This document shows, piece after piece, positions 1-64,000 of a stretch of 64,000 nt of DNA. The stretch's first letter is position 1; each line of letters begins with the position of its first letter. Source of the DNA: Cellulophaga sp. F20128 (lineage in GTDB: Bacteria > Bacteroidota > Bacteroidia > Flavobacteriales > Flavobacteriaceae); assembly GCF_023015805.1 (NCBI RefSeq), contig NZ_JALKBA010000001.1:248001-312000 (forward strand). The letters are read 5' to 3'. The position numbers and the translations under genes were made by a program. The notes beneath the pieces were generated by a model. The model did no database searches and had not been told where the DNA came from. It saw only the letters and a list, made by a program, of their open reading frames with translations.

Positions 1-2
1 AA

Positions 3-2609
3 CCTACTGGTGGCAGCAATGATTCCCAACCCCAATGGATGGGGAATTCTGTGTATTTTATTAGTGATAGGGATGGCGAATTTAATTTATACAGTTATAA
101 TACATCTACTAAGGCAATTGCGAAACGCACAGATTATACCAATTTCCCAATTGTAAATATTGCAGCACATAATGAGGCAATCATTTTTGAACAAGCCGGA
201 TCCTTGCATATTTACAATACTAAAACCAATGTTTCTAATACCCTTACTATTAATATTGCCACTGATTTATTGGAACTGAGAGAACGTTATGTATCTGGTG
301 AAAAGTATGTGCGTTCCGGATCAATTTCTCCTTCTGGCGCTAGAGCTGTTGTTGATTTTAGAGGGGATATTGTAACCGTTCCCGCTGAAAAAGGAGACCC
401 TAAAAATCTTACTGCAACTACCGGAATACATGAAAAATTTCCAGAATGGTCACCAGACGGAACGGCTATCGCCTATTTCTCTGATGCATCTGGTGAGTAC
501 AGCTTACATATTAAAAATATTGATTCTGGAAATGCAAACACTATTCCAGTAATAGGAACCGGTTTTTATGCCAATATTCATTGGTCTCCAGATAGCAAAA
601 AAATAAGTTATGTTGATAATGGCCGTAATTTGTACGTTACAGAAATTGCGACAAAAAAGACGACAAAAATAGCTCAAGACATCATGTTTTTGCCTGGAGA
701 TATTAGAGACCTTTTTGGAAGTTGGTCTCATGATTCTAATTGGATTTCATACACGATAATAACGGACACCAATTTTGAAAAAGCCTACGCCTATTCCCTT
801 CTAGAAAATAAATCGCACCCTCTTTCAGATGGCCTATCCAATGTTTCTGAACCCGTTTTTGATCCCAGTGGAAAATACCTCTATATGTTAGCCTCCACCG
901 ATGCAGGTCCTTTGGTAAACTGGTTTGATCAGTCTAATATTGACAAAGAATTAACGCACTCTATCTATATGGTAACCCTACAAAAGGAAGTGCTATCTCC
1001 TTTGGCTAAAGAAAACGATACAGAAGAACCAAAAACGGTCAAAAAGGAAGAGGACAAAAAAGAAGCCAAACCCACAACTCTCGTCTTAAAAATAGATTGG
1101 GATGGTCTTCAAGAGCGCATACTAAGTTTACCCATAAAACCTGGTGTATACAGTAATTTAAACTTAGCCAAAGAAGGTGAATTATATTATGTATCCTCTT
1201 CTTTCCACTCGCCAGAATCGCAGCTCAACAAATTTGATTTTAAGGAACGCAAAAGTGAAGAGTTGATGGCTGTTAGCCATTTTCAAGTTTCGGCAAATGG
1301 CGAAAAAATGCTGTATGGAAACGAAGGTTCATGGTATATTTCCGATCTAGGAACACCCTCAAAAAAAGGGCCAGTGAATTTAAATGCCATTAGCATAAAG
1401 ATAAACCCGAAAGACGAATGGACTAATATTTTTAATGAAGCATGGCGGGTTAATAGAGATTATTTTTATGATCCCGGTATGCATGGAGCCGACTGGAATG
1501 CTATGAAAGTTAAGTACCAACCCTTTTTAAAAGACATCGCTTGTAGGAGCGATTTATATCGTGTTATGCAATGGATGTTTAGCGAGCTTTCCGTTGGTCA
1601 TCATCGTTTTTCAAGCTTCGGAGATCGGCTCAATGCTCCAAAACAAATTGCAGGTGGTTTATTAGGCGCCAATTATATAGTGAAAAATAATCGTTATCAA
1701 ATTCATAAGATTTTCGGTGGGTTAAATTGGACCCCTGATTTACGCTCCCCATTAACAGAACCAGGGGTGGCTATTAATGAAGGTGATTATATCCTATCCG
1801 TTAACGGTAAAAACTTGGTTGGAACTGATAATATCTATAGTTTTTTTGAAAATACAGCCGATAAAATTGTAACGCTTCAAGTTAGTAAAAATGCAAATGG
1901 GTCTAACGCTAGAACCTATAAGGTAACCCCTTTGGAAACAGAATGGGCCCTACGCAATAGAGACTGGGTGGAAGCTAATATGAAAAAAGTACATGCAGCT
2001 ACAAACGGAGAAGTTGCCTATGTATATGTACCTAATACCAGTGTTGATGGCTTTAATTATTTTAAACGTTATTTCTATCCACAAGCCAACAAAAAAGCCA
2101 TAATAATTGACGAACGTTTTAATGGAGGTGGTTCATTGGCCGATTATTATATCGATATTTTAAAACGTCCTGAACAAGCCCATTGGAACTTTAGGTACGG
2201 AAAGGACTTAAAATCACCGAGTGCTTCCATACAAGGCCCTAAAGTGATGATTACGGATGAAACCGCAGGTTCTGGCGGCGACTATCTACCATGGCTATTT
2301 AGAAAGTTTAAGGTAGGAACCATCGTTGGTAAACGTACTTGGGGTGGCCTTGTAGGTGTATTGGGATATCCTGAATTTATTGATGGAGGTATTGTTACGG
2401 CTCCCAATGTCGCCTTCTATACAGAAAACGGATTTCGAGTGGAAAATGAAGGTGTTGCGCCAGATATTGAAGTGGAACAATGGCCAGAACTGGTCATTAA
2501 TGGCCATGACCCACAATTAGAAAAAGCAATTGAAATAGCACTGAAACAACTCAAGGAGAATCCACCAAAAACGATGAAGACACCAGCCTACCCAATTAAA
2601 ACGAAGTAG
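3..2609 (+). CDS. Tricorn-like S41 family protease, 5' end cut by the window
   Basis: This is a large secreted or periplasmic serine protease of the tricorn type (peptidase family S41), which trims peptides. The reading frame is open to the left edge, and the residues before the first ATG (PTGGSNDSQPQW) continue the family sequence, so the N-terminus lies outside the window. What remains is a beta-propeller of WD/PD40-like repeats (about residues 1-440), a charged Glu/Lys linker, a C1-like domain with the GHHRF segment expected to carry the catalytic His, a PDZ domain (about 530-620), and the S41 core with DERFNGGG and the nucleophile motif TAGSGGD. About 200 residues seem to be missing compared with full-length family members of roughly 1070 residues. 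Confidence 0.93.
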   Translation, partial: PTGGSNDSQPQWMGNSVYFISDRDGEFNLYSYNTSTKAIAKRTDYTNFPIVNIAAHNEAIIFEQAGSLHIYNTKTNVSNTLTINIATDLLELRERYVSGEKYVRSGSISPSGARAVVDFRGDIVTVPAEKGDPKNLTATTGIHEKFPEWSPDGTAIAYFSDASGEYSLHIKNIDSGNANTIPVIGTGFYANIHWSPDSKKISYVDNGRNLYVTEIATKKTTKIAQDIMFLPGDIRDLFGSWSHDSNWISYTIITDTNFEKAYAYSLLENKSHPLSDGLSNVSEPVFDPSGKYLYMLASTDAGPLVNWFDQSNIDKELTHSIYMVTLQKEVLSPLAKENDTEEPKTVKKEEDKKEAKPTTLVLKIDWDGLQERILSLPIKPGVYSNLNLAKEGELYYVSSSFHSPESQLNKFDFKERKSEELMAVSHFQVSANGEKMLYGNEGSWYISDLGTPSKKGPVNLNAISIKINPKDEWTNIFNEAWRVNRDYFYDPGMHGADWNAMKVKYQPFLKDIACRSDLYRVMQWMFSELSVGHHRFSSFGDRLNAPKQIAGGLLGANYIVKNNRYQIHKIFGGLNWTPDLRSPLTEPGVAINEGDYILSVNGKNLVGTDNIYSFFENTADKIVTLQVSKNANGSNARTYKVTPLETEWALRNRDWVEANMKKVHAATNGEVAYVYVPNTSVDGFNYFKRYFYPQANKKAIIIDERFNGGGSLADYYIDILKRPEQAHWNFRYGKDLKSPSASIQGPKVMITDETAGSGGDYLPWLFRKFKVGTIVGKRTWGGLVGVLGYPEFIDGGIVTAPNVAFYTENGFRVENEGVAPDIEVEQWPELVINGHDPQLEKAIEIALKQLKENPPKTMKTPAYPIKTK

Positions 2610-2658
2610 TAGCAAGGAACTTATTTTTCATAACAAACAGCAGGATAGTAAAAAAACG

Positions 2659-3099
2659 ATGATAAGACCGTATAAACCAGCAGATAAACCGCATTTATTG
2701 AGAATATTTGCTCTTAACACGCCAAAATATTTTGACATTACAGAAGTTCAGGATTTTGAAGCCTATCTAGCCCAAAAGGCAGCTACTTATTTGACGGTAG
2801 AAGTAGACCATATTATTGTTGGTGGAACAGGTTATTATATCCATAAAAAGGACAATTCTGGTCGAATTACCTGGATATTTTTTGATCCAAACTATTCAGG
2901 ACAAGGCTTGGGTAAACAATCGGTACTTTATTGCTTAGAACTATTAAGAAAAGATAAACGGGTAGAAAAATTTATAGTAACAACATCCCAATTGGCTTAT
3001 AAATTTTTTGAGAAATTTGATTATAGTATCACTCGAATTGAGAAAAATTATTGGGGAGAAGGTCTTGACTTATACGAAATGGAAAAAACAAACAACTAA
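2659..3099 (+). CDS. GNAT family N-acetyltransferase
   Basis: A 146-residue protein of the GNAT acetyltransferase fold, expected to move an acetyl group from acetyl-CoA to an amine. The segment WIFFDPNYSGQGLGKQSV matches the family's motif A, with the acetyl-CoA pyrophosphate-binding Q/R-x-x-G-x-G/A pattern represented by SGQGLGK. A C-terminal strand (FEKFDYSITR) follows in the usual place. The substrate cannot be read from the sequence. It lies 49 bases after the tricorn-like protease on the same strand and could be transcribed with it. The length is normal for the family. Confidence 0.9.
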   Translation: MIRPYKPADKPHLLRIFALNTPKYFDITEVQDFEAYLAQKAATYLTVEVDHIIVGGTGYYIHKKDNSGRITWIFFDPNYSGQGLGKQSVLYCLELLRKDKRVEKFIVTTSQLAYKFFEKFDYSITRIEKNYWGEGLDLYEMEKTNN

Positions 3100-3154
3100 A
3101 GACCCCTAACAATTATACCTAAAACAGAACCTTAAAAAGCTTATACTTAAAAAA

Positions 3155-3553
3155 ATGAAAACAATAACCAGAATTATTCTTATCACCTTACTCATTGGGA
3201 TTGCTGCTTGCAATTCCAATAAAAAACAAGAATCTACAAAAGAAGAACATGCCGTTACAGCAAAAACTGAAAAGAAAAAAAAGGCCTTGACCGAGTATGA
3301 AAATTTAAAATTTTCAGCATTTTATCAAGATATTAAAAATGAAATATCTGATCATCGCTTGATCTCGACCAACGCTCCTGGAAAAATTACGGAAATAATT
3401 CTTGTCGATAAAACAAATGGGCATTACGCAGTAACATTAGACACTTTATTTCTGATACCCGATATGCCTAAAATGAATCAAATATGGGAATTTAGTCAAG
3501 TTGCAAATAGCACAATTAAACATGTAAAATACATTGAAAAGAAACTGGAATAA
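3155..3553 (+). CDS. Small hypothetical lipoprotein
   Basis: A 132-residue protein that I do not recognise. It begins with a lipoprotein signal peptide: a short basic start, a hydrophobic stretch and the lipobox IAAC at about residues 16-19. A lysine- and glutamate-rich linker follows (about 20-45), then a globular domain with alternating hydrophobic residues. It is probably anchored in the membrane facing the periplasm. It follows the GNAT gene by about 55 bases. No catalytic motif is visible, so no function is proposed. Confidence 0.72.
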   Translation: MKTITRIILITLLIGIAACNSNKKQESTKEEHAVTAKTEKKKKALTEYENLKFSAFYQDIKNEISDHRLISTNAPGKITEIILVDKTNGHYAVTLDTLFLIPDMPKMNQIWEFSQVANSTIKHVKYIEKKLE

Positions 3554-3818
3554 ACCACGAACAGCGTATTCCTAAAATAGAGTTGTGCAAAACATCCATT
3601 CAATGCAAACCATACTATTTGTTATGCTCATATTTTGACCTTCATATTCAGTGGCATTCATTTGGTTGAAATGGATGCCTCTGGTATTGGAAAAATAATG
3701 GAGTTATTACCAGCCTTATAAGGAACAACGCAATAAATTTATGCATATTTGTAGCCCCTACTCCCCAAAAACATAAGAATGAATTGGGCATAAACAGGAA
3801 AATTAAAACACAAACAAT

Positions 3819-4010
3819 ATGAGAAAAACCTTTTTAATTATAGGAATGGTACTCGCTTTACTAAATGTAACCTATAGCTTTTTCAGAACGGAGGATACTG
3901 CAATTCTTTTTGGAATTGAAATGAATATTTGGGTATATCGTTTTATTTGGTTCGCTATGGCAGCACTACTGTTTAACGGTTACAGAAAAGAGCAAGGGAG
4001 AAACAGCTAA
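3819..4010 (+). CDS. Small two-helix membrane protein
   Basis: A 63-residue hydrophobic protein with two predicted transmembrane helices, at about residues 5-22 and 38-55, and a basic tail (RKEQGRNS). I do not recognise a family. It is followed after 12 bases by another small membrane protein, suggesting a two-gene transcript. The start has a basic residue pair right after Met, as expected for a membrane-inserted N-terminus. The evidence for coding is the length, the hydrophobic pattern and the tight spacing. Confidence 0.6.
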   Translation: MRKTFLIIGMVLALLNVTYSFFRTEDTAILFGIEMNIWVYRFIWFAMAALLFNGYRKEQGRNS

Positions 4011-4022
4011 TCCGTTTTTATT

Positions 4023-4388
4023 ATGACAATCAATATGAAAGATAAAAAAATAGGTGCTACTGTATTGAAGTGGCTTCCTTCTATAATTCTAACTTTGATT
4101 TTTATCCCAAACGCTTTCCTTAAAATACTTGGCTCTAACCCCATAGATAAAGTTGTTACCAACAGACATGTTCTCATTGGTGCGGGTCTTTTTTTGGTAC
4201 TGGCCACAGTTCTATTTTTATACAACAAAACCTTACTTCTTGGAACAACGCTATTAGCCTTGCACATGACTTGTATTGTTCTTATTCACCTCTACAAAGG
4301 CAAACCAGCTGAAGTTGCTATTCTAATTGTAATAGCAACTATTTTTGCAGCTTATATTCGGAAACCAACATTGTTTCAACCACGGTAA
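4023..4388 (+). CDS. DoxX-like four-helix membrane protein
   Basis: A 121-residue integral membrane protein with four hydrophobic helices (about residues 14-35, 44-66, 72-90 and 97-112). The pattern resembles DoxX-like small membrane proteins, in particular the segment with FLKILGSNP after the first helix, but the similarity is weak. An alternative start is Met5, at 4035. It sits directly behind the 63-residue membrane protein and the two are probably co-transcribed. The role is unknown; some DoxX-like proteins interact with quinones or oxidoreductases, which is not shown here. Confidence 0.68.
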   Translation: MTINMKDKKIGATVLKWLPSIILTLIFIPNAFLKILGSNPIDKVVTNRHVLIGAGLFLVLATVLFLYNKTLLLGTTLLALHMTCIVLIHLYKGKPAEVAILIVIATIFAAYIRKPTLFQPR

Positions 4389-4505
4389 AAATTCGTAACG
4401 CATCCCATTTATTACCGACTTACAACCCTTTGCCGTTCTTCCCAGAAGTAAGGTTCCATTTTTAATTACTAAATTTGAGAATACTAACATTACAAGCATT
4501 TGTAA

Positions 4506-5924
4506 ATGACTCGGACTACAATGAGAAACAGTATTTTTATTTTATTACTATCGTTATTCCTTATATCCTGTACCCAAAAAGTTAAAAAACCCAATATTAT
4601 TTATGTTTTTGCTGATCAATGGCGGGCACAAGCAATGGGCTACGCTGGCAACCCAGATGTGAAAACGCCTAATTTTGACAAGCTTGCATCCGAAGGGATT
4701 TCGTTTACCAATGCCATTTCTACCAGCCCCGTATGTACACCCTATAGAGCTATGCTCTTAACTGGGCAATATATCTTGAAAAATGGGATGTTTATGAATG
4801 ATGTATCCCTAGACCCCGAAGCCAATAGTTTTGGTAAGCTCCTTAAAGAAGAGGGTTATACTACAGCCTATATTGGAAAATGGCATGTTGATGGCCAAGA
4901 CCGTTCAGCCTTTATTCCTAAGGAAAGGCGACAAGGTTTCGATTATTGGAAGGTATTAGCCTGCACGCATAGTTATAACAACTCTAATTATTGGGGCAAT
5001 GACGACAAATTGCATCAATGGGATGGTTATGATGCTAAAGCACAAACCGAAGATGCCATTGCCTATATTGAGGAGCAATCTAAAAGTGATACTCCTTTTA
5101 GTTTGATGCTCTCTTGGGGTCCACCGCATGCACCTTATAAAACGGCTCCTAAAGAATTCCAAGATTTATACGAAAATATGGATATACAGTTACGACCTAA
5201 TGTACCTGAAGAACTAGCCCAACAAACAAAAGAATCACTAAGAGGATACTACGCACATTGCTCTGCCCTAGATAGTTATATTAAGCAATTGCAAGATGCC
5301 ATTAAGCGTAGTAATATTGAAGACAATACTATTTTTGTTTTTACGTCAGACCACGGCGATATGATTAATAGTCAAGGCCAAATTAAGAAACAAAAAATCT
5401 ATGAAGAATCGGCCAAAGTTCCTTTTATCATTAAATATCCAAGGTTATTTGGAACAGCAGCAAAGAAGAGTGATTTCCTATTAAATACTTTGGATATACT
5501 TCCTACGCTATTAGGCATGTCTGGCTTAGCCATCCCTGATGATTTGGATGGAGAAGATATTACCGATATACTATTAGGTAAAAAAGCAGATACCAGAGAA
5601 GCTTCGCTTGTGGCTTGTGTACAACCTTTTGGACAATGGAATAGGAGCCGCGGCGGGCGGGAGTTTAGAGGGGTAATTACAAAAAAATATACCTACGCCA
5701 AAGGCTTATCAGGCGATTGGCTACTTTTTGATAATAGTACTGATCCTTATCAATTACACAACCTTACTGAAAACCCAGACTTTACATCAGTTGCGAAAGA
5801 TTTAGACCAATTGTTGAGTGCAGAACTCAACCGTTTGGATGATGAATTTTTGCCGGGCGCTGCCTATATAGAAAAATGGGGCTACAAGCTTGATGCTACC
5901 GAAACAGTGCCCTATATCAATTGA
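4506..5924 (+). CDS. Formylglycine-dependent sulfatase (family S1), lipoprotein
   Basis: An arylsulfatase-type enzyme that removes sulfate esters, probably from algal polysaccharides. It has a lipoprotein signal peptide ending in the lipobox LISC (about residue 22), so it should be anchored in an outer or inner membrane. The core has the FADQWR calcium-binding segment, the activation motif C-T-P-Y-R within CTPYRAMLLTG (the Cys is converted to formylglycine), YIGKWH, and the C-terminal TSDHGD motif. The length is normal for the family. Met6 (4521) gives a more typical lipoprotein start and is a good alternative. The gene stands alone; the substrate is inferred only from the general genome style. 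Confidence 0.93.
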   Translation: MTRTTMRNSIFILLLSLFLISCTQKVKKPNIIYVFADQWRAQAMGYAGNPDVKTPNFDKLASEGISFTNAISTSPVCTPYRAMLLTGQYILKNGMFMNDVSLDPEANSFGKLLKEEGYTTAYIGKWHVDGQDRSAFIPKERRQGFDYWKVLACTHSYNNSNYWGNDDKLHQWDGYDAKAQTEDAIAYIEEQSKSDTPFSLMLSWGPPHAPYKTAPKEFQDLYENMDIQLRPNVPEELAQQTKESLRGYYAHCSALDSYIKQLQDAIKRSNIEDNTIFVFTSDHGDMINSQGQIKKQKIYEESAKVPFIIKYPRLFGTAAKKSDFLLNTLDILPTLLGMSGLAIPDDLDGEDITDILLGKKADTREASLVACVQPFGQWNRSRGGREFRGVITKKYTYAKGLSGDWLLFDNSTDPYQLHNLTENPDFTSVAKDLDQLLSAELNRLDDEFLPGAAYIEKWGYKLDATETVPYIN

Positions 5925-5984
5925 TTTTTACTAAAAACAAAAGCGAACCTCTCACTATTAATTTGGTGCAAAGAACTAAAACAA

Positions 5985-6635
5985 ATGGAAGAAACAATTC
6001 GAATTTTTATTTACATCCATGCCTTTTTTGGTGGCCTTGGATTAATAATGGGCCTTGGAAGTATCATCGTAAAAAAGGGAAGTGTACCTCATAAAAAAAT
6101 GGGAAAATTATTTTCTATTGGTATGATTACAAGTTCACTTATTATCATACCCATTTCTTGGATGCCCAATCACGAGAATACCTTTCTTTTTCTTATTGGA
6201 TTATTCACCATTTATTTGGTGGTTTCTGGAAACCAAATATTGACCTTTAAGTCCAAAAAGATAAAACAAGCGAAACCCTTACATTGGATAACCTCCGGAA
6301 CAATGCTTCTACTTTCTACGATTATGGTTCTATACGGCGCTTATGGCTTGTTAAAAGGCAATACAGCCTATTTCCTTTTTATATTTTTTGGCGGTTTTGG
6401 ACTTTCATTGACCATTAGGGACTTTTTATTTTATAAGAAATTGAAGGTTACCAACAACAAATGGCTTGCAAATCATATTGGCAAAATGATTGGCGCTTTT
6501 ATAGCATCCGTTACAGCTTTTATTGTTGCCGGATTAGGAATAGGAAATCTTATGGCTTGGATTTTACCCTCTATACTTGGAACCATTTATATTGTGTATT
6601 GGAGAAGGAAATTAAAACCAAAAATAGCTGTCTAG
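5985..6635 (+). CDS. Multi-pass membrane protein, DUF2306-like
   Basis: A 216-residue integral membrane protein with about six or seven hydrophobic helices. The first helix carries IHAFFGG and the loop SVPHKKMGKLF, and a later loop has NHIGKM. Conserved His and Gly-Lys pairs of this sort occur in DUF2306-like proteins, whose function is unknown. The gene follows the sulfatase by 60 bases but shares no obvious function with it. The length and the pattern of helices make coding almost certain; the family assignment is tentative. Confidence 0.78.
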   Translation: MEETIRIFIYIHAFFGGLGLIMGLGSIIVKKGSVPHKKMGKLFSIGMITSSLIIIPISWMPNHENTFLFLIGLFTIYLVVSGNQILTFKSKKIKQAKPLHWITSGTMLLLSTIMVLYGAYGLLKGNTAYFLFIFFGGFGLSLTIRDFLFYKKLKVTNNKWLANHIGKMIGAFIASVTAFIVAGLGIGNLMAWILPSILGTIYIVYWRRKLKPKIAV

Positions 6636-6806
6636 TAATTGTTTTCCAAAGCTTGCACACCATCCCAAAAGGTCGGATGTTCTGTTGGTTTTTTTATCTT
6701 ATACCAAGGAACTAACCTAGTATAAATAGGTTGTTTGCGGTGTTAAATATGGCCTGATTTTTAAAATGTCATAATATTGACGCAACCATTAAACACCTTT
6801 CTTGCA

Positions 6807-6814
6807 TACATTTG
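6807..6814 (+). promoter_or_regulatory. Bacteroidota -7 element (TACATTTG)
   Basis: A perfect TAnnTTTG match 20 bases before the HTH-membrane regulator start. No good -33 TTTG is found at the expected spacing, so this is a moderate promoter call. Confidence 0.45.
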
Positions 6815-6834
6815 CTTAGATATAGCTCATAAAA

Positions 6835-7425
6835 ATGAAACAACTGAACCTTTCAGACCGCGCAAAGGAATTAAGGCTACAAAATGGGTTGTCCCAAGAA
6901 GTAGTAGCAGATGAATCTGGCTTAAGCTTAAGGACAATACAACGTATTGAAAACAACGAAACGGTACCCAGAGGCGATACATTGAATAGGTTAGCCAAAG
7001 CCCTTAATACTACCTCTGACCAGCTCATTGATAGTGTTGTTTTAGAAGACCTAAAATATAAAAATTTAATGTCTATATCGGTGCTCAGTTTTTTGTTTTT
7101 CCCTTTGCTAGGAATACTTATTCCTCTCCTCTTGTGGCGTTATAAAAAAAATAAAATCAAAGGAGTTCATGAATTGGGCAAGGCCATTCTAAATTTTGAA
7201 ATAACCTGGTCGCTTGTATTATTTCTATACTATTATTTTTTGTTTTCAGGTCTCTACTTTAAATATGTAGATTATTATATAGATAGCCCCTACTTTTTTA
7301 CAAAAACATTAATACCCGTTTTCATTATGTACGGTTATAACTTTATCATTGTAATTCTAAATATTTTTAAAGTTTCTAACGGTAAAACACACAAATACAT
7401 TCCAGCGATCAAGTTTCTAAAATAG
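6835..7425 (+). CDS. XRE-type HTH regulator with membrane domain (DUF4870-like)
   Basis: The N-terminal 65 residues are an XRE/Cro-like helix-turn-helix: RLQNGLSQEVVADESGLSLRTI is the HTH core, with the ERIENNE-like RIENNETVPRGDTL after it. The C-terminal part has about four hydrophobic helices and resembles the DUF4870 membrane domain. A DNA-binding head joined to membrane helices suggests a membrane-tethered regulator or sensor; targets are unknown. A -7 element lies just upstream. The protein is 196 residues and ends before a bidirectional terminator. Confidence 0.85.
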   Translation: MKQLNLSDRAKELRLQNGLSQEVVADESGLSLRTIQRIENNETVPRGDTLNRLAKALNTTSDQLIDSVVLEDLKYKNLMSISVLSFLFFPLLGILIPLLLWRYKKNKIKGVHELGKAILNFEITWSLVLFLYYYFLFSGLYFKYVDYYIDSPYFFTKTLIPVFIMYGYNFIIVILNIFKVSNGKTHKYIPAIKFLK

Positions 7426-7524
7426 GAGTTTAGGTAAAGAAACAGTCAAAGGATTTCACGCTCATTTAAAAATTTCACGATATTAACTATTTTCAGCCAT
7501 TATTACCCAGAACACTATAAAACG

Positions 7525-7556
7525 AAAACCCCAACCTACTATGGCTGGGGTTTTTT
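7525..7556. terminator. Bidirectional Rho-independent terminator
   Basis: A nine-base perfect stem (AAAACCCCA with TGGGGTTTT), plus two more C-G pairs after one mismatch, followed by a T run on the plus strand and preceded by an A run. It lies between two convergent genes, the HTH-membrane regulator and the PiT transporter, and can serve both. Confidence 0.85.
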
Positions 7557-7576
7557 CAATATTCATTCCTACGCTA

Positions 7577-9871
7577 TTACTCTGATATCGTCGCTGGAGG
7601 TATACTACTGTCATGTTCTTTGTAATACAACTCTAACATATTCATGGTAGCAGTCATTAAATCTTTAGTCTCTATCAATAAAGAGAAATAAAGGGTCGTA
7701 TTTTTAGGACTAGATTCTTCTGTTCTAGTTCGTTCTACCTGTTTCTGTATTTTTTCAGACAATAAAGCAAACAAATCGTCTTTTTCATTGATAAGAACCC
7801 CTATTTTTTCAATAGCACGAGAATCAAAAGCAATCTGAGTTTCGCTTAAAATATGATCTAACTTATAGTTAATCTCTTTTAACTCTTTTATTTGATTGTA
7901 TTTTAATTTTTTGTGGTTATTGTTAATATGCTTGTATGATATTTTAGTAATATACTCCAAGGACTGGGCCATATCTTGTAAATATCCTAAAATATTGATA
8001 TAAAAATCACTTGCTCCTACGCTTGCGTCATCCAAGTTTTTTATAAAGTAAAAGATATGATCTCTTAAGTCATCAATTTCATCTGTAAGTTTAACAACTC
8101 CTTTTTTATTCTTTTTAAGAATATCCAAGTTCTGCTTTGCAAGACCGTCTATCGCATTTGTATAAATTTTGTTTGTTCTTTTAACAACATTAGAAGTGTT
8201 TTTAACACTCTCAGCGATTACCCCTTGCACAGAACTGCTTTCTGCTCTTCGCAAGCTATCTTCTGCCTTAATCTCTTTCGATTTTTTATTGTATGAAATA
8301 TAGTTTCTAGCCAACAATAACACGGCAACAAATAATAAAATGGCAATTGCAGCCCCTGTTCCAAAATTAATTAAGGTTAAAATAATACCGGAAGCGGTAA
8401 AGGCTATGATAGCCGTACCAAACCATCCACCAATCACATTTAACACACCTGCTACTCTATACACTGCACTTTCTGCTCCCCAAGCCCTATCTGCCAAGGA
8501 AGTTCCCATAGCCACCATAAACGTCACATATGTGGTAGATAACGGCAACTTGTAAGAGGTAGCAATAGAAATTAGAATACCAGCAACCATTAAATTCACA
8601 GCCGCTCTAACCATATCAAAGGCTGGCATTTCATAGGTTTTATCCTTAGAAAGCGCTATGGTTTGTTTTTGAAATTTAGTTTCTATTTTATCAGATACCG
8701 ATTTAGGTAGTATGGTGTCGGTATACTGTGAAATTGCCATCCCTAATCTAACGATACTTCTAGATAAAAAATTAGGTTCAAATCGCTCTTTTCCTTCTCC
8801 TTCTCGTGATAAGTTTATTTCTGTTTCTGCAACATAGCGTGCCTTTTTAGAAAACCATAAGGTTGCCACCATAATCATACCAGATAAGAATAATAATAAA
8901 GTAGGCGTAGGCACTTTTTCAGAAAGAATTTCCATGCTAAACTCTGTAGCCAATTGACCCGAAGCTACCCACTCCATGTACGATTGATAAGCTGCAATAG
9001 GAACACCTATAAAGTTAACTAAATCATTACCTGCAAAGGCCAAGGCCAAGGCAAAGGTTCCAACCCCTATAATTAATTTGTAAATATTAACCTTTGCAAA
9101 AACAGTTAACAGATACGCAATTAATGACCAAAGTACAAAGTTAGCCAATACAATACCTAACCATTCTGTTTCCAAAAAGTCTTTAATGGTAAGTCCGCCT
9201 AAGAAAGTAAAGTGTTCACTCCCATAGGCTGTACCTTTTATCCCTTTCATAAAGATAAAATAGGTTATTGCTGATAAGGCTATACCACCAAACAAGGCGC
9301 CTACCCATCTTGCCTTCTTTTCAAAATCATAGGACAATAACAATCGAGACACCCACTGCACCAGAGCACCTATGGAAAATGCCACAACGACCGAGAGCAG
9401 GATTCCCAATATAATTTCAGTGGCTTTAGAAGTATTGATATAATTCACCAGTTCTGAAAAACTACCCCCAGCATTTAATATTTTAATTAAAGCCATAGCT
9501 ACCGCCGCTCCTAACAATTCAAAAACAATAGACACCGTTGTAGAAGTTGGCATCCCAAGCGTATTAAAAAAATCGAGCAGCAATATGTCGGTAATCATTA
9601 CAGCCATAAAAATGAACATAATTTCATTGAAGTAGAATTCCCCAGGATTAAAAATTCCCTTTCGGGCAACTTCCATCATACCACTTGAAAATATGGCTCC
9701 CAGCGCTATACCAACACTGGCTACTATCATGATTGTTCTAAAAGAAATCGCTTTAGAACCTATTGCAGAATTTAAAAAATTAACAGCATCATTACTAACA
9801 CCAACTACAAGGTCTGCCACAGCTAGCACAGCTAAGGCAATAATCATTATAAGGTAAATATTACTCTCCAT
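7577..9871 (-). CDS. PiT family inorganic phosphate transporter with PhoU-like C-terminal extension
   Basis: A low-affinity phosphate transporter of the PiT family (cation- or proton-coupled, inner membrane). Both signature repeats are visible: VGVSNDAVNFLNSAIG near the N-terminus and AFAGNDLVNFIGVP near residue 280. There are about ten to twelve hydrophobic helices up to roughly residue 520. The last 240 residues are soluble, helical and rich in charge, resembling a PhoU-type domain fused to the transporter. At 764 residues the protein is much longer than enterobacterial PitA (about 500). It follows the porin gene by 71 bases and probably shares its transcript, so phosphate passes the outer and then the inner membrane. 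Confidence 0.93.
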   Translation of the reverse strand: MESNIYLIMIIALAVLAVADLVVGVSNDAVNFLNSAIGSKAISFRTIMIVASVGIALGAIFSSGMMEVARKGIFNPGEFYFNEIMFIFMAVMITDILLLDFFNTLGMPTSTTVSIVFELLGAAVAMALIKILNAGGSFSELVNYINTSKATEIILGILLSVVVAFSIGALVQWVSRLLLSYDFEKKARWVGALFGGIALSAITYFIFMKGIKGTAYGSEHFTFLGGLTIKDFLETEWLGIVLANFVLWSLIAYLLTVFAKVNIYKLIIGVGTFALALAFAGNDLVNFIGVPIAAYQSYMEWVASGQLATEFSMEILSEKVPTPTLLLFLSGMIMVATLWFSKKARYVAETEINLSREGEGKERFEPNFLSRSIVRLGMAISQYTDTILPKSVSDKIETKFQKQTIALSKDKTYEMPAFDMVRAAVNLMVAGILISIATSYKLPLSTTYVTFMVAMGTSLADRAWGAESAVYRVAGVLNVIGGWFGTAIIAFTASGIILTLINFGTGAAIAILLFVAVLLLARNYISYNKKSKEIKAEDSLRRAESSSVQGVIAESVKNTSNVVKRTNKIYTNAIDGLAKQNLDILKKNKKGVVKLTDEIDDLRDHIFYFIKNLDDASVGASDFYINILGYLQDMAQSLEYITKISYKHINNNHKKLKYNQIKELKEINYKLDHILSETQIAFDSRAIEKIGVLINEKDDLFALLSEKIQKQVERTRTEESSPKNTTLYFSLLIETKDLMTATMNMLELYYKEHDSSIPPATISE

Positions 9872-9942
9872 AATTAATAAAATTCAATTTGCAAATATGT
9901 TTTGTTTATTTATTTCTAAGGTTATCTTAAGGTTAATTTTAA

Positions 9943-11145
9943 TTAAAAATGAACCTCGAGTTGCAAGCGATACATAAATCCGTTTGAACCCATTGTTTCT
10001 TCAAAGTAGGTAATATCGGTCTGCACTTTTAACTTATGGCCCACAATGTACTTAGAAAGACCTAAAGTATGTTGTTTTTCTCTGTTTTTTCCAATACTAT
10101 TATTTTCTAATTCTGCCATAGTATACCTTCCTGTTACCTCCCAATTGTTTTTAAAAAGATACCCCGACATTAAATTTAGACCATGTCCTTCTTGCACAAA
10201 GTCTCCAGTTAAAGAGCCATCGCCATTCTTTGCGATAGGATCTTTAGCATCCCTATGTGCATATTCACCCATAAAAGTAAAACCCTGGTATTTAAAGGTT
10301 GCATCTAAAAAAACAGTGCTAATATCTGTACTATAAAAGCCATCTGTAGTAAACATATAATTGCCTTGATTACTTCTAGTCTTTACCGCATCATTATTTA
10401 GGTCGTATGCTGCAGCTAGCATTAATTTGGGTGTTTTTTCTCTCTTTAGATCACTACCAACATATTCTCCAGAACTGGAAAATAAGCCAAAAGGCATCAG
10501 TTCTAATCTTCCGGTGTATTGATACCCTCCTAAATTTCCTCTGGTTACATTGCGACCTTCACCCTGTGCTATAGATAATTTTTCACGGACAAAAAACTTA
10601 TCGGAAATCCTAATCTTATGATGCAACTGCACCCCCATATCTCGATCTATGGTAAATTTACTGTTTAATAATGACCTATCTACCAATTGTAGATTCGCAG
10701 ATGACACGGTACGTTCTAAATTTCCAGGTAGTTTTGTTTGCCCCACCCATAATTCAAAATTTTCATAGAAATTCCACATAACTACTGCATCCAAAATGTA
10801 CCTTGGTGCATTATGTGTAAATTCTGAGGCTCCAGAAAGGTCTCTGTTAGACAAGCCCAGCTCTATTTTATATTTAAGTTTAGGAGAATATGCAAATCCT
10901 TTAAATTTTAAACGGGCCCTACGAACAGAAAAATTAGAACCTACAGAAGTTAAATTACCCAGCGTATTTTCTTCCCACTGCCCTGTACCTAAAATTTGCA
11001 TTCGTGCAGAAACATTCATGGTCCAGGTACTATCTTGACCTACAAGATTTAATATCCCTTTTCCAAATTTGGGGGCATTTGATTCTTGTCCGTAAGAAAA
11101 TAAAGAAGCGGATATTAATAGCCCTAGAGCTATAACCTTTTTCAT
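9943..11145 (-). CDS. OprP/OprO-like phosphate-selective porin
   Basis: A 400-residue outer-membrane beta-barrel protein. The signal peptide ends at about residue 19 (LFSYG-QE). Alternating hydrophobic strands, the NFSVRRARLKFKGF segment and a C-terminal strand ending in a hydrophobic residue (LQLEVHF) fit the phosphate-selective porin O and P family. Its place directly upstream of the PiT transporter supports a role in phosphate entry across the outer membrane. A weak -7-like element (GTTCTTTG) lies just before the start. A terminator-like hairpin sits further upstream in the leader region. Confidence 0.88.
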   Translation of the reverse strand: MKKVIALGLLISASLFSYGQESNAPKFGKGILNLVGQDSTWTMNVSARMQILGTGQWEENTLGNLTSVGSNFSVRRARLKFKGFAYSPKLKYKIELGLSNRDLSGASEFTHNAPRYILDAVVMWNFYENFELWVGQTKLPGNLERTVSSANLQLVDRSLLNSKFTIDRDMGVQLHHKIRISDKFFVREKLSIAQGEGRNVTRGNLGGYQYTGRLELMPFGLFSSSGEYVGSDLKREKTPKLMLAAAYDLNNDAVKTRSNQGNYMFTTDGFYSTDISTVFLDATFKYQGFTFMGEYAHRDAKDPIAKNGDGSLTGDFVQEGHGLNLMSGYLFKNNWEVTGRYTMAELENNSIGKNREKQHTLGLSKYIVGHKLKVQTDITYFEETMGSNGFMYRLQLEVHF

Positions 11146-11496
11146 AGTATTGATTTTTGTCGCTGCAAAGAACCAATATCAATGTTAATTTAATGTTTAG
11201 TCTATATTAACTTTTAAATAAATAAAAATAATGCTGCCTCTTTGCAAGAGGCAGCATTTGGAAACATTCTAGAAGATGAAGTCGACAAAAACCAATATCT
11301 AATGCATGTAATCCGTTATAGGCGAAGTAAGCGCTTTCAATTAAAACATATGTAACCCTAAGATTAAGTAATCATTAAGAATATCACTTGACACCTTCTA
11401 CTTTTTTATGTTGTTCAATTTATTTCTGTTTTTAACCCCAAATCTTCCAGTATTAAAAAAGTGATTTGAGTATCTTGCACCTATAAATTTTCTACC
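11146..11496. other. Divergent intergenic region between porin and dgt
   Basis: No protein gene is seen. It holds the porin promoter region at the left, a 12-bp perfect hairpin oriented as a minus-strand terminator, and at the right TATCTTGCAC, a near match to the -7 element, about 25 bases before dgt. The stretch between the hairpin and the dgt promoter could be a leader or small RNA transcribed leftwards. Confidence 0.6.
11231..11257 (-). terminator. Terminator-like hairpin in the porin upstream region
   Basis: A perfect 12-bp inverted repeat (ATGCTGCCTCTT and its complement) with a three-base loop. On the minus strand it is followed by a T-rich tail (ATTTTTATTTATTT). No minus-strand protein gene lies immediately upstream, so it may end a small RNA or act as an attenuator for the porin and PiT operon. 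Confidence 0.6.
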
Positions 11497-12840
11497 ATGA
11501 ATTGGGAACAATTATTATCCTTAAAGCGCTTTGGCGACACCAATAAAAGATTACGTAAAGAACAAGACGAAACTCGTCTTGGATTTGAGGTCGATTACGA
11601 CCGTGTTATATTTTCATCTGCTTTTAGGAGTTTGCAAGACAAGACCCAAGTAATACCCTTGTCTAAAACCGATTTTGTTCACACCAGACTTACACATAGT
11701 TTGGAGGTTTCTGTTGTTGGAAGAAGTTTAGGCAGAATTGTTGGAAAACAAATACTAGAAAAACACCCACATCTTAAAGAAATGCACGGCTACCACTACA
11801 ATGATTTTGGTGCCATTGTTGCCGTTGCTTCTTTAGCACATGATATTGGAAATCCGCCTTTTGGGCATAGTGGAGAAAAAGCGATTGGAGAATATTTTAA
11901 GACCGGAAATGGCAAAAAATACCAGACTGTATTAAACGAAAAAGAATACCAAGACATTATAGATTTTGAAGGTAATGCCAACGGATTTAAATTATTGACA
12001 GAATCCAGAATAGGAGCTGAAGGCGGATTGCGGTTAAGCTATGCCACCCTAGGGACATTCATGAAATATCCAAAAGAGTCTTTACCAAAGAAACCTACCA
12101 AGCATATTGCAGATAAGAAGTTTGGGTTTTTTCAACCTGAAAAACAATTCTTTACCGAAGTTGCCGAAGAACTAGGCTTACTACAAACACGTAAGGGTAA
12201 AGACATTTCATTTTCGCGCCATCCATTAACCTATTTGGTTGAAGCGGCCGATGATATTTGCTATACCATTATCGATTTTGAAGACGGTATAAATCTTGGC
12301 TTAATCTCTGAAGATTACGCTTTAGAGTACTTAATTAAACTGGTAAAAGATAAGATAAACACCAAAAAGTACAACCAAATGGTTTACATGCAAGACCGCT
12401 TAAGTTATTTAAGAGCGCTTGCTATAAACACCTTAATTACAGATGCTGTGGATGTATTTATTGAAAACGAAGAACGTATCCTAGCCGGTTCATTTGATGT
12501 TGCTTTGTTAGACAAGAGCAACTATAAAGCTCAAATTGAAGATATTATATCCTTAAGTATTACTAAGGTTTATCAATCACAAGAAGTCATTGATAAAGAA
12601 ATAGCGGGTTATAAAATCATTTCCGATATTTTAGATGTATACACTACAGCACTTGTAAAAACAGCTGAAGGCAAGGCTTCTAATTACGACAAATTACTCC
12701 TGAGTACTTTGCCGGAATATTATCAAAAAACAGATGTCTCTTTATATACTATTTTATTAAACACCTGTTGCTATGTGGCGAGTTTATCGGACAGTTCTGC
12801 TGTGCACATCCACAATAAAATCATGGGAAAACAACTTTAA
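11497..12840 (+). CDS. dgt: Deoxyguanosinetriphosphate triphosphohydrolase
   Basis: A dGTPase that splits dGTP into deoxyguanosine and triphosphate, helping to control the dNTP pool. It belongs to the HD superfamily: the first His lies in THSLEVS and the HD pair in SLAHDIGNPPFGHSGE, a hallmark of dGTPases. The later VEAADDICYTIIDFEDG carries the final Asp. At 447 residues it has the usual length of the bacterial short-type enzyme. Its stop overlaps the stop of the convergent DUF3078 gene by four bases, so no terminator fits between them. Confidence 0.93.
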   Translation: MNWEQLLSLKRFGDTNKRLRKEQDETRLGFEVDYDRVIFSSAFRSLQDKTQVIPLSKTDFVHTRLTHSLEVSVVGRSLGRIVGKQILEKHPHLKEMHGYHYNDFGAIVAVASLAHDIGNPPFGHSGEKAIGEYFKTGNGKKYQTVLNEKEYQDIIDFEGNANGFKLLTESRIGAEGGLRLSYATLGTFMKYPKESLPKKPTKHIADKKFGFFQPEKQFFTEVAEELGLLQTRKGKDISFSRHPLTYLVEAADDICYTIIDFEDGINLGLISEDYALEYLIKLVKDKINTKKYNQMVYMQDRLSYLRALAINTLITDAVDVFIENEERILAGSFDVALLDKSNYKAQIEDIISLSITKVYQSQEVIDKEIAGYKIISDILDVYTTALVKTAEGKASNYDKLLLSTLPEYYQKTDVSLYTILLNTCCYVASLSDSSAVHIHNKIMGKQL

Positions 12841-13943
12841 AAATCATAGGAGAGACCTACACCTAATAATTGCTTGAACTGTGTTTTGGGTCTTCCAGGT
12901 GTCGTAACAATTCCACCTGTTTTAATTTCATCAAACAATATATCATCATCATAAATAACGTTGGTACCTATGGTTGCTTTTACAAATTGATTGACCTTCA
13001 TACCAATCTTCAGTTCCCAATCGATATCGATATTGCCAAAACTATTTAGATAGTCTGTGTATAAAGTAAGGTCATGGTCTAAGGTTATATTTTCAAAAAG
13101 GTTAGTTTTCCATGTATTGGTTACCAGAAACCCAAACTCCATTAATGTTTTTTCTCCTTTTGTGATAACAATGCCTTCTGCATCCTTAATTGCTTTTTTA
13201 ACACCAAAAGCTCCAGCATTTGCCAAATCATCGTCTAAAACAAACGTAGCCTTTTGGGTTATGGGAGAAATATACAAGTTAAGCTTTTTACCTTCAGGAA
13301 TGTATGAGGTACCTGCCCCTAAAAACAAATACCCAGGTGCCATAAATTTCGATATTTTTTTATCCCTATTTGGGTATTTGTATCCATTAGCAAATTGGGT
13401 ATTAAAATTGGCTTTCACCGAATAATACCAATTGCTAATAGTGTCTCTTCTATATGCAAATGTAGAGCTAAACTTTATAGCGTCATCTGCCTTTCTCAGC
13501 TTTTCACCCTCCTGGGAGCTTAACCCATAACGGAGATCTAACCGATTGTTCCATTGCACATATCTAAATTTATAATTCCGCTCAAAACGAACATCCCCAA
13601 GTGCCGTAACCGCATTGTTTCCCCCAGCTCTCCAGTTGATGAAAGCTACTTCGTTTAAGGCAATACCTAGTTTATTTGTGGTATCCCAAAAAGAAGGAAT
13701 TCTAAACCATTTAAACTTTTCTGTTTTTGCCTTTGTTTTATTGAAAGATATCCGAGGATTAGCAAGGACAACACCCCTTGGTATTTGTTTTATTTTTTCT
13801 TGAGTTGTTCTAACTACAATAGTACCTACGATAGTAGTATCTACAACAACAGAATCAACTACTATGGGATTGCTTGGCACCTGCCCTATGACTACATTAT
13901 AATTAAGAACAACCAAAGCACAAACAATAATCTTTTTCAACAT
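12837..13943 (-). CDS. DUF3078 family protein, exported
   Basis: A 368-residue exported protein of the DUF3078 family, found mainly in Bacteroidota and of unknown function. The signal peptide ends near residue 20 (VVIG-QV). A valine- and threonine-rich segment follows, then a domain rich in aromatic beta-strands (WNNRLDLRYGLSSQEGEK) ending in LGVGLSYDF, which looks like an outer-membrane beta-barrel. Its start overlaps the 3' end of dxs by seven bases, so the two are translated from one message. Confidence 0.88.
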   Translation of the reverse strand: MLKKIIVCALVVLNYNVVIGQVPSNPIVVDSVVVDTTIVGTIVVRTTQEKIKQIPRGVVLANPRISFNKTKAKTEKFKWFRIPSFWDTTNKLGIALNEVAFINWRAGGNNAVTALGDVRFERNYKFRYVQWNNRLDLRYGLSSQEGEKLRKADDAIKFSSTFAYRRDTISNWYYSVKANFNTQFANGYKYPNRDKKISKFMAPGYLFLGAGTSYIPEGKKLNLYISPITQKATFVLDDDLANAGAFGVKKAIKDAEGIVITKGEKTLMEFGFLVTNTWKTNLFENITLDHDLTLYTDYLNSFGNIDIDWELKIGMKVNQFVKATIGTNVIYDDDILFDEIKTGGIVTTPGRPKTQFKQLLGVGLSYDF

Positions 13944-15715
13944 TTCTTTTTTATATTAAGCAGGGATTCCATGTGCTTTTTAAACACATTGGCTCCTATA
14001 TTATTTAAATTTTGTAATTCTTCAACACTTCCGTGTTGGACAAACACATCATCTATTCCAAGCACATCTATTTTTTTGTAACTATCATTTTCATTTGCAA
14101 ATTCTAACACAGCACTACCAAATCCTCCAATTTTACAACCGTCCTCGATTGTAACAATTCGGGTGTATTCTTTAAAAATAAATGCCAATTTCTCGCGATC
14201 TAAAGGCTTAATAAATCGCATATTAAAATGCCCAATGGCGTCTGAATTTATCTCCTCTAAAACGCTCGTTACCATATTGCCTATATGACCAACAGACAAC
14301 ACAGCAATTTTTGTGCCTTTTTTTAACTCCTGAGCGCTCCCAATGGCAATTTTCTGAAAAGGCATCTTCCAATTTGAAGTAACCCCCCTTCCTCTTGGAT
14401 AACGAATAGCAATAGGGTGCGGCAAACCCAATTGGGCGGTGTACATGATATTCCGAAGCTCTATCTCATTCATTGGAGCAAAAATAATTAGATTAGGAAT
14501 ACAGCGCAAGTAAGCCAAATCGTATACCCCGTGATGTGTTGCACCATCTTCTCCCACCAATCCTGCCCGATCTAAACAAAAAATAACTGGTAAATTTTGC
14601 AAAGCCACATCGTGAATGACCTGATCATAAGCACGCTGTAAAAATGTAGAATAAATGTTGCAAAATGGCACCAACCCTTCCGCTACCATACCCGCAGCCA
14701 TTGTAACTGCATGTTGCTCCGCAATGCCTACATCAAAGGCTCGATCAGGCAGTTCTTCCATCATTATTTTTAAAGAACTCCCTGTAGGCATAGCTGGGGT
14801 AATACCGACAATATTTTTATTTTGTTTTGCTAACTCTACAATTGTATACCCAAAAACATCTTGATATTTTGGTATCCCATTTTCATTTGTTTTGGGCAGC
14901 AAATCTCCAGTAATCTTGTTAAATTTCCCGGGAGCATGGTAGGTTACCTGATTTTCCTCAGCCTGTTTTAACCCCTTGCCCTTGGTAGTAATTATATGCA
15001 AAAACTTTGGACCGGGAACCGATTTTAATCGTTCTAGCTCTACTATCAAACTTTCTATATCATGACCATCGATAGGCCCCGAATATTCAAAATTTAAGGC
15101 TTCAAATATATTGTCTTGCTTGGCCTTGCCTTTTTTAACATTGGTTAGATATAACTTTAAGGCCCCTACACTAGGGTCTATTCCAATGGCATTATCATTT
15201 AAAATGATTAAAACATTGGCATCTGTTACACCAGCATGGTTTAAACCTTCAAAAGCCATCCCGCTGGCAATAGAAGCATCACCAATAACCGCAATATGTT
15301 GTTTTGTAATGTCTCCTTTAATTTTAGAAGCGATTGCCATTCCTAAAATAGCAGAAATAGAAGTAGAACTATGGCCGGTGCCAAAATCATCATATACACT
15401 TTCACTTCGTTTTGGAAACCCACTTATTCCATTAAATCTTCTATTGGTTTCAAAAATAGTTTTCCTCCCCGTTAAAATTTTATGCCCATAGGCTTGGTGA
15501 CCTACATCCCAAATTAACTTATCTACAGGGGTGTTAAAAATGTAATGCAAGGCAATGGTAAGTTCTACCACACCCAAACTGGCTCCTAAATGTCCTTCCT
15601 TCACAGAAACTATGTCTATAATAAAATTACGAAGCTCCTGTGCAAGGGCAGGCAAATCTTCTTTGCTGAGCCTACGCAAATCTGCAGGGGTTGTGATGTG
15701 GTCTAAATGTGCCAT
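13937..15715 (-). CDS. dxs: 1-deoxy-D-xylulose-5-phosphate synthase
   Basis: This thiamine-diphosphate enzyme joins pyruvate and glyceraldehyde 3-phosphate, the first step of the non-mevalonate isoprenoid pathway; the product also feeds thiamine and pyridoxal synthesis. Visible motifs are WDVGHQAYGHKILTGR near the N-terminus, GDASIASGMAFEGLNHAG (the Gly-Asp thiamine diphosphate and Mg site, with Ala and Ser where GDGA is common), and EQHAVTMAAG with the catalytic Glu. At 592 residues it is close to other flavobacterial forms. A perfect -7 element lies eight bases before the start, giving a very short leader. Confidence 0.97.
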   Translation of the reverse strand: MAHLDHITTPADLRRLSKEDLPALAQELRNFIIDIVSVKEGHLGASLGVVELTIALHYIFNTPVDKLIWDVGHQAYGHKILTGRKTIFETNRRFNGISGFPKRSESVYDDFGTGHSSTSISAILGMAIASKIKGDITKQHIAVIGDASIASGMAFEGLNHAGVTDANVLIILNDNAIGIDPSVGALKLYLTNVKKGKAKQDNIFEALNFEYSGPIDGHDIESLIVELERLKSVPGPKFLHIITTKGKGLKQAEENQVTYHAPGKFNKITGDLLPKTNENGIPKYQDVFGYTIVELAKQNKNIVGITPAMPTGSSLKIMMEELPDRAFDVGIAEQHAVTMAAGMVAEGLVPFCNIYSTFLQRAYDQVIHDVALQNLPVIFCLDRAGLVGEDGATHHGVYDLAYLRCIPNLIIFAPMNEIELRNIMYTAQLGLPHPIAIRYPRGRGVTSNWKMPFQKIAIGSAQELKKGTKIAVLSVGHIGNMVTSVLEEINSDAIGHFNMRFIKPLDREKLAFIFKEYTRIVTIEDGCKIGGFGSAVLEFANENDSYKKIDVLGIDDVFVQHGSVEELQNLNNIGANVFKKHMESLLNIKKKC

Positions 15716-15723
15716 TTATGGTG

Positions 15724-15731
15724 CAAATTTA
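15724..15731 (-). promoter_or_regulatory. -7 element of dxs (TAAATTTG)
   Basis: A perfect TAnnTTTG match reading leftwards, followed by CACC and the dxs ATG a few bases later. The -33 element is not clear. The predicted transcript has almost no 5' leader. Confidence 0.6.
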
Positions 15732-15876
15732 ATAGGTATTTGCAAAGGAAATAAAGAATTTATGAAATAGTTATTGCAAGCAATAAATATAGTGTCTTTA
15801 CCCCATACGATACCACACGATTTCACATAAAATTAGGTTTATCAGATTACGATGATAAAACCAGAAAGTATTTTTA

Positions 15877-15884
15877 TATTTTTG
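15877..15884 (+). promoter_or_regulatory. -7 element of tadA (TATTTTTG)
   Basis: A perfect TAnnTTTG match with only four bases between it and the tadA ATG. If it is used, the message would be leaderless or nearly so. No strong -33 element is seen. Confidence 0.45.
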
Positions 15885-15888
15885 ACCT

Positions 15889-16338
15889 ATGCTAAAACCT
15901 TTTGACGACAATTATTTTATGAAAAAAGCCCTGGAAGAGGCCGAAATCGCTTTTACCAAAGGAGAAGTACCGGTGGGAGCTGTGATCGTAATTAACGACA
16001 GAATCATTGCTAGGACTCACAATTTAACCGAGCGATTAAATGACGTGACTGCGCATGCAGAAATGCAAGCCATTACATCTGCCGCAAACTTTTTAGGTGG
16101 CAAATATTTAGACAATTGCACCCTTTATGTAACCTTAGAGCCATGCCAAATGTGTGCTGGAGCTTTGTATTGGAGTCAGATTTCTAAGATTGTTTATGCT
16201 GCCAAAGACCACAAAAGAGGCTGTGGTGTTATGGAGACCAAACTACATCCAAAAACAGCAATTATTGGTGGTCTAATGGAAAACGAAGCCGCCGAACTAC
16301 TAAAACGATTTTTTATTCAAAAAAGAAATTTAAACTAA
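15889..16338 (+). CDS. tadA: tRNA-specific adenosine deaminase
   Basis: A zinc enzyme of the cytidine deaminase fold that converts the wobble adenosine of tRNA-Arg(ACG) to inosine. The zinc site is complete: HAEMQ supplies a His ligand and the proton-shuttling Glu, and EPCQMCAGA supplies two Cys ligands. The 149-residue length is normal. It lies divergent to dxs. The alternative assignment, a general nucleoside deaminase, is less likely because the N-terminal MKKALEEAEIAFTKGEVPVGAV is typical of TadA. Confidence 0.93.
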   Translation: MLKPFDDNYFMKKALEEAEIAFTKGEVPVGAVIVINDRIIARTHNLTERLNDVTAHAEMQAITSAANFLGGKYLDNCTLYVTLEPCQMCAGALYWSQISKIVYAAKDHKRGCGVMETKLHPKTAIIGGLMENEAAELLKRFFIQKRNLN

Positions 16339-16436
16339 CTATTTGTAAATCAGATTGTTGGCCATACCCGTAATCAAAGAGAACAATGTACTTGCCAATG
16401 CTTCTGAAGTCATTTGAACTTACAGTCAATAACACC

Positions 16437-16475
16437 AAAAAAAAAAAAAATCGCTTGAAAATTGCTTTTCAAACG
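16437..16475 (-). terminator. Rho-independent terminator of the cold-shock gene
   Basis: A ten-base stem with one mismatch (CGCTTGAAAA with TTTTCAAACG) and a four-base loop. On the minus strand it is followed by a run of 14 T. It sits just downstream of the cold-shock gene. Confidence 0.85.
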
Positions 16476-16506
16476 ACCTCTAATGCTTTCAAAATAAACA
16501 CATCAT

Positions 16507-16698
16507 TTAGATCACTTGCACTTGGCCAGCAACCACACCTTTTCTTCCTTCCTCTTCAACGTATTCTACTTTGTCTCCTTCGTTTAACTCCGTTCCGTTC
16601 AATGCTGTAGCATGAACAAAAATGTCTTTTCCTGTTTCGTCGTTCGTAATAAACCCATAACCTTTAGATTCATTATAAAATTTTACTGTTCCGGTCAT
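16507..16698 (-). CDS. Cold-shock domain protein
   Basis: A 63-residue single cold-shock domain, an OB fold that binds single-stranded RNA and DNA and can loosen RNA secondary structure. The RNP1 motif is represented by KGYGFIT and RNP2 by DIFVHAT. The length is slightly below E. coli CspA (70). It is a single gene with its own terminator. Whether it is cold-induced or constitutive cannot be told from the sequence. Confidence 0.95.
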   Translation of the reverse strand: MTGTVKFYNESKGYGFITNDETGKDIFVHATALNGTELNEGDKVEYVEEEGRKGVVAGQVQVI

Positions 16699-16785
16699 TC
16701 GAATAATATTAAAAATAAATAATACTCAAATATAATATTTTTTGATTAGAGGAATGTAAATTGAACTAAAAAAATCCGGGCAACA

Positions 16786-17037
16786 TTATTGATCCTCAGT
16801 ACTTTCAGTACTTTTCCCTTGCATTTTTTTAATATTTTCTTCGTTCAACATATAATTTTTCATCTTCTTGCCTTTACTTACTTTTATTAAAAAAATTGGC
16901 ATCGCAATAAAAAAGATCCCCACAGTTCCCAGACCAATATACTTATGCGCCAAGGGTTCGTTATCTGCCATGATTACAAATCCATAAATAATTAAAGCGG
17001 TAGCTACCAGTGCTACAATTCCACTACTATATTTCAT
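16786..17037 (-). CDS. Small two-helix membrane protein upstream of the cold-shock gene
   Basis: An 83-residue protein with two transmembrane helices (about residues 5-24 and 33-52), followed by a basic and then acidic C-terminal tail (KKMKNYMLNEENIKKMQGK). I do not recognise a named family. It starts seven bases after the stop of the ClC transporter gene on the same strand, so it is probably the last gene of an aspS-ClC transcript. It may be an accessory subunit, but nothing in the sequence proves it. Confidence 0.75.
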   Translation of the reverse strand: MKYSSGIVALVATALIIYGFVIMADNEPLAHKYIGLGTVGIFFIAMPIFLIKVSKGKKMKNYMLNEENIKKMQGKSTESTEDQ

Positions 17038-17044
17038 CTGTTAT

Positions 17045-18832
17045 TTATTTTGTAAAATCTATTAATTTACGTCTGTATGCGGTTAATAATTTAGATTTAG
17101 ACACAAATCCGATATACTTACCTTCCTTGACAATTGGTAAATTCCACGCACCAGAAAGCTGAAATTTATTCATTACAGCCTGAACATTATCCTTTTCATA
17201 AACAATTACATCTGGCACAGTTCGCATAAAATCTGCTACTTCTAAAGTTTGGTAAAGCTCTTGTTTAAACATCACATCTCTTATATCATCTAAAAGTAAA
17301 ATCCCTACTAAAACTTGACCTTTTTTATCTAAAACCGGAAAAATATTTCGATTAGACTTTACAACGGCACTATGTACCACATCCCCTAATGTCATTTTTT
17401 TCTTTAACGGAATAAAATTAGTCTCAATTACGGAATCTAAATCCATCAGCGTAAGTACTGCGTGATCTTTATCATGCGTTAGCAATTCTCCTTTACGACC
17501 TAGCTCCATCGTATATACAGAGTGTGGATAAAAATATTTAGTAATACCAAAAGATAATGTTGCGGTTATCATAAGTGGAACGAAAAGCTCGTAACCACCT
17601 GTAACTTCTGCTATAAGAAATATAGCAGTAAGTGGTGCATGTAACACTCCAGCCATTAAACCTGCCATACCTATTAAGGTAAAATTACTCTCTGAAACTG
17701 GATCTTGCACCAAGCCACTGTTATTAATTATTTTAGCAAAACAATTACCCATTATACTCCCCATAAATAAAGTTGGCGCAAAAATACCACCAACACCACC
17801 AGCTCCAAAGGTTAAAGCACCTGCAATGACCTTAAAAAAGACCAATCCGCCTAGTAGCGAAATAACTACCCATACATTATCTAAGTTCAAATGCAGCGAA
17901 TTATTTACTAGTGCTTTTTCCGGATGTCCAGCTATAAGATGGTTAATAACATCAAAACCTTCTCCATAAAGCGGCGGTATAAAATACACTAAAACACCTA
18001 TAGAAACACCTCCTATAAGAACGCGCTTTAGCGGTGATTTAATCCTATCAAAAAATTGTTGAATACGATCATAAACTTCTGTATAATACATTGATACTAA
18101 TGCAGAAACGACTCCCAAAGCCATATAAAAAGGCACATCAGAAATAATAAACTTGTCTTCTATTTTAAACGGAAGCAACACATCATCACCGAAGAAAAAA
18201 TAAGAGGTAATAATTGCCGATAAAGAGGCCAACAGTAATGGCAACATTGAGGCAATAGTAAGGTCTAGACTAAAAACTTCTATAGCAAAAATTATGGCAG
18301 CTATAGGTGCTTTAAAAATTGAAGAAAGCGCCCCAGCCGCCGCACAACTGATTAATAAATTACGCGTAGTTTGGTCTAAATGAAAAAACCGAGATATGTT
18401 TGAACTTATGGCTGCTCCGGTTGCCACAGTTGGCCCCTCTAACCCAACAGAACCCCCAAAGCCAACAGTAATAGGAGCCGTAATTAATGACCCAAACATT
18501 TGGTATCTTTTCATAAACCCTTTACGCTTAGCAATAGCATATAAGGTAGATGGTATTCCGTGACTTACCTTGTTTCTAATAATATACTTTACACAAAGGT
18601 AAACCAAGAAAAACCCCACTATGGGCGATAAAAAATAAAACGCATGATGGTAATTTGCCACCAATTTACCTTCTAATGCATGTTGAATAAAATGCGTAGC
18701 GTTTTTTAGCAATACAGCACCAATACCAGATGTTATCCCTACAATTACACTAAGAATATAAATAAATTGCCTATTTGTAATGTGCTTTGCTCTCCAAACT
18801 AAAATTCGTTTAAGCAATTTTCTATTAGACAT
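17045..18832 (-). CDS. ClC family chloride transporter with CBS domains
   Basis: An inner-membrane ClC protein, either a Cl-/H+ antiporter or a channel. The anion-path motifs are visible: GSVGLEGP, where the gating Glu is kept but Leu replaces the usual Lys or Arg before it, and GGVGGIFAPTLFMG (GxFxP). About ten to twelve hydrophobic segments span roughly residues 20-430. The C-terminal 140 residues are a pair of CBS domains, which often bind adenosine nucleotides and regulate the pore. It follows aspS by 20 bases and is likely co-transcribed. Confidence 0.93.
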   Translation of the reverse strand: MSNRKLLKRILVWRAKHITNRQFIYILSVIVGITSGIGAVLLKNATHFIQHALEGKLVANYHHAFYFLSPIVGFFLVYLCVKYIIRNKVSHGIPSTLYAIAKRKGFMKRYQMFGSLITAPITVGFGGSVGLEGPTVATGAAISSNISRFFHLDQTTRNLLISCAAAGALSSIFKAPIAAIIFAIEVFSLDLTIASMLPLLLASLSAIITSYFFFGDDVLLPFKIEDKFIISDVPFYMALGVVSALVSMYYTEVYDRIQQFFDRIKSPLKRVLIGGVSIGVLVYFIPPLYGEGFDVINHLIAGHPEKALVNNSLHLNLDNVWVVISLLGGLVFFKVIAGALTFGAGGVGGIFAPTLFMGSIMGNCFAKIINNSGLVQDPVSESNFTLIGMAGLMAGVLHAPLTAIFLIAEVTGGYELFVPLMITATLSFGITKYFYPHSVYTMELGRKGELLTHDKDHAVLTLMDLDSVIETNFIPLKKKMTLGDVVHSAVVKSNRNIFPVLDKKGQVLVGILLLDDIRDVMFKQELYQTLEVADFMRTVPDVIVYEKDNVQAVMNKFQLSGAWNLPIVKEGKYIGFVSKSKLLTAYRRKLIDFTK

Positions 18833-18852
18833 TAGCTGGCGTTTAAATATTT

Positions 18853-20607
18853 TTAGTTATTTATTACAATCTGTAACTTTAATTCGTCTAACTGCTCTTT
18901 ATCTAGCGATGCAGGAGCATCTATCATCACATCTCTACCTCTGTTGTTTTTTGGAAATGCAATAAAATCCCTTATCGTTTCTTGTCCGCCTAAGATTGCA
19001 ACCAATCTATCTAATCCAAACGCTAGACCACCATGAGGTGGCGCACCGTATTGAAAAGCATCCATTAAAAATCCAAATTGTTCTTTGGCTTCTTCTGCCG
19101 TAAAGCCCAAATGCTTAAACATGGTGGCTTGTGTTTCTTTATCGTGAATCCGAATAGATCCTCCACCAATTTCATTGCCATTTAAGACTAAATCGTAAGC
19201 ATTCGCTTTAACCGCTCCAGGATCTGTGTCCAATAGCGCTAGTTGCCCTGGTTTTGGCGATGTAAATGGGTGGTGCATTGCGTGGTAATGCCCTGTTTCT
19301 TCATCTAGCTCTAACAATGGAAAATCTATAACCCATAATGGTGCAAATTCGTTTGCCTTACGCAAACCTAATCGCTCTGCTAACTCCATACGTAGCGCAC
19401 TTAACTGTGCACGTACTTTTGTTGTAGGACCAGAGAGTACACATATCAAATCTCCTGGTTTTGCGCCGGTTCGGGCTGCCCACTGAGCCAGATCATCCTG
19501 ATCGTAAAACTTATCTACAGAAGATTTATACGAGCCATCATCATTACAACGAGCGTAAATCATACCCAAAGCACCTACTTGCGGACGCTTTACCCAATCT
19601 ATTAATTTATCTATTTCTTTTCTTGTATATGCATTAGCTCCAGGAACGGCAATACCAATTACGAGTTCTGCAGAATTAAAGACGCCAAAATCCTTGTGTT
19701 GTGCAATATCGTTTAGTTCGCCAAATTCCATTCCAAATCTAATGTCTGGTTTATCATTACCATACAAACGCATTGCATCATCAAATAACATTCGAGGGAA
19801 TTTAGCTACCTCAACTCCGTTGATTTCCTTTAACAAATGACGAGTTAACTCTTCAAAAATAGTCAGGATATCTTCTTGTTCCACAAAGGCCATTTCGCAA
19901 TCTATTTGCGTAAATTCTGGTTGGCGATCTGCTCGCAAATCTTCATCTCTAAAACATTTAACGATTTGAAAGTACTTATCCATACCACCAACCATAAGCA
20001 ATTGCTTAAACGTTTGTGGCGATTGTGGCAAGGCATAAAACTGACCTTCGTTCATTCTACTAGGCACCACAAAATCTCTGGCTCCTTCCGGGGTCGATTT
20101 TATTAAATATGGCGTTTCAACTTCTATAAATCCATTAGAAGCTAAAAAGCTTCTTACTGCCATTGAAACTTTACTCCTAAAAATAAGATTGTTTTTAACC
20201 GGGTTTCTACGAATATCCAGGTAGCGATATTTCATGCGTAAATCTTCTCCACCATCAGTGTCATCTTCAATGGTAAATGGCGGTAGCATTGCTTTGTTTA
20301 GAATAATTAGTTCGGATACTAATATTTCAATTTCTCCCGTTGGCATATTGGCATTTTTAGAAGTTCTTTCGATTACCTTCCCTTTTACCTGAATAACAAA
20401 TTCTCGCCCTAATTTCTGGGCGCGCTCCATCATTTCCTTACTAGTTCGCTCTTCATCAAAAACCAACTGCGTTATACCGTAGCGATCACGTAAATCTACC
20501 CAAACAATAAAACCTTTATCTCTAGATTTTTGCACCCATCCAGAAAGGGTTACCTCCGTGTTGATATGAGCTGCGTTTAATTCCCCACAATTATGACTTC
20601 TGTACAT
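18853..20607 (-). CDS. aspS: Aspartyl-tRNA synthetase
   Basis: A class II aminoacyl-tRNA synthetase that charges tRNA-Asp. The N-terminal OB fold (about residues 1-110) binds the anticodon. Motif 2 is [18 protein letters not shown] and motif 3 is [11 protein letters not shown]. The bacterial GAD insertion lies between them, and the [18 protein letters not shown] segment is typical. At 584 residues it has the normal bacterial length. A perfect -7 element with a -33 TTTG 23 bases away lies 22 bases before the start. Confidence 0.97.
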
Positions 20608-20628
20608 TTATTCTTTAATTTAAAACCC

Positions 20629-20663
20629 CAAATTTAAGAAGTATTGTTTAGTATTAGGACAAA
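20629..20663 (-). promoter_or_regulatory. Promoter of aspS (TTTG / TAAATTTG)
   Basis: Reading leftwards, TTTG at 20663-20660 and a perfect TAnnTTTG at 20636-20629, with 23 bases between. That spacing is a little longer than the usual 19-21, so the -7 box is the stronger half of the evidence. Confidence 0.5.
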
Positions 20664-20849
20664 TATCGATTTAGTTTTTTATTCGCTGACCATAATGCCA
20701 TAAAATAACAAAGGCATAAAAGCCTATTTTTCAAGTAAATATAGCTTCAATGTAAATTTAATGTTAATTAATTGTGTTTTTATTGTAAAATAATGTTATT
20801 TTTATAGTAGAAATATTTTCAAACAACAAAATTAGAACCTACAATTCAT

Positions 20850-21200
20850 ATGAAAAACATAGCACTTATATTCGCATTTATATTCTCTATAGCCATCGCA
20901 AATGCTCAAGCAGTTAAACCCATTTTTGAAAAAGCAGCCAACAAAGTAAAGGCAACTTATTTTCATGAGAATGGGGAAATAGCCCAAGTTGGTCATTTCC
21001 TAAATGGAAAATTAGATGGGGAATGGAAAATGTATAACGATGAAGGGAAAAAAATTGCACAAGGTAATTACGCATTGGGACAAAAAACAGGAACATGGTT
21101 CTTTTGGAAAAATGCTATACTCCAAGAAGTAGATTTTGAAAACAGCAAAATTGCGAATGTAACGAAATGGAATACAGAAGGAACTTTAGTTATAAAGTAG
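20850..21200 (+). CDS. Exported MORN-variant repeat protein
   Basis: A 116-residue exported protein. The signal peptide ends near residue 19 (IANA-QA). Two or three copies of a MORN-like or YwqK-like repeat follow: YFHENGEIAQVGHFLNGKLDG, then MYNDEGKKIAQGNYALGQKTG. Such repeats form extended beta structures and are common in Bacteroidota, with no general function. The gene is a single unit closed by a long palindromic terminator. Confidence 0.85.
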   Translation: MKNIALIFAFIFSIAIANAQAVKPIFEKAANKVKATYFHENGEIAQVGHFLNGKLDGEWKMYNDEGKKIAQGNYALGQKTGTWFFWKNAILQEVDFENSKIANVTKWNTEGTLVIK

Positions 21201-21214
21201 CACTAAAAATATAT

Positions 21215-21256
21215 CAAACAAAAAACTCAGAGCCTAGGCTCTGAGTTTTTTGTTTG
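21215..21256. terminator. Bidirectional terminator, 42-bp perfect palindrome
   Basis: Two 21-base arms are exact reverse complements with no spacer. The core is ACTCAGAGCCT and its complement, flanked by A and T runs on both sides. It lies between the MORN-repeat gene and a convergent small gene and can end transcripts from both. Confidence 0.9.
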
Positions 21257-21258
21257 TA

Positions 21259-21450
21259 TTAAATAAACAGTTCGCAATCTTCACAATCTTTTACTTCTCC
21301 GTAATATGTTTCTCTGTATTTATGCAGCGTTATAATTGGTATACCCAAAACGTATTTCTTAACGTAAGTTACTCTAGCCGCAAGTTGTCCCATATTCTTG
21401 GTATATCTCTTTTCTACTTTGCTTTTTCTTTTGACTTGTATAATCTTCAT
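21259..21450 (-). CDS. Small basic hypothetical protein with C-terminal CxxC
   Basis: A 63-residue basic protein (MKIIQVKRKSKVEKRY at the start) ending in a tyrosine-rich stretch and DCEDCELFI, with a CxxC-like pair. I do not recognise a family. Coding is supported by its composition, by the absence of a competing gene, and by the bidirectional terminator that begins two bases after its stop. A longer form starting at 21477 is open, but the start at MKIIQV looks more natural. Confidence 0.55.
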   Translation of the reverse strand: MKIIQVKRKSKVEKRYTKNMGQLAARVTYVKKYVLGIPIITLHKYRETYYGEVKDCEDCELFI

Positions 21451-21477
21451 GTGAAATTGTTTACCTATAACATACAT

Positions 21478-21813
21478 TTATAACGCTCATTTCCAAAAAA
21501 AATATGTTAATACTTTCCTTTTCCTACCTAAAATGTAGTCTACAACGTTATAGTAATCAATTAAATAACAGTCAGTTATATTTAAAACAATTAATTAACG
21601 TCAAAAATCAAAGTTTTACAAGTATATTTCTTCTTACAGATCATTAAATTGAAGGATATATTAAGCGGTTCCATACCAAGGAAACCTAAGAAGGCACTAA
21701 ATTGACCTTAGAGATTCTTAGCATTTACTTTTTATTCCCCATCTATAAATTAGCAATTCTCAGAAACAGAACTACCACTTTTCCTGTTTTTTACAAGTTA
21801 AAAATTGGCACAA
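21478..21813. other. Intergenic region with no recognised feature
   Basis: About 330 bases of AT-rich DNA between a small minus-strand gene and the 3' end of the fucosidase gene. No convincing open frame, RNA gene, repeat or terminator hairpin was found. Confidence 0.6.
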
Positions 21814-23430
21814 TTAATCCGATTTAACATGGCCCTCCAAATCTACTTTTTTTGTCCCCTTAAACGCTTTGGTGGCATCTTTTTGAATAACATTTGGAGC
21901 ATGTTGTTCTTGATCTGTTATAATTCTAAAGGTCCAAGCATATCTACTCTTACCTAAATTGGATGGAGGTGTAATTGCAAGTCCATTTGCTGTTACCTCC
22001 CATTCAACTTTGTTATCCGAACCAAGAAGTGAAATAGATTTAACACTTGTTGCTGTCCACCCTTTGGTTGCCTCAATTAGAATAGTTTCCTTTGGCTCTT
22101 CTAAAGCGATTGCATAAAGGGATTTACCTTTGGTAGTAAATGCCAAATGACCTTTTTCTTGGTGATTTTCTTTCCAGTATCGGGTGCCATAAATACCATC
22201 CCCATTAATTTTTAACCAATTACCCATTTCACGCAGTCGCATAACTTGTTCTTCCGGAATGGTTCCGTCTGCCCTTGGCCCAATATTGATAAGAAAGTTA
22301 CCGTTACGAGACACCACCTCTACCATTTCTATTATTACATTTTGTACTGTTTTATAAGTGTCGTTCTCTAAATACCCAAAAGAAGTACCAAAAGTGGTAC
22401 AACTTTGCCATTTGGGACCAATAACCGAAAGTTTAAGATTGTCCTTTTCCAAACACCCAACACCATCTGGCCAGTTGCGATTGGCCCCCTTATTATTTAC
22501 ATAAACTTCTTGACTCCTATCCGATCCATTATTCATAAAATCGGTAATCATACCACGGTATTGATCAAAGAAATATTGTATTTCAGGTTTAAACCCTGTT
22601 TTAGGATTATTCCCGTCACGGGTAAAAATAGGTACATCATCAATCCAAAGAAAATCGGGTTGGTACTGCTCTTGTATTTCTTTCCAGCGTGCCACATAAT
22701 CATCTACAAATTCCTTACTATAGTTAAAGGGACCATAAAGGGATGCTGCTTCTGGAACACGTTTTATTTCTTCGGCAATATCGGGTCTAGGCTCGCTATG
22801 CACTACGTACTTCTCCTTGGCAAAAAAACCAGTATGTCTCTCTCGATGGTAGGAAGGCGCATACTTTAAACCTTGGCTGCGAACAGCCTTTCCCAAATCT
22901 CCAACAAGATCACGTTTAGGACCCATATTAACAGAATTCCAAGGGTTAATCTTTGAATCCCAATTAGAAAAACCATCGTGATGTTCTGCGGTTAGTACCA
23001 CATATTGGACACCTACTTCTGCAAAAAGGGAAGCCCATTCTTCAGGATTCCACTTTTCTGCCTTGAATTCAGGAATAATATCCTTGTACCCAAAATCTGG
23101 TGGCGCAGCTCCCCAGCGTTCCTTTAAATAGGGGTAGTAATGCTCCGGGTCTTCATATACTAATTTTGGTACGTGCTCTGCATACCCTTTACCGCCTTTT
23201 TTATATCCAATAGCACTATAGGGACCCCAATGGATAAACAGTCCAATTTTTCCATCATCGAACCAAGCAGGGATAGGCATTTCCTGTAAAGCCTCCCAAC
23301 TACCATCATAATGAACGCTTGATTCCAAGGTCGCCGTAGTAGCTGCTTGTTTCTCCTTACACGATATAAATGAAACAAATAAAAATAGTAGTAGAAAGTA
23401 AATTTTTTCTGTGTTTTTCAGTTTTTTCAT
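21814..23430 (-). CDS. Alpha-L-fucosidase, glycoside hydrolase family 29, lipoprotein
   Basis: A GH29 retaining fucosidase that removes alpha-linked L-fucose from glycans. The N-terminus is a lipoprotein signal peptide with lipobox FISC (about residues 21-24). Family motifs follow: FIHWGPYSAIGY, LTAEHHDGFSNWDS, and PDFLWIDD around residue 260, where the first Asp of the pair is the expected nucleophile. The C-terminal part holds a beta-sandwich domain. It begins 30 bases after the sulfatase gene stop, so both are on one transcript. Together they suggest removal of sulfate and fucose from fucoidan-like polysaccharides. Confidence 0.95.
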   Translation of the reverse strand: MKKLKNTEKIYFLLLFLFVSFISCKEKQAATTATLESSVHYDGSWEALQEMPIPAWFDDGKIGLFIHWGPYSAIGYKKGGKGYAEHVPKLVYEDPEHYYPYLKERWGAAPPDFGYKDIIPEFKAEKWNPEEWASLFAEVGVQYVVLTAEHHDGFSNWDSKINPWNSVNMGPKRDLVGDLGKAVRSQGLKYAPSYHRERHTGFFAKEKYVVHSEPRPDIAEEIKRVPEAASLYGPFNYSKEFVDDYVARWKEIQEQYQPDFLWIDDVPIFTRDGNNPKTGFKPEIQYFFDQYRGMITDFMNNGSDRSQEVYVNNKGANRNWPDGVGCLEKDNLKLSVIGPKWQSCTTFGTSFGYLENDTYKTVQNVIIEMVEVVSRNGNFLINIGPRADGTIPEEQVMRLREMGNWLKINGDGIYGTRYWKENHQEKGHLAFTTKGKSLYAIALEEPKETILIEATKGWTATSVKSISLLGSDNKVEWEVTANGLAITPPSNLGKSRYAWTFRIITDQEQHAPNVIQKDATKAFKGTKKVDLEGHVKSD

Positions 23431-23460
23431 AGGTGCTGTTAGTGTTGGTTTGCTACTTTT

Positions 23461-24999
23461 TTATTTTTCAGATTCCATTGGTAATTTTTTTGGTGCCACT
23501 CCATTCATAAAATTTTGGAATGCAGACGCAATATCAACGGGGTCATTCATTTGTTTTTGTAGAATAATATATTCTTCCATTAGTGTATTTAAAATAGCGC
23601 TGTAATCTTCCTTATGCACCGCCAAATCGTTCTTTTCTAAGGGATCTTTTTTCATATCATACAGCCGCACCATATTCGCGGTCGGGTAAACTATCATTTT
23701 GTATTCTTCTGTTCTGTACATCCTTTGAGTTCCAAAATATGCCCCGTAAATTACTGGATAATGACTGTTCATTACATTCCCAGTTGCTAATGGCATTAAG
23801 CTATGGTAATCTACTTGATCGGGTTTTTTAAGTCCGGCGAGCTCCAAGGTAGTGGGCATAACATCTTGCAAGTAGACAAAGGCATCCACTGTTTTTCCTT
23901 TCGGTAGATTTGGACCGGACATAATCAGCGGTACCCGCATACTGCTCTCATACATGTTTTGTTTTCCCATAAATCCGTGATCCCCAACCGCAAGTCCATG
24001 GTCTGCCGTAAAAAAAATATAGGTATTATCTGCTTTTCCTGAAGCTTCAAGGGCGTCTAAAATTCGCCCGATCTGCTCATCCATATGGCTAATTATGGCG
24101 TAGTATTCTTGTAAGTTTACTTGTATTGAATATGGCGTCCTTGGAAAGGGAGCTAATTTTTCATCTCTTAGGGTACGGCCTGAACCTGCATACTCATTAT
24201 AGGGATATTCTGATATAAAATTTTCAGGGATCTTGATCTCTTCAACAGGATACATATCAACAAACTTTTTAGGTGCCTGCCTAGGGTCATGTGGTGCATT
24301 AAAGGCGAGATACATAAAAAACGGATTTTTACTGGATTTAGATTGCTCCAAAAAGGAAATACCATTATCTGCTAGCACCTCACTCCAATGTTTTCCTCCC
24401 TTCCAGAAACCTCCTAATTCTTTATCGTATGGAGACCAAGTATCGAGCTTTCCTTTCTCAAAACTACGTGCATACCGCTGCTTGGTTTGACCTGGCATAC
24501 CTCCACGAATATCTTTGGTGTAATCAAAAATATCCTTAGGAGCTACTTCTCCTACATGCCATTTTCCTGACATATAGGTATCATAACCAACCTCCTTTAG
24601 GTATTGTGGCCAATACTTCTCCGGTTTCTTAAAGGGAATTTCATATTTCGGGTTTAAACTGGGTGCATTAGGATCGCCAACAACATTCCCTTTTTTTGAA
24701 AAAGAGGCAGCTTTCCAAAGGTAGGCTCCGGTAACCATCATTGTTCTACTAGCCACGCAGACCGCAGGAGCAAAAGATCCTTGATTATAGGTCCGAGAGA
24801 AGGAAACCCCATTCTGCCTAAAACGATCTAAGTTGGGCGTTTTAATCGGACAATTTTCCAAAGCTCCAATACTGTTGAACATCTGATCGTCAGCAAAAAT
24901 AAAAAGCAGGTTTGGCTTTACAATTTCAACTGCTTTCTGTTTACAAGAAAACAAAGACAATGTACTACAAATCAATACTACTAGACTGAATTTTTTCAT
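23461..24999 (-). CDS. Formylglycine-dependent sulfatase (family S1), lipoprotein
   Basis: An arylsulfatase-fold enzyme resembling iduronate-2-sulfatase-like members. The lipobox LFSC ends the signal peptide at about residue 19. The activation motif is C-V-A-S-R in CVASRTMMVTG, the CxAxR form accepted by formylglycine-generating enzymes. FADDQ, SGKWHVG and FTADHGLAVGDHG supply the metal and sulfate ligands. It is the first gene of a pair with the GH29 fucosidase. The substrate is probably a sulfated fucose-containing glycan; this is inferred from the neighbour. Confidence 0.95.
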   Translation of the reverse strand: MKKFSLVVLICSTLSLFSCKQKAVEIVKPNLLFIFADDQMFNSIGALENCPIKTPNLDRFRQNGVSFSRTYNQGSFAPAVCVASRTMMVTGAYLWKAASFSKKGNVVGDPNAPSLNPKYEIPFKKPEKYWPQYLKEVGYDTYMSGKWHVGEVAPKDIFDYTKDIRGGMPGQTKQRYARSFEKGKLDTWSPYDKELGGFWKGGKHWSEVLADNGISFLEQSKSSKNPFFMYLAFNAPHDPRQAPKKFVDMYPVEEIKIPENFISEYPYNEYAGSGRTLRDEKLAPFPRTPYSIQVNLQEYYAIISHMDEQIGRILDALEASGKADNTYIFFTADHGLAVGDHGFMGKQNMYESSMRVPLIMSGPNLPKGKTVDAFVYLQDVMPTTLELAGLKKPDQVDYHSLMPLATGNVMNSHYPVIYGAYFGTQRMYRTEEYKMIVYPTANMVRLYDMKKDPLEKNDLAVHKEDYSAILNTLMEEYIILQKQMNDPVDIASAFQNFMNGVAPKKLPMESEK

Positions 25000-25310
25000 C
25001 GTTATTGTAGTTTATTATTACATTTTATACCCAATTTAAAAAAAGGAATAGCTGTAGCAATTTAGTGTTTTTTTAATCCAATACACCCTTATCTTCCTTA
25101 ACTACAGCGAATATCACACATCTAATTTTCAACGTTAGAAAAATATTTTTTAGAATAATGTCTATTTCTAATGCAAACAAATTGTATTGCGAACCGGTAA
25201 GCAAAATGAATGAACAACGAAATCTAGTAACAAAGATATTCGCATTCTAAAATTGAACAATACCTATGTTCCTATTTTGAAAATGTGTTTAAATTGATAA
25301 CTTTGAACAT
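25000..25310. other. Divergent intergenic region between sulfatase and cyclodeaminase-like gene
   Basis: About 310 bases holding the upstream regions of two divergent genes. The right end has a clear promoter for the ornithine cyclodeaminase-like gene. No clear promoter for the sulfatase and fucosidase pair, and no small gene, was found. Confidence 0.6.
25276..25305 (+). promoter_or_regulatory. Promoter of the cyclodeaminase-like gene (TTTG-18-TAACTTTG)
   Basis: A -33 TTTG and a perfect -7 TAnnTTTG separated by 18 bases. The ATG follows five bases after the -7 box, so transcription should start at or next to the start codon. Confidence 0.75.
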
Positions 25311-26279
25311 ATGGACAATATACTTCAAATACCAGCACATTTTATTGAGCAGAATACTCATTTTCCAAGTTTAATCGATGCATTGCGAACTGCATTTTCT
25401 GAACAAGACACCTTAGTTCCTATGCGGCATCATCACGATTTTCCCAATCCTGACGTTCAAGAAGATTCAACGTTATTATTAATGCCCGCTTGGAAACCCG
25501 GAAAATATGCAGGAGTTAAAATTGCTACTGTAAGTCCAAAAAACGGGCAATTTAACCTCCCCGCCATACAGGGTGTCTATATCTATTTGGATGCGTTAAA
25601 AGGCGGGATCCTTGCTCTTCTAGAAGCGAAAAGTTTAACTGCAAAAAGAACTGCGGCGGCATCTGCCCTAGCATCATACTATTTGTCAAAAGAGAATTCT
25701 AGCAGCTTATTGATGATTGGCACAGGGGCCTTAGCTTCCAATTTAATTCTGGCACATGCTAGTGTACGCCCTTTGAAAACAGTTTATGTTTGGGGCAGAA
25801 ATTATGCAAAGGCTGTTGCACTTTGTGAACAACTTAAAGATGCAAGTTTCCAGATTAAACCGATAAAAACTATTGAGGAAAAAATTGCTGCCGTAGATAT
25901 TATTTCTACGGCCACCCTATCTAAGACCCCTCTTGTTTTTGGAAAACACCTGCAACCCGGTCAACATGTGGATTTGGTAGGCGCATATAAAGTTGATATG
26001 CGAGAAGCCGATGATGAAACGGTTACTAAATCTGAAGTATATGTAGATACGTTTCAAGGTGGACTAAAAGAAAGTGGGGATATCGTTATTCCACTTAAAA
26101 GTGGCGTATTGAAGCAAACAGACATCAAAGCCGATTTGTTTGAACTCACTTCCCAAAAGAAAAAAGGAAGACTGCACGAGAAAGAAATTACGATGTTTAA
26201 ATCGGTTGGACATGCATTAGAAGATCTAGCAGCTGCAAGCTATTATTATTCGTTATTGAGAACACAAAGAAAGGTGTGA
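25311..26279 (+). CDS. Ornithine cyclodeaminase/mu-crystallin family protein
   Basis: An NAD(P)-dependent enzyme of the ornithine cyclodeaminase and mu-crystallin family. Members include ornithine cyclodeaminase, alanine dehydrogenase and ketimine or pyrroline-2-carboxylate reductases. The Rossmann motif appears as IGTGALASN (about residues 137-145). KAKSLTAKRTAAASALAS-like LTAKRTAAASALAS and the C-terminal DLVGAYKVDMREAD are typical. At 322 residues it has the normal length. The exact substrate is not decided by the sequence. The gene is alone, with a strong promoter and a downstream terminator. Confidence 0.9.
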   Translation: MDNILQIPAHFIEQNTHFPSLIDALRTAFSEQDTLVPMRHHHDFPNPDVQEDSTLLLMPAWKPGKYAGVKIATVSPKNGQFNLPAIQGVYIYLDALKGGILALLEAKSLTAKRTAAASALASYYLSKENSSSLLMIGTGALASNLILAHASVRPLKTVYVWGRNYAKAVALCEQLKDASFQIKPIKTIEEKIAAVDIISTATLSKTPLVFGKHLQPGQHVDLVGAYKVDMREADDETVTKSEVYVDTFQGGLKESGDIVIPLKSGVLKQTDIKADLFELTSQKKKGRLHEKEITMFKSVGHALEDLAAASYYYSLLRTQRKV

Positions 26280-26405
26280 ATCCCTAAAACCAGAGGCTGC
26301 TTCCCAAACCAAAGTGAAAAAACACCCATATTCCTTGCTAAAGATTTAATTCAGCACAAGGCTTCCATGTCCAAGCTCTCAGCAACACCTTTCCCACATT
26401 ATGGT

Positions 26406-26437
26406 AAAGGGGGGTGTACCTAATAGCACCCCTTTTT
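26406..26437 (+). terminator. Candidate Rho-independent terminator of the cyclodeaminase-like gene
   Basis: GGGGTG pairs with CACCCC around a ten-base loop, extended by G-T pairs, and is followed by five T. It lies about 130 bases downstream of the cyclodeaminase-like gene. Confidence 0.65.
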
Positions 26438-26527
26438 CTATAGATAAGAGAGCAAATAGGCTTCTAACCGAATTACATATTTCTCTTAAAATGCTATATA
26501 ACAGCATTTAGGAAAGTATTGAAAAGC

Positions 26528-26558
26528 AAAAAACCTTAACTATTGCTAGTTAAGGTTT
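26528..26558 (-). terminator. Rho-independent terminator of tRNA-Asn
   Basis: A perfect 12-bp stem (AAACCTTAACTA and its complement) with a four-base loop, followed on the minus strand by a run of T. It begins six bases beyond the tRNA 3' end. Confidence 0.85.
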
Positions 26559-26564
26559 GTTTTG

Positions 26565-26638
26565 CTCCCCCTCTTGGGCTCGAACCAAGGACCCTCTGAT
26601 TAACAGTCAGATGCTCTAACCAACTGAGCTAAGGAGGA
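26565..26638 (-). tRNA. tRNA-Asn (anticodon GTT)
   Basis: The reverse complement folds as a cloverleaf. The acceptor arms are TCCTCCT and AGGGGGA with one G-T pair. The D arm contains AGCTCAGTTGGTTAGAGC. The anticodon stem TCTGA/TCAGA encloses the loop CTGTTAA, giving anticodon GTT, and the T loop is GGTTCGAGCC. The 3' CCA is not encoded (CAA follows), so it must be added by nucleotidyltransferase. Confidence 0.97.
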
Positions 26639-26715
26639 ATGTTTAGCGGCATAAAAGCCCCTAAGCGGGTGCAAATATAATTGTTTTTTTTATATCGCCA
26701 AATAAAATAATTAAC

Positions 26716-28035
26716 TTAAATAAATTTCTTTATAATATTCCAGATATCATTACCAAAAACAACGGCCATTAGTGTCATTAAAATTACAAATCCAATGATC
26801 TGTCCTCTTTCTAAAACTTTTTCACTTGGCGCTTGCCCAGATATCATTTCATACAACAAGAACATTACATGCCCGCCATCTAAGGCAGGAATAGGCAGAA
26901 TATTAAGAAAGGCTAACCAAACTGAAAACATGGCCATAAAGCCCCAGATATAGGTCCAGTCCCATTCTTTTGGCATTAGATCTACAATCCCAATTGGACC
27001 TTTTACTTGCTTATAGGCTTCCGTTTTAGGCGCAAAAAGCACTTTAAATTGTTTGATTTGCTTGGTTAAAACTTCAATGGTTTTATTAAAACCTTCAGGT
27101 ACAGCAGCCAAAAGACTGTACTCATCTGTTACACGCAAGTCTTCTGTATTTGGTAAAACTCCTATTTTACCAACTTCAGGCACCGCTATTTGTATGTTTT
27201 TAGATTGTCCGTCACGTAGTACTTCAACAGCCAAGGGCTTGTTTGCAGATGTTACTATTTTGCTAGTAAACTCATCCCAATAGGTTATTTTTTTTCCATT
27301 AACAGCAACAATCACATCCCCATATTCTAGTCCACTTTTGCTTGCAGCAGAATTAGGAACCACACTATCTATAGTTTTTTCTTTTTGCCTATATCTTAAA
27401 AAGTTTTTGCCTTGTACACTTAAAACAGCCTTTTTACCTTCGTCACTTAAGGGAACCGTAATTACTTCTCCATTTCTATTTAAAGTAATCTCATCACCCA
27501 AAATAATATCTAATACAGCATCCGTAAATTTTTTGCTCTTTTTACCGTCAATGGCTAATATTTGATCTCCTGTTTTTATTCCTAACTGCTCTCCAATAGA
27601 ATCTACCAAAACTCCGTATTTTAGACTATCTGCTGGTATATATGTATCTCCATTGTTAAACAACAACATGGTATAAATAATCCAAGCTAAAAAAAAGTTA
27701 ACCGTTACACCACCCAACATAATAATTAAACGTTGCCACGCTGGCTTGCTTCTAAACTCCCAAGGTTCTGGTTCCTTTTTCAATTGCTCAGTGTCCATAC
27801 TTTCATCAATCATACCCGCAATTTTCACATAACCACCAAGTGGCAGCCATCCAATCCCATAAACGGTATCCCCTATCTTCTTTTTGAAAAGCGAAAATTT
27901 CACATCAAAAAACAAATAAAATTTTTCTACTTTGGTCTTAAAGTATTTGGCGGGAATATAGTGACCTAACTCGTGTAAAATTACAAGTACTGATATAATA
28001 AATATAAACTCGGCAATTTGAATAAATAATTCCAT
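26716..28035 (-). CDS. rseP: Site-2 protease, M50 zinc metalloprotease
   Basis: An intramembrane zinc protease that cuts anti-sigma factors and related membrane substrates. The HELGHY motif (HExxH) lies in the first helix and the LPIPALDGGH segment (LDG) in a late one. Two PDZ domains sit between, at about residues 120-200 and 205-290. With the start used here it is 439 residues, usual for RseP. A longer frame begins at 28074, but a promoter -7 box overlaps that stretch, and the sequence from MELFIQIAEF fits the family N-terminus. It is divergent from the SCO1-like gene. Confidence 0.93.
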   Translation of the reverse strand: MELFIQIAEFIFIISVLVILHELGHYIPAKYFKTKVEKFYLFFDVKFSLFKKKIGDTVYGIGWLPLGGYVKIAGMIDESMDTEQLKKEPEPWEFRSKPAWQRLIIMLGGVTVNFFLAWIIYTMLLFNNGDTYIPADSLKYGVLVDSIGEQLGIKTGDQILAIDGKKSKKFTDAVLDIILGDEITLNRNGEVITVPLSDEGKKAVLSVQGKNFLRYRQKEKTIDSVVPNSAASKSGLEYGDVIVAVNGKKITYWDEFTSKIVTSANKPLAVEVLRDGQSKNIQIAVPEVGKIGVLPNTEDLRVTDEYSLLAAVPEGFNKTIEVLTKQIKQFKVLFAPKTEAYKQVKGPIGIVDLMPKEWDWTYIWGFMAMFSVWLAFLNILPIPALDGGHVMFLLYEMISGQAPSEKVLERGQIIGFVILMTLMAVVFGNDIWNIIKKFI

Positions 28036-28063
28036 TAACTCTATTTTAGTTTTTAAAAACGCA

Positions 28064-28093
28064 CAAAAGTACACTTTTAAGCGCTCTTACAAA
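28064..28093 (-). promoter_or_regulatory. Promoter of rseP (TTTG-18-TACTTTTG)
   Basis: Reading leftwards, a -33 TTTG (28093-28090) and a perfect -7 TAnnTTTG (28071-28064), 18 bases apart. It places the rseP start at 28035 rather than at the upstream ATG. Confidence 0.75.
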
Positions 28094-28146
28094 AAGATAA
28101 AAAGTATAGCCCTACTTTTTTATGAATTATTTAATATTCGTTGGTG

Positions 28147-28177
28147 TTGAATCTTTAGGGTATCAATTGTACCTTTG
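28147..28177 (+). promoter_or_regulatory. Promoter of the SCO1-like gene (TTG-20-TACCTTTG)
   Basis: A TTG followed after 20 bases by a perfect -7 TAnnTTTG. It lies inside a longer open frame beginning at 28122, so it supports the ATG at 28188 as the true start. Confidence 0.7.
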
Positions 28178-28187
28178 TAAAAAAACT

Positions 28188-28862
28188 ATGCGCTCCTTTT
28201 TTAGTAAGTTTAAGATTTTTGGTATTGCCCTTTTAGCCCTATCCTCTGTTATATTGTATCTCTTTTACAATGCACTACAACCAGAAAAGAAACTTCCCAT
28301 TTATCAACCTGTAGATTTTAATGAAGAATTGGTAGATCAATCCTTACTGCACAAAAAGAAATACCACACCGTAGCCGATTTTTCACTCATCAACCAAAAC
28401 GGAAAAACAGTAACCCAAAAAGACTACGAGGGCAAAATATATGTAACTGATTTTTTCTTTACAACCTGTCAGACCATATGCCCTGTTATGACAAAAAATA
28501 TGGTGGCTATTCAAGATATTATCAAAAACGACGATGCAGTTATGTTGTTGTCCCATTCTGTTACGCCCAAAATTGACTCCGTAGCCCAATTAAAAAAATA
28601 CGCCTTGGAAAAAGGAGTACTAGACAACAAATGGAATTTGGTTACTGGCGATAAAAAACAAATTTACGACTTAGCGAGAAAATCGTATATGGCGGTAAAA
28701 ACAGATCCCAATATAGACCCTTACAGCATGATACATACGGAAAATTTTATCTTGGTGGATAAAGAAAAACGCATTAGAGGAACCTATGATGGCACCAATG
28801 AAGAAGACATTGAAAAATTAATCCAAGATATTGAAATCCTAAAATCTTCATACACCGATTAA
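28188..28862 (+). CDS. SCO1/SenC family copper chaperone-like protein
   Basis: A membrane-anchored, thioredoxin-fold protein of the SCO1/SenC/PrrC family, which delivers copper to the CuA site of cytochrome c oxidase or acts as a thiol oxidoreductase. An N-terminal helix (about residues 8-26) anchors it. The copper site is complete: CQTIC (CxxxC) in FFTTCQTICP and the downstream His in MIHTENFILVD. The start used here follows the promoter; the frame is open from 28122, which would add 22 unlikely residues. The length is 224 residues. No oxidase genes are nearby. Confidence 0.92.
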   Translation: MRSFFSKFKIFGIALLALSSVILYLFYNALQPEKKLPIYQPVDFNEELVDQSLLHKKKYHTVADFSLINQNGKTVTQKDYEGKIYVTDFFFTTCQTICPVMTKNMVAIQDIIKNDDAVMLLSHSVTPKIDSVAQLKKYALEKGVLDNKWNLVTGDKKQIYDLARKSYMAVKTDPNIDPYSMIHTENFILVDKEKRIRGTYDGTNEEDIEKLIQDIEILKSSYTD

Positions 28863-28924
28863 TTGCTCCATTGGATTAAAAAAATAATTATGATTTTTTG
28901 GTTTCCTAGTTTCCTTTTTTCTAT

Positions 28925-28932
28925 TACTTTTG
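28925..28932 (+). promoter_or_regulatory. -7 element of feoAB (TACTTTTG)
   Basis: A perfect TAnnTTTG match about 30 bases before the feoA start. A TTTTTG lies 24 bases upstream, slightly farther than the usual spacing. No Fur site could be recognised with confidence. Confidence 0.5.
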
Positions 28933-28961
28933 CTCTTACTTAAAATCAATCTAAATAAAAA

Positions 28962-29207
28962 TTGAGTATTACGGTCGCACAGCTAAAACAAGGTCAAAGG
29001 GGAATCATACGGGATTTCACTGAAGATATTTTGCCCATAAAATTATTAGAAATGGGTTGCTTGCCTGGTAATGTGATCGAATTAATACAAATTGCCCCAC
29101 TTAAAGATCCTATTTACATTAACGTAAATGGTTCCCATATCGCCATAAGAAGGTCTACCGCAAAACTTATTGAGCTAGATTTAATTGATGAATCCAATTC
29201 GCTATGA
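28962..29207 (+). CDS. feoA: Ferrous iron transport protein A
   Basis: A small SH3-like protein that works with FeoB in ferrous iron uptake, on the cytoplasmic side. Typical features are the GQRGIIRDF start and LKLLEMGCLPGNVIEL-like LLEMGCLPGNVIEL, with the DPIYINVNGSHIAIRRSTAKLIEL ending of the FeoA fold. The start is TTG: an in-frame stop lies one codon farther upstream, and the first internal ATG is about 28 codons in and would remove conserved sequence. The stop overlaps feoB by four bases, so translation is coupled. Confidence 0.93.
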   Translation: MSITVAQLKQGQRGIIRDFTEDILPIKLLEMGCLPGNVIELIQIAPLKDPIYINVNGSHIAIRRSTAKLIELDLIDESNSL

Positions 29208-31429
29208 GCAAGAATATTAATGTAGCTTTAATTGGCAACCCAAATACCGGTAAAACATCTGTTTTTAATCAGTTAACAGGTTTAAAACAAAAAGTGGGAA
29301 ACTACCCGGGTATTACCGTTGAAAAAAAAGAAGGAATTTGTAAACTTCCTCGGGGTGTAAAAGCTCATATTTTAGACTTGCCAGGAACGTATAGCCTTAA
29401 TACCACCTCCTTAGATGAGAGTGTTGTGGTAGAATTACTTTTAAATAAGAACGACAAAGATTTCCCAGATGTAGCGGTAGTAGTAAGTGATGTAGAAAAC
29501 TTAAAACGAAATTTACTCCTATTTACACAAATAAAAGACCTTAAAATACCTGCTATTTTAGTTATAAATATGGCAGACCGTATGATTAGAAAAGGTATAT
29601 CGTTAGACATCCCTTTACTAGAAGCAAGGCTAAACACTAAAATAGCATTAGTAAGTACCCGTAAGAATGAGGGCATAACCAATTTAAAAGAGCTAATTGC
29701 CGATTATAAAAACTTATCGGTAGTACCTAATATTGATACCACAACCATAGCTCCAGACTATTTTAACAAACTAAAAATAGCCTTCCCTAAAGAAGAAATA
29801 TACAAGCTTTGGTTGGTGATTACTCAGGATGTAAACTTTATGCCCATAGAGAAGAATAGGATTAAAGATGTCACCTCCTTTTCTACGAAATCAAATTCAG
29901 AATTAAAAAAATTACAGCATAGGGAGACGGTTTTAAGGTATCAATTTATAAACAACATCCTTAAGGAAACCTACAAGGTAGATTTAAATGTAGCCAAAGG
30001 TTTCAGAGCCACATTAGACAAGGTGTTAACACATAAAGTATTTGGATACCTTATTTTCTTCTTTATTTTACTCACCATTTTTCAAGCGATATACGAATGG
30101 AGTAGTTATCCAATGGACTTTATTGATGAGACCTTTGCACAAGCAAGTGAATGGACCAAAAACACTTTACCCCCAGGAGTATTTACGGATCTAATCGCCG
30201 AAGGAATAATTGCGGGTATTGGTGGCGTTGTGATTTTTATACCACAAATTGCTTTTTTATTCCTGTTTATATCCTTACTTGAAGAAAGTGGCTATATGAG
30301 TAGGGTTGTTTTTTTGATGGATAAATTAATGCGCCCATTTGGACTGAGTGGAAAAAGTGTAGTTCCCTTAATTTCAGGTACTGCCTGTGCAATACCGGCC
30401 ATAATGGCTACCAGAACCATTGAAAACTGGAAAGAACGCCTTATCACTATCCTAGTTACGCCTTTTACCACCTGCTCTGCACGCTTACCCGTTTATTTAA
30501 TTATTATCGCCTTAGTCATTCCTGATGGCACTTTTTTAGGGTTAAGCTACCAAGCGTTAACTTTAATGCTTCTGTATCTAATGGGCTTTGGAATGGCAAT
30601 TTTCTCGGCAATGATCTTGCACAAAATAATGAAAATTAAAGGTAGGACGTTCTTTGTCATGGAAATGCCAAGCTATAAATTACCGCTTCTTAAAAATGTA
30701 GGTTATACGGTATGGGAAAAAACAAAGAGCTTTGTATACGGCGCAGGTAAAATAATTTTAGCAATTTCCATTATTTTATGGGTATTGGGAACCTATGGTA
30801 TTTCTGACAATTTTATTAACGCAGAAGAAATTGTTAAAAAAAGAATTGAAACTGAAGGTTTTTCTACTTTCAACCAAGAAGAAATTACAGAACATATTGC
30901 AGTTTACACAGGAGAACTTAGAACAAATAATCCTACCCTTTCAACTGCCCATATTAAAGATTCTATTGCCGCACATGCTTTAACACTACAACATAGAGCA
31001 GAGAGCCAGGAAATTGCCAGTTATAAATTGGAACATTCTTTTATTGGTTATGCAGGTAAAGCCATTGAACCTATTGTAAAACCATTGGGATACGATTGGA
31101 AAATTGGGATAGCGGTGATTACTTCTTTTGCTGCCCGTGAAGTTTTTGTAGGTACCCTAGCCACCATTTACAGTGTGGGTAATGATGAAGAGGAAACCAT
31201 TAAAAACAGGATGGCGGCGGAGGTAAACCCATGGAACCAAAAACCGCTATTTAATTTAGCTTCTGGAGTATCGCTATTGCTTTTTTATGCCTTTGCCATG
31301 CAGTGTATGAGTACTCTTGCCATTGTAAAACGAGAAACGAATAGTTGGAAATGGCCAGCAGCTCAATTGGTATTTATGAGTGCTTTTGCCTATGTGGTGG
31401 CCCTTATTGCATATCAGGTTTTAAATTAG
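29204..31429 (+). CDS. feoB: Ferrous iron transporter B
   Basis: The GTPase-linked inner-membrane ferrous iron permease. The N-terminal G domain shows G1 GNPNTGKT (about residues 10-17), G3 DLPGTY and G4 NMAD. The membrane part follows from about residue 275 with the two Gate regions: PLISGTACAIPAIMATRT and the second, near residue 620, TSFAAREVFVGTL. At 741 residues it is of normal length. It forms an operon with feoA. No FeoC gene is present. Confidence 0.97.
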   Translation: MSKNINVALIGNPNTGKTSVFNQLTGLKQKVGNYPGITVEKKEGICKLPRGVKAHILDLPGTYSLNTTSLDESVVVELLLNKNDKDFPDVAVVVSDVENLKRNLLLFTQIKDLKIPAILVINMADRMIRKGISLDIPLLEARLNTKIALVSTRKNEGITNLKELIADYKNLSVVPNIDTTTIAPDYFNKLKIAFPKEEIYKLWLVITQDVNFMPIEKNRIKDVTSFSTKSNSELKKLQHRETVLRYQFINNILKETYKVDLNVAKGFRATLDKVLTHKVFGYLIFFFILLTIFQAIYEWSSYPMDFIDETFAQASEWTKNTLPPGVFTDLIAEGIIAGIGGVVIFIPQIAFLFLFISLLEESGYMSRVVFLMDKLMRPFGLSGKSVVPLISGTACAIPAIMATRTIENWKERLITILVTPFTTCSARLPVYLIIIALVIPDGTFLGLSYQALTLMLLYLMGFGMAIFSAMILHKIMKIKGRTFFVMEMPSYKLPLLKNVGYTVWEKTKSFVYGAGKIILAISIILWVLGTYGISDNFINAEEIVKKRIETEGFSTFNQEEITEHIAVYTGELRTNNPTLSTAHIKDSIAAHALTLQHRAESQEIASYKLEHSFIGYAGKAIEPIVKPLGYDWKIGIAVITSFAAREVFVGTLATIYSVGNDEEETIKNRMAAEVNPWNQKPLFNLASGVSLLLFYAFAMQCMSTLAIVKRETNSWKWPAAQLVFMSAFAYVVALIAYQVLN

Positions 31430-31523
31430 GGAATCATTTAAACTACCGTCTTTATTTTTTGTGCCATACCGTAAACTGTTCTGATAATAAATAGACCTTA
31501 TTATTCTGCTTCCTAACGAACAA

Positions 31524-32786
31524 CTACTTACTTATGGATTCCCGTAAGGCTAACCCAATAGCTTTGGCTAGCAATGGCGGTACGGCATTGCCAATTTGCA
31601 TCATTTGTTTGCCCTTGGCTCCTTTAAAAATAAAATCATCTGGAAAAGATTGCAATCGCGCCATTTCCCGAACCGTAATTACCCTTGGTTCAATAGGATG
31701 AATATTAACACCACCATGATTTTCTTTTATGGTACAACTCGCCTCATTCCAAACGCATTTTTTCCAAGAGTCAGAATAATTATCATACAAACTTTTGCCT
31801 TCTGGCACTTTGGCCAAACGTTTTTTCATATCCTCCCTATGCTTGGTTCTAACGTGATTAAAGGCAGCATTATCTTTCAGCTGTACCAAATCGTGTATCG
31901 CCTCTTTGGTGGTGATATAATGCTCTGGAGACAATAATGGTTTGGGGTGCTTGTTCTTTTTTCCGATTCTATTGGCAACAAAAATGATACGTTCTCTTTT
32001 TTGGGGTACATAATAGTCTGCTGCATTTAAAACCGTCACATTAACCACATACCCAAGTTTTGCGATGTCCTCTTTAATTTTATCCTCAACCTTACCTTGC
32101 AGCATGGAACGCAAACCTTTTACATTTTCGGCAACAATAAATTCGGGTTGTAACTCTTCAATAATTTGAAGCATATCCTTGTATAGAGAATTGCGCTCGT
32201 CCTCTACCATTCTACTTCCAGACATGCTAAAACCCTGACAAGGAAAGCCTCCAGACAAAACTGTTAATGGCTTGCCATTGAGTCCGCTTTTAACTGCAGA
32301 AATAAAGGCATCTTTTACGTCTCTTTGGGTAATATCGCCTTCTATATGGGGATGGTTAAAATTTTCTCGGTAGGTCAGCCCGGCTTCTTTAAACCAATCC
32401 AGCCCTCCAACTTGCTGAAATCCAGCCATCTCAAAACCCTTAGCCATTCCTCCTGCTCCGCAAAACAAATCGGCTGCAGTAAGTGCTGTTTTTGATGGAT
32501 TATCCCAATTTTTAGAAATATCTGCCCAGTTAATGACATCGGTCTTGGTGGATTTTGTTGGGATTTGCTGTTTGTAATTTTCGGCTTTTTGTTCAAAAAT
32601 ATGGGAATCTAAAAACTTTGCTAACACCTCTGGCTGAATAAAATGCACGCCCCCAGTTTTATGAGATTCCAATACCCCAGCATGAATAGCCCTACGAACA
32701 GACTTCTGTGAGACATTATGTTGTTTCGCAACATCTTCAATTCGCAATAACGCTTCTTTTCTTTTCATCCTTTCCTTACGCTCCAA
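31524..32786 (-). CDS. Orphan cytosine-C5 DNA methyltransferase with N-terminal HTH
   Basis: A DNA (cytosine-5) methyltransferase that would place methyl groups on a short target sequence. Motif I (DLFCGAGGMAKGFE), motif IV with the catalytic Cys (GGFPCQGFS), motif VI (AENVKG), motif VIII (QKRERI) and motif X (QIGNAVPPLLAKAIG) are present in order, so it looks active. The first 75 residues form an extra winged-helix or excisionase-like HTH (RIEDVAKQHNVSQKSVRRAI). No restriction enzyme is adjacent, so it is an orphan enzyme. It begins 13 bases after the metallophosphoesterase stop and shares its transcript. The target site cannot be read from the sequence. Confidence 0.93.
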   Translation of the reverse strand: MERKERMKRKEALLRIEDVAKQHNVSQKSVRRAIHAGVLESHKTGGVHFIQPEVLAKFLDSHIFEQKAENYKQQIPTKSTKTDVINWADISKNWDNPSKTALTAADLFCGAGGMAKGFEMAGFQQVGGLDWFKEAGLTYRENFNHPHIEGDITQRDVKDAFISAVKSGLNGKPLTVLSGGFPCQGFSMSGSRMVEDERNSLYKDMLQIIEELQPEFIVAENVKGLRSMLQGKVEDKIKEDIAKLGYVVNVTVLNAADYYVPQKRERIIFVANRIGKKNKHPKPLLSPEHYITTKEAIHDLVQLKDNAAFNHVRTKHREDMKKRLAKVPEGKSLYDNYSDSWKKCVWNEASCTIKENHGGVNIHPIEPRVITVREMARLQSFPDDFIFKGAKGKQMMQIGNAVPPLLAKAIGLALRESISK

Positions 32787-32799
32787 ATTCTAGTCTTTA

Positions 32800-33699
32800 T
32801 TATTTTGATTGCTGGTAATCTGCCAACTTTTGTGGACCTTCTAACAAAACACGAACTACCCTTAAGGTACCGTCTTCTGTAGTTGCAATTTGCCATTTTA
32901 TCAATGAAATAGATCCATTTTCAATTTCTATCCCCGTTATACTTCTAGGGTGCACACAACTGCCATCATTAAAAAAGGGAATAGCTCCTGGCTCTGGAAA
33001 ACGAGGTCTATGTGTATGCCCAGCAATCGTAATTTTTTGATCGTTTTGCAGTATCCATTTTTTTATCCGTTTTTCTACTTTTATCAGTTCCTTATGATTT
33101 TTAGCGGGACTCGTAGGATCTGCAATGCCCCATACTTGAAGTGGTTTCCAGAGTATGCGCACTAGAAATCTACCCAAACGCCAAAACGTATAGTTCCACC
33201 AATCTGCCTGATGACCATGCGTTAAAAACAATTCTTGCTGCGTTTCTCTATGCTGTAATACAATTCCCTCTTGATAGGTAATACCCACCAATAACTCTTT
33301 ATCCTCACCATCTATAGGCTCAAAATAGCTCGATAAATTTTTCTGTACATACACTGGGTCTTTGTAGACCATATCATGATTGCCCCAAATCATGTGCAAT
33401 CTATTTTGCAAATGAAATTGACGCAGAAGTCCATACACATTTTTATGAGCAGTAAAAATAGGTTCAAATGAAGTGTTTTCCCATAGCTCATCCCCATCCC
33501 CTAATTCAAAATAACTAAACCCTTCGTTGTAATAATGCTTTAGCGCATGGAAATAGATGTTTCTGTTATTGGCAAAATCATCTGCAAAACTATTATCCCC
33601 CCGATGACAATCACTAAACAGGATAAACTTTGAGGTATCATCAAAAGGCACAACTTTGGCATTTTTATAAGCTCTGGCTAACCTTGAAAAAGATGACAT
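32800..33699 (-). CDS. Calcineurin-like metallophosphoesterase
   Basis: A two-metal phosphoesterase with the full set of motifs: FSDCHRGDN (D-x-H), GDGDELW (GDxxE/D), WGNHD and GHTHRPRF. The distance between motifs and the length of about 300 residues fit bacterial enzymes acting on nucleotides, phospholipids or similar phosphate esters; the substrate is unknown. A longer open frame starts at 33753, but the MSSFSRLARAYKNAK start is used here because it begins the conserved part. It is the first gene of a two-gene unit with the orphan methyltransferase. Confidence 0.88.
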   Translation of the reverse strand: MSSFSRLARAYKNAKVVPFDDTSKFILFSDCHRGDNSFADDFANNRNIYFHALKHYYNEGFSYFELGDGDELWENTSFEPIFTAHKNVYGLLRQFHLQNRLHMIWGNHDMVYKDPVYVQKNLSSYFEPIDGEDKELLVGITYQEGIVLQHRETQQELFLTHGHQADWWNYTFWRLGRFLVRILWKPLQVWGIADPTSPAKNHKELIKVEKRIKKWILQNDQKITIAGHTHRPRFPEPGAIPFFNDGSCVHPRSITGIEIENGSISLIKWQIATTEDGTLRVVRVLLEGPQKLADYQQSK

Positions 33700-33810
33700 A
33701 AATTTAATTTTGCATAAATATCTAAAAAAGCTAGCAATAGTCACAAGGCTCACCCTAAAATATCTTTTTCTTTTTGTAATTTTACCACACTTAGCTAGAC
33801 TAATGAATAT

Positions 33811-36186
33811 ATGGACTTAGAAAATGAAATAGAGCTGCCCTTAAAGAGTCTTATTAGTTTTGACAAATTGTTAAAACAATATGATAAAATGGCTGTTGGT
33901 GATGATGAATTCTTGGCTCAAAAAGCTCAATTTATTTTAAATTATCAAAAACCATTTCCCGAATTACGTGATGGTTTTACAGACCTTACGCTACTAAATA
34001 CTCATAAAAAAGCCATTACAATAATATTACAAGATGTATTCGCTGAAGTCTTAACAAAAAACGAGATTAAAACAGCTTCATTACCTTATACCAATGTATT
34101 TTTTAATACATCTAGCAGGCTTCAACAAATTATTAAAGATGCGGGGAATAACTTTGATCTAAAAATCAAAAATATTGAAGACAAGTTAAATTATATTACG
34201 GCTTGTACAGTAATTTTAAACGTTCATTACGGTTTTAATCTTGATTTTTCACGGCCTTTATTTTATGAAATTCCTGATTTAAATGGAGTACTTAGGCATT
34301 ATAGAATTTTATATAATGCCGATTTTATTGATATCTTACCCAATGAAAATGCTAAAAATCTCACTCAGGAAGATGTAGATGAGCTCCTAAATAATATTAA
34401 TAATTTAGAATTGTGGAAAGAAAAAATTCCACCCAACAGTTTTACCTGCAAAGGGTTTGTGGTCTCCAATATGTTTGATGTTACCGCAGAACATTCCATT
34501 TCTGAAATAAAATCGAACCTTATTTCCAACGATAAAAAAGACAATACTTTTTTTAAAGAAGATTTTCAAAACACCTTTAAGTCGCTCTTTGGTTTGCCCA
34601 ACTTAAAAGTAGGCTTCTCTGCGCACAACAGTAAGGATAATACTTTTGAAAGAGTACATGGCGTAGGTATTGAAAGTTTCATCTTAAACCAAAGCGAGAA
34701 AGTAGATTGTAAAACTGCCCTTTGTCAACATTCCTATCTAACCATATTACAGGATCATTCTTATTATGTGATTTCTGATATCGATAAATATTTTAAACAG
34801 GCACCAGACAATGCCTTGTACAAAACACTGAGTGATCAGGGTATAAAAAGTGCAATTATAGCGCCTTTATCTAACGGTGACGAATTGCTTGGGGTTTTAG
34901 AATTAGCTTCTACAAAGAAAGGCAATTTAAATAACGTAAATGCCCAAAAACTAGAAGACGTGATGCCGTTTATAGTAACGGCCGTATTGCGCTCCAAAAC
35001 AGAAGAAGAAAACTTAATTGAAGCTGTGATACAACAAGAGTGCACCTCTGTGCACCCTTCCGTACGCTGGGCCTTTGAAAAAGAAGCCATCCGTTTTATC
35101 GGGGAAAAAAATCTAGGCTTAGACCCCAACTTTAAGGAAATTGTTTTTAACAATGTACATCCACTATATGGTCAAATAGATATTAAAGACTCTTCTACCT
35201 TTAGAAACGAATCGATTCAGAAAGATTTATTAATTCAATTATCTGAAATTAACACCATTCTAACCAAGGCTTGGGAAAACGTTAAATTACCTGTATTTGA
35301 GGAATTGATGTACAGCGTACATAGCTATATCAAGGAAGTTAAAGATATTTTAAACACCAATACAGAGCAAATCATATTTAATTTTGTTAAGAAAGATATT
35401 GCTCCCATTTTTGAGCATTTAAAAAATACAGAAGAAGGGGAATTTATTGATTTAATTGCCAAGTACGAAGCATCTATTGATCCTAAAACGGGTTCTTATT
35501 ACGATCACAGAAAAAACTATGACGAAAGTGTCATGAAAATCAATGAAAAATTGGCATCTGTACTCGATAAAAAACAAGCGGAAGCCCAAGAAATGTTTCC
35601 TCATTATTTTGAGCGTTACAAGACCGATGGTATTGAGCACAACATGTATATTGGCGCACCTATTTCACACAACAAACCATACAACTCTTTATACTTAAAA
35701 AACCTAAGATTGTGGCAATTGCAAGCCATGTATGACATGGAGAATGAGTATTACAATCTTAAACCTAAATTACCAATTAAATTAGATGTAGCTTCGTTAC
35801 TATTGGTATACAACACCTCACTTTCTATTCGCTTTCGATTGGATGAAAAACGTTTTGATGTTGATGGCACCTACAATGCCAGGTATGAGGTTATCAAAAA
35901 AAGAATAGATAAATCCTTTATTAAGGGAACCAATGAAAGACTAACACAAAAAGGAAAATTAGCTATTGTATATTCACAAAAAAAGGATGAATTAGAGTAT
36001 TTGCGTTATATAAAGTTCTTGCGATCCAAAGGTTATTTTACCAAGAATATTGAAGTATTAGAACTAGAAGGCTTACAAGGTGTGGCGGGCTTAAAAGCGA
36101 TCCGTGTAGAGATTTTATACAAAAAGGACAAGACGTCTGGAAAAACGTATACCTATGACGATCTTATGCAAGAGTTAAAACAATAA
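33811..36186 (+). CDS. GAF domain-containing protein of unknown function
   Basis: A 791-residue soluble protein without signal peptide. A GAF-type ligand-binding domain is recognisable at about residues 270-400 (KSAIIAPLSNGDELLGVLELAS is its characteristic end). The long helical regions before and after match no family I know. There is no histidine kinase, cyclase or output domain in sight, so it may be a sensor or scaffold. It is divergent from the metallophosphoesterase and convergent with the HD-PycTM gene. Single-gene transcription is likely. Confidence 0.85.
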   Translation: MDLENEIELPLKSLISFDKLLKQYDKMAVGDDEFLAQKAQFILNYQKPFPELRDGFTDLTLLNTHKKAITIILQDVFAEVLTKNEIKTASLPYTNVFFNTSSRLQQIIKDAGNNFDLKIKNIEDKLNYITACTVILNVHYGFNLDFSRPLFYEIPDLNGVLRHYRILYNADFIDILPNENAKNLTQEDVDELLNNINNLELWKEKIPPNSFTCKGFVVSNMFDVTAEHSISEIKSNLISNDKKDNTFFKEDFQNTFKSLFGLPNLKVGFSAHNSKDNTFERVHGVGIESFILNQSEKVDCKTALCQHSYLTILQDHSYYVISDIDKYFKQAPDNALYKTLSDQGIKSAIIAPLSNGDELLGVLELASTKKGNLNNVNAQKLEDVMPFIVTAVLRSKTEEENLIEAVIQQECTSVHPSVRWAFEKEAIRFIGEKNLGLDPNFKEIVFNNVHPLYGQIDIKDSSTFRNESIQKDLLIQLSEINTILTKAWENVKLPVFEELMYSVHSYIKEVKDILNTNTEQIIFNFVKKDIAPIFEHLKNTEEGEFIDLIAKYEASIDPKTGSYYDHRKNYDESVMKINEKLASVLDKKQAEAQEMFPHYFERYKTDGIEHNMYIGAPISHNKPYNSLYLKNLRLWQLQAMYDMENEYYNLKPKLPIKLDVASLLLVYNTSLSIRFRLDEKRFDVDGTYNARYEVIKKRIDKSFIKGTNERLTQKGKLAIVYSQKKDELEYLRYIKFLRSKGYFTKNIEVLELEGLQGVAGLKAIRVEILYKKDKTSGKTYTYDDLMQELKQ

Positions 36187-36188
36187 GT

Positions 36189-36230
36189 AAAAAACTGATG
36201 AATGCCGAACTATATAATTCGGCATTCATC
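36189..36230 (-). terminator. Rho-independent terminator of the HD-PycTM gene
   Basis: A perfect 13-bp stem (GATGAATGCCGAA and its complement) with an eight-base loop. On the minus strand it is followed by a run of six T. It lies between the convergent GAF and HD-PycTM genes. Confidence 0.85.
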
Positions 36231-36244
36231 CACTACTATCTGGT

Positions 36245-37453
36245 TTATAAAATCACAGCTGCTCTAGGACCATAAAAGTGTAACGATAAGAAAAAGGCAA
36301 GTACAGAAATTATCATCCCTACCATAAAAACAGCATAAGTCCAACGTAACAATTTATATTTTCGATCTAACACAAGGCCTAAAAAGTATAGATCTTTTGT
36401 GAGAGATGAATATACATAAGCCTGATCTTTAATAAGTTCCTTCATGGCCCATTCATAATCTTCTAACTTCATTTTATGAAAGTTTCCAAAGAACAAAAGG
36501 TTTACTTTTTTCTTTTTTACATCTTCTTTTGTAAATTCTCCACTTGTAATATTGGGCCTTGTAGCAATAATGGACAACACCATTGATATTACACTAAAAA
36601 ACATAAATAGTGCAGTGGGTAAAATTAAATATTTATTGGAAGGGTTATCCAACTTAGGCATTAAGTCGGCTAGCACTAAAGAGATTATAATAGCATTTAC
36701 TGACAATAAAATATTGGCCTTAGTATCCGCTATATCACTCAGCTTTAAATGATTTCGCATAGTAACCCTATACATGGTCTGCACACCTCTTTCTGGGCTT
36801 TTGTCTTTAAATTCTGTTTTGTATTGCGCTTTCACCTTCTCTTTCTTGGCTACCTTCTTCATTTTCTTTCTGGCCTTGATTAGCCTCCCTAGGTTATCAT
36901 CTTTCGTTTCTTGCCAGTTTTCTATAGCGTAATCTGTATAAAACCGGTGTTCTGTTTGAAACATTTTAATATTGGCATCCCTCCACTCTGCCGCCGAGTA
37001 ATTTGCGACACCCAACAATGACAATTCTTCACGAAGCATCTCTGCTGTTTCTAAATAGCTATCTTTTCCCAAATGCGAAGCATCCGCATCTCTCAAAATC
37101 TCTTCAGAACGGTTGGTTGGTTCATGCTCCCTTTTTGTTGCCATAATTAAGGAACGAATAGCAGCTATGCGTTCTTCGTCAATGGATTTACTTCTTAAAA
37201 ACGCTTCCGCTAGCTTACAACTCTCTTCCTCATGGTTGGTAGCACTAACCGTATAACCAATATCATGCAACCATGCAGTTAACAGTAAGTCTTCTGCTGC
37301 TTTTGCGTCTAACCCATAAAAATCTAATAATTCTTGTGTACTTTTGACAACGCGTTGGGTGTGCCTAATATTATGGTATAGAAAATTTGAATCTAACTCG
37401 TTGGTTAGCAGACTAATTACATAATTCTCGGTTTCTATTATAATATCTGCCAT
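36245..37453 (-). CDS. HD phosphohydrolase fused to a Pycsar-effector (PycTM) membrane module
   Basis: A 402-residue two-part protein. Residues 1-185 are an HD phosphohydrolase; the metal ligands look complete: His31, the His63-Asp64 pair in WLHDIG, a further His (74 or 110) and Asp124 in RDADASHLG. A basic linker follows (RKKMKKVAKKEK). Residues 227-402 match the Pycsar effector membrane domain (PycTM, formerly DUF5706): RNHLKLSDIADTKANILLSV, two central helices, and another helix near the C-terminus. In Pycsar systems such effectors respond to cCMP or cUMP and damage the inner membrane. No cyclase gene is next to it. The start at MADIII is preferred; a frame from 37474 is open. Confidence 0.9.
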   Translation of the reverse strand: MADIIIETENYVISLLTNELDSNFLYHNIRHTQRVVKSTQELLDFYGLDAKAAEDLLLTAWLHDIGYTVSATNHEEESCKLAEAFLRSKSIDEERIAAIRSLIMATKREHEPTNRSEEILRDADASHLGKDSYLETAEMLREELSLLGVANYSAAEWRDANIKMFQTEHRFYTDYAIENWQETKDDNLGRLIKARKKMKKVAKKEKVKAQYKTEFKDKSPERGVQTMYRVTMRNHLKLSDIADTKANILLSVNAIIISLVLADLMPKLDNPSNKYLILPTALFMFFSVISMVLSIIATRPNITSGEFTKEDVKKKKVNLLFFGNFHKMKLEDYEWAMKELIKDQAYVYSSLTKDLYFLGLVLDRKYKLLRWTYAVFMVGMIISVLAFFLSLHFYGPRAAVIL

Positions 37454-37498
37454 AGTTTTATTGCTAAAATGCATTACAAATTACAAATTTTAATCTTT

Positions 37499-40400
37499 AT
37501 GAATACTTCTGTTAGAAAATATTGTTTGTCGCTAAGTATTTTAATCCTTACGAATTGCGCTACTCAAAAAGCAAAATACGCTCCAGGAACTCAAAGAATA
37601 GATGTATCGGAATCCAAAGAAATAGCGCATACCTTTTACCTTATTGGCGATGCTGGCTTATCTCCCATAGGAGACTTAAACCCGGTCTTAAAATCGTTTA
37701 AAAAAAGAATTGCTAAAGCGGATAAAAACAGCACAGTTCTATTTTTAGGAGATAATATCTATCCTGCCGGTTTGCCAGACCCTAAAGATTCTACTGCGGC
37801 CTATTTAAAAGCAAAAAGTCATTTAGATGCCCAATTAAACACTTTGAAAAACTACAAAGGTAAACCACTCTTTATTCCGGGAAATCACGACTGGTATACC
37901 GAAGGTTTGGTGGGACTAGAAAGAGAACAAACCTATATTCAGGAACAATTAAACAGTAAAGAAGTCTTTTTCCCTGAAGATGGTTGCCCGCTAGAAACTA
38001 TTGAGGTTAATGAAAATCTTATCGTGATAGCTATTGACACTGAATGGTATCTTACCAATTGGAATAAACGCCCCGATATCAATGACAAGTGCGACATAAA
38101 AAGCAGAGAGAAATTTTTGTTAGAATTGGAAAGTATAATTTCTAAAAACCGACAAAAAACAACTGTGATTGCATTGCATCACCCCATGTTTACGTATGGG
38201 CAACACGGCGGACAGTTTTCTTTTAGAAAACATTTTTACCCACAAGGAAATGTAGGCCCCTTACCCATTTTAGGAACGCTTATAAATACCTTGAGAAAAA
38301 CAGCCGGACCATCTAATGCCGATCTAGACAACAAAAGATATCGCCAATTAAAAAACCGTATTGTTACCCTAGCTCAATATTCTAACAAGGTTGTTTTTGT
38401 ATCCGGACACGAGCATTCATTGCAATACATCGTTGAAGAAAACACCCCACAAATAGTAAGTGGTGCCGGAGCAAAAGCCGGAGAAACAAGACTCTTAAAT
38501 GGCAGTATGTTTTCTACCGGAGAAAAAGGTTATGCTACCCTTGAAGTGTACACCGATGGCTCTTCTAGAGTACGTTTTTATGGTTTAGACAATAATAAAG
38601 ATGAAAAATTCTTATTCACATCAGAAGTATTACCCGCAGACAAAAAACTTTTCAATAAAAAACTACCCGACACTTTCCCTGCCACCACAACAGCCTCTAT
38701 TTATACAGCTATGGAAACAGATAAAAGTGGCTTTCATAAATTTATTTGGGGAGAACGTTACCGCAAGTATTACAGCACGGCGGTTACCGTTCCCACCCTT
38801 GATTTAGACACTATTTATGGCGGCCTAACCCCTGTGAGAATGGGTGGCGGACACCAATCAAAATCATTGCGCCTTGCCGATAAAAATGGCAAAGAATACG
38901 TGATGCGATCTATGCGCAAAAGCGCAGAGTTATACCTGCAATCCATGGCATTTAAGGACCAATATATTGTAGGTGATTTTAAAAATACGGCTACAGAAAA
39001 CATTTTATTGGATTTCTATACTGGCTCACATCCTTATGGTCCATTTGCCATTGGCACTTTGTCTGATGCCGTTGAAATTTACCACACCAACCCTGAGCTA
39101 TACTATATTCCCAAGCAAAAAGCATTGGAAGATTTTAATTTGAATTTTGGCGATGAACTCTACATGCTCGAAGAACATGCGGGAGACAACCACGGAAACC
39201 TTAAAAGTTTTGGTTATGCCAATGAACTTAAAAGCACAGACAGCATGCTTGAAGACTTACGTGATGACGAAAAGTATGCTGTAGATGATACCATGTATTT
39301 AAGAGCGCGCCTTTTTGATATGGTATTGGGCGATTGGGATCGGCATACAGACCAATGGCGTTGGGCAGAAACCAAAGACAAGAACGGCAAAAAAATTATT
39401 TACAAACCTGTCCCTAGAGATCGAGACCAAGTATTTTCTATCATGAATGATGGTTTATTGATGGGCTTAGCCACCAGAATTGTACCGTCACTGCGACTAA
39501 TGGAAGGATTTAACAAAGAGATTAGAAGCGTTCGCGGATTTAACTCATCCCCAAAAACCTACGCCCTTGATATGGCTCTACTCACCGAAACTACAGAAGA
39601 CCAATGGGTAAAGCAAGCCGAATTTATAAAAGCCAAGCTAACGGAATCTGTGATAGACGAGGCTTTTAAAGCTTTCCCTCAAGAAATTCAAGACGAAACC
39701 CTAGGTACCCTAAAGAATGTTTTGTTAGCACGCACAGCTGCCATTACAGAAACCGCACTTGAATATTATAGAGTGTTAAACAAATTTGCAGTAGTTACAG
39801 GAACAGATAAAGACGATTGGTTTGAAATTAATTATCTGAATCCGAGTGAAACAGAGCTAAAAGTATTTAGAAACATAAAAGGCAAAAAAGAAAAGCTGTT
39901 TTTTAGTAAAGTATTTAACCGCAATACCACCAAAGAAATATGGATTTACGGATTAGATGATGATGATTATTTTGAAGATTTTGGTACAGCCAACAGTGGT
40001 ATAAAGATTCGACTTATTGGCGGACAGAACAATGATATTTACAATATAACGAACGGTAAAAAAATAACTATTTACGATTATAAATCAAAAAAGAACACAT
40101 TTAAAGCAACCAATAAAGCGAGAATAAAGCGTACAAATGATTACAGCACCAACATATACAATCCATTAAATGTACGTAACAGCGTAAATCAAGTTATACC
40201 AACCATAGGTTTTAACCCTGATGATGGTATAAAAATTGGTTTTACCAATACCTATACCTTTAATGGATTTAGACAAAATCCGTTTACAGAAAAACACAGC
40301 TTAAAGGCTTCGTATTATTTTGCAACAAGTGGATTTGACCTTCAGTATACTGGAGAATTCGCAGCCATTTTTGGGCAATGGAATTTTGAGCTGGATGGCA

Positions 40401-41221
40401 GATTTACCAGTCCCAATTTCAGTATAAATTCTTTTGGTTTGGGCAATGAGACCATCAACCAAGATGATGATTTAGGAATGGACTACAATAGGGTTAAACT
40501 TGAGCAACTAAAAATTGCACCTTCTCTTGTTTGGCGCGGACAATTGGGTGCTGTATTTAAAACAGGGCTTGCGCTAGAAACTATTGAAGTTGAAGAAACT
40601 GAAAACCGTTTTATCAATACATTTTATGTCGCCAATAATGAGGATGTACGTAAAACCTTTTTAGGTATTACTGCCAACTACACCTATGAAAACAAAGACA
40701 ATGCTGCTTTTCCTACTATGGGGATGGCCACTAGCTTAGAAACCGGCTATAAAGCTACGGTAGATGGCAGCAACCAAAATTTTGGATATATTATTCCAAG
40801 CATTTCGTTCGATTATAAATTAATCCCCAACGGCCAATTGGTATTGGCCAGTAAATGGAAAGCACATTTTAATATTGGTGAAGGCTATGAGTTTTATCAA
40901 GGGGCAAGTATTGGCGGCATAGATGGCTTACGAGGCTACCGAAACCAACGGTTTACAGGGAAAACATCATATTACCAAAATACGGATTTACGCTACAGTC
41001 TTTCTAAAATAAAAACAAGACTATTGCCCATCTCTTTAGGGTTTTATTCTGGCTTTGACTACGGTCGGGTTTGGTTACCAACCGAAGATTCTAACCACTG
41101 GAAAACCTCTTACGGCGGTGGATTCTTTCTAAACGGCGCAGACTTAATCTCTGCGACCCTGGCTGTATTTCACGCCGATGAAGGCCCACGAGTAACATTT
41201 GGACTGGGCTTTGGGTTTTAA
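37499..41221 (+). CDS. Metallophosphoesterase, kinase-like segment and outer-membrane barrel fusion lipoprotein
   Basis: A 1240-residue envelope protein. The signal peptide ends in the lipobox LTNC. Residues 40-370 form a calcineurin-like phosphoesterase with all motifs: IGDAG (Asp51), GDN (Asp85), GNHD (129-131), HH (227-228) and GHEH (303-306). Residues 440-720 contain KEYVMRS, GDWDRHTDQ (611-619) and RDRDQ (640-644), resembling the Lys, Asp and metal-binding Asp arrangement of HipA or Fam20-like kinases. The C-terminal 350 residues (from about 890) are a BamA/TamA-type beta-barrel with GGIDGLRGYRNQRF and a final strand ending in F. The frame is also open from 37469, but the lipoprotein start is preferred. 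Confidence 0.88.
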   Translation: MNTSVRKYCLSLSILILTNCATQKAKYAPGTQRIDVSESKEIAHTFYLIGDAGLSPIGDLNPVLKSFKKRIAKADKNSTVLFLGDNIYPAGLPDPKDSTAAYLKAKSHLDAQLNTLKNYKGKPLFIPGNHDWYTEGLVGLEREQTYIQEQLNSKEVFFPEDGCPLETIEVNENLIVIAIDTEWYLTNWNKRPDINDKCDIKSREKFLLELESIISKNRQKTTVIALHHPMFTYGQHGGQFSFRKHFYPQGNVGPLPILGTLINTLRKTAGPSNADLDNKRYRQLKNRIVTLAQYSNKVVFVSGHEHSLQYIVEENTPQIVSGAGAKAGETRLLNGSMFSTGEKGYATLEVYTDGSSRVRFYGLDNNKDEKFLFTSEVLPADKKLFNKKLPDTFPATTTASIYTAMETDKSGFHKFIWGERYRKYYSTAVTVPTLDLDTIYGGLTPVRMGGGHQSKSLRLADKNGKEYVMRSMRKSAELYLQSMAFKDQYIVGDFKNTATENILLDFYTGSHPYGPFAIGTLSDAVEIYHTNPELYYIPKQKALEDFNLNFGDELYMLEEHAGDNHGNLKSFGYANELKSTDSMLEDLRDDEKYAVDDTMYLRARLFDMVLGDWDRHTDQWRWAETKDKNGKKIIYKPVPRDRDQVFSIMNDGLLMGLATRIVPSLRLMEGFNKEIRSVRGFNSSPKTYALDMALLTETTEDQWVKQAEFIKAKLTESVIDEAFKAFPQEIQDETLGTLKNVLLARTAAITETALEYYRVLNKFAVVTGTDKDDWFEINYLNPSETELKVFRNIKGKKEKLFFSKVFNRNTTKEIWIYGLDDDDYFEDFGTANSGIKIRLIGGQNNDIYNITNGKKITIYDYKSKKNTFKATNKARIKRTNDYSTNIYNPLNVRNSVNQVIPTIGFNPDDGIKIGFTNTYTFNGFRQNPFTEKHSLKASYYFATSGFDLQYTGEFAAIFGQWNFELDGRFTSPNFSINSFGLGNETINQDDDLGMDYNRVKLEQLKIAPSLVWRGQLGAVFKTGLALETIEVEETENRFINTFYVANNEDVRKTFLGITANYTYENKDNAAFPTMGMATSLETGYKATVDGSNQNFGYIIPSISFDYKLIPNGQLVLASKWKAHFNIGEGYEFYQGASIGGIDGLRGYRNQRFTGKTSYYQNTDLRYSLSKIKTRLLPISLGFYSGFDYGRVWLPTEDSNHWKTSYGGGFFLNGADLISATLAVFHADEGPRVTFGLGFGF

Positions 41222-41264
41222 ATTTAGTGTCCTAAATGACTTTGGCTTAGCAAGATAAGACCAA

Positions 41265-42257
41265 TTATAGGACATCCTTGGATGTCGAAACTAAAAAGGA
41301 ATCATAAGCTTCAATGGCCTCAATAATTAAACGTACCGCCTCTATATAAAACGCCTGATTGATATTCTCAAAAGTATCTGTGGCCTTATGGTAATCCTTA
41401 TGATCTTCAACCCCAAAATAAATAAAGGGAATGCCTTGTTTATGAAACACTCTGTGGTCTGAAGAAAAAGTCCAATCGTCTAACTTAGAATCGTTTGGAT
41501 CATCATGCCCGTATACTAATTTTATTTTAGATCCCTTTAACGCATCTAAGGGTTGTTGTAGTTGTGGGTAATGGTATAATCCGGACGCATACAATTCTGA
41601 AGCATCATTATGGGCTATCATGTCCATATTTACATTCAAAACAATGTTCTCTATAGGAATAGGGAAATTTTCAAGCAAATAAGTACAGCCAAAGGATCCT
41701 ATTTCTTCTGCATCTACCGCAGCAAAAATTAGGTTGTGCTGTGGTGCCTTATCCTTAAAATAATTGGCTATGGCCAGCAAGGCTGCTGCGCCAGAAGCAT
41801 CGTCATCTGCCCCGTTAAAAATCTCACCTTCTTTAACACCCAAATGGTCTAAATGAGCAGTTATTACAATCGTCTTTTCTAGTTTCCCCTTTATCATTGT
41901 TACTACATTACCACCAATAATGGTAGTATCTGGCACATTGCTAAAGTCTTCTGCCGGATTTATAATTGGGTATCTTCGTTGTCTGGATTTTCCAGAAAAT
42001 GTATGTGGAAACTTCTGAATGCTCCCCGCAGTCAAGGCGGGTTCTATACCTAACGAATCGAATTGTTGGGCAAGGTATGCTTGGGTTTTGTAATTGCCTT
42101 CAGTACCAAAAAAACGCCCTTCCATATCATCCGAGGAAATTATTTTTATGGCATTTAACAGCAGTTTTTCATCTACTGCTATTTCTAAACTGCTAGTATT
42201 TTCTTTGCAAGCTGTTACGAGTAGCAAACAGACCATTGCGAACATATAGTGTTTCAT
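41265..42257 (-). CDS. M28 family zinc peptidase, lipoprotein
   Basis: A periplasmic or surface aminopeptidase of family M28. The lipobox VTAC is at about residue 17. The two-zinc site is visible: HLDHLG, NGADDDASG, the catalytic Glu pair in DAEEIG, and later VNMDMI and SSDHRVFH. At 330 residues it has the length of single-domain members. The likely role is trimming N-terminal residues from imported peptides. The gene stands on its own at the end of a long run of minus-strand genes. Confidence 0.92.
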   Translation of the reverse strand: MKHYMFAMVCLLLVTACKENTSSLEIAVDEKLLLNAIKIISSDDMEGRFFGTEGNYKTQAYLAQQFDSLGIEPALTAGSIQKFPHTFSGKSRQRRYPIINPAEDFSNVPDTTIIGGNVVTMIKGKLEKTIVITAHLDHLGVKEGEIFNGADDDASGAAALLAIANYFKDKAPQHNLIFAAVDAEEIGSFGCTYLLENFPIPIENIVLNVNMDMIAHNDASELYASGLYHYPQLQQPLDALKGSKIKLVYGHDDPNDSKLDDWTFSSDHRVFHKQGIPFIYFGVEDHKDYHKATDTFENINQAFYIEAVRLIIEAIEAYDSFLVSTSKDVL

Positions 42258-42373
42258 CCCTTCTATTAATTTTATTTTGTAATAGACCGAATTTAGTGAA
42301 AAAAAAGCAGCTACAGCCGCTTAGGCAGCCTAAGTTGCAGTGTACAAAATGGTTAGTGGTTGTGGAGTGTATT

Positions 42374-42655
42374 CTATCTTTCTCTAGGATTAATGCTACA
42401 ATTTTTTTTGAGGTAGCTATTTTCAATAATTGGTTTTAATACCTTGTCTTTCCTTGGGGGATGTTTTTCTAATGCCGCTTTGGGTCGTGTAGGTCTTTTT
42501 TCAAAACCACCTCCGCAATTGGGGCAAACGTTCTCTAAGACCGAAGCCACACAATCTGTACAAAAGGTACATTCGTAGCTACAGATCATGGCCGCATCAC
42601 ATTCATTGGGCAATGACTTGTCACAATTTTCGCAATTCAGCCTAATTTCTAACAT
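42374..42655 (-). CDS. DUF1272 small zinc-ribbon-like protein
   Basis: A 93-residue cytosolic protein of the DUF1272 family. It carries a series of Cys pairs (CENCDK, CSYECTFCTDC and CPNCGGG) expected to bind zinc, followed by a Pro- and Lys-rich tail. The family function is unknown. It lies 58 bases beyond the NmrA-type gene on the same strand and could be read from the same transcript. Confidence 0.9.
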   Translation of the reverse strand: MLEIRLNCENCDKSLPNECDAAMICSYECTFCTDCVASVLENVCPNCGGGFEKRPTRPKAALEKHPPRKDKVLKPIIENSYLKKNCSINPRER

Positions 42656-42713
42656 TCTTTTCTATTTTAAACAGTGGTTTTATATTCTTCTAAACCCAAT
42701 CACTAGCGTGGTT

Positions 42714-43439
42714 TCAGGATTTTCTATTATAGATCACAGGCATTTTTCCCTTCCATTTTAGCCATAGGTCTTCGTCCTTAATGAGCTGCGCCATAAAATG
42801 GGCTACATTGATCCGACTCGTTTTTCCGTTGCCAAAAATTGCACTTGTTATGGGAGAAGGGTGTAGTTCGTATTCCGTTACCTCATCGGTATTTAGCAAA
42901 CTGTCTGGGCGTACGGCTGCCCATTCTACAAACGGATTGTGCTGCCCTATTTGGGTCCGCAAATAATCTGCGGCCTTTTCATTATCTACATGGGGCGGTA
43001 AAAGCAATCGAAGCAAACCAATAACACATTTTTGAGCCAACGAAATAGCTTCGTTTGTATCCCGATTGCGATTTCCTATGGTATTCATTAAGACAAACTT
43101 CACAGGACTTTCGGGTTTATGTGTATCTACAGCCGTACATAATCTTTGTACCGCAGTTGTAACCAACATTCTTGGCTGTCCATAGATTCCCTTCCAACTC
43201 ATAGTATGCCCCAGACAGGAGGCAATGGCATTACAATCTAGTGTTAATTCCCTCAGTTGAGCATCACTCAGCTCTAAAAGGCTGGCCGTAACAATTTGAA
43301 TATGTTTCGTGTTATGCCAAGCGTTGGGTAGTTTATTAGGAGAACGCACCACAACCTTAACGCTATGCCCCTGCATTACAAGTTGGCCTACCAATTGTCT
43401 CCCTGTTGCCCCACTTGCCCCTACTACCAAAACCGTCAT
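42714..43439 (-). CDS. NAD(P)-binding SDR/NmrA-like protein
   Basis: An atypical short-chain dehydrogenase of 241 residues. The dinucleotide-binding motif VVGASGATGRQL is at the N-terminus, and KFVLMNTIGNRN follows the usual central strand. There is no clear catalytic Tyr-x-x-x-Lys, so it may bind NAD(P) as a sensor or act as a reductase with another substrate. Its DNA appears richer in G+C than most of the window (26 of 60 in one line counted). Confidence 0.88.
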   Translation of the reverse strand: MTVLVVGASGATGRQLVGQLVMQGHSVKVVVRSPNKLPNAWHNTKHIQIVTASLLELSDAQLRELTLDCNAIASCLGHTMSWKGIYGQPRMLVTTAVQRLCTAVDTHKPESPVKFVLMNTIGNRNRDTNEAISLAQKCVIGLLRLLLPPHVDNEKAADYLRTQIGQHNPFVEWAAVRPDSLLNTDEVTEYELHPSPITSAIFGNGKTSRINVAHFMAQLIKDEDLWLKWKGKMPVIYNRKS

Positions 43440-43586
43440 CTACTACTTTTTACACTATTCGTATACTTACAAGACGACCATTACCATAGAATGTTACACT
43501 AATTTCCCAAACTACAACTGCTAGACACTATTAAGTGGAAGTAAGGCAGCAGCTGCAACCTCAGCGAAAATGGAATCGTTTTTCCT

Positions 43587-44837
43587 TTACCTTTTGTTGG
43601 TTATTCTTTTGCCGTAGGTGAGTTGTCTCCAGAGCCATTCCATAGGTCCAAATGTAAACCGCTTTAACCACCACCGACTAAAAATTACTTGTGCACTAAA
43701 AATGAGCAATCCACTACCAATTACTAGGGTATATCCAAGGCTTCCTGCCAATTTAAAGCCAATCCCATAAAATACAATTGTGGCAACAATGGTTTGCATT
43801 AGGTAATTAGACAATGCCATTTTACCAACGGGGGCAAACCAATGTAAAAAACGTCCTTCTTTTTTAAATACTAGTGCAAGTATAGCTGTATAGGCAATCG
43901 CTAAGGGAACAGTACCAAAGGCATAACTTAGAGTACTCATAAAACTCCAAAAATCGCTGGAATCTAAAAAGAATACTATAAAGCTTCTACTACAACTAAT
44001 TGGCAATCCAATACACAGGCCCCAGATGGCTATCTTTTTCAAAAATGCCCTGTTCTCCAGTAAATTCTCGTTTAAAATTTTTCTTCCTGCCCAGAGTCCC
44101 AATAAGAATATTCCAAGTACTTTAAAGGCTCTACCTTCGTTGAGGATATCGCCTATTCGGATAAAGGTGGCTCCCATATTAGCTTTAAAAAAATCCAATA
44201 GGTTTTCGTTTCTCAGGTAAGCGTTAAAGTCTGTCAATAATATGCCGTAATCAGTAGAATTTGGAACTCCCACATACGCATTAAACTGTGGATTTAAATT
44301 GTAGAAAAAACTGGGATAATTAAAGCCTAGCAGATGTATGACACCCCAATTAAGTAGGGGTAATAGAATTAAAATTACCGCCCATTGCAAGAGCTGTTTG
44401 TCGGTACATTGTACAAACAAAATAAGCACTAATCCTAATAGGGCATAGAGTGTTAAAATATCACCCATCCAGAGGAAGACTAAATGCAGTAGCCCAAATC
44501 CTAAAAGCCAAAGCATTCTACGCCTAAAAAACGAAGTAAAATGCTTGTTTTGTGATGTGATATTTTGAAGCTGAATAGCACAACCAATTCCAAACAACAA
44601 GGAAAAAATAGAATAGAATTTACCATCTACAAGCATGTGCATTACAAATTCAAAATAATCGTCAATCTTAAAGAAGGTAGGGCCAGTACGCAGCTCCACC
44701 GGAAAATCGAAATATCCAGAAAAATACACAATATTGGCACAAAAAATAAAGAAGATGGCAATACCTCGTAAAACATCGAGGTATTCAATACGTTGGTTTG
44801 GAGCTACAGGTTTTGTTTGGTTGGTTGTACTCTGCAT
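43587..44837 (-). CDS. DUF418 family membrane protein
   Basis: A 416-residue integral membrane protein of the DUF418 (YeiB-like) family. It starts with the family hallmark RIEYLDVLRGIAIFFIF, has about nine or ten hydrophobic helices, and ends in FGPMEWLWRQLTYG. The function is unknown; related proteins are related to acyltransferase-3-like membrane folds. It lies downstream of the beta-lactamase-fold gene with about 85 bases between. Confidence 0.92.
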   Translation of the reverse strand: MQSTTNQTKPVAPNQRIEYLDVLRGIAIFFIFCANIVYFSGYFDFPVELRTGPTFFKIDDYFEFVMHMLVDGKFYSIFSLLFGIGCAIQLQNITSQNKHFTSFFRRRMLWLLGFGLLHLVFLWMGDILTLYALLGLVLILFVQCTDKQLLQWAVILILLPLLNWGVIHLLGFNYPSFFYNLNPQFNAYVGVPNSTDYGILLTDFNAYLRNENLLDFFKANMGATFIRIGDILNEGRAFKVLGIFLLGLWAGRKILNENLLENRAFLKKIAIWGLCIGLPISCSRSFIVFFLDSSDFWSFMSTLSYAFGTVPLAIAYTAILALVFKKEGRFLHWFAPVGKMALSNYLMQTIVATIVFYGIGFKLAGSLGYTLVIGSGLLIFSAQVIFSRWWLKRFTFGPMEWLWRQLTYGKRITNKR

Positions 44838-44922
44838 GGTTTATTTTTATTAATATAATAGCGCAGTCCAAGCAATCTTAAAAATAAAATTGCCGTTGCT
44901 ACAATTCTAATATGGGTAGCAT

Positions 44923-46038
44923 CTATTCTCCTTCCCCTATCGTTTTCATAAGCTCCGGGCACAGGCTAGTAACAGCATTTGTCATAGTACCTAGGGCTGT
45001 TATATTTGACAGTAATACAACTCCATTTTTAGCGGCTGTATCTAGGATTATAGAGCTGGTATACCCTCCTGTCCCGCCATTGTGCCAATACCATTCAGCT
45101 TTGGAATCTGTGGTAACAATTCCCCAGGCCAAGCCAGTAGCAAAAGTTTCTGTTGCCTTATAAAAAGGAGTTCGTGTCATTTTTAATGCGGCATTACTAT
45201 CGTCAAAATTGGCAATGGCAAACTTGCTTAAATCGGTTACTGAGGCTAAAGCTCCCCCTGCTCCAACCAATACTTCCATATCCCAATTGGGGACTACTGT
45301 CCCACTATCGTTTACCCCAAGCACCAATTTATTAGCCACCTTGGGGCGTATTGTTGTAGCGGTAGTCATGTTGTATTTGGTAAAAATTTTGGTCTGTAAG
45401 AGGTCTTCATAACTGGTGTTCTCTAGGGTACTCAGTAGATAGCCCAACAAGCCAACGCCCAAGTTAGAATACTCCGATTTTTCCCCAGGGATGTATGCCA
45501 TCTTTAAATCTTGAGCTAGGTATTCTTTTAATTCTGCTTCCTGAAATTCTTTGTAAGGATTTAGAGAAGCCAAAGACGCTGGCGTTAGCAAACTTGCAGG
45601 CACTCTGGGAAGTCCAGAGGTATGGGTCGCTAGTTGTTTAAAGGTAATGGCAACATTGTCTTTTAAGGGAAACCCTAGAAAGTTGTTGATGGTATCGGTC
45701 AGGGCTATCCGCTTTTGCAGCACAACATCTGCCAAGAGGGCTGCTGTAAATACTTTGGTTAAGGACCCAATTTCAAATACTTTACTGCGGTTGTCTACTC
45801 TAAAAATAGTATCGTTTTGCCGTTGTACTCCTATGTATTGTGGCGTGCCATTGCGCAGTAGGGCCATTGAAATTTGAACTCCATTGGGCAAGGTTTTTAG
45901 GGTGCTAAAAATAAGTGCTGATTGTTCTTTTGTGATGCCTTCCCCCAAGGTATTTTGGGAAATTACCGCATCTATTACTTGCCCTTGCCCAAGGGAAAAT
46001 ACCTGAAGTGTGACTAGGAGTAAAAAATATTTTTTCAT
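44923..46038 (-). CDS. Serine hydrolase of the beta-lactamase/PBP4-like fold, exported
   Basis: An exported class-C beta-lactamase-like hydrolase. The signal peptide ends near residue 19 (LGQG-QV). The catalytic triplet is present: Ser-x-x-Lys as SLTK in EIGSLTKVF, the Tyr-Ser-Asn motif YSNLGVG, and HNGGTGG near the C-terminus. Such proteins may be esterases, D-amino peptidases or beta-lactamases; the sequence does not tell which. The open frame begins at 46101, but the MKKYFLLL start gives a proper signal peptide. Confidence 0.9.
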   Translation of the reverse strand: MKKYFLLLVTLQVFSLGQGQVIDAVISQNTLGEGITKEQSALIFSTLKTLPNGVQISMALLRNGTPQYIGVQRQNDTIFRVDNRSKVFEIGSLTKVFTAALLADVVLQKRIALTDTINNFLGFPLKDNVAITFKQLATHTSGLPRVPASLLTPASLASLNPYKEFQEAELKEYLAQDLKMAYIPGEKSEYSNLGVGLLGYLLSTLENTSYEDLLQTKIFTKYNMTTATTIRPKVANKLVLGVNDSGTVVPNWDMEVLVGAGGALASVTDLSKFAIANFDDSNAALKMTRTPFYKATETFATGLAWGIVTTDSKAEWYWHNGGTGGYTSSIILDTAAKNGVVLLSNITALGTMTNAVTSLCPELMKTIGEGE

Positions 46039-46183
46039 AAGGTACACTTTATTGAAGTTGGTTGTGGTTACAATGGTTTTGAAACTATTGGATACACTCA
46101 CTTTATAAAAGTCCGTCCCCTAACCTACCCAACTAAATTACTAAATTTCGGACATAAGCCTAAAATGGCATTTATCATGGTGT

Positions 46184-47617
46184 CTAAGGCAGGGAATTTG
46201 TCTTTTGTTGCGCAAACATCCATTCCCACAAGCCAGAGGTGTTTTTAACCTCATCCCAGATAAGATGTCCCGCTGAAAGCTCGGTATACTTGGGGGTACC
46301 ACCAGCAGCCCTTATGGCTGTAATCATATCTTGTGTTAAATGCACCGGCACGGCCTTGTCTCGTTTTCCGTGAAATGCCCAGATGGGAATGGCGGTCATT
46401 TTTTCGGCCGTTACTGGGTCTCCGCCACCACAGATGGGGACGCCAGCTGCAAATTTTTCAGGGTGTAGGCCCATAAAATGCCAAGTGCCGTACCCGCCAA
46501 CAGACATACCTATTAGGTAGCGCCTGTTAGTGTCTATATTGTATACTTGTTCCAGTTGTTCCATAGCTTCAAATACCAGCTTTGCATTCCCTTCGCCCCT
46601 ATTCATTCCCCCAAAACCTGCTTGGGTGGTACTCTGCGGTAAGAATAGTATTGCAGGATATTTTTCGCGATATTCATCTGTAGCTAGCAGTTGTGCGGTA
46701 TTGGTAGCATCCAGTTGAATTAGGTTGTCATTACCCACCCCACCTCCATTATGGAGATTAACAACCAAGGGATATTTACGGGTATTATCGTAATTTTTAG
46801 GCAATAACAAACGGTATTTAAGGGTGTCATTTTCTGTATTTATATAAGTTTTGGCCATAAAATCGCCTACCATTCTACTGGCCCTGTTTACTTTTCCCTT
46901 CTCCCAGCTGTATTCTGAAGCCGCTGCACGCAACACAATTAAAACCGCAACAACAGACAGCAAACTTAATACCATCCGTGTCGCCATATATCGCTTAGAA
47001 GGGGTTGCATTGCTAGTATCTGTTAGCGTGCCCAATTCCTCTTTAAAATGCAGTATGTAGAACACCAAGAGTAAGGCCAAGAGAACTATAAGCCAGGGCA
47101 TACTATTGGTATAGATCTGAAAAGCTTCTTCGGTACCCGTTTGCATGACCCATAGCTGTAGCCCTAATACAATGAGATGAATGGGCAATCCTATTATTCC
47201 GGCCCAAAACAGCCACCGCTTTTCGCGTGTTTTGCTTACAAAAAGACTAAGGGAAAAAAGGGCCCCCAGGCCAATGAGAATTACAATAGCAGTAGGCATA
47301 AACTGCTGTAGTTCGGAATTAAACAACGCCAGAAAGATCAAGCCCGTATAGGCTAGGTTACCAATGAAAGTAAGGCCAAAAGTTATAGCGATTAGTATAT
47401 AGTTGTTGCGCCAAAAATACCAAAGCAGCAACAGTTGTAATAAAGTAGCGACTACCGTAAGTAAAATAAGCCAAGGCTCAAAAAAGGGACTAAAGAGGTA
47501 GAATCGATAGCCTGCAAGGGCTTCTACAGCTCCTTGAACTAGCGAAAGCAGAATGTTGAGGCCTAAAAGAAAGATGGTGAATTGGTATCGGCTTCTAAGT
47601 TCTTGATTCGTCTTCAT
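46184..47617 (-). CDS. Membrane-anchored alpha/beta hydrolase
   Basis: A 477-residue protein. The first 230 residues hold about six hydrophobic helices. The rest is an alpha/beta hydrolase of the prolyl oligopeptidase or esterase type: nucleophile elbow GMSVGGYG, the Asp in HGKRDKAVP and the His in SAGHLIWDE, so the triad looks complete. The oxyanion region is LVVNLHNGGG. The catalytic part may face the periplasm. Its substrate is unknown. The DNA around it is richer in G+C than most of the window (34 of 60 in one line). Confidence 0.88.
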   Translation of the reverse strand: MKTNQELRSRYQFTIFLLGLNILLSLVQGAVEALAGYRFYLFSPFFEPWLILLTVVATLLQLLLLWYFWRNNYILIAITFGLTFIGNLAYTGLIFLALFNSELQQFMPTAIVILIGLGALFSLSLFVSKTREKRWLFWAGIIGLPIHLIVLGLQLWVMQTGTEEAFQIYTNSMPWLIVLLALLLVFYILHFKEELGTLTDTSNATPSKRYMATRMVLSLLSVVAVLIVLRAAASEYSWEKGKVNRASRMVGDFMAKTYINTENDTLKYRLLLPKNYDNTRKYPLVVNLHNGGGVGNDNLIQLDATNTAQLLATDEYREKYPAILFLPQSTTQAGFGGMNRGEGNAKLVFEAMEQLEQVYNIDTNRRYLIGMSVGGYGTWHFMGLHPEKFAAGVPICGGGDPVTAEKMTAIPIWAFHGKRDKAVPVHLTQDMITAIRAAGGTPKYTELSAGHLIWDEVKNTSGLWEWMFAQQKTNSLP

Positions 47618-47877
47618 AACAATTGTCCATTTTTAAGTGTGCTTAAACCACGTAAAACCTTGGGATTCCATAGTTTAGCTGGGCACCAACTGAGAATCAC
47701 TAAGTTAATAAAAGAAAACGATAAATAGTATTCCGGTTAGGATTTACAAAGCAATGAGCTATGACAGCGGAAATAAATATGGTTTTATCTTAACATATTT
47801 TAAAGATCGCAATAATTTGAATTAGTCAATAGGCCGCTGGCTATTGATAGTATACTTGTAACCCTTCGTTTTTATTC

Positions 47878-48309
47878 CTATGGTGTTGCCACCGGCACTA
47901 AAAATTTGTGGGTAAAATCTGCCGCGTTTTCTATTTGTTCCGTGACTTGGATTTCAAGTTTTCCATCTACAAGAAACCTTTCTGTAGGTATTATGGTATA
48001 CCGAAACTCATGTTTAGCCCCTTGTTTTACCATAATACCTGGCCCAAAAACTTTGAACTTTTGAGTATTTATATTTTCCGTTTTAAAATAGGCTTTAATT
48101 GGTATTCCAAGAACCAAAGCTTTCGCATCCTTTTCCAATTCCAATATCATTTCTACTTTTTTGTCTCCATTGGAGTACACAAATTCTGCCTGGGATGCTG
48201 TTCGTATAGAGTACTCCGTTTTAGTTTTGGACTTCGCACTAAAATCGCACCCTATTACACACAAAGTGATTAATCCACAAACAATGTAATTTAGATATTT
48301 ATTTTTCAT
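47878..48309 (-). CDS. Small hypothetical lipoprotein, beta-rich
   Basis: A 143-residue lipoprotein that I do not recognise. The signal peptide ends in lipobox VIGC (about residue 21). The mature part has alternating hydrophobic residues that suggest a beta-sandwich, such as KVEMILELEKDAKALVLG and GKLEIQVTEQ. It may be a periplasmic binding or chaperone-like protein, but no motif supports that. About 260 bases without other features separate it from the alpha/beta hydrolase gene. Confidence 0.7.
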   Translation of the reverse strand: MKNKYLNYIVCGLITLCVIGCDFSAKSKTKTEYSIRTASQAEFVYSNGDKKVEMILELEKDAKALVLGIPIKAYFKTENINTQKFKVFGPGIMVKQGAKHEFRYTIIPTERFLVDGKLEIQVTEQIENAADFTHKFLVPVATP

Positions 48310-48558
48310 AGGAACTGTTGGTTTTTTTAGCTTTTTGCAACAAGTGTATACCTACACTGTTGTGTGATAAACATCATCATTACAAGACACAATTTAATTT
48401 TCATAGCGACCCATAAAATTATACAAAGTGCAGCTTTTAGCAGCACATGCAGCAGCAGAACACTCTTTTATTGTGTAGCAGACCTATTTTTATGTACTAC
48501 TAGTGTAAAGAGAGTTGTTTTTGGTAAGAATAATGTAAACGATGCACCACCCCTGTCG

Positions 48559-50685
48559 TTATTGTGGCGCTGGATTCATATTTTTGGCTACGGCTTTTTT
48601 AAAATCGTCCGTAATTTGCGTTGGCAAAACCGCTTTTTGCAGCCATAGATCACTCCAATAGACCCTTATTTTAGAATAGTCAATGGGTGTAAAGTTTATT
48701 TTAGCAATTGCCTTCTTGTTTTTTAAACGAAAGTCAAAACTAGGAGCATCTCTAAAATTTGGGTTCCCCACAAAACTATGCGCATCATGGCCCGTTTGCT
48801 GCCATTTCTTAAATGAAGCGCCGTTAAAATCATAGGCCGTTGCACTGCTATTCCAATACATATTGTAGTCCATCTCAATATCTATAGTGTTCCATGCCCC
48901 TTGTAATACCATTCCTTCCTTAAAAACAATAATGTTGTTGGTAAAATCAAAAGATCTGTGCTCCTCTACCCTAGTACATTGTAACTGATACATTTTAGCA
49001 TAGGCAAATACATTGTTCCTGATCACATTCTCTTTGCCGTAATGTTGGTGAAAGCCTCCTGTTTTCGTGTTGTATACCAGGTTGTTTTCCATAACAATAC
49101 CCGAGGATCCTTCATCGGTATATAATCCCCATCCACCGTAGGAATAAGCGTGGATATCATGGATAATATTGTTGTTGATTACCGTTCCTTCAGAGGCTCC
49201 CAAAGTATATACTGCTGCCATATCGCTGAGCAAATCCCATCCAATATGGTGAATGCGATTGTAAGCGACTTTATTTCGTTTCGAAAGGCTTGGCGCATAA
49301 CCCCATACCCATCCGATAGAGATGCCGGTATAGTAAAAGTTAGCAATGTCGTTGTTTGTAATTTCATTGTCTGAGCTATGCCCTACCCAAATCCCTACAG
49401 CAGGTGGGAATTCTTGCCCTCCGGTTTGAATAATGTTGTTGTGTAATTTTATATATTGTGTATGTCCAGCACCTTCTAAAGCTGCCTTACTTCCTAAATA
49501 AATACCGCCACCACCAAGCTCATGCAAATAACTATGGGTTACACTAGATTGGCTACAGCCTTCTCCAAACCACAAGGCATGTTGCCCTGTAAACGAGATT
49601 TCACAATTCAAAAAATTGATATGTCTTGCCCCATTGAGCATCACGGCCGCATTGATGGCTATGGCCGCCTGATTAGGTTCAAAACCAGAGGGTGGAATGC
49701 GGTAATGGCAGTGGGTAAATGCAAGCCCTTCAAAGCTTATATGCTCTACAAAGTTATTCTGGGCGCTATCGCCTTCTACAGCAACCAAACTTTCCAATAC
49801 CGGCGCTATTACCTCGGTATTCTCTGGGGTCTGACCAGCTAGTGGCTTGTAAAACAAAACGCCCTCTGTATTTAGAAACCATTCCCCAGCAGTGTCTAAA
49901 GCAGCGGCATAATTCTCGAGCACCAGACGCCCGCCTTTTTTAATGGGATTCCAAGGTTTCATACCTTGCCCTGAGGTCACCAAAGCAATACTATCTGCTG
50001 TTACAACCACTTCATCCAAATGCCTAATGGTAAAATCCCACTTATGATAGGTTCTAAACCGCAACAGTTCCCTCTCAGCACCACTTAGCTCCTCCAAGGC
50101 GGTCAACTGTTTATTTTGCAGCATAAGTACTTGTTGGGCTTTCTTTGCAGTCCTCCCCGTTCCTTTTTCCCAAACGGTCTCTTGCACGCCCTCTATTTTT
50201 AAAAAGCCTGTGTTTGGGGTCCGTGCTAGCGTAGCCCTTTTAGCATTTACATACAGCTGCTGAAATCTCCAATTATAGCGACTGCTCTCCGGAATTTTCA
50301 CCTCCCAAACACCATTTTCATTGACCTTAAATCCACTAATTTTTTCACCTCCGCTAAAAATGGGTTTGGCTCCTTTTTCTGCCTTATAGACTATTGGGTG
50401 CTCTGGGGTTCCTCCATCTTTAGGGGTCAACACAAAAGTTTCGTTCATCGAATAGCTACCGTCCGCAATTGAAACTACAAAAGGCACCGCTGCACTATGT
50501 TCTTTTTTATAGGCACGTATGGCATTTCGTGCTCCTAGTAAGCTTGCTAAGGGTTGTGCTGCTGTGCCCGAATTTGAATCATTACCTCTGGGAGAAACAT
50601 GGAAAGTTACTTGGGCATGTATGCTAAAAGTAAAAAACACCACTATCATTAATAATACTCCTTTTTGCATCCTATTTTTCTTCAT
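48559..50685 (-). CDS. Exported right-handed beta-helix protein, GH141-like
   Basis: A 708-residue exported protein. The start used here, MKKNRMQKG, gives a signal peptide ending at IHA-QV; a longer frame from 50787 is open. The sequence starts with FHVSPRGNDSNSGTAAQPLASL, then FRQQLYVN-type FQQLYVNAKRATLARTPN, and ends in many Asn-rich helical turns typical of parallel beta-helix repeats. This layout resembles family GH141, with known fucosidase and xylanase members, but no catalytic residue was assigned. Glycan hydrolase is a reasonable inference given the GH29 and sulfatases elsewhere. Confidence 0.85.
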   Translation of the reverse strand: MKKNRMQKGVLLMIVVFFTFSIHAQVTFHVSPRGNDSNSGTAAQPLASLLGARNAIRAYKKEHSAAVPFVVSIADGSYSMNETFVLTPKDGGTPEHPIVYKAEKGAKPIFSGGEKISGFKVNENGVWEVKIPESSRYNWRFQQLYVNAKRATLARTPNTGFLKIEGVQETVWEKGTGRTAKKAQQVLMLQNKQLTALEELSGAERELLRFRTYHKWDFTIRHLDEVVVTADSIALVTSGQGMKPWNPIKKGGRLVLENYAAALDTAGEWFLNTEGVLFYKPLAGQTPENTEVIAPVLESLVAVEGDSAQNNFVEHISFEGLAFTHCHYRIPPSGFEPNQAAIAINAAVMLNGARHINFLNCEISFTGQHALWFGEGCSQSSVTHSYLHELGGGGIYLGSKAALEGAGHTQYIKLHNNIIQTGGQEFPPAVGIWVGHSSDNEITNNDIANFYYTGISIGWVWGYAPSLSKRNKVAYNRIHHIGWDLLSDMAAVYTLGASEGTVINNNIIHDIHAYSYGGWGLYTDEGSSGIVMENNLVYNTKTGGFHQHYGKENVIRNNVFAYAKMYQLQCTRVEEHRSFDFTNNIIVFKEGMVLQGAWNTIDIEMDYNMYWNSSATAYDFNGASFKKWQQTGHDAHSFVGNPNFRDAPSFDFRLKNKKAIAKINFTPIDYSKIRVYWSDLWLQKAVLPTQITDDFKKAVAKNMNPAPQ

Positions 50686-50849
50686 TGTAACGTTTTTTGC
50701 ATTGTAACCCAATTCTAATGTACTGTCACTTCTATTGATACTGACAATTCCCTCAGCAGGGTATTGCGACGTTTTAATCCCGAACAACGCGCAATAGTTC
50801 TGGATATGTTCCTTTGGAACCCTTAAGTTGTTATTGCTAGCTCAGTCTT

Positions 50850-52025
50850 TTATTTAGCAATCCGATTGTATTTTTTAAGAGTTGCAATAAGGAGTTCATG
50901 TGGTATGGCAAAAGCTTTGTTTCCATTGATACCTTCCATAGTTTCTGCGGCTACCATAGCATTGATAATTGCTTCTTCAACAGCCTGCACAGTGGCTTCA
51001 AAAACTGGCATCAGTTGGTCATTGGGCATTGATTTTACGGTTGTTGTTTGGTCTCGATCAAAAGCATTTTCGTTGGCTGTTGAAAAGGCTAAAAAAATAT
51101 CTCCTGAACCATTGCTTCCACGTCCGCCTACAATGCCAACACCCAAAGGAATGCGTTGCGCAATTCGTTTTAATTGGTGAGGCAAAAGAGGTACATCTGT
51201 GGCTACAATGACAATAATAGAGCCATCGCCTTCTTGCCTTCTTGATGATGGCGGGGCATTATAAACAGAATTCAAAGTGTCTTGTAATGCCAATCCAACA
51301 GGAACACCTGCAATGGATAAATTTCTTTTTGCGCCAAAATTAGATTGTACAATGGCGCCAACCGTATAAGTAGTGTCCTTTATTTTGAAGACTCTTGAAG
51401 ATGTTCCCGTTCCTCCCTTAAAACCCAAGCACATCATTCCTGTTCCTCCACCAACATTCCCTTCGGCAATTTTTCCACGCTTAGCATCTTTTATCGCTTC
51501 TAATACATGTTCTTCTTTTACGTGAAATCCATAGATGTCATTCAAGAAACCGTCATAGGTTTCTGCCACCACAGGATAGGTGTACCACCAATCTTCTCCG
51601 CTGTACCAATCTGTATCTACATACCATTTTAAAACTGCATCCCGAACTACACCTACACTATTTGTATTAGTAATCATGACGGGGGTTTCTAAAAATCCAG
51701 ACTCTGTGACCCAAGTAGTACCTGTCATTTCACCATTACCATTTAGACTGTACCAATTGGCATACACCGGACTAAATTTTTTGGATTTCCCTCTTGGAAA
51801 TAATGCTGTAACGCCTGTTCTTATAGGGCCTTTACCAATATGGTTTGCTCCAGTGCCAGAAATAATAGTGCTATACCCTACTTCTACACCTGTAACATCT
51901 GTAATGGCATTGAACGCACCAGTTGTTCCCGCAAAGGGAACTCCTAAGTCTCTTGCTCTTGGTTTTTGACTGAACGATTGGAAACAAAAAAGGAGTATAG
52001 AACTAACTAAAACAATTTTTTTCAT
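50850..52025 (-). CDS. P1 family (DmpA-like) peptidase, exported
   Basis: An exported N-terminal nucleophile hydrolase of family S58 (P1), related to the D-aminopeptidase DmpA and beta-peptidyl aminopeptidases. The signal peptide ends near residue 19 (FQSFS-QK). The autocleavage site is visible as GDGSIIVIVATD: cutting before Ser frees the nucleophile. GVEVGYSTI and GGRGSNGSGDIFLAFS are also typical. The open frame begins at 52061, but the MKKIVLVSS start fits the signal peptide. It lies in a run of minus-strand secreted hydrolases. Confidence 0.92.
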   Translation of the reverse strand: MKKIVLVSSILLFCFQSFSQKPRARDLGVPFAGTTGAFNAITDVTGVEVGYSTIISGTGANHIGKGPIRTGVTALFPRGKSKKFSPVYANWYSLNGNGEMTGTTWVTESGFLETPVMITNTNSVGVVRDAVLKWYVDTDWYSGEDWWYTYPVVAETYDGFLNDIYGFHVKEEHVLEAIKDAKRGKIAEGNVGGGTGMMCLGFKGGTGTSSRVFKIKDTTYTVGAIVQSNFGAKRNLSIAGVPVGLALQDTLNSVYNAPPSSRRQEGDGSIIVIVATDVPLLPHQLKRIAQRIPLGVGIVGGRGSNGSGDIFLAFSTANENAFDRDQTTTVKSMPNDQLMPVFEATVQAVEEAIINAMVAAETMEGINGNKAFAIPHELLIATLKKYNRIAK

Positions 52026-52207
52026 GGAGGTTGGTGTTATTAAGAAGCAATACATACGCATAATTATATCTCTGGAAAGTCTGTTCCAAAATTTACTAAA
52101 AGTAACATGCGTTTTTAGGTAGCCCCTATTTCCCTACAATTTAGGAATGTTTTAGCAAACCACAAGATGTAGTCTTTTTTTTGGAGAAAAAACCTTGTAG
52201 TTTGGTC

Positions 52208-53059
52208 TTATTTTAAACGATAGGAATATAAATTACGCCCTGTTTTCTTATTTTCTTCATCAGACAAATACAAGGTATTGTTATCGGCAAAGGTCACGGC
52301 CTCCAATTGGGTGCGTACGCCCAAGTCTATGGCTTCCATTTTGCCTTCTGTAAAATTATCGGTTGTATAATCGGTGAATTTCCAGAGCATGCCATTACCC
52401 AATAACACTATGGTTTTTTCATCTGGAGAAATGGCAGCCGCCGTAACCCTACATTGGTCGCCCTCAGTACAACTCATAAAACTACCCACCAAGGTTGCTT
52501 TATACTCCCCCTTTTCTGCCGGAACTTTATAGATAAAGGCTTCTCCCGTAAAAGGGGTGGCTCTATTTTTGGTAATGATAAAAAGTGCTTCTTTCCAATA
52601 AAAAAACGCCTCTGCATCATACAAGAGCCCGTCTTTTTTAGGTGAAAAATTGGTTTGTTCCGGGTAGCTAAATTCTATTTTTTCAGCTGCTATCTTATCG
52701 CCCTTTTCCTGCTCTGGGTTTGGAATTTTATAGATGACCAAGTTTTTGCGATCACTATGATTATTCCCAAAATCACCTATATAAAGGTTGTTGTTTTTGT
52801 CCTTGGCCAAATCTTCCCAATCGTGGTTTTTAGCATTGGTCACCTCTAAGGTTTTTAACCAATTACCCCGGGTATCTACCTGGTAAATTTCATCGGCATT
52901 ACCCTTGTCTTCTACCAACCAAATACTGTTGGCAGAGAGCGTAACTATCCCAGAATTCTCATCGAACTCCTTTGGCAAATCGGTCAGCACCGTCAAGGCT
53001 CCAAAATTGCCACAACCGATAAAAAAAAACAATAAATAACTACTTAAAAATCTATGCAT
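52208..53059 (-). CDS. Exported beta-propeller protein
   Basis: A 283-residue protein with a hydrophobic signal that ends near IGCG, so it may be a lipoprotein. The mature part is a six-bladed or similar beta-propeller: repeated units such as NSGIVTLSANSIWLVEDKGN and NNNLYIGDFGNNHSDRKN. Function is unknown, though related propellers are lactonases or binding proteins. It starts three bases after the enoyl-CoA hydratase stop and is the third gene of an operon with that gene and a sensor kinase. Confidence 0.82.
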   Translation of the reverse strand: MHRFLSSYLLFFFIGCGNFGALTVLTDLPKEFDENSGIVTLSANSIWLVEDKGNADEIYQVDTRGNWLKTLEVTNAKNHDWEDLAKDKNNNLYIGDFGNNHSDRKNLVIYKIPNPEQEKGDKIAAEKIEFSYPEQTNFSPKKDGLLYDAEAFFYWKEALFIITKNRATPFTGEAFIYKVPAEKGEYKATLVGSFMSCTEGDQCRVTAAAISPDEKTIVLLGNGMLWKFTDYTTDNFTEGKMEAIDLGVRTQLEAVTFADNNTLYLSDEENKKTGRNLYSYRLK

Positions 53060-53062
53060 AAA

Positions 53063-53839
53063 CTAAGCTCCAGGAAAATTTGCTTTTCTTTTTTCTAAAA
53101 ATGCTGTTGTCCCTTCTTTAAAATCTTCGGTTCCAAAGCTAGCCCCAAAGGCCTCTATTTCTGCCGTATATCCATCCGTAGAAAATCCGGCATTGATCGC
53201 TTTAATGGCATTGCCAATAGCTACAGACGAATTGTTGGTTATTTTACCCGCCAACTTAGTACAAAGAGGCAGCAGCTCTTCTAAGGCAACTACATAGTTC
53301 ACCAAGCCGTAAGCAAGTGCATCGTTAGCTCCTATCATCCCTGCAGTCATAATAAGCTCCATGGCCCTTCCCTTGCCAATTAGTTGCGGCAAACGCTGTG
53401 TGCCTCCATATCCTGGAATAACCCCCAAGGATACCTCTGGTAAGCCCATTCTAGCGTTATCACTGGCTACCCTAAAATGGCAAGCCATTGCCAACTCTAA
53501 GCCACCACCTAAGGCAAAACCATTTACGGCTGCAATCACCGGGGTATTTAAATTCTCTATAAAAGTGAACAATTTTTCTTGCCCTTTACGAGCCAATTTT
53601 GCACCATCTTTTTCGCTGAAATCTGCAAATTCAGAAATATCTGCGCCGGCTACAAAAGCCTTATCACCACTTCCGGTTACAATAATAACCTTGGTATTTT
53701 TATCCTTACCTAAGGCTTTTAGGACCGTATGCAAATCGGCTATAGTTGCCTTGTTTAAAGCATTTAGTTTTTTTGGTCTATTGATAGTTACAATAGCGAT
53801 ATTGTCTTCTTGTGTTAATAATATATTATCAAAATTCAT
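53063..53839 (-). CDS. Enoyl-CoA hydratase/isomerase (crotonase family)
   Basis: A crotonase-fold enzyme of 258 residues that likely hydrates short-chain enoyl-CoA in fatty-acid or amino-acid degradation. The oxyanion-hole segments are AFVAGADISEF and GGGLELAMACHFR. The two catalytic Glu residues of enoyl-CoA hydratases are present in PEVSLGVIPGYGGTQRL and AMELIMTAG. It is in an operon: 11 bases after the sensor kinase stop and three before the propeller gene. Confidence 0.93.
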   Translation of the reverse strand: MNFDNILLTQEDNIAIVTINRPKKLNALNKATIADLHTVLKALGKDKNTKVIIVTGSGDKAFVAGADISEFADFSEKDGAKLARKGQEKLFTFIENLNTPVIAAVNGFALGGGLELAMACHFRVASDNARMGLPEVSLGVIPGYGGTQRLPQLIGKGRAMELIMTAGMIGANDALAYGLVNYVVALEELLPLCTKLAGKITNNSSVAIGNAIKAINAGFSTDGYTAEIEAFGASFGTEDFKEGTTAFLEKRKANFPGA

Positions 53840-53850
53840 AGGTTCTAATT

Positions 53851-55353
53851 TTAATTATTTGTGAGCGGAAAGCGTATCGTAAATACAGTCCCTTTGGTGG
53901 GTTGCGATGTAAATACAATAGTTCCCTTATAAGTTTCAACTATGTTTTTTACCATGCCCAAGCCCAAGCCCATACCACTTGATTTGGTGGTGAACTTGGG
54001 CTCAAAAATTTTCTCTTTAAATTCATCGGCAATGCCAAAACCATTATCGGCTATAGCTATTTTTACGAATCCATCTTCAGTGGCTACTGTAACCAAAATT
54101 CTAGGGTTTTCTATTTCTGGAACAGCTTGAATGGCATTTTTTACCAAATTGGTGACAACACGTACCAATTGGGTACGGTCTAAATTGGCAATGATCTCAT
54201 CCTCTTCAGTAACAAAATGAATATAACTTTCATTAAAAATATCTACGGCTAATTTTACAACCTTTACCACATTTAGGCTTTCATTTTGCTGTGCAGGCAT
54301 TTCAGCAAAATTAGAAAAAGCAGATGCAATACTACTCATAGTATCTATTTGCTGTATAAGCGTTTTGGAATATTCTGCAAGTTTCGTTTTTATATTTGGA
54401 TCATCAACATCAAATTTACGTTCAAAACTCTGCACGCTTAAACGCATGGGCGTTAAGGGGTTTTTAATTTCATGGGCTACCTGCTTCGCCATTTCACGCC
54501 ATGCCTGTTCCCGTTCACTCTTGGCAAGCATCACCGCGGATTGTTCTAGTTCGTCAATCATTCCATTATAGGCGTCTATAAGTCGACCTATTTCTTCACT
54601 TGGATTTTCAACTATAATTTTTGGATTCTTAATACTTAAATCGGTCTGATTAAGCTTGTCTGAAATGGTTTTCAACGACCTGGTAATATATTTAGATGTA
54701 AAGTACGCCAATATCATTGCAATGATAAACATCACTACATAAACTACTGCCAAGCGCAACAATAATTCCGGCAATTCTTTGTCTTCAAAGGAGGTATCCT
54801 CTATATATTCCAATTTTAAAATACCAATATCTCTAAATCTAAGGTCTTTAATAAAGGTATAGGAAGATCTTAATATGATTTCTTCATTCGACGCTTTTTC
54901 AATATGGCTTATTTCCTCAACATAACGTTGATCTTCATTGGTTCTCAATTTCTGTAAAACGATAGCCTCTAGACATTTGGAAGACTCATCGCTATTTAAA
55001 TTTGGGTGTGAGTCAATGATAATTTGTCCCTCTAAATCGTAGATACTAAAATTAACGTTCTGAATTTCTGCAATCTCAAAAATCTCATCTTTAAAAATAT
55101 GTTGCAAATTTTCTGTGATCCGCTCAAAAGTTGTCTTCCGAATAGTGAGATTTACACTTTCTTGTATTTGTGCTTCCTTGCGCTCTAGTCTGTCCCTATT
55201 GTATTCTTTAGATTGCTCCCTGTACTGATAAATGGTTACCCCAGCGATTAAGACAGATGCCATAAGCACCAAAAACATCATGGTAATAAAAATACGTGAC
55301 CGAAGTGAAAATTTTTTAAACAAGAATTTATGATTTACCTTCAAATATAGCAA
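53851..55353 (-). CDS. NtrY-like sensor histidine kinase
   Basis: A membrane sensor kinase. A first helix near residues 22-42 and a second near 200-222 enclose a periplasmic sensing region. A HAMP linker follows, then HisKA with VAHEIKNPLTPMRLS (phosphorylated His near residue 295) and a HATPase domain (NLVKNAIQA, IADNGFGI, GLGLGMVK). The HEIKNPLTPM form is typical of NtrY-like kinases. No response regulator is next to it. A -7 element ends four bases from this ATG, so a TTG at 55323 could be the true start. Confidence 0.93.
   Translation of the reverse strand: MLYLKVNHKFLFKKFSLRSRIFITMMFLVLMASVLIAGVTIYQYREQSKEYNRDRLERKEAQIQESVNLTIRKTTFERITENLQHIFKDEIFEIAEIQNVNFSIYDLEGQIIIDSHPNLNSDESSKCLEAIVLQKLRTNEDQRYVEEISHIEKASNEEIILRSSYTFIKDLRFRDIGILKLEYIEDTSFEDKELPELLLRLAVVYVVMFIIAMILAYFTSKYITRSLKTISDKLNQTDLSIKNPKIIVENPSEEIGRLIDAYNGMIDELEQSAVMLAKSEREQAWREMAKQVAHEIKNPLTPMRLSVQSFERKFDVDDPNIKTKLAEYSKTLIQQIDTMSSIASAFSNFAEMPAQQNESLNVVKVVKLAVDIFNESYIHFVTEEDEIIANLDRTQLVRVVTNLVKNAIQAVPEIENPRILVTVATEDGFVKIAIADNGFGIADEFKEKIFEPKFTTKSSGMGLGLGMVKNIVETYKGTIVFTSQPTKGTVFTIRFPLTNN
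55342..55349 (-). promoter_or_regulatory. -7 element of the sensor kinase operon (TATATTTG)
   Basis: A perfect TAnnTTTG match reading leftwards that overlaps the first codons of the longest kinase frame. If it is functional, the kinase must start further in, for instance at the TTG at 55323. No convincing -33 element was seen. Confidence 0.45.
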
Positions 55354-55498
55354 TTATTGCGCCAAATTTTAAGTTTAGAGAAACCAATAATTACCGCGGT
55401 TATCCCAGTGATTCCTACAAATTATTTTAACAATTTAAAGGCGTCACATTAATTTTTACCTATTTTTAGCCAAAATTTATCGCATTATTTCCTGAAAA

Positions 55499-56143
55499 AT
55501 GAAAAATACCATCCTAGCGCTATCCCTCCTTGTACTAACCGCTTTCTCTTCTGCTGAAAAACCTAAGATTTTAATTATTGGCGATTCCATTTCTTTAGGG
55601 TATACTCCTTTTGTTACGGAAACACTGAAAGAAGTAGCTATAGTAACGCACAATCCTGGAAATGCACAGCATACCGGAACGGGTTTAGAACGACTTGAAA
55701 AATGGCTTTCGAATACGGACTATGACATCATACAATTTAATTGGGGTTTATGGGATTTGTGCTATAGACATGCAGATAGTAAGGTGTATGGAAATAGAGA
55801 TAAGATAAACGGAAAAGTAACCTATACTATTGAAGAGTACACTAAAAATTTAGAGAGCCTAGTTGCTATTTTAAAAGAAAAGTCCAATGCAAAACTGATC
55901 TTTGTAAGTACTTCTTATGTTCCTGAAGGAGAAGCCGGCCGCTATGTAAAAGACCCTCAGCGCTACAATAAGGTCGCCAAAAAAGTCATGAAAAAGCATG
56001 GTATTTTGGTAAATGACATCTATAAAACTTCTAAAAAAATACATCAAACAGAAGCGCAAGCTCCAGGAGATGTTCATTATACCAAGGCAGGTTATAAAGA
56101 ATTAGCAAGATCAATCACCAAAGTATTGCACAAAGAATTGTAA
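55499..56143 (+). CDS. Exported SGNH/GDSL hydrolase
   Basis: An exported esterase or lipase of the SGNH family, 214 residues. The signal peptide ends near residue 18. Block I with the nucleophile Ser is IIGDSISLGYT; the Asp and His of block V are in PGDVHYTKAGY. Members act on carbohydrate acetates, lipids or related esters. The gene is a single unit, divergent from the sensor kinase operon. A -7-like TATTTTTA lies upstream, but it is not a perfect match. Confidence 0.92.
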   Translation: MKNTILALSLLVLTAFSSAEKPKILIIGDSISLGYTPFVTETLKEVAIVTHNPGNAQHTGTGLERLEKWLSNTDYDIIQFNWGLWDLCYRHADSKVYGNRDKINGKVTYTIEEYTKNLESLVAILKEKSNAKLIFVSTSYVPEGEAGRYVKDPQRYNKVAKKVMKKHGILVNDIYKTSKKIHQTEAQAPGDVHYTKAGYKELARSITKVLHKEL

Positions 56144-56235
56144 AGGCAAGCGTTGGGATAAATGAACAACCGGAATTTTTAATCTTGGTTAAAAATTACT
56201 TCAAAAGTTGAAAACCGAAACAAAACAATACGTTT

Positions 56236-56778
56236 ATGAAACGTCTAGTACTACTTACAACATTTCTACTGCTTTCTTCTCTTACATCTCCTTTGTTAGC
56301 ACAACAGAACGATTTTATAAGGGATTATATAGAGCGATTGGAAAATTCAAGAAAGTATCTGCTTCTGGTGGCTGAAACTATGCCTGAAGACAACTATACT
56401 TTTAAAGCCACACCAGAATCCTTAAGCTTTGCTGAACATCTAATGCATATTGCCTGGGCAATGGATTGGCATAGTGAATCTTTATTAGGTGGACGCAAAG
56501 CAAGAGATTGGGAAACCGATACAACTCTTATGGTTAACAAGAAATTGAAGGAAGAAATGATAGCAACCCTTGACAAAACATTTGATGCAACCATTAGCTT
56601 TATCAACGAATTTGATATTGCTAAATTAAATGACAACTTGGACTATTTGGGCTTGCAGAGATCAAAACGGCAAATTTTATTATTACTGGCTGATCATATT
56701 ACACACCACAGAGCACAAATGCTTGTTTCCTTACGATTAAACGGACTAGTTCCACCAAGATATGTTTTATACCAATAG
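56236..56778 (+). CDS. Exported DinB-family protein
   Basis: A four-helix-bundle protein of the DinB family, with the metal-binding His set: HLMHIAWAM in the first part and HITHHRAQM near the C-terminus. Such proteins bind divalent metals and some are thiol-dependent transferases. Unusually, it has an N-terminal signal peptide (LTSPLLAQQ) and should be exported; most DinB proteins are cytosolic. It is 180 residues and lies about 90 bases after the SGNH hydrolase. Confidence 0.88.
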   Translation: MKRLVLLTTFLLLSSLTSPLLAQQNDFIRDYIERLENSRKYLLLVAETMPEDNYTFKATPESLSFAEHLMHIAWAMDWHSESLLGGRKARDWETDTTLMVNKKLKEEMIATLDKTFDATISFINEFDIAKLNDNLDYLGLQRSKRQILLLLADHITHHRAQMLVSLRLNGLVPPRYVLYQ

Positions 56779-56953
56779 GGAGCAAAACAACCATAGCCCC
56801 TAATAAACTTGAAGTGACCAATGAATGGCCGCAAAATTTAAAGCTTAATTAGGGAGGTCTAACAAACTAATAAAACTATCCGGCATCCATTATGCTTTAG
56901 AAATACTTAATTTTAGCATATCTAAAGCAAAAATAAAACCCGAGAACCCCTAC

Positions 56954-57472
56954 ATGCAAAATTTAAAAACTCATTACCATCCTGAAGTAACCAGCTTAGA
57001 AAATAAATCTATTTTTACCAGACTGGCTACCCGAAGTATCGCAATGCAAGGCAGTACCATTTTACTCCTGTACACAGCCCGTTATGAAGATTACAGTCTG
57101 CCAGGCGGAGGCTTAGATTTGGGGGAAGATCAGATAGACGGGATGATGCGGGAACTCAATGAAGAAACAGGAGCCCAAGGCATTTGCAACATAAAACCCT
57201 TTGGCGTTTATGAAGAATACCGGCCCTGGCACAAGGAGGATTACGACCTGCAACACATGATTTCCTATTGCTATACCTGCGAGATTAACAACGAATTGGG
57301 CGCTACCAAAATGGAACATTACGAAACAAAAAACGGTATGAAAGCTGTATGGGTTAATATTCATGAAGCCATTAATCACAACACTAAGACAATGGCTACA
57401 AGTACAAAAAAAGGAATGTCTATTGAGCGTGAAACTTTTTTACTTCAGCTTATCGCGGATCGCCTCAGTTAA
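56954..57472 (+). CDS. NUDIX hydrolase
   Basis: A NUDIX-family pyrophosphohydrolase of 172 residues. The Nudix box is complete: GGLDLGEDQIDGMMRELNEE runs into TG, matching G-x5-E-x7-R-E-x2-E-E-x-G. It acts on a nucleoside diphosphate linked to some group, but the sequence does not say which. The N-terminal segment is short, and SLPGGGLDLGE precedes the box as usual. It has no obvious operon partner. Confidence 0.92.
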   Translation: MQNLKTHYHPEVTSLENKSIFTRLATRSIAMQGSTILLLYTARYEDYSLPGGGLDLGEDQIDGMMRELNEETGAQGICNIKPFGVYEEYRPWHKEDYDLQHMISYCYTCEINNELGATKMEHYETKNGMKAVWVNIHEAINHNTKTMATSTKKGMSIERETFLLQLIADRLS

Positions 57473-57520
57473 AATTAAAGGGGTTTTTATGCTCTCAAGT
57501 AATCCTAAAAAAAGTTAACC

Positions 57521-57528
57521 TAACTTTG
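57521..57528 (+). promoter_or_regulatory. -7 element (TAACTTTG)
   Basis: A perfect TAnnTTTG match 39 bases before the multi-pass membrane protein gene. No good -33 element was found at the expected distance. Confidence 0.5.
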
Positions 57529-57567
57529 AACAATTATTAGGAGTATAGCCCAAATAAAAAAGTTGCA

Positions 57568-58116
57568 ATGAATTTTAAAGAAGCACAAGAAGATATGCGC
57601 TCCGCCTACTATGGTGGTGCACCAGGAGCATTAATTTCTGGCCTTGTTTGGCTAACAGCCGGAATTACAGCAGTAATGAGTACCACACAAATGAGTGTGC
57701 TGGTTTTCTTTTTTGGAGGAATGCTGATTCACCCTCTTGGAATACTCCTATCAAAGGCATTTAAGTGTTCTGGGAAACACAGCAAAGGAAATCCATTATC
57801 AAATTTAGCTATGGAAAGTACGGTACTCTTATTTATAGGGTTATTTATAGCCTATCTAAGTCTTCAATTTAAACCCATATGGTTTTTTTCGATTATGATT
57901 TTAATTATTGGGGCTCGATACTTGATATTTGCTACCATTTACGGCATGCGCCTCTATTGGGTGTTTGGTGCCGCATTACTAGTAACAGGAATTGGCGGCA
58001 TCCTCTTTTCCCAACAGTTTGCATGCATTGGCATCCTTGGGGGTATCCTTGAAATACTATTTGCATTCCTGATCGTGTATTTCGAAAAAAGAAGGGCCCA
58101 AAATCTTCTTCGCTAA
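57568..58116 (+). CDS. Multi-pass membrane protein, possibly DUF7010
   Basis: A 182-residue integral membrane protein with about six hydrophobic helices, for example ALISGLVWLTAGITAVM and IHPLGILLSKAF. The GGMLIHPLGILLSK segment recalls the DUF7010 family, which is of unknown function; I hold that match loosely. A basic C-terminus (EKRRAQNLLR) faces the cytoplasm. It is a single gene. Confidence 0.78.
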   Translation: MNFKEAQEDMRSAYYGGAPGALISGLVWLTAGITAVMSTTQMSVLVFFFGGMLIHPLGILLSKAFKCSGKHSKGNPLSNLAMESTVLLFIGLFIAYLSLQFKPIWFFSIMILIIGARYLIFATIYGMRLYWVFGAALLVTGIGGILFSQQFACIGILGGILEILFAFLIVYFEKRRAQNLLR

Positions 58117-58214
58117 TTCAGCGTTTAGTTTTTTAATGAAAAGCTTGTATATTTAGCTGTACATCGCAACCAATGCATAAGTCTTGCGCGCTGACTTAAA
58201 ATTAAAACACCCAA

Positions 58215-59078
58215 TTGAAGGACATTCCCAAAATAGTATTTGAACAAACGGAAGACGCCAAAGGCTTTGAACTTTTGAGTGTCACCCATTTATTTGCTCG
58301 GATTCCTACCTTTACAGACCATAATCCAACCCAAGCACATCGATTAACTTTTTTTGCGTTACTAATGGTCACCAAGGGGAAAGGAAAGCACCAAATTGAT
58401 TTAAAAGAGTACGATTTAAGTGAAGGATCCGTTTTAAAAATTGCCAAGGGACAAGTACACGCTTTTCAAAAAGATGCCACCTATGAAGGTTTCTTGCTCA
58501 TTTTTACAGAAGAATATGTTTTGAACTATTTTTCAAAATCTTCTATAGATTTAATTTCACACCTCTACAATTACCACATAAGCTCACCCATAGCGTACCA
58601 TAAAACATTAAATGAAGAATTTTTAACAGAGCTACTAGCAGAACTACAAACCAATAATACCTATGCCCAAAACAACATTGTTGCCGCCCTATTAGACCTG
58701 TATTTATTGCGTTTAGAACGGAATTCAACAACTACAAAAGCGCACAACAACAATGCTAAACAGTACACAACATTTCTACAGTTTAAAAACTTAGTAGAAT
58801 CCAATTATACAGCCACCCGAAACGTAAAAGATTACGCAAACACCTTGCTAATTTCTACAAAATACCTAAACCAGGTAGTAAAACGCTATACCCTAAATAC
58901 GGCCAAATCTTTTATAGACAACTACGTAACCCTTGAGGTCAAACGCGCCATTGCAAGTACAGAAAAAAGTTTAAAGGAAATTGCTTTTGATCTTGGTTTT
59001 GATGAAGTAACTAATTTCACCAAATTTTTTAAAAAGCATACTGCTGTCTCCCCAAAACAATTCAAAAACAGCTTATAA
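58215..59078 (+). CDS. AraC family transcriptional regulator
   Basis: A 287-residue regulator. The N-terminal cupin-like part (about residues 1-150) should bind a small ligand, and the C-terminal 100 residues hold the double HTH of the AraC family: VKDYANTLLISTKYLNQVVK and the final EIAFDLGFDEVTNFTKFFKK. The start is TTG: an in-frame stop lies four codons upstream, and no ATG is near. It precedes a group of plus-strand genes (MoaF-like, O-methyltransferase, NmrA-type, siderophore-interacting) that it may control. Confidence 0.93.
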   Translation: MKDIPKIVFEQTEDAKGFELLSVTHLFARIPTFTDHNPTQAHRLTFFALLMVTKGKGKHQIDLKEYDLSEGSVLKIAKGQVHAFQKDATYEGFLLIFTEEYVLNYFSKSSIDLISHLYNYHISSPIAYHKTLNEEFLTELLAELQTNNTYAQNNIVAALLDLYLLRLERNSTTTKAHNNNAKQYTTFLQFKNLVESNYTATRNVKDYANTLLISTKYLNQVVKRYTLNTAKSFIDNYVTLEVKRAIASTEKSLKEIAFDLGFDEVTNFTKFFKKHTAVSPKQFKNSL

Positions 59079-59176
59079 AAGCCTTATTCTCACATTTACC
59101 ATTCTTATCCGAAGATTAACCGCTGGGAATCTTCCAAATACCACGAATTTTGTATCAAACTTTAAAATCAAAGAAA

Positions 59177-59626
59177 ATGAAAACGAAATTAGTTACATGT
59201 ATTTGTCTTGCACTATTCAGTGTTGGAATTGGTTTATCACAAAACAAAACAACAGCGGAAAATAACTTTCAGTTTGAGGAGGCCGAGCATTTCTTGGATG
59301 GTTACTCCTTAAATTTCCAATACACAAATGGTACTGCTATTCATATGGAGTTTTACAAGGGCAAAGCCAAGTACGAATGGGTTGCCGGACCGGCTAAAGG
59401 TAATGGAAATACTGATATTCCATACCGTTCTCGTAAAATTGGAAACAATATGTATTTGATTAATTGGCACGAAACAGGGATCAAGGATTATTTAACCATT
59501 GTTTTTGATTTTGACAAAATGCTAGTACACAGTTCCATCATAATTGGATATGAAAACAACCCTGAACGTACCTTAAAAACTGTATTTCGGAGCGGAATTA
59601 TTGATCATTTAAAAATTGTTAAATAA
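59177..59626 (+). CDS. Exported MoaF-like small beta-barrel protein
   Basis: A 149-residue exported protein; the signal peptide ends near residue 21 (IGLS-QN). The mature part is a small beta-barrel whose YRSRKIGNNMYLINWHETG segment and DYLTIVFDFDK strand resemble MoaF and phenolic acid decarboxylase-type barrels. That family includes binding proteins for small molecules. The frame is open from 59150, but the start at MKTKLVTC gives the signal peptide. It follows the AraC gene by about 100 bases. Confidence 0.8.
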   Translation: MKTKLVTCICLALFSVGIGLSQNKTTAENNFQFEEAEHFLDGYSLNFQYTNGTAIHMEFYKGKAKYEWVAGPAKGNGNTDIPYRSRKIGNNMYLINWHETGIKDYLTIVFDFDKMLVHSSIIIGYENNPERTLKTVFRSGIIDHLKIVK

Positions 59627-59753
59627 ATCTAAACCCAAATCCGTTACCCTTTTCTTAGCGGTATGTCATTCAGAAATACCGTATTGATGACTATCAATAG
59701 GAAGATCAGCAACCAAATATTCTGGTATTCCTATACTTAAAAAAGACAGCGCT

Positions 59754-60386
59754 ATGAATACACTACAAATAGAAACTACCTTAGCACATTTATATAAGGA
59801 TGCTAAATGCGACCGATTAAAAATGATGAAAAGATTGGCTATTCAGGCAATTAAACCCTTGAGACCAAAAGATTTTAAGGATGTATATCTTTCCATTTCA
59901 AAAAAAGAAGGCGACTATTTAAAACAACTTATACAGCAGAACAAGCTTAAAAATATAGTTGAATTTGGAACTTCATTTGGTATATCTACACTTTTTTTAG
60001 CACAAGGAGTGCTTTTAACTGGTGGGCGTATCATTACTACAGAACTATTGGCATCTAAAGCTCAAAAAGCAATTGCAAATTTTAAAGAAGCAGGCGTCAA
60101 TGAACGTATTGAAGTTAGAATTGGCGATGCAATGAAGACCTTAAAAAATCATAAGGAGCCCATAGATTTATTGGTATTAGATGGCTGGAAAGATTTGTAC
60201 TTGCCATTATTTCAAATGCTAGAGTCTAATTTTCATAACAATACTTATATTTATGTGGACAATGCAGAAATGGCGGAGACCCAGGTTTTTTTAAAAACGA
60301 TTGATCATTTTCAAAAGTATCAATTGCAATCTAAATTTGGTGGAAAAGTGGTACTCATCACCATTAAACAATTGCCACACTCCTAA
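59754..60386 (+). CDS. Class I SAM-dependent O-methyltransferase
   Basis: A cytosolic methyltransferase of 210 residues, COG4122-like. The SAM-binding motif is VEFGTSFGISTLFLA (motif I), followed by the acidic residue in TTELLASKA, and IDLLVLDGWKD carries the metal-binding or catalytic Asp of the O-methyltransferase type. The substrate is unknown. It lies about 130 bases after the MoaF-like gene and 30 before the NmrA-type gene, so it may be the first gene of the following operon. Confidence 0.9.
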   Translation: MNTLQIETTLAHLYKDAKCDRLKMMKRLAIQAIKPLRPKDFKDVYLSISKKEGDYLKQLIQQNKLKNIVEFGTSFGISTLFLAQGVLLTGGRIITTELLASKAQKAIANFKEAGVNERIEVRIGDAMKTLKNHKEPIDLLVLDGWKDLYLPLFQMLESNFHNNTYIYVDNAEMAETQVFLKTIDHFQKYQLQSKFGGKVVLITIKQLPHS

Positions 60387-60416
60387 ATAATTGAAAATAG
60401 TAAAAGGACAGAAAAA

Positions 60417-61277
60417 ATGAAAATAGCAGTAACATCAGCAAGCGGACATTTAGGCGCCGCCATTGTAAAGCAACTGATCAAAGAAATCGGGAAAGACAAT
60501 GTCATAGGCATTGCGCGTACTCCCGAAAAGGCAAAACATTTAGGGGTTGAAATAAGAAAAGGAGATTACAATAGTCGTCCGGATTTTGACATTGCCTTAG
60601 AAGGAGTAACGGCCGTTTTATTGGTTTCTGGTATGGATGAGCCTCAAAAAAGAATTCAGCAACATAGAAATGTTATTGAAGCTGCAAAAAGTAAGGGCGT
60701 TCACAAAATAGTCTATACCAGTATTGTTGGAGCCGAAGAAAAAAATGCTTTTAGCCCTGTAGTGCAATCCAATCGTAAGACAGAAATGGATGTACAAAAC
60801 TCCGGACTCCAATGGGCCATAGGCAGAAATGGAATTTATATTGAGCCCGATTTAAACTATATAGCAACCTATGTAAAAGAAGGTGGCATTCGGAATTCTG
60901 CGGGCTCTGGAAAGTGTGCCTATACAAGCAGAGAAGAATTAGCAACGGCTTATGCCAAAATGCTCATTGAAGAGAAACACAACGGCCAAGTTTACAATCT
61001 TGTTGGCGAACCAATAACACAAACCCAACTTGCAGCCCTTATAAACAAAGTGTATCATACCAAGCTTGAGTATACCGCAGTTTCTGTTGAAGACTATGCA
61101 ACAGAAAGAAAAAATGAGCTAGGCGATTTTATAGGAACTATAATTGCAGGGATTTACGAAGGGATATTTGCTGGTGCTAATGATGTAGCTTCCGATTATG
61201 AAAAGGCCGCAGGAAAACCGCATTTATCGCCCTTAGAAATGATTGAAAATTACCATCAATACCACTCTAAAAATTAA
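60417..61277 (+). CDS. NmrA/QorB-like NAD(P)-binding oxidoreductase
   Basis: An atypical short-chain dehydrogenase of 286 residues, like the quinone oxidoreductase QorB or NmrA. The dinucleotide site is TSASGHLGAAIVKQL at the N-terminus, and KIVYTSIVGAEE follows in the central part. The usual substrate would be a quinone or it could bind NADP(H) as a regulator. An AGGA stretch ten bases before the ATG might be a ribosome site. Its stop is eight bases before the siderophore-interacting protein start, so they form an operon. Confidence 0.9.
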   Translation: MKIAVTSASGHLGAAIVKQLIKEIGKDNVIGIARTPEKAKHLGVEIRKGDYNSRPDFDIALEGVTAVLLVSGMDEPQKRIQQHRNVIEAAKSKGVHKIVYTSIVGAEEKNAFSPVVQSNRKTEMDVQNSGLQWAIGRNGIYIEPDLNYIATYVKEGGIRNSAGSGKCAYTSREELATAYAKMLIEEKHNGQVYNLVGEPITQTQLAALINKVYHTKLEYTAVSVEDYATERKNELGDFIGTIIAGIYEGIFAGANDVASDYEKAAGKPHLSPLEMIENYHQYHSKN

Positions 61278-61285
61278 GAAGAAGC

Positions 61286-62014
61286 ATGCGCATTATTGAA
61301 AATATCCTAAAAAAAGTTGTCCTTCATGAGGCTGTAGTACTAGAGAAAGAATTCCTTTCCTCCACGGTCATTAAAATTCGTTTGCAGAGTGATGATTTCT
61401 CTAAAGTAAATATCATTCCCGGGGCTTTCCTTAGATTAGGTATTGGTATAGGTCAGGATCAATTGTCTATGAAAGACAAAATAAGAAGTTATAGCATTTG
61501 GGATTATCAGCCATCTGAAACCACTGTAGACCTAGCTATTGCCACCCATAGTAACGGAATTGGCGCTAAATGGGCAAGGGAATGCCAAACGGGAGATATC
61601 GTTTATTTCAAGGTGAAAAAAGGCAACTTCCTAGCCGAAGACACGGCTGATAGTTATTTGATGGTCGGTGATTTATCGGCCCTATCACACCTTTATATGT
61701 TAAACCGAAATATTGGAAAGAACAAACAAGTAGCAAGTATTGTTTACAGCCAACAAAAAAGTGAATTGTTCCCAGATATAGACGGCAGCACTCCCCTTAA
61801 TTTTTATGAATTACGCCAAAACCCAAGTCTTGAAATTATTGCAAAAATTAAGGAAATAACACCAACTTTTAAAAGCAATAAAATGGTCTATATTGCGGGT
61901 GACAGCAGGGTTTGCATGACCTTACATACTTATTTTAGAAAGGAATTGGGTTGGGAAACCAAGCAACTGAAAACAAAACCTTTTTGGAACCCCATAAAAA
62001 AGGGATTAGAGTAA
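61286..62014 (+). CDS. Siderophore-interacting flavoprotein
   Basis: A 242-residue FAD-binding reductase of the siderophore-interacting protein family, which reduces ferric siderophores inside the cell to release iron. The flavin motif is RSYSIWDY, and the NAD(P)-binding part begins at YLMVGDLSAL. It is the last gene in the operon with the NmrA-type gene. No siderophore synthesis or receptor genes are in the window, so an iron role is an inference from the family. Confidence 0.88.
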   Translation: MRIIENILKKVVLHEAVVLEKEFLSSTVIKIRLQSDDFSKVNIIPGAFLRLGIGIGQDQLSMKDKIRSYSIWDYQPSETTVDLAIATHSNGIGAKWARECQTGDIVYFKVKKGNFLAEDTADSYLMVGDLSALSHLYMLNRNIGKNKQVASIVYSQQKSELFPDIDGSTPLNFYELRQNPSLEIIAKIKEITPTFKSNKMVYIAGDSRVCMTLHTYFRKELGWETKQLKTKPFWNPIKKGLE

Positions 62015-62030
62015 GTTTCGCCCGGTTAAA

Positions 62031-62080
62031 ACCTTGGATTTAACTGTCATTTTCATACAACACTAAACCAAGGCTTTTTT
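62031..62080 (+). terminator. Possible terminator after the siderophore-interacting gene
   Basis: CCTTGG pairs with CCAAGG over a long loop of about 30 bases, followed by C and seven T. The loop is longer than normal, so this is a weak call. Confidence 0.4.
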
Positions 62081-62153
62081 TCTGGCATCCTTGAAAACAA
62101 CGGCATAATAAAATACTCACTAGAGGATAGGAGTTATTGTTATGCTGAAAAAT

Positions 62154-62522
62154 TTAACTAGAATATTCGTTTTTGTACCATACTTTTTGCCATTCCCGTT
62201 TGAGCACCAAAAAAGCAACTTGCTCTGCCACCTCAACAGCATCCGTGACCTGTATTTCTTTGAGTGCACTTTCTGGAAGGTCCACAATATAAAGCAGATT
62301 TAAATATTCGGTAAAGCGCTCCATCAATAGGAAGTACATTTTTTCACGTAGGGCGGCAATCAATTCTTGGGGAGCAAGGGTGTCGTTGTCTTCTAAAAAA
62401 CCAAATTCTATATTGGCCAGATTAAAATCCTTCCGCAGTTGGGCCACCAAATTATGATACAATTGTTGGTCGTTAATGGAGGCTAATAAAGCGTTGCTAT
62501 TTGAGTAGTTAAATGTCATCAC
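62154..62522 (-). CDS. Hypothetical protein, helical, cytosolic
   Basis: A 122-residue soluble protein with no signal peptide, membrane helix or known motif. It looks mainly helical (LIAALREKMYFLLMERFTEYLNLLYIVDL). I do not recognise a family. It has two adjacent Met codons at the start. Its upstream region is only 20 bases beyond the galE terminator hairpin, so its promoter overlaps that hairpin or it is read through from galE. Confidence 0.75.
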   Translation of the reverse strand: MMTFNYSNSNALLASINDQQLYHNLVAQLRKDFNLANIEFGFLEDNDTLAPQELIAALREKMYFLLMERFTEYLNLLYIVDLPESALKEIQVTDAVEVAEQVAFLVLKREWQKVWYKNEYSS

Positions 62523-62541
62523 TCTTATATACGAGAAAAAT

Positions 62542-62584
62542 AAAAAAATGGTTTATTGTTAGTACAAACAATAAACCATTTTTT
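62542..62584 (-). terminator. Rho-independent terminator downstream of galE
   Basis: Two perfect 18-base arms (core ATGGTTTATTGTT and its complement) with a six-base loop. On the minus strand it is followed by a run of T. It lies 16 bases beyond the galE stop and about 20 bases before the next gene's start. Confidence 0.85.
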
Positions 62585-62599
62585 CTGATTTTATCAATT

Positions 62600-63616
62600 T
62601 TACTTCCTTATTTTCTGCTCCCAATCCCAAGCAGATTGCATGGCTTCATCTAAGGTAGATTTTGCTTTCCATCCTAAAACGGTATTGGCTTTTGTAGTAT
62701 CTGCATAGGCAGAGGTAATATCACCAGGCCTGCGATCTACAATCTTGTAATTTAATTTTTTACCCGATACCCGTTCAAAACTTTTTATGGCTTCCAAAAC
62801 AGAACTACCCGTTCCTGTACCTACATTAAATACGTCGTAGTTATCTTCATTGGTATTGTTCAACAATCGTTGCAAGGCCACCACATGGGCTTTGGCCAAA
62901 TCTACCACGTGAATATAATCGCGGATACAAGTACCATCTTCCGTAGGGTAATCACCACCAAAAACAGATAATTCTTCACGAATGCCCATTCCGGTTTGTG
63001 TAATGTACGGCATTAAATTTTGAGGCACTCCAATAGGTAATTCCCCAATTTCTGCACTTGGGTGGGCGCCCATAGGGTTAAAATAACGCAGGGCAATGGC
63101 TTTTAAGCTCGGTACTACTTTACAGGTATCTCGAATAATTTCTTCGCCCATTTGTTTGGTGTTACCATAAGGCGATTCCGCTTCTTTTACGGGAGCACTT
63201 TCTGTAATTGGCATTTTATCTGCCTGCCCATAGACCGTACAAGATGAACTAAAGATAAAACTAGATTTTTCTAAATTCGATAATTCTTGCAACAAGTACA
63301 CCAAGGTTCCTATATTGTTTTCATAATACAATAAAGGCTTTTCTACACTCTCGCCTACGGCTTTAGAGGCTGCAAAATGAATTACTCCAGCAATATCTTG
63401 ATGACGCTTAAAGAAATCTTGAACCTTAGTTTTCTCCTTTAGATCAAATTTTTCAAAGACTGGTTTTTTGCCTGTGATGGCAACAATGCCATCCATTACT
63501 TTTTCAGAAGAATTAGAAAGATCGTCTATGATGACCACATCAAATCCTTCATGCTGTAATTCTACTACGGTATGCGAACCTATAAAACCCAATCCGCCTG
63601 TTACTAATATTTTCAT
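62600..63616 (-). CDS. galE: UDP-glucose 4-epimerase
   Basis: An extended short-chain dehydrogenase that interconverts UDP-glucose and UDP-galactose (or the N-acetylated forms). The NAD-binding motif is GGLGFIGSHTV at the N-terminus. The catalytic Tyr and Lys are in SPYGNTKQMGEE, with SSSCTVYG before them as usual. At 338 residues it has the normal length. It follows the aminotransferase gene by about 17 bases, so the two are on one transcript for sugar-nucleotide and surface-polysaccharide synthesis. Confidence 0.95.
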   Translation of the reverse strand: MKILVTGGLGFIGSHTVVELQHEGFDVVIIDDLSNSSEKVMDGIVAITGKKPVFEKFDLKEKTKVQDFFKRHQDIAGVIHFAASKAVGESVEKPLLYYENNIGTLVYLLQELSNLEKSSFIFSSSCTVYGQADKMPITESAPVKEAESPYGNTKQMGEEIIRDTCKVVPSLKAIALRYFNPMGAHPSAEIGELPIGVPQNLMPYITQTGMGIREELSVFGGDYPTEDGTCIRDYIHVVDLAKAHVVALQRLLNNTNEDNYDVFNVGTGTGSSVLEAIKSFERVSGKKLNYKIVDRRPGDITSAYADTTKANTVLGWKAKSTLDEAMQSAWDWEQKIRK

Positions 63617-63633
63617 TGCTCTTTGCTTTATTT

Positions 63634-64000
63634 TTATCGATTTAAAAACTCTAAAATGGTAGTGGTAATAAAGGTGATTTGTTCATCACCTAACTCCGTA
63701 TGCATGGGTAGTGAAATTACCTCTTGTACCAACTGATTGGTTACCGGAAAATCTTCTTCCTTGTATCTAGTATCCGTATACGCTTTTTGTAAGTGTAGGG
63801 GAATTGGATAATACACACCGCAGGGAATATCCTTTTCATTTAAATGCTGTACCAAGGCATCTCTCTTGCCACTCTTAATTTGTAAGGTGTATTGGTGAAA
63901 AACATGGCTATCACAAACACAGGTTTCTGAAGCGCAACATATGGGCATTTTTGGCGTCACAATATCGTTGTGATTTCCCAATGCCATAGAATACTTTAAG
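63634..64000 (-). CDS. DegT/DnrJ/EryC1/StrS sugar aminotransferase, C-terminal part
   Basis: The C-terminal 121 residues of a PLP-dependent aminotransferase of the DegT family, which makes amino sugars for surface polysaccharides. The frame is open to the right edge of the window, so the N-terminus and the PLP-binding Lys lie outside. What remains is the family ending: HVFHQYTLQI, then GVYYPIPLHLQKAY and the SLPMHTELGDEQI stretch. A Cys-rich insert (PICCASETCVCDSH) comes just before HVFHQY. It is upstream of galE in the same transcript. Confidence 0.92.
   Translation of the reverse strand, partial: LKYSMALGNHNDIVTPKMPICCASETCVCDSHVFHQYTLQIKSGKRDALVQHLNEKDIPCGVYYPIPLHLQKAYTDTRYKEEDFPVTNQLVQEVISLPMHTELGDEQITFITTTILEFLNR

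Follow-up and report, generated by a model that had tools for sequence, protein, structure and literature searches.

What occupies the space between a phosphatase and an outer-membrane barrel when a single polypeptide carries both? The question is raised by a gene of Cellulophaga sp. F20128 at positions 37499-41221 (+) of the window, the 64,000-nucleotide stretch of DNA that was analysed as a whole; all features given below within this gene lie on the same strand. The uninterrupted frame translates into a 1240-residue lipoprotein composed of a metallophosphoesterase, a kinase-like domain, a beta segment and an Omp85 barrel. An alternative in-frame ATG at 37469 gives a product of 1250 residues. 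The gene is present once in the 4.17 Mb genome, and its AF2 model (residues 43-1240) has a pLDDT of 85.0 and a pTM of 0.83. The lipoprotein signal peptide (37499-37558) ends in the lipobox cysteine Cys20, which is kept in all 79 aligned orthologues and bears out the original prediction of a lipoprotein. Ala-Thr directly follows Cys20 in these orthologues, and no acidic surface-export-like signal was seen beside it.

The first domain, as had been predicted, is a metallophosphoesterase, of the purple-acid-phosphatase/ACP5-like type (residues 44-378; 37628-38632). It matches PF00149 (Metallophos) at residues 46-244 (E 1.6e-6) and contains all five purple acid phosphatase ligand motifs, DXG, GDXXY, GNH[DE], XXXH and GHXH, here as GDAG, GDNIYP, GNHDW, ALHH and GHEH, with the ligand positions kept in 78-79 of the 79 orthologues. 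Purple acid phosphatases are also its best, weak, matches in a PDB sequence search, and GAP50 is the best fold match listed by Foldseek (E 4.3e-9). Fusions of PF00149 to Omp85 barrels have been recorded as the 'Metallo' subfamily of Omp85 proteins, described as conserved at the genus level only, and their PF00149 domain was termed a metalloprotease (Heinz and Lithgow, 2014; PMC4104836). Because all five purple acid phosphatase motifs are present, we read the PF00149 domain of the 'Metallo' proteins as a phosphatase rather than a protease, which corrects the published reading of this subfamily.

The middle segment, about residues 402-762 (38702-39784), is matched by no Pfam or NCBIfam model, and a single-sequence search of the PDB gave no match to it. 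Its conservation is evident in the 79 full-length orthologues and in 67 aligned homologues from across the phylum, with identity down to about 24%. A glycine-rich loop ahead of strand beta2, GGLTPVRMGGGHQ (441-453; 38819-38857), has G441, G442, G449, G450 and Q453 in 79 of 79 orthologues and in 62-65 of the 67 distant homologues. Strand beta3, EYVMRS, with R470 and then K474 (38894-38920), offers candidate contacts to the ATP phosphates, each of the two residues being found in 64 of 67 homologues. The catalytic-loop signature DMVLGDWDRHTDQW (607-620; 39317-39358) is near-invariant and is aligned by hmmsearch with DTLLGNFDRHNGNW of the Helicobacter pylori kinase CtkA; judged from sequence, D614 is the candidate catalytic Asp and Q619 would stand at the usual position of the metal-binding Asn. 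Immediately after strand beta8 comes a DFG-like PRDRDQ (639-644; 39413-39430), beside PIFDCG of CtkA in the alignment. D641 occurs in 64 and D643 in 63 of the 67 homologues, and the metal-binding Asp could be D641 instead of, or jointly with, D643.

Within the full-length orthologues R470, K474, D505, E558, GDWDRHxDQ and DRD are invariant (79/79), while G441, G442, G449, G450, Q453, R470, K474, D505, P512, E558, R604, D607, D612, W613, D614, R615, H616, Q619, W620, P639, D641 and D643 are near-invariant in the 67 homologues. The ten-residue active-site set is intact in 59 of these. Four others deviate at a single position, with E558 replaced by V or Q, D614 by S, or Q619 by N (in L059), and four are degenerate at several positions, all of them with a barrel (the first copy of L057, and L063-L065). 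Barrel-less copies keep the catalytic set, except for two with one changed position each. The motifs KEYVMRS (465-471), GDWDRHTDQ (611-619) and RDRDQ (640-644) lie where the original prediction had placed them, and the invariance or near-invariance of D612, D614, D641, D643, R470 and K474 indicates that they are not a product of chance. The invariance it had asked of Asp612, Asp614 and Asp643 holds in all 79 close orthologues and nearly so in the 67 homologues. Of its two candidates for the ATP-binding lysine, K474 is invariant among the orthologues and remains a candidate alongside R470, whereas K465 is not conserved and was rejected.

Does this segment also fold as a kinase? A model of residues 377-819, built by AF2 from 73 sequences, has a pLDDT of 88.8 and a pTM of 0.88. 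Foldseek against the PDB places CtkA (3akl) first (E 1.6e-4, probability 1.00), followed by PI4KIIalpha (4hnd, 2.5e-4), Rio2 (4gyi, 2.5e-4) and then STK33, and the best 50 matches listed are all kinase-like, with HipT and a Fam20-type kinase among them. The original prediction had set this fold search in advance as the point at which its kinase reading could fail, and the predicted fold came out kinase-like. The elements of the model follow the canonical order: the Gly loop, a strand at 466-471 with R470, a helix at 498-509 with D505, a strand at 553-559 with E558, a helix at 597-610, then GDWDRHTDQ, two strands, and PRDRDQ directly after the second. The GG..GGxQ loop, R470/K474 and D505, all invariant, sit where a kinase would have its Gly-rich loop, its basic beta3 residue and the acidic partner in the following helix, with either R470 or K474 as the candidate ATP contact. 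TM-scores of the predicted model to CtkA are low (0.33 by query, 0.49 by target), and the segment is therefore a remote, divergent member of the kinase fold. A profile search of PDB sequences likewise ranks CtkA first, with an E of 0.2 that is weak alone; it sets DmligDWDRHedqWrW...PiPrDRD opposite DTLLGNFDRHNGNWGFL...PIFDCG. The two-lobed fold that marks the protein-kinase-like (PKL) superfamily is thus present in a predicted model with low TM-scores, and D614, Q619 and D641/D643, which are conserved and line up with CtkA, correspond to the catalytic Asp, the Asn that binds metal and the Asp of the DFG type. The Gln in place of the metal-binding Asn is a deviation from the canonical set, as is the Arg instead of Lys in beta3.

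The narrower kinship with HipA or Fam20-type kinases that had been suggested fared less well. For HipA (PF07804) there is no Pfam match and an hhalign probability of 0.4%, though the motifs are in register, so this half of the suggestion is not supported by profile. The other half survives as a low-ranked fold match, to the Fam20-type Golgi casein kinase 4kqa (Foldseek E 4.6e-3, rank 18). SelO is absent among the 50 listed Foldseek matches. CotH (PF08757) was also considered: hhalign gives a probability of 7.4% (E 0.0048) with the motifs in register, IGDWDRH opposite IG(N)WDxY and IPRDRDQAF opposite IPxDxDNTFG-type motifs, and the Pfam CotH model matches one of 39 members, weakly (E 0.017). 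Because neither the HipA nor the CotH profile probability is significant, we file the segment as a new PKL family and not under HipA, CotH or Fam20.

A beta-rich linker with GTDKDDW, GLDDDDYFE and GGQNND repeats (about residues 763-878; 39785-40132), which forms short strands in the models and is retained in several barrel-less relatives, leads from the kinase-like domain to the barrel (40184-41218). Here the match to Omp85/ShlB sequence models is weak and the fold is clear: the full-length model ends in 16 long strands that match TamA (4n74, TM 0.77, target-normalised) and BamA (4k3c, E 2.3e-10). The loop-6 motif LRGYR (1144-1148; 40928-40942) has R1145 in 79 and G1146 in 77 of 79 orthologues, so that both a 16-strand barrel and a loop-6 RG(F/Y), the marks of Omp85 proteins, are present and the predicted BamA-like barrel is upheld. 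No POTRA domain is detected by Pfam or seen ahead of the barrel in the model; Omp85 members without N-terminal extensions have already been published.

Kinase-like homologues occurred in 54 of 148 genomes in a first sample, and a profile search found the domain in 147 of 396 Bacteroidota genomes (about 37%), spread over 76 of 172 genera; a scan of viral contigs and a phage search returned no relatives of it. Among the 67 homologues, 42 join metallophosphoesterase, kinase-like domain and barrel, 17 have kinase-like domain and barrel, and 8 have the kinase-like domain alone. The phosphatase is therefore missing from many members (25/67), and the kinase-like domain, which precedes a barrel in 59/67, represents the common core, usually together with the barrel. 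The architectures change few times on the tree and are therefore old. A universal phosphatase-kinase switch is rejected on these grounds, and the 'self-contained phospho-switch' of the original prediction stays a hypothesis. Each stand-alone relative inspected starts with a signal peptide, a lipobox or an N-terminal transmembrane helix, which places the kinase-like domain outside the cytoplasm. In genome G084 (L052), a kinase lipoprotein (5129-6685), a metallophosphoesterase lipoprotein (6702-7910) and an Omp85 barrel (7931-9094) are encoded by consecutive genes, which argues that the three cooperate where they co-occur. The annotated public relatives that we encountered carry the name 'hypothetical protein'.

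The neighbourhood of the gene is also conserved. Divergent from it lies a gene for an HD phosphohydrolase fused to a PycTM two-transmembrane domain (36245-37474, -; PF18967 E 1.3e-37, PF01966), found in 62 of 80 orthologous loci and immediately divergent in 47 of these. Across the 148 genomes, kinase-like and PycTM genes (54 and 56 carriers) co-occur in 47 (Fisher p 7e-22, uncorrected for kinship), and in 36 of the 47 they lie within 13 kb of each other, against an expectation of less than 1% per genome. A Pycsar defence role was considered for the HD-PycTM neighbour and provisionally set aside; PADLOC matches its transmembrane part only. A 791-residue GAF-like protein (33811-36186, +) is encoded in 52 of 80 loci and also in distant families (L217-L219), and a second metallophosphoesterase (32800-33753, -; PF12850/PF00149), which has no obvious signal peptide, in 34 of 80. 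In other families the neighbours also include SixA and polyphosphate kinase, together with CotH, the GAF protein and a protein resembling a beta-propeller; several families have a phosphate-selective-porin-like protein and a propeller with weak phytase similarity. PPK1 lies 3-16 kb from the kinase-like gene in 15 genomes; a scan of 80 close orthologous loci did not find it, and the PPK1 of this genome is on another contig.

By computation, then, the protein has three domains, the middle one with a kinase-like fold and a conserved active-site set, and its gene is linked to HD-PycTM. We consider it probable that the middle segment is both a new PKL family and an active extracytoplasmic phosphotransferase, held at the outer membrane and opposed by a phosphatase where the two are fused. 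The N-terminal lipid and the Omp85 barrel would keep the domain on the periplasmic side of that membrane, with the barrel as an anchor and possibly also an assembly or transport partner. The acid phosphatase, where present, would dephosphorylate envelope substrates, be they protein, lipid or glycan, of the class on which the kinase-like domain acts or of one related to it. ATP is scarce in the periplasm, and this is the main difficulty for the kinase reading; we know of no periplasmic source of ATP.

The same scarcity favours a kinase fold that no longer phosphorylates and serves as a nucleotide- or ligand-binding gate, or as a scaffold that substitutes for POTRA domains under the barrel. POTRA domains are missing, the domain stands ahead of a barrel in 59 of 67 proteins, and degenerate copies exist (the L057 first copy, L063-L065). 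However, in 59 of 67 homologues purifying selection has kept all of the catalytic residues, and barrel-less copies retain them too, bar the two with one altered position each; we regard such a role as rather unlikely. Phosphate acquisition and storage, with the phosphatase freeing phosphate, the barrel admitting solutes, the kinase-like domain handling a small phosphorylated molecule and PPK1 storing polyphosphate, would account for the PPK1, SixA, porin-like and weakly phytase-like neighbours in several families. Yet PPK1 lies outside the 80 close loci and on another contig here, Omp85 barrels are not, to our knowledge, solute porins, and Pho regulon support is absent, which leaves this an unlikely explanation. 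Secretion or autotransport, in which the barrel would bring a partner or the enzyme domains out onto the cell surface, along the lines put forward for PlpD, has precedent in the coupling of enzyme to Omp85 barrel in that protein, and the idea was raised for the 'Metallo' subfamily itself (Heinz and Lithgow, 2014; PMC4104836). It is improbable for a protein that lacks a POTRA domain, has an N-terminal lipid anchor and no acidic surface-export-like signal after its Cys, and has barrel-less kinase-like relatives. Finally, low TM-scores and the lack of a significant sequence match to a solved kinase might suggest a false-positive fold and an unrelated alpha/beta domain, but this is highly improbable given that all 50 listed matches are kinase-like, with probabilities up to 1.00, and given the motif order and the independent CtkA profile match.

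Returning to an active phosphotransferase, we tentatively raise the possibility of a phylum-wide family of periplasmic kinases that would act from the inner side of the outer membrane, mounted on Omp85 barrels, in many cases accompanied by a phosphatase, and coupled to a cytoplasmic HD-PycTM/polyphosphate-kinase module; signalling across the envelope to HD-PycTM and PPK1 would then be part of its function. If so, reversible phosphorylation would take place in a compartment thought to be without ATP-driven phosphorylation. If the domain is an active kinase, one would have to ask what a phylum prominent in the gut and the sea phosphorylates outside its cytoplasm, and from which donor. HD-PycTM, PPK1, SixA and the GAF protein form a conserved gene set that could serve as a testable pathway. 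A 2021 study of a Riemerella metallophosphoesterase (AEM) may concern a relative. To come upon a new kinase-like family is in itself nothing out of the ordinary, as the Legionella pan-kinome survey shows, and the passages of it consulted bear no sign of the present family (PMC9758233). The kinase-like domain is apparently new: in the open literature searched, we found no earlier description of it or of its HD-PycTM/PPK1 linkage.

Among known systems, the one that best matches the middle domain is CtkA (3akj/3akl), a Ser/Thr kinase and the top match by both structure and profile, whose NFDRHNGNW and PIFDCG stand opposite DWDRHTDQW and PVPRDRD. CtkA differs in having no phosphatase or barrel and no envelope anchor, and identity in the structural alignment is about 12%. 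PI4KIIalpha and Fam20-type kinases are among the kinase-fold matches of Foldseek, but they are eukaryotic, with other architectures and no detected sequence relationship. Genes for CotH kinases adjoin some kinase-barrel genes. Enzyme-Omp85 fusions are already known from PlpD and the 'Metallo' subfamily (PMC4104836). The patatin-Omp85 protein PlpD likewise places an enzyme ahead of an Omp85 barrel; it differs in carrying a patatin lipase and one POTRA domain and in having no kinase-like domain. The 'Metallo' subfamily is closest in architecture, since it too has PF00149 and an Omp85 barrel in one chain, which makes the 1240-residue protein one of its members. Its published description leaves a kinase-like domain between the two unmentioned (PMC4104836), whereas in the family described here PF00149 resembles a phosphatase, the core that members have in common is the kinase-like domain, and the span is phylum-wide.

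The kinase-like gene is adjoined by a minus-strand gene (36245-37474) whose product joins an HD phosphohydrolase to PycTM, a Pycsar effector domain, and this pairing is widely conserved. Because genomes that carry PycTM matches usually hold only one, and because the gene is conserved in its siting beside the kinase-like gene, the HD-PycTM protein probably does not serve as a plain Pycsar defence effector. HD-PycTM also forms a conserved gene pair with the polyphosphate kinase PPK1 in several Bacteroidota families (relatives' loci L217 11582-14880, L218 3033-6370 and L225 6267-10087, in their own coordinates), and in genomes G035, G116 and G095 this pair is sited apart from the kinase-like gene. 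Elsewhere in the window, a DNA cytosine methyltransferase-like protein with a helix-turn-helix-like segment at its N-terminal end is encoded at 31524-32786 (minus strand). Outside the window, in the same genome, the stretch some 0.9 kb ahead of its start at 248001 holds a kinase gene of the CotH family (genome C26, 246162-247124).

Kinase-barrel copies with degraded active-site motifs occur at L057 (4452-7112), L063, L064 and L065. The L057 copy directly adjoins an intact one, which is suggestive of degraded copies acting as pseudokinase partners. A cluster of three barrel-less kinase-like lipoprotein genes is found in genome G101 (L060 4129-9148), where D614, the candidate catalytic Asp, is replaced by Ser in one of the three.

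Parabacteroides distasonis carries a kinase-barrel member annotated as 'hypothetical protein' (WP_005858089.1; L226 7908-10367), and the kinase-like family therefore extends to gut commensals. The source record of this gene is labelled plasmid.

Between the kinase-like domain and the barrel of the 1240-residue lipoprotein lies an Asp/Gly-rich beta-strand segment (39785-40132), also retained by several barrel-less relatives, that resembles calcium-binding repeats.
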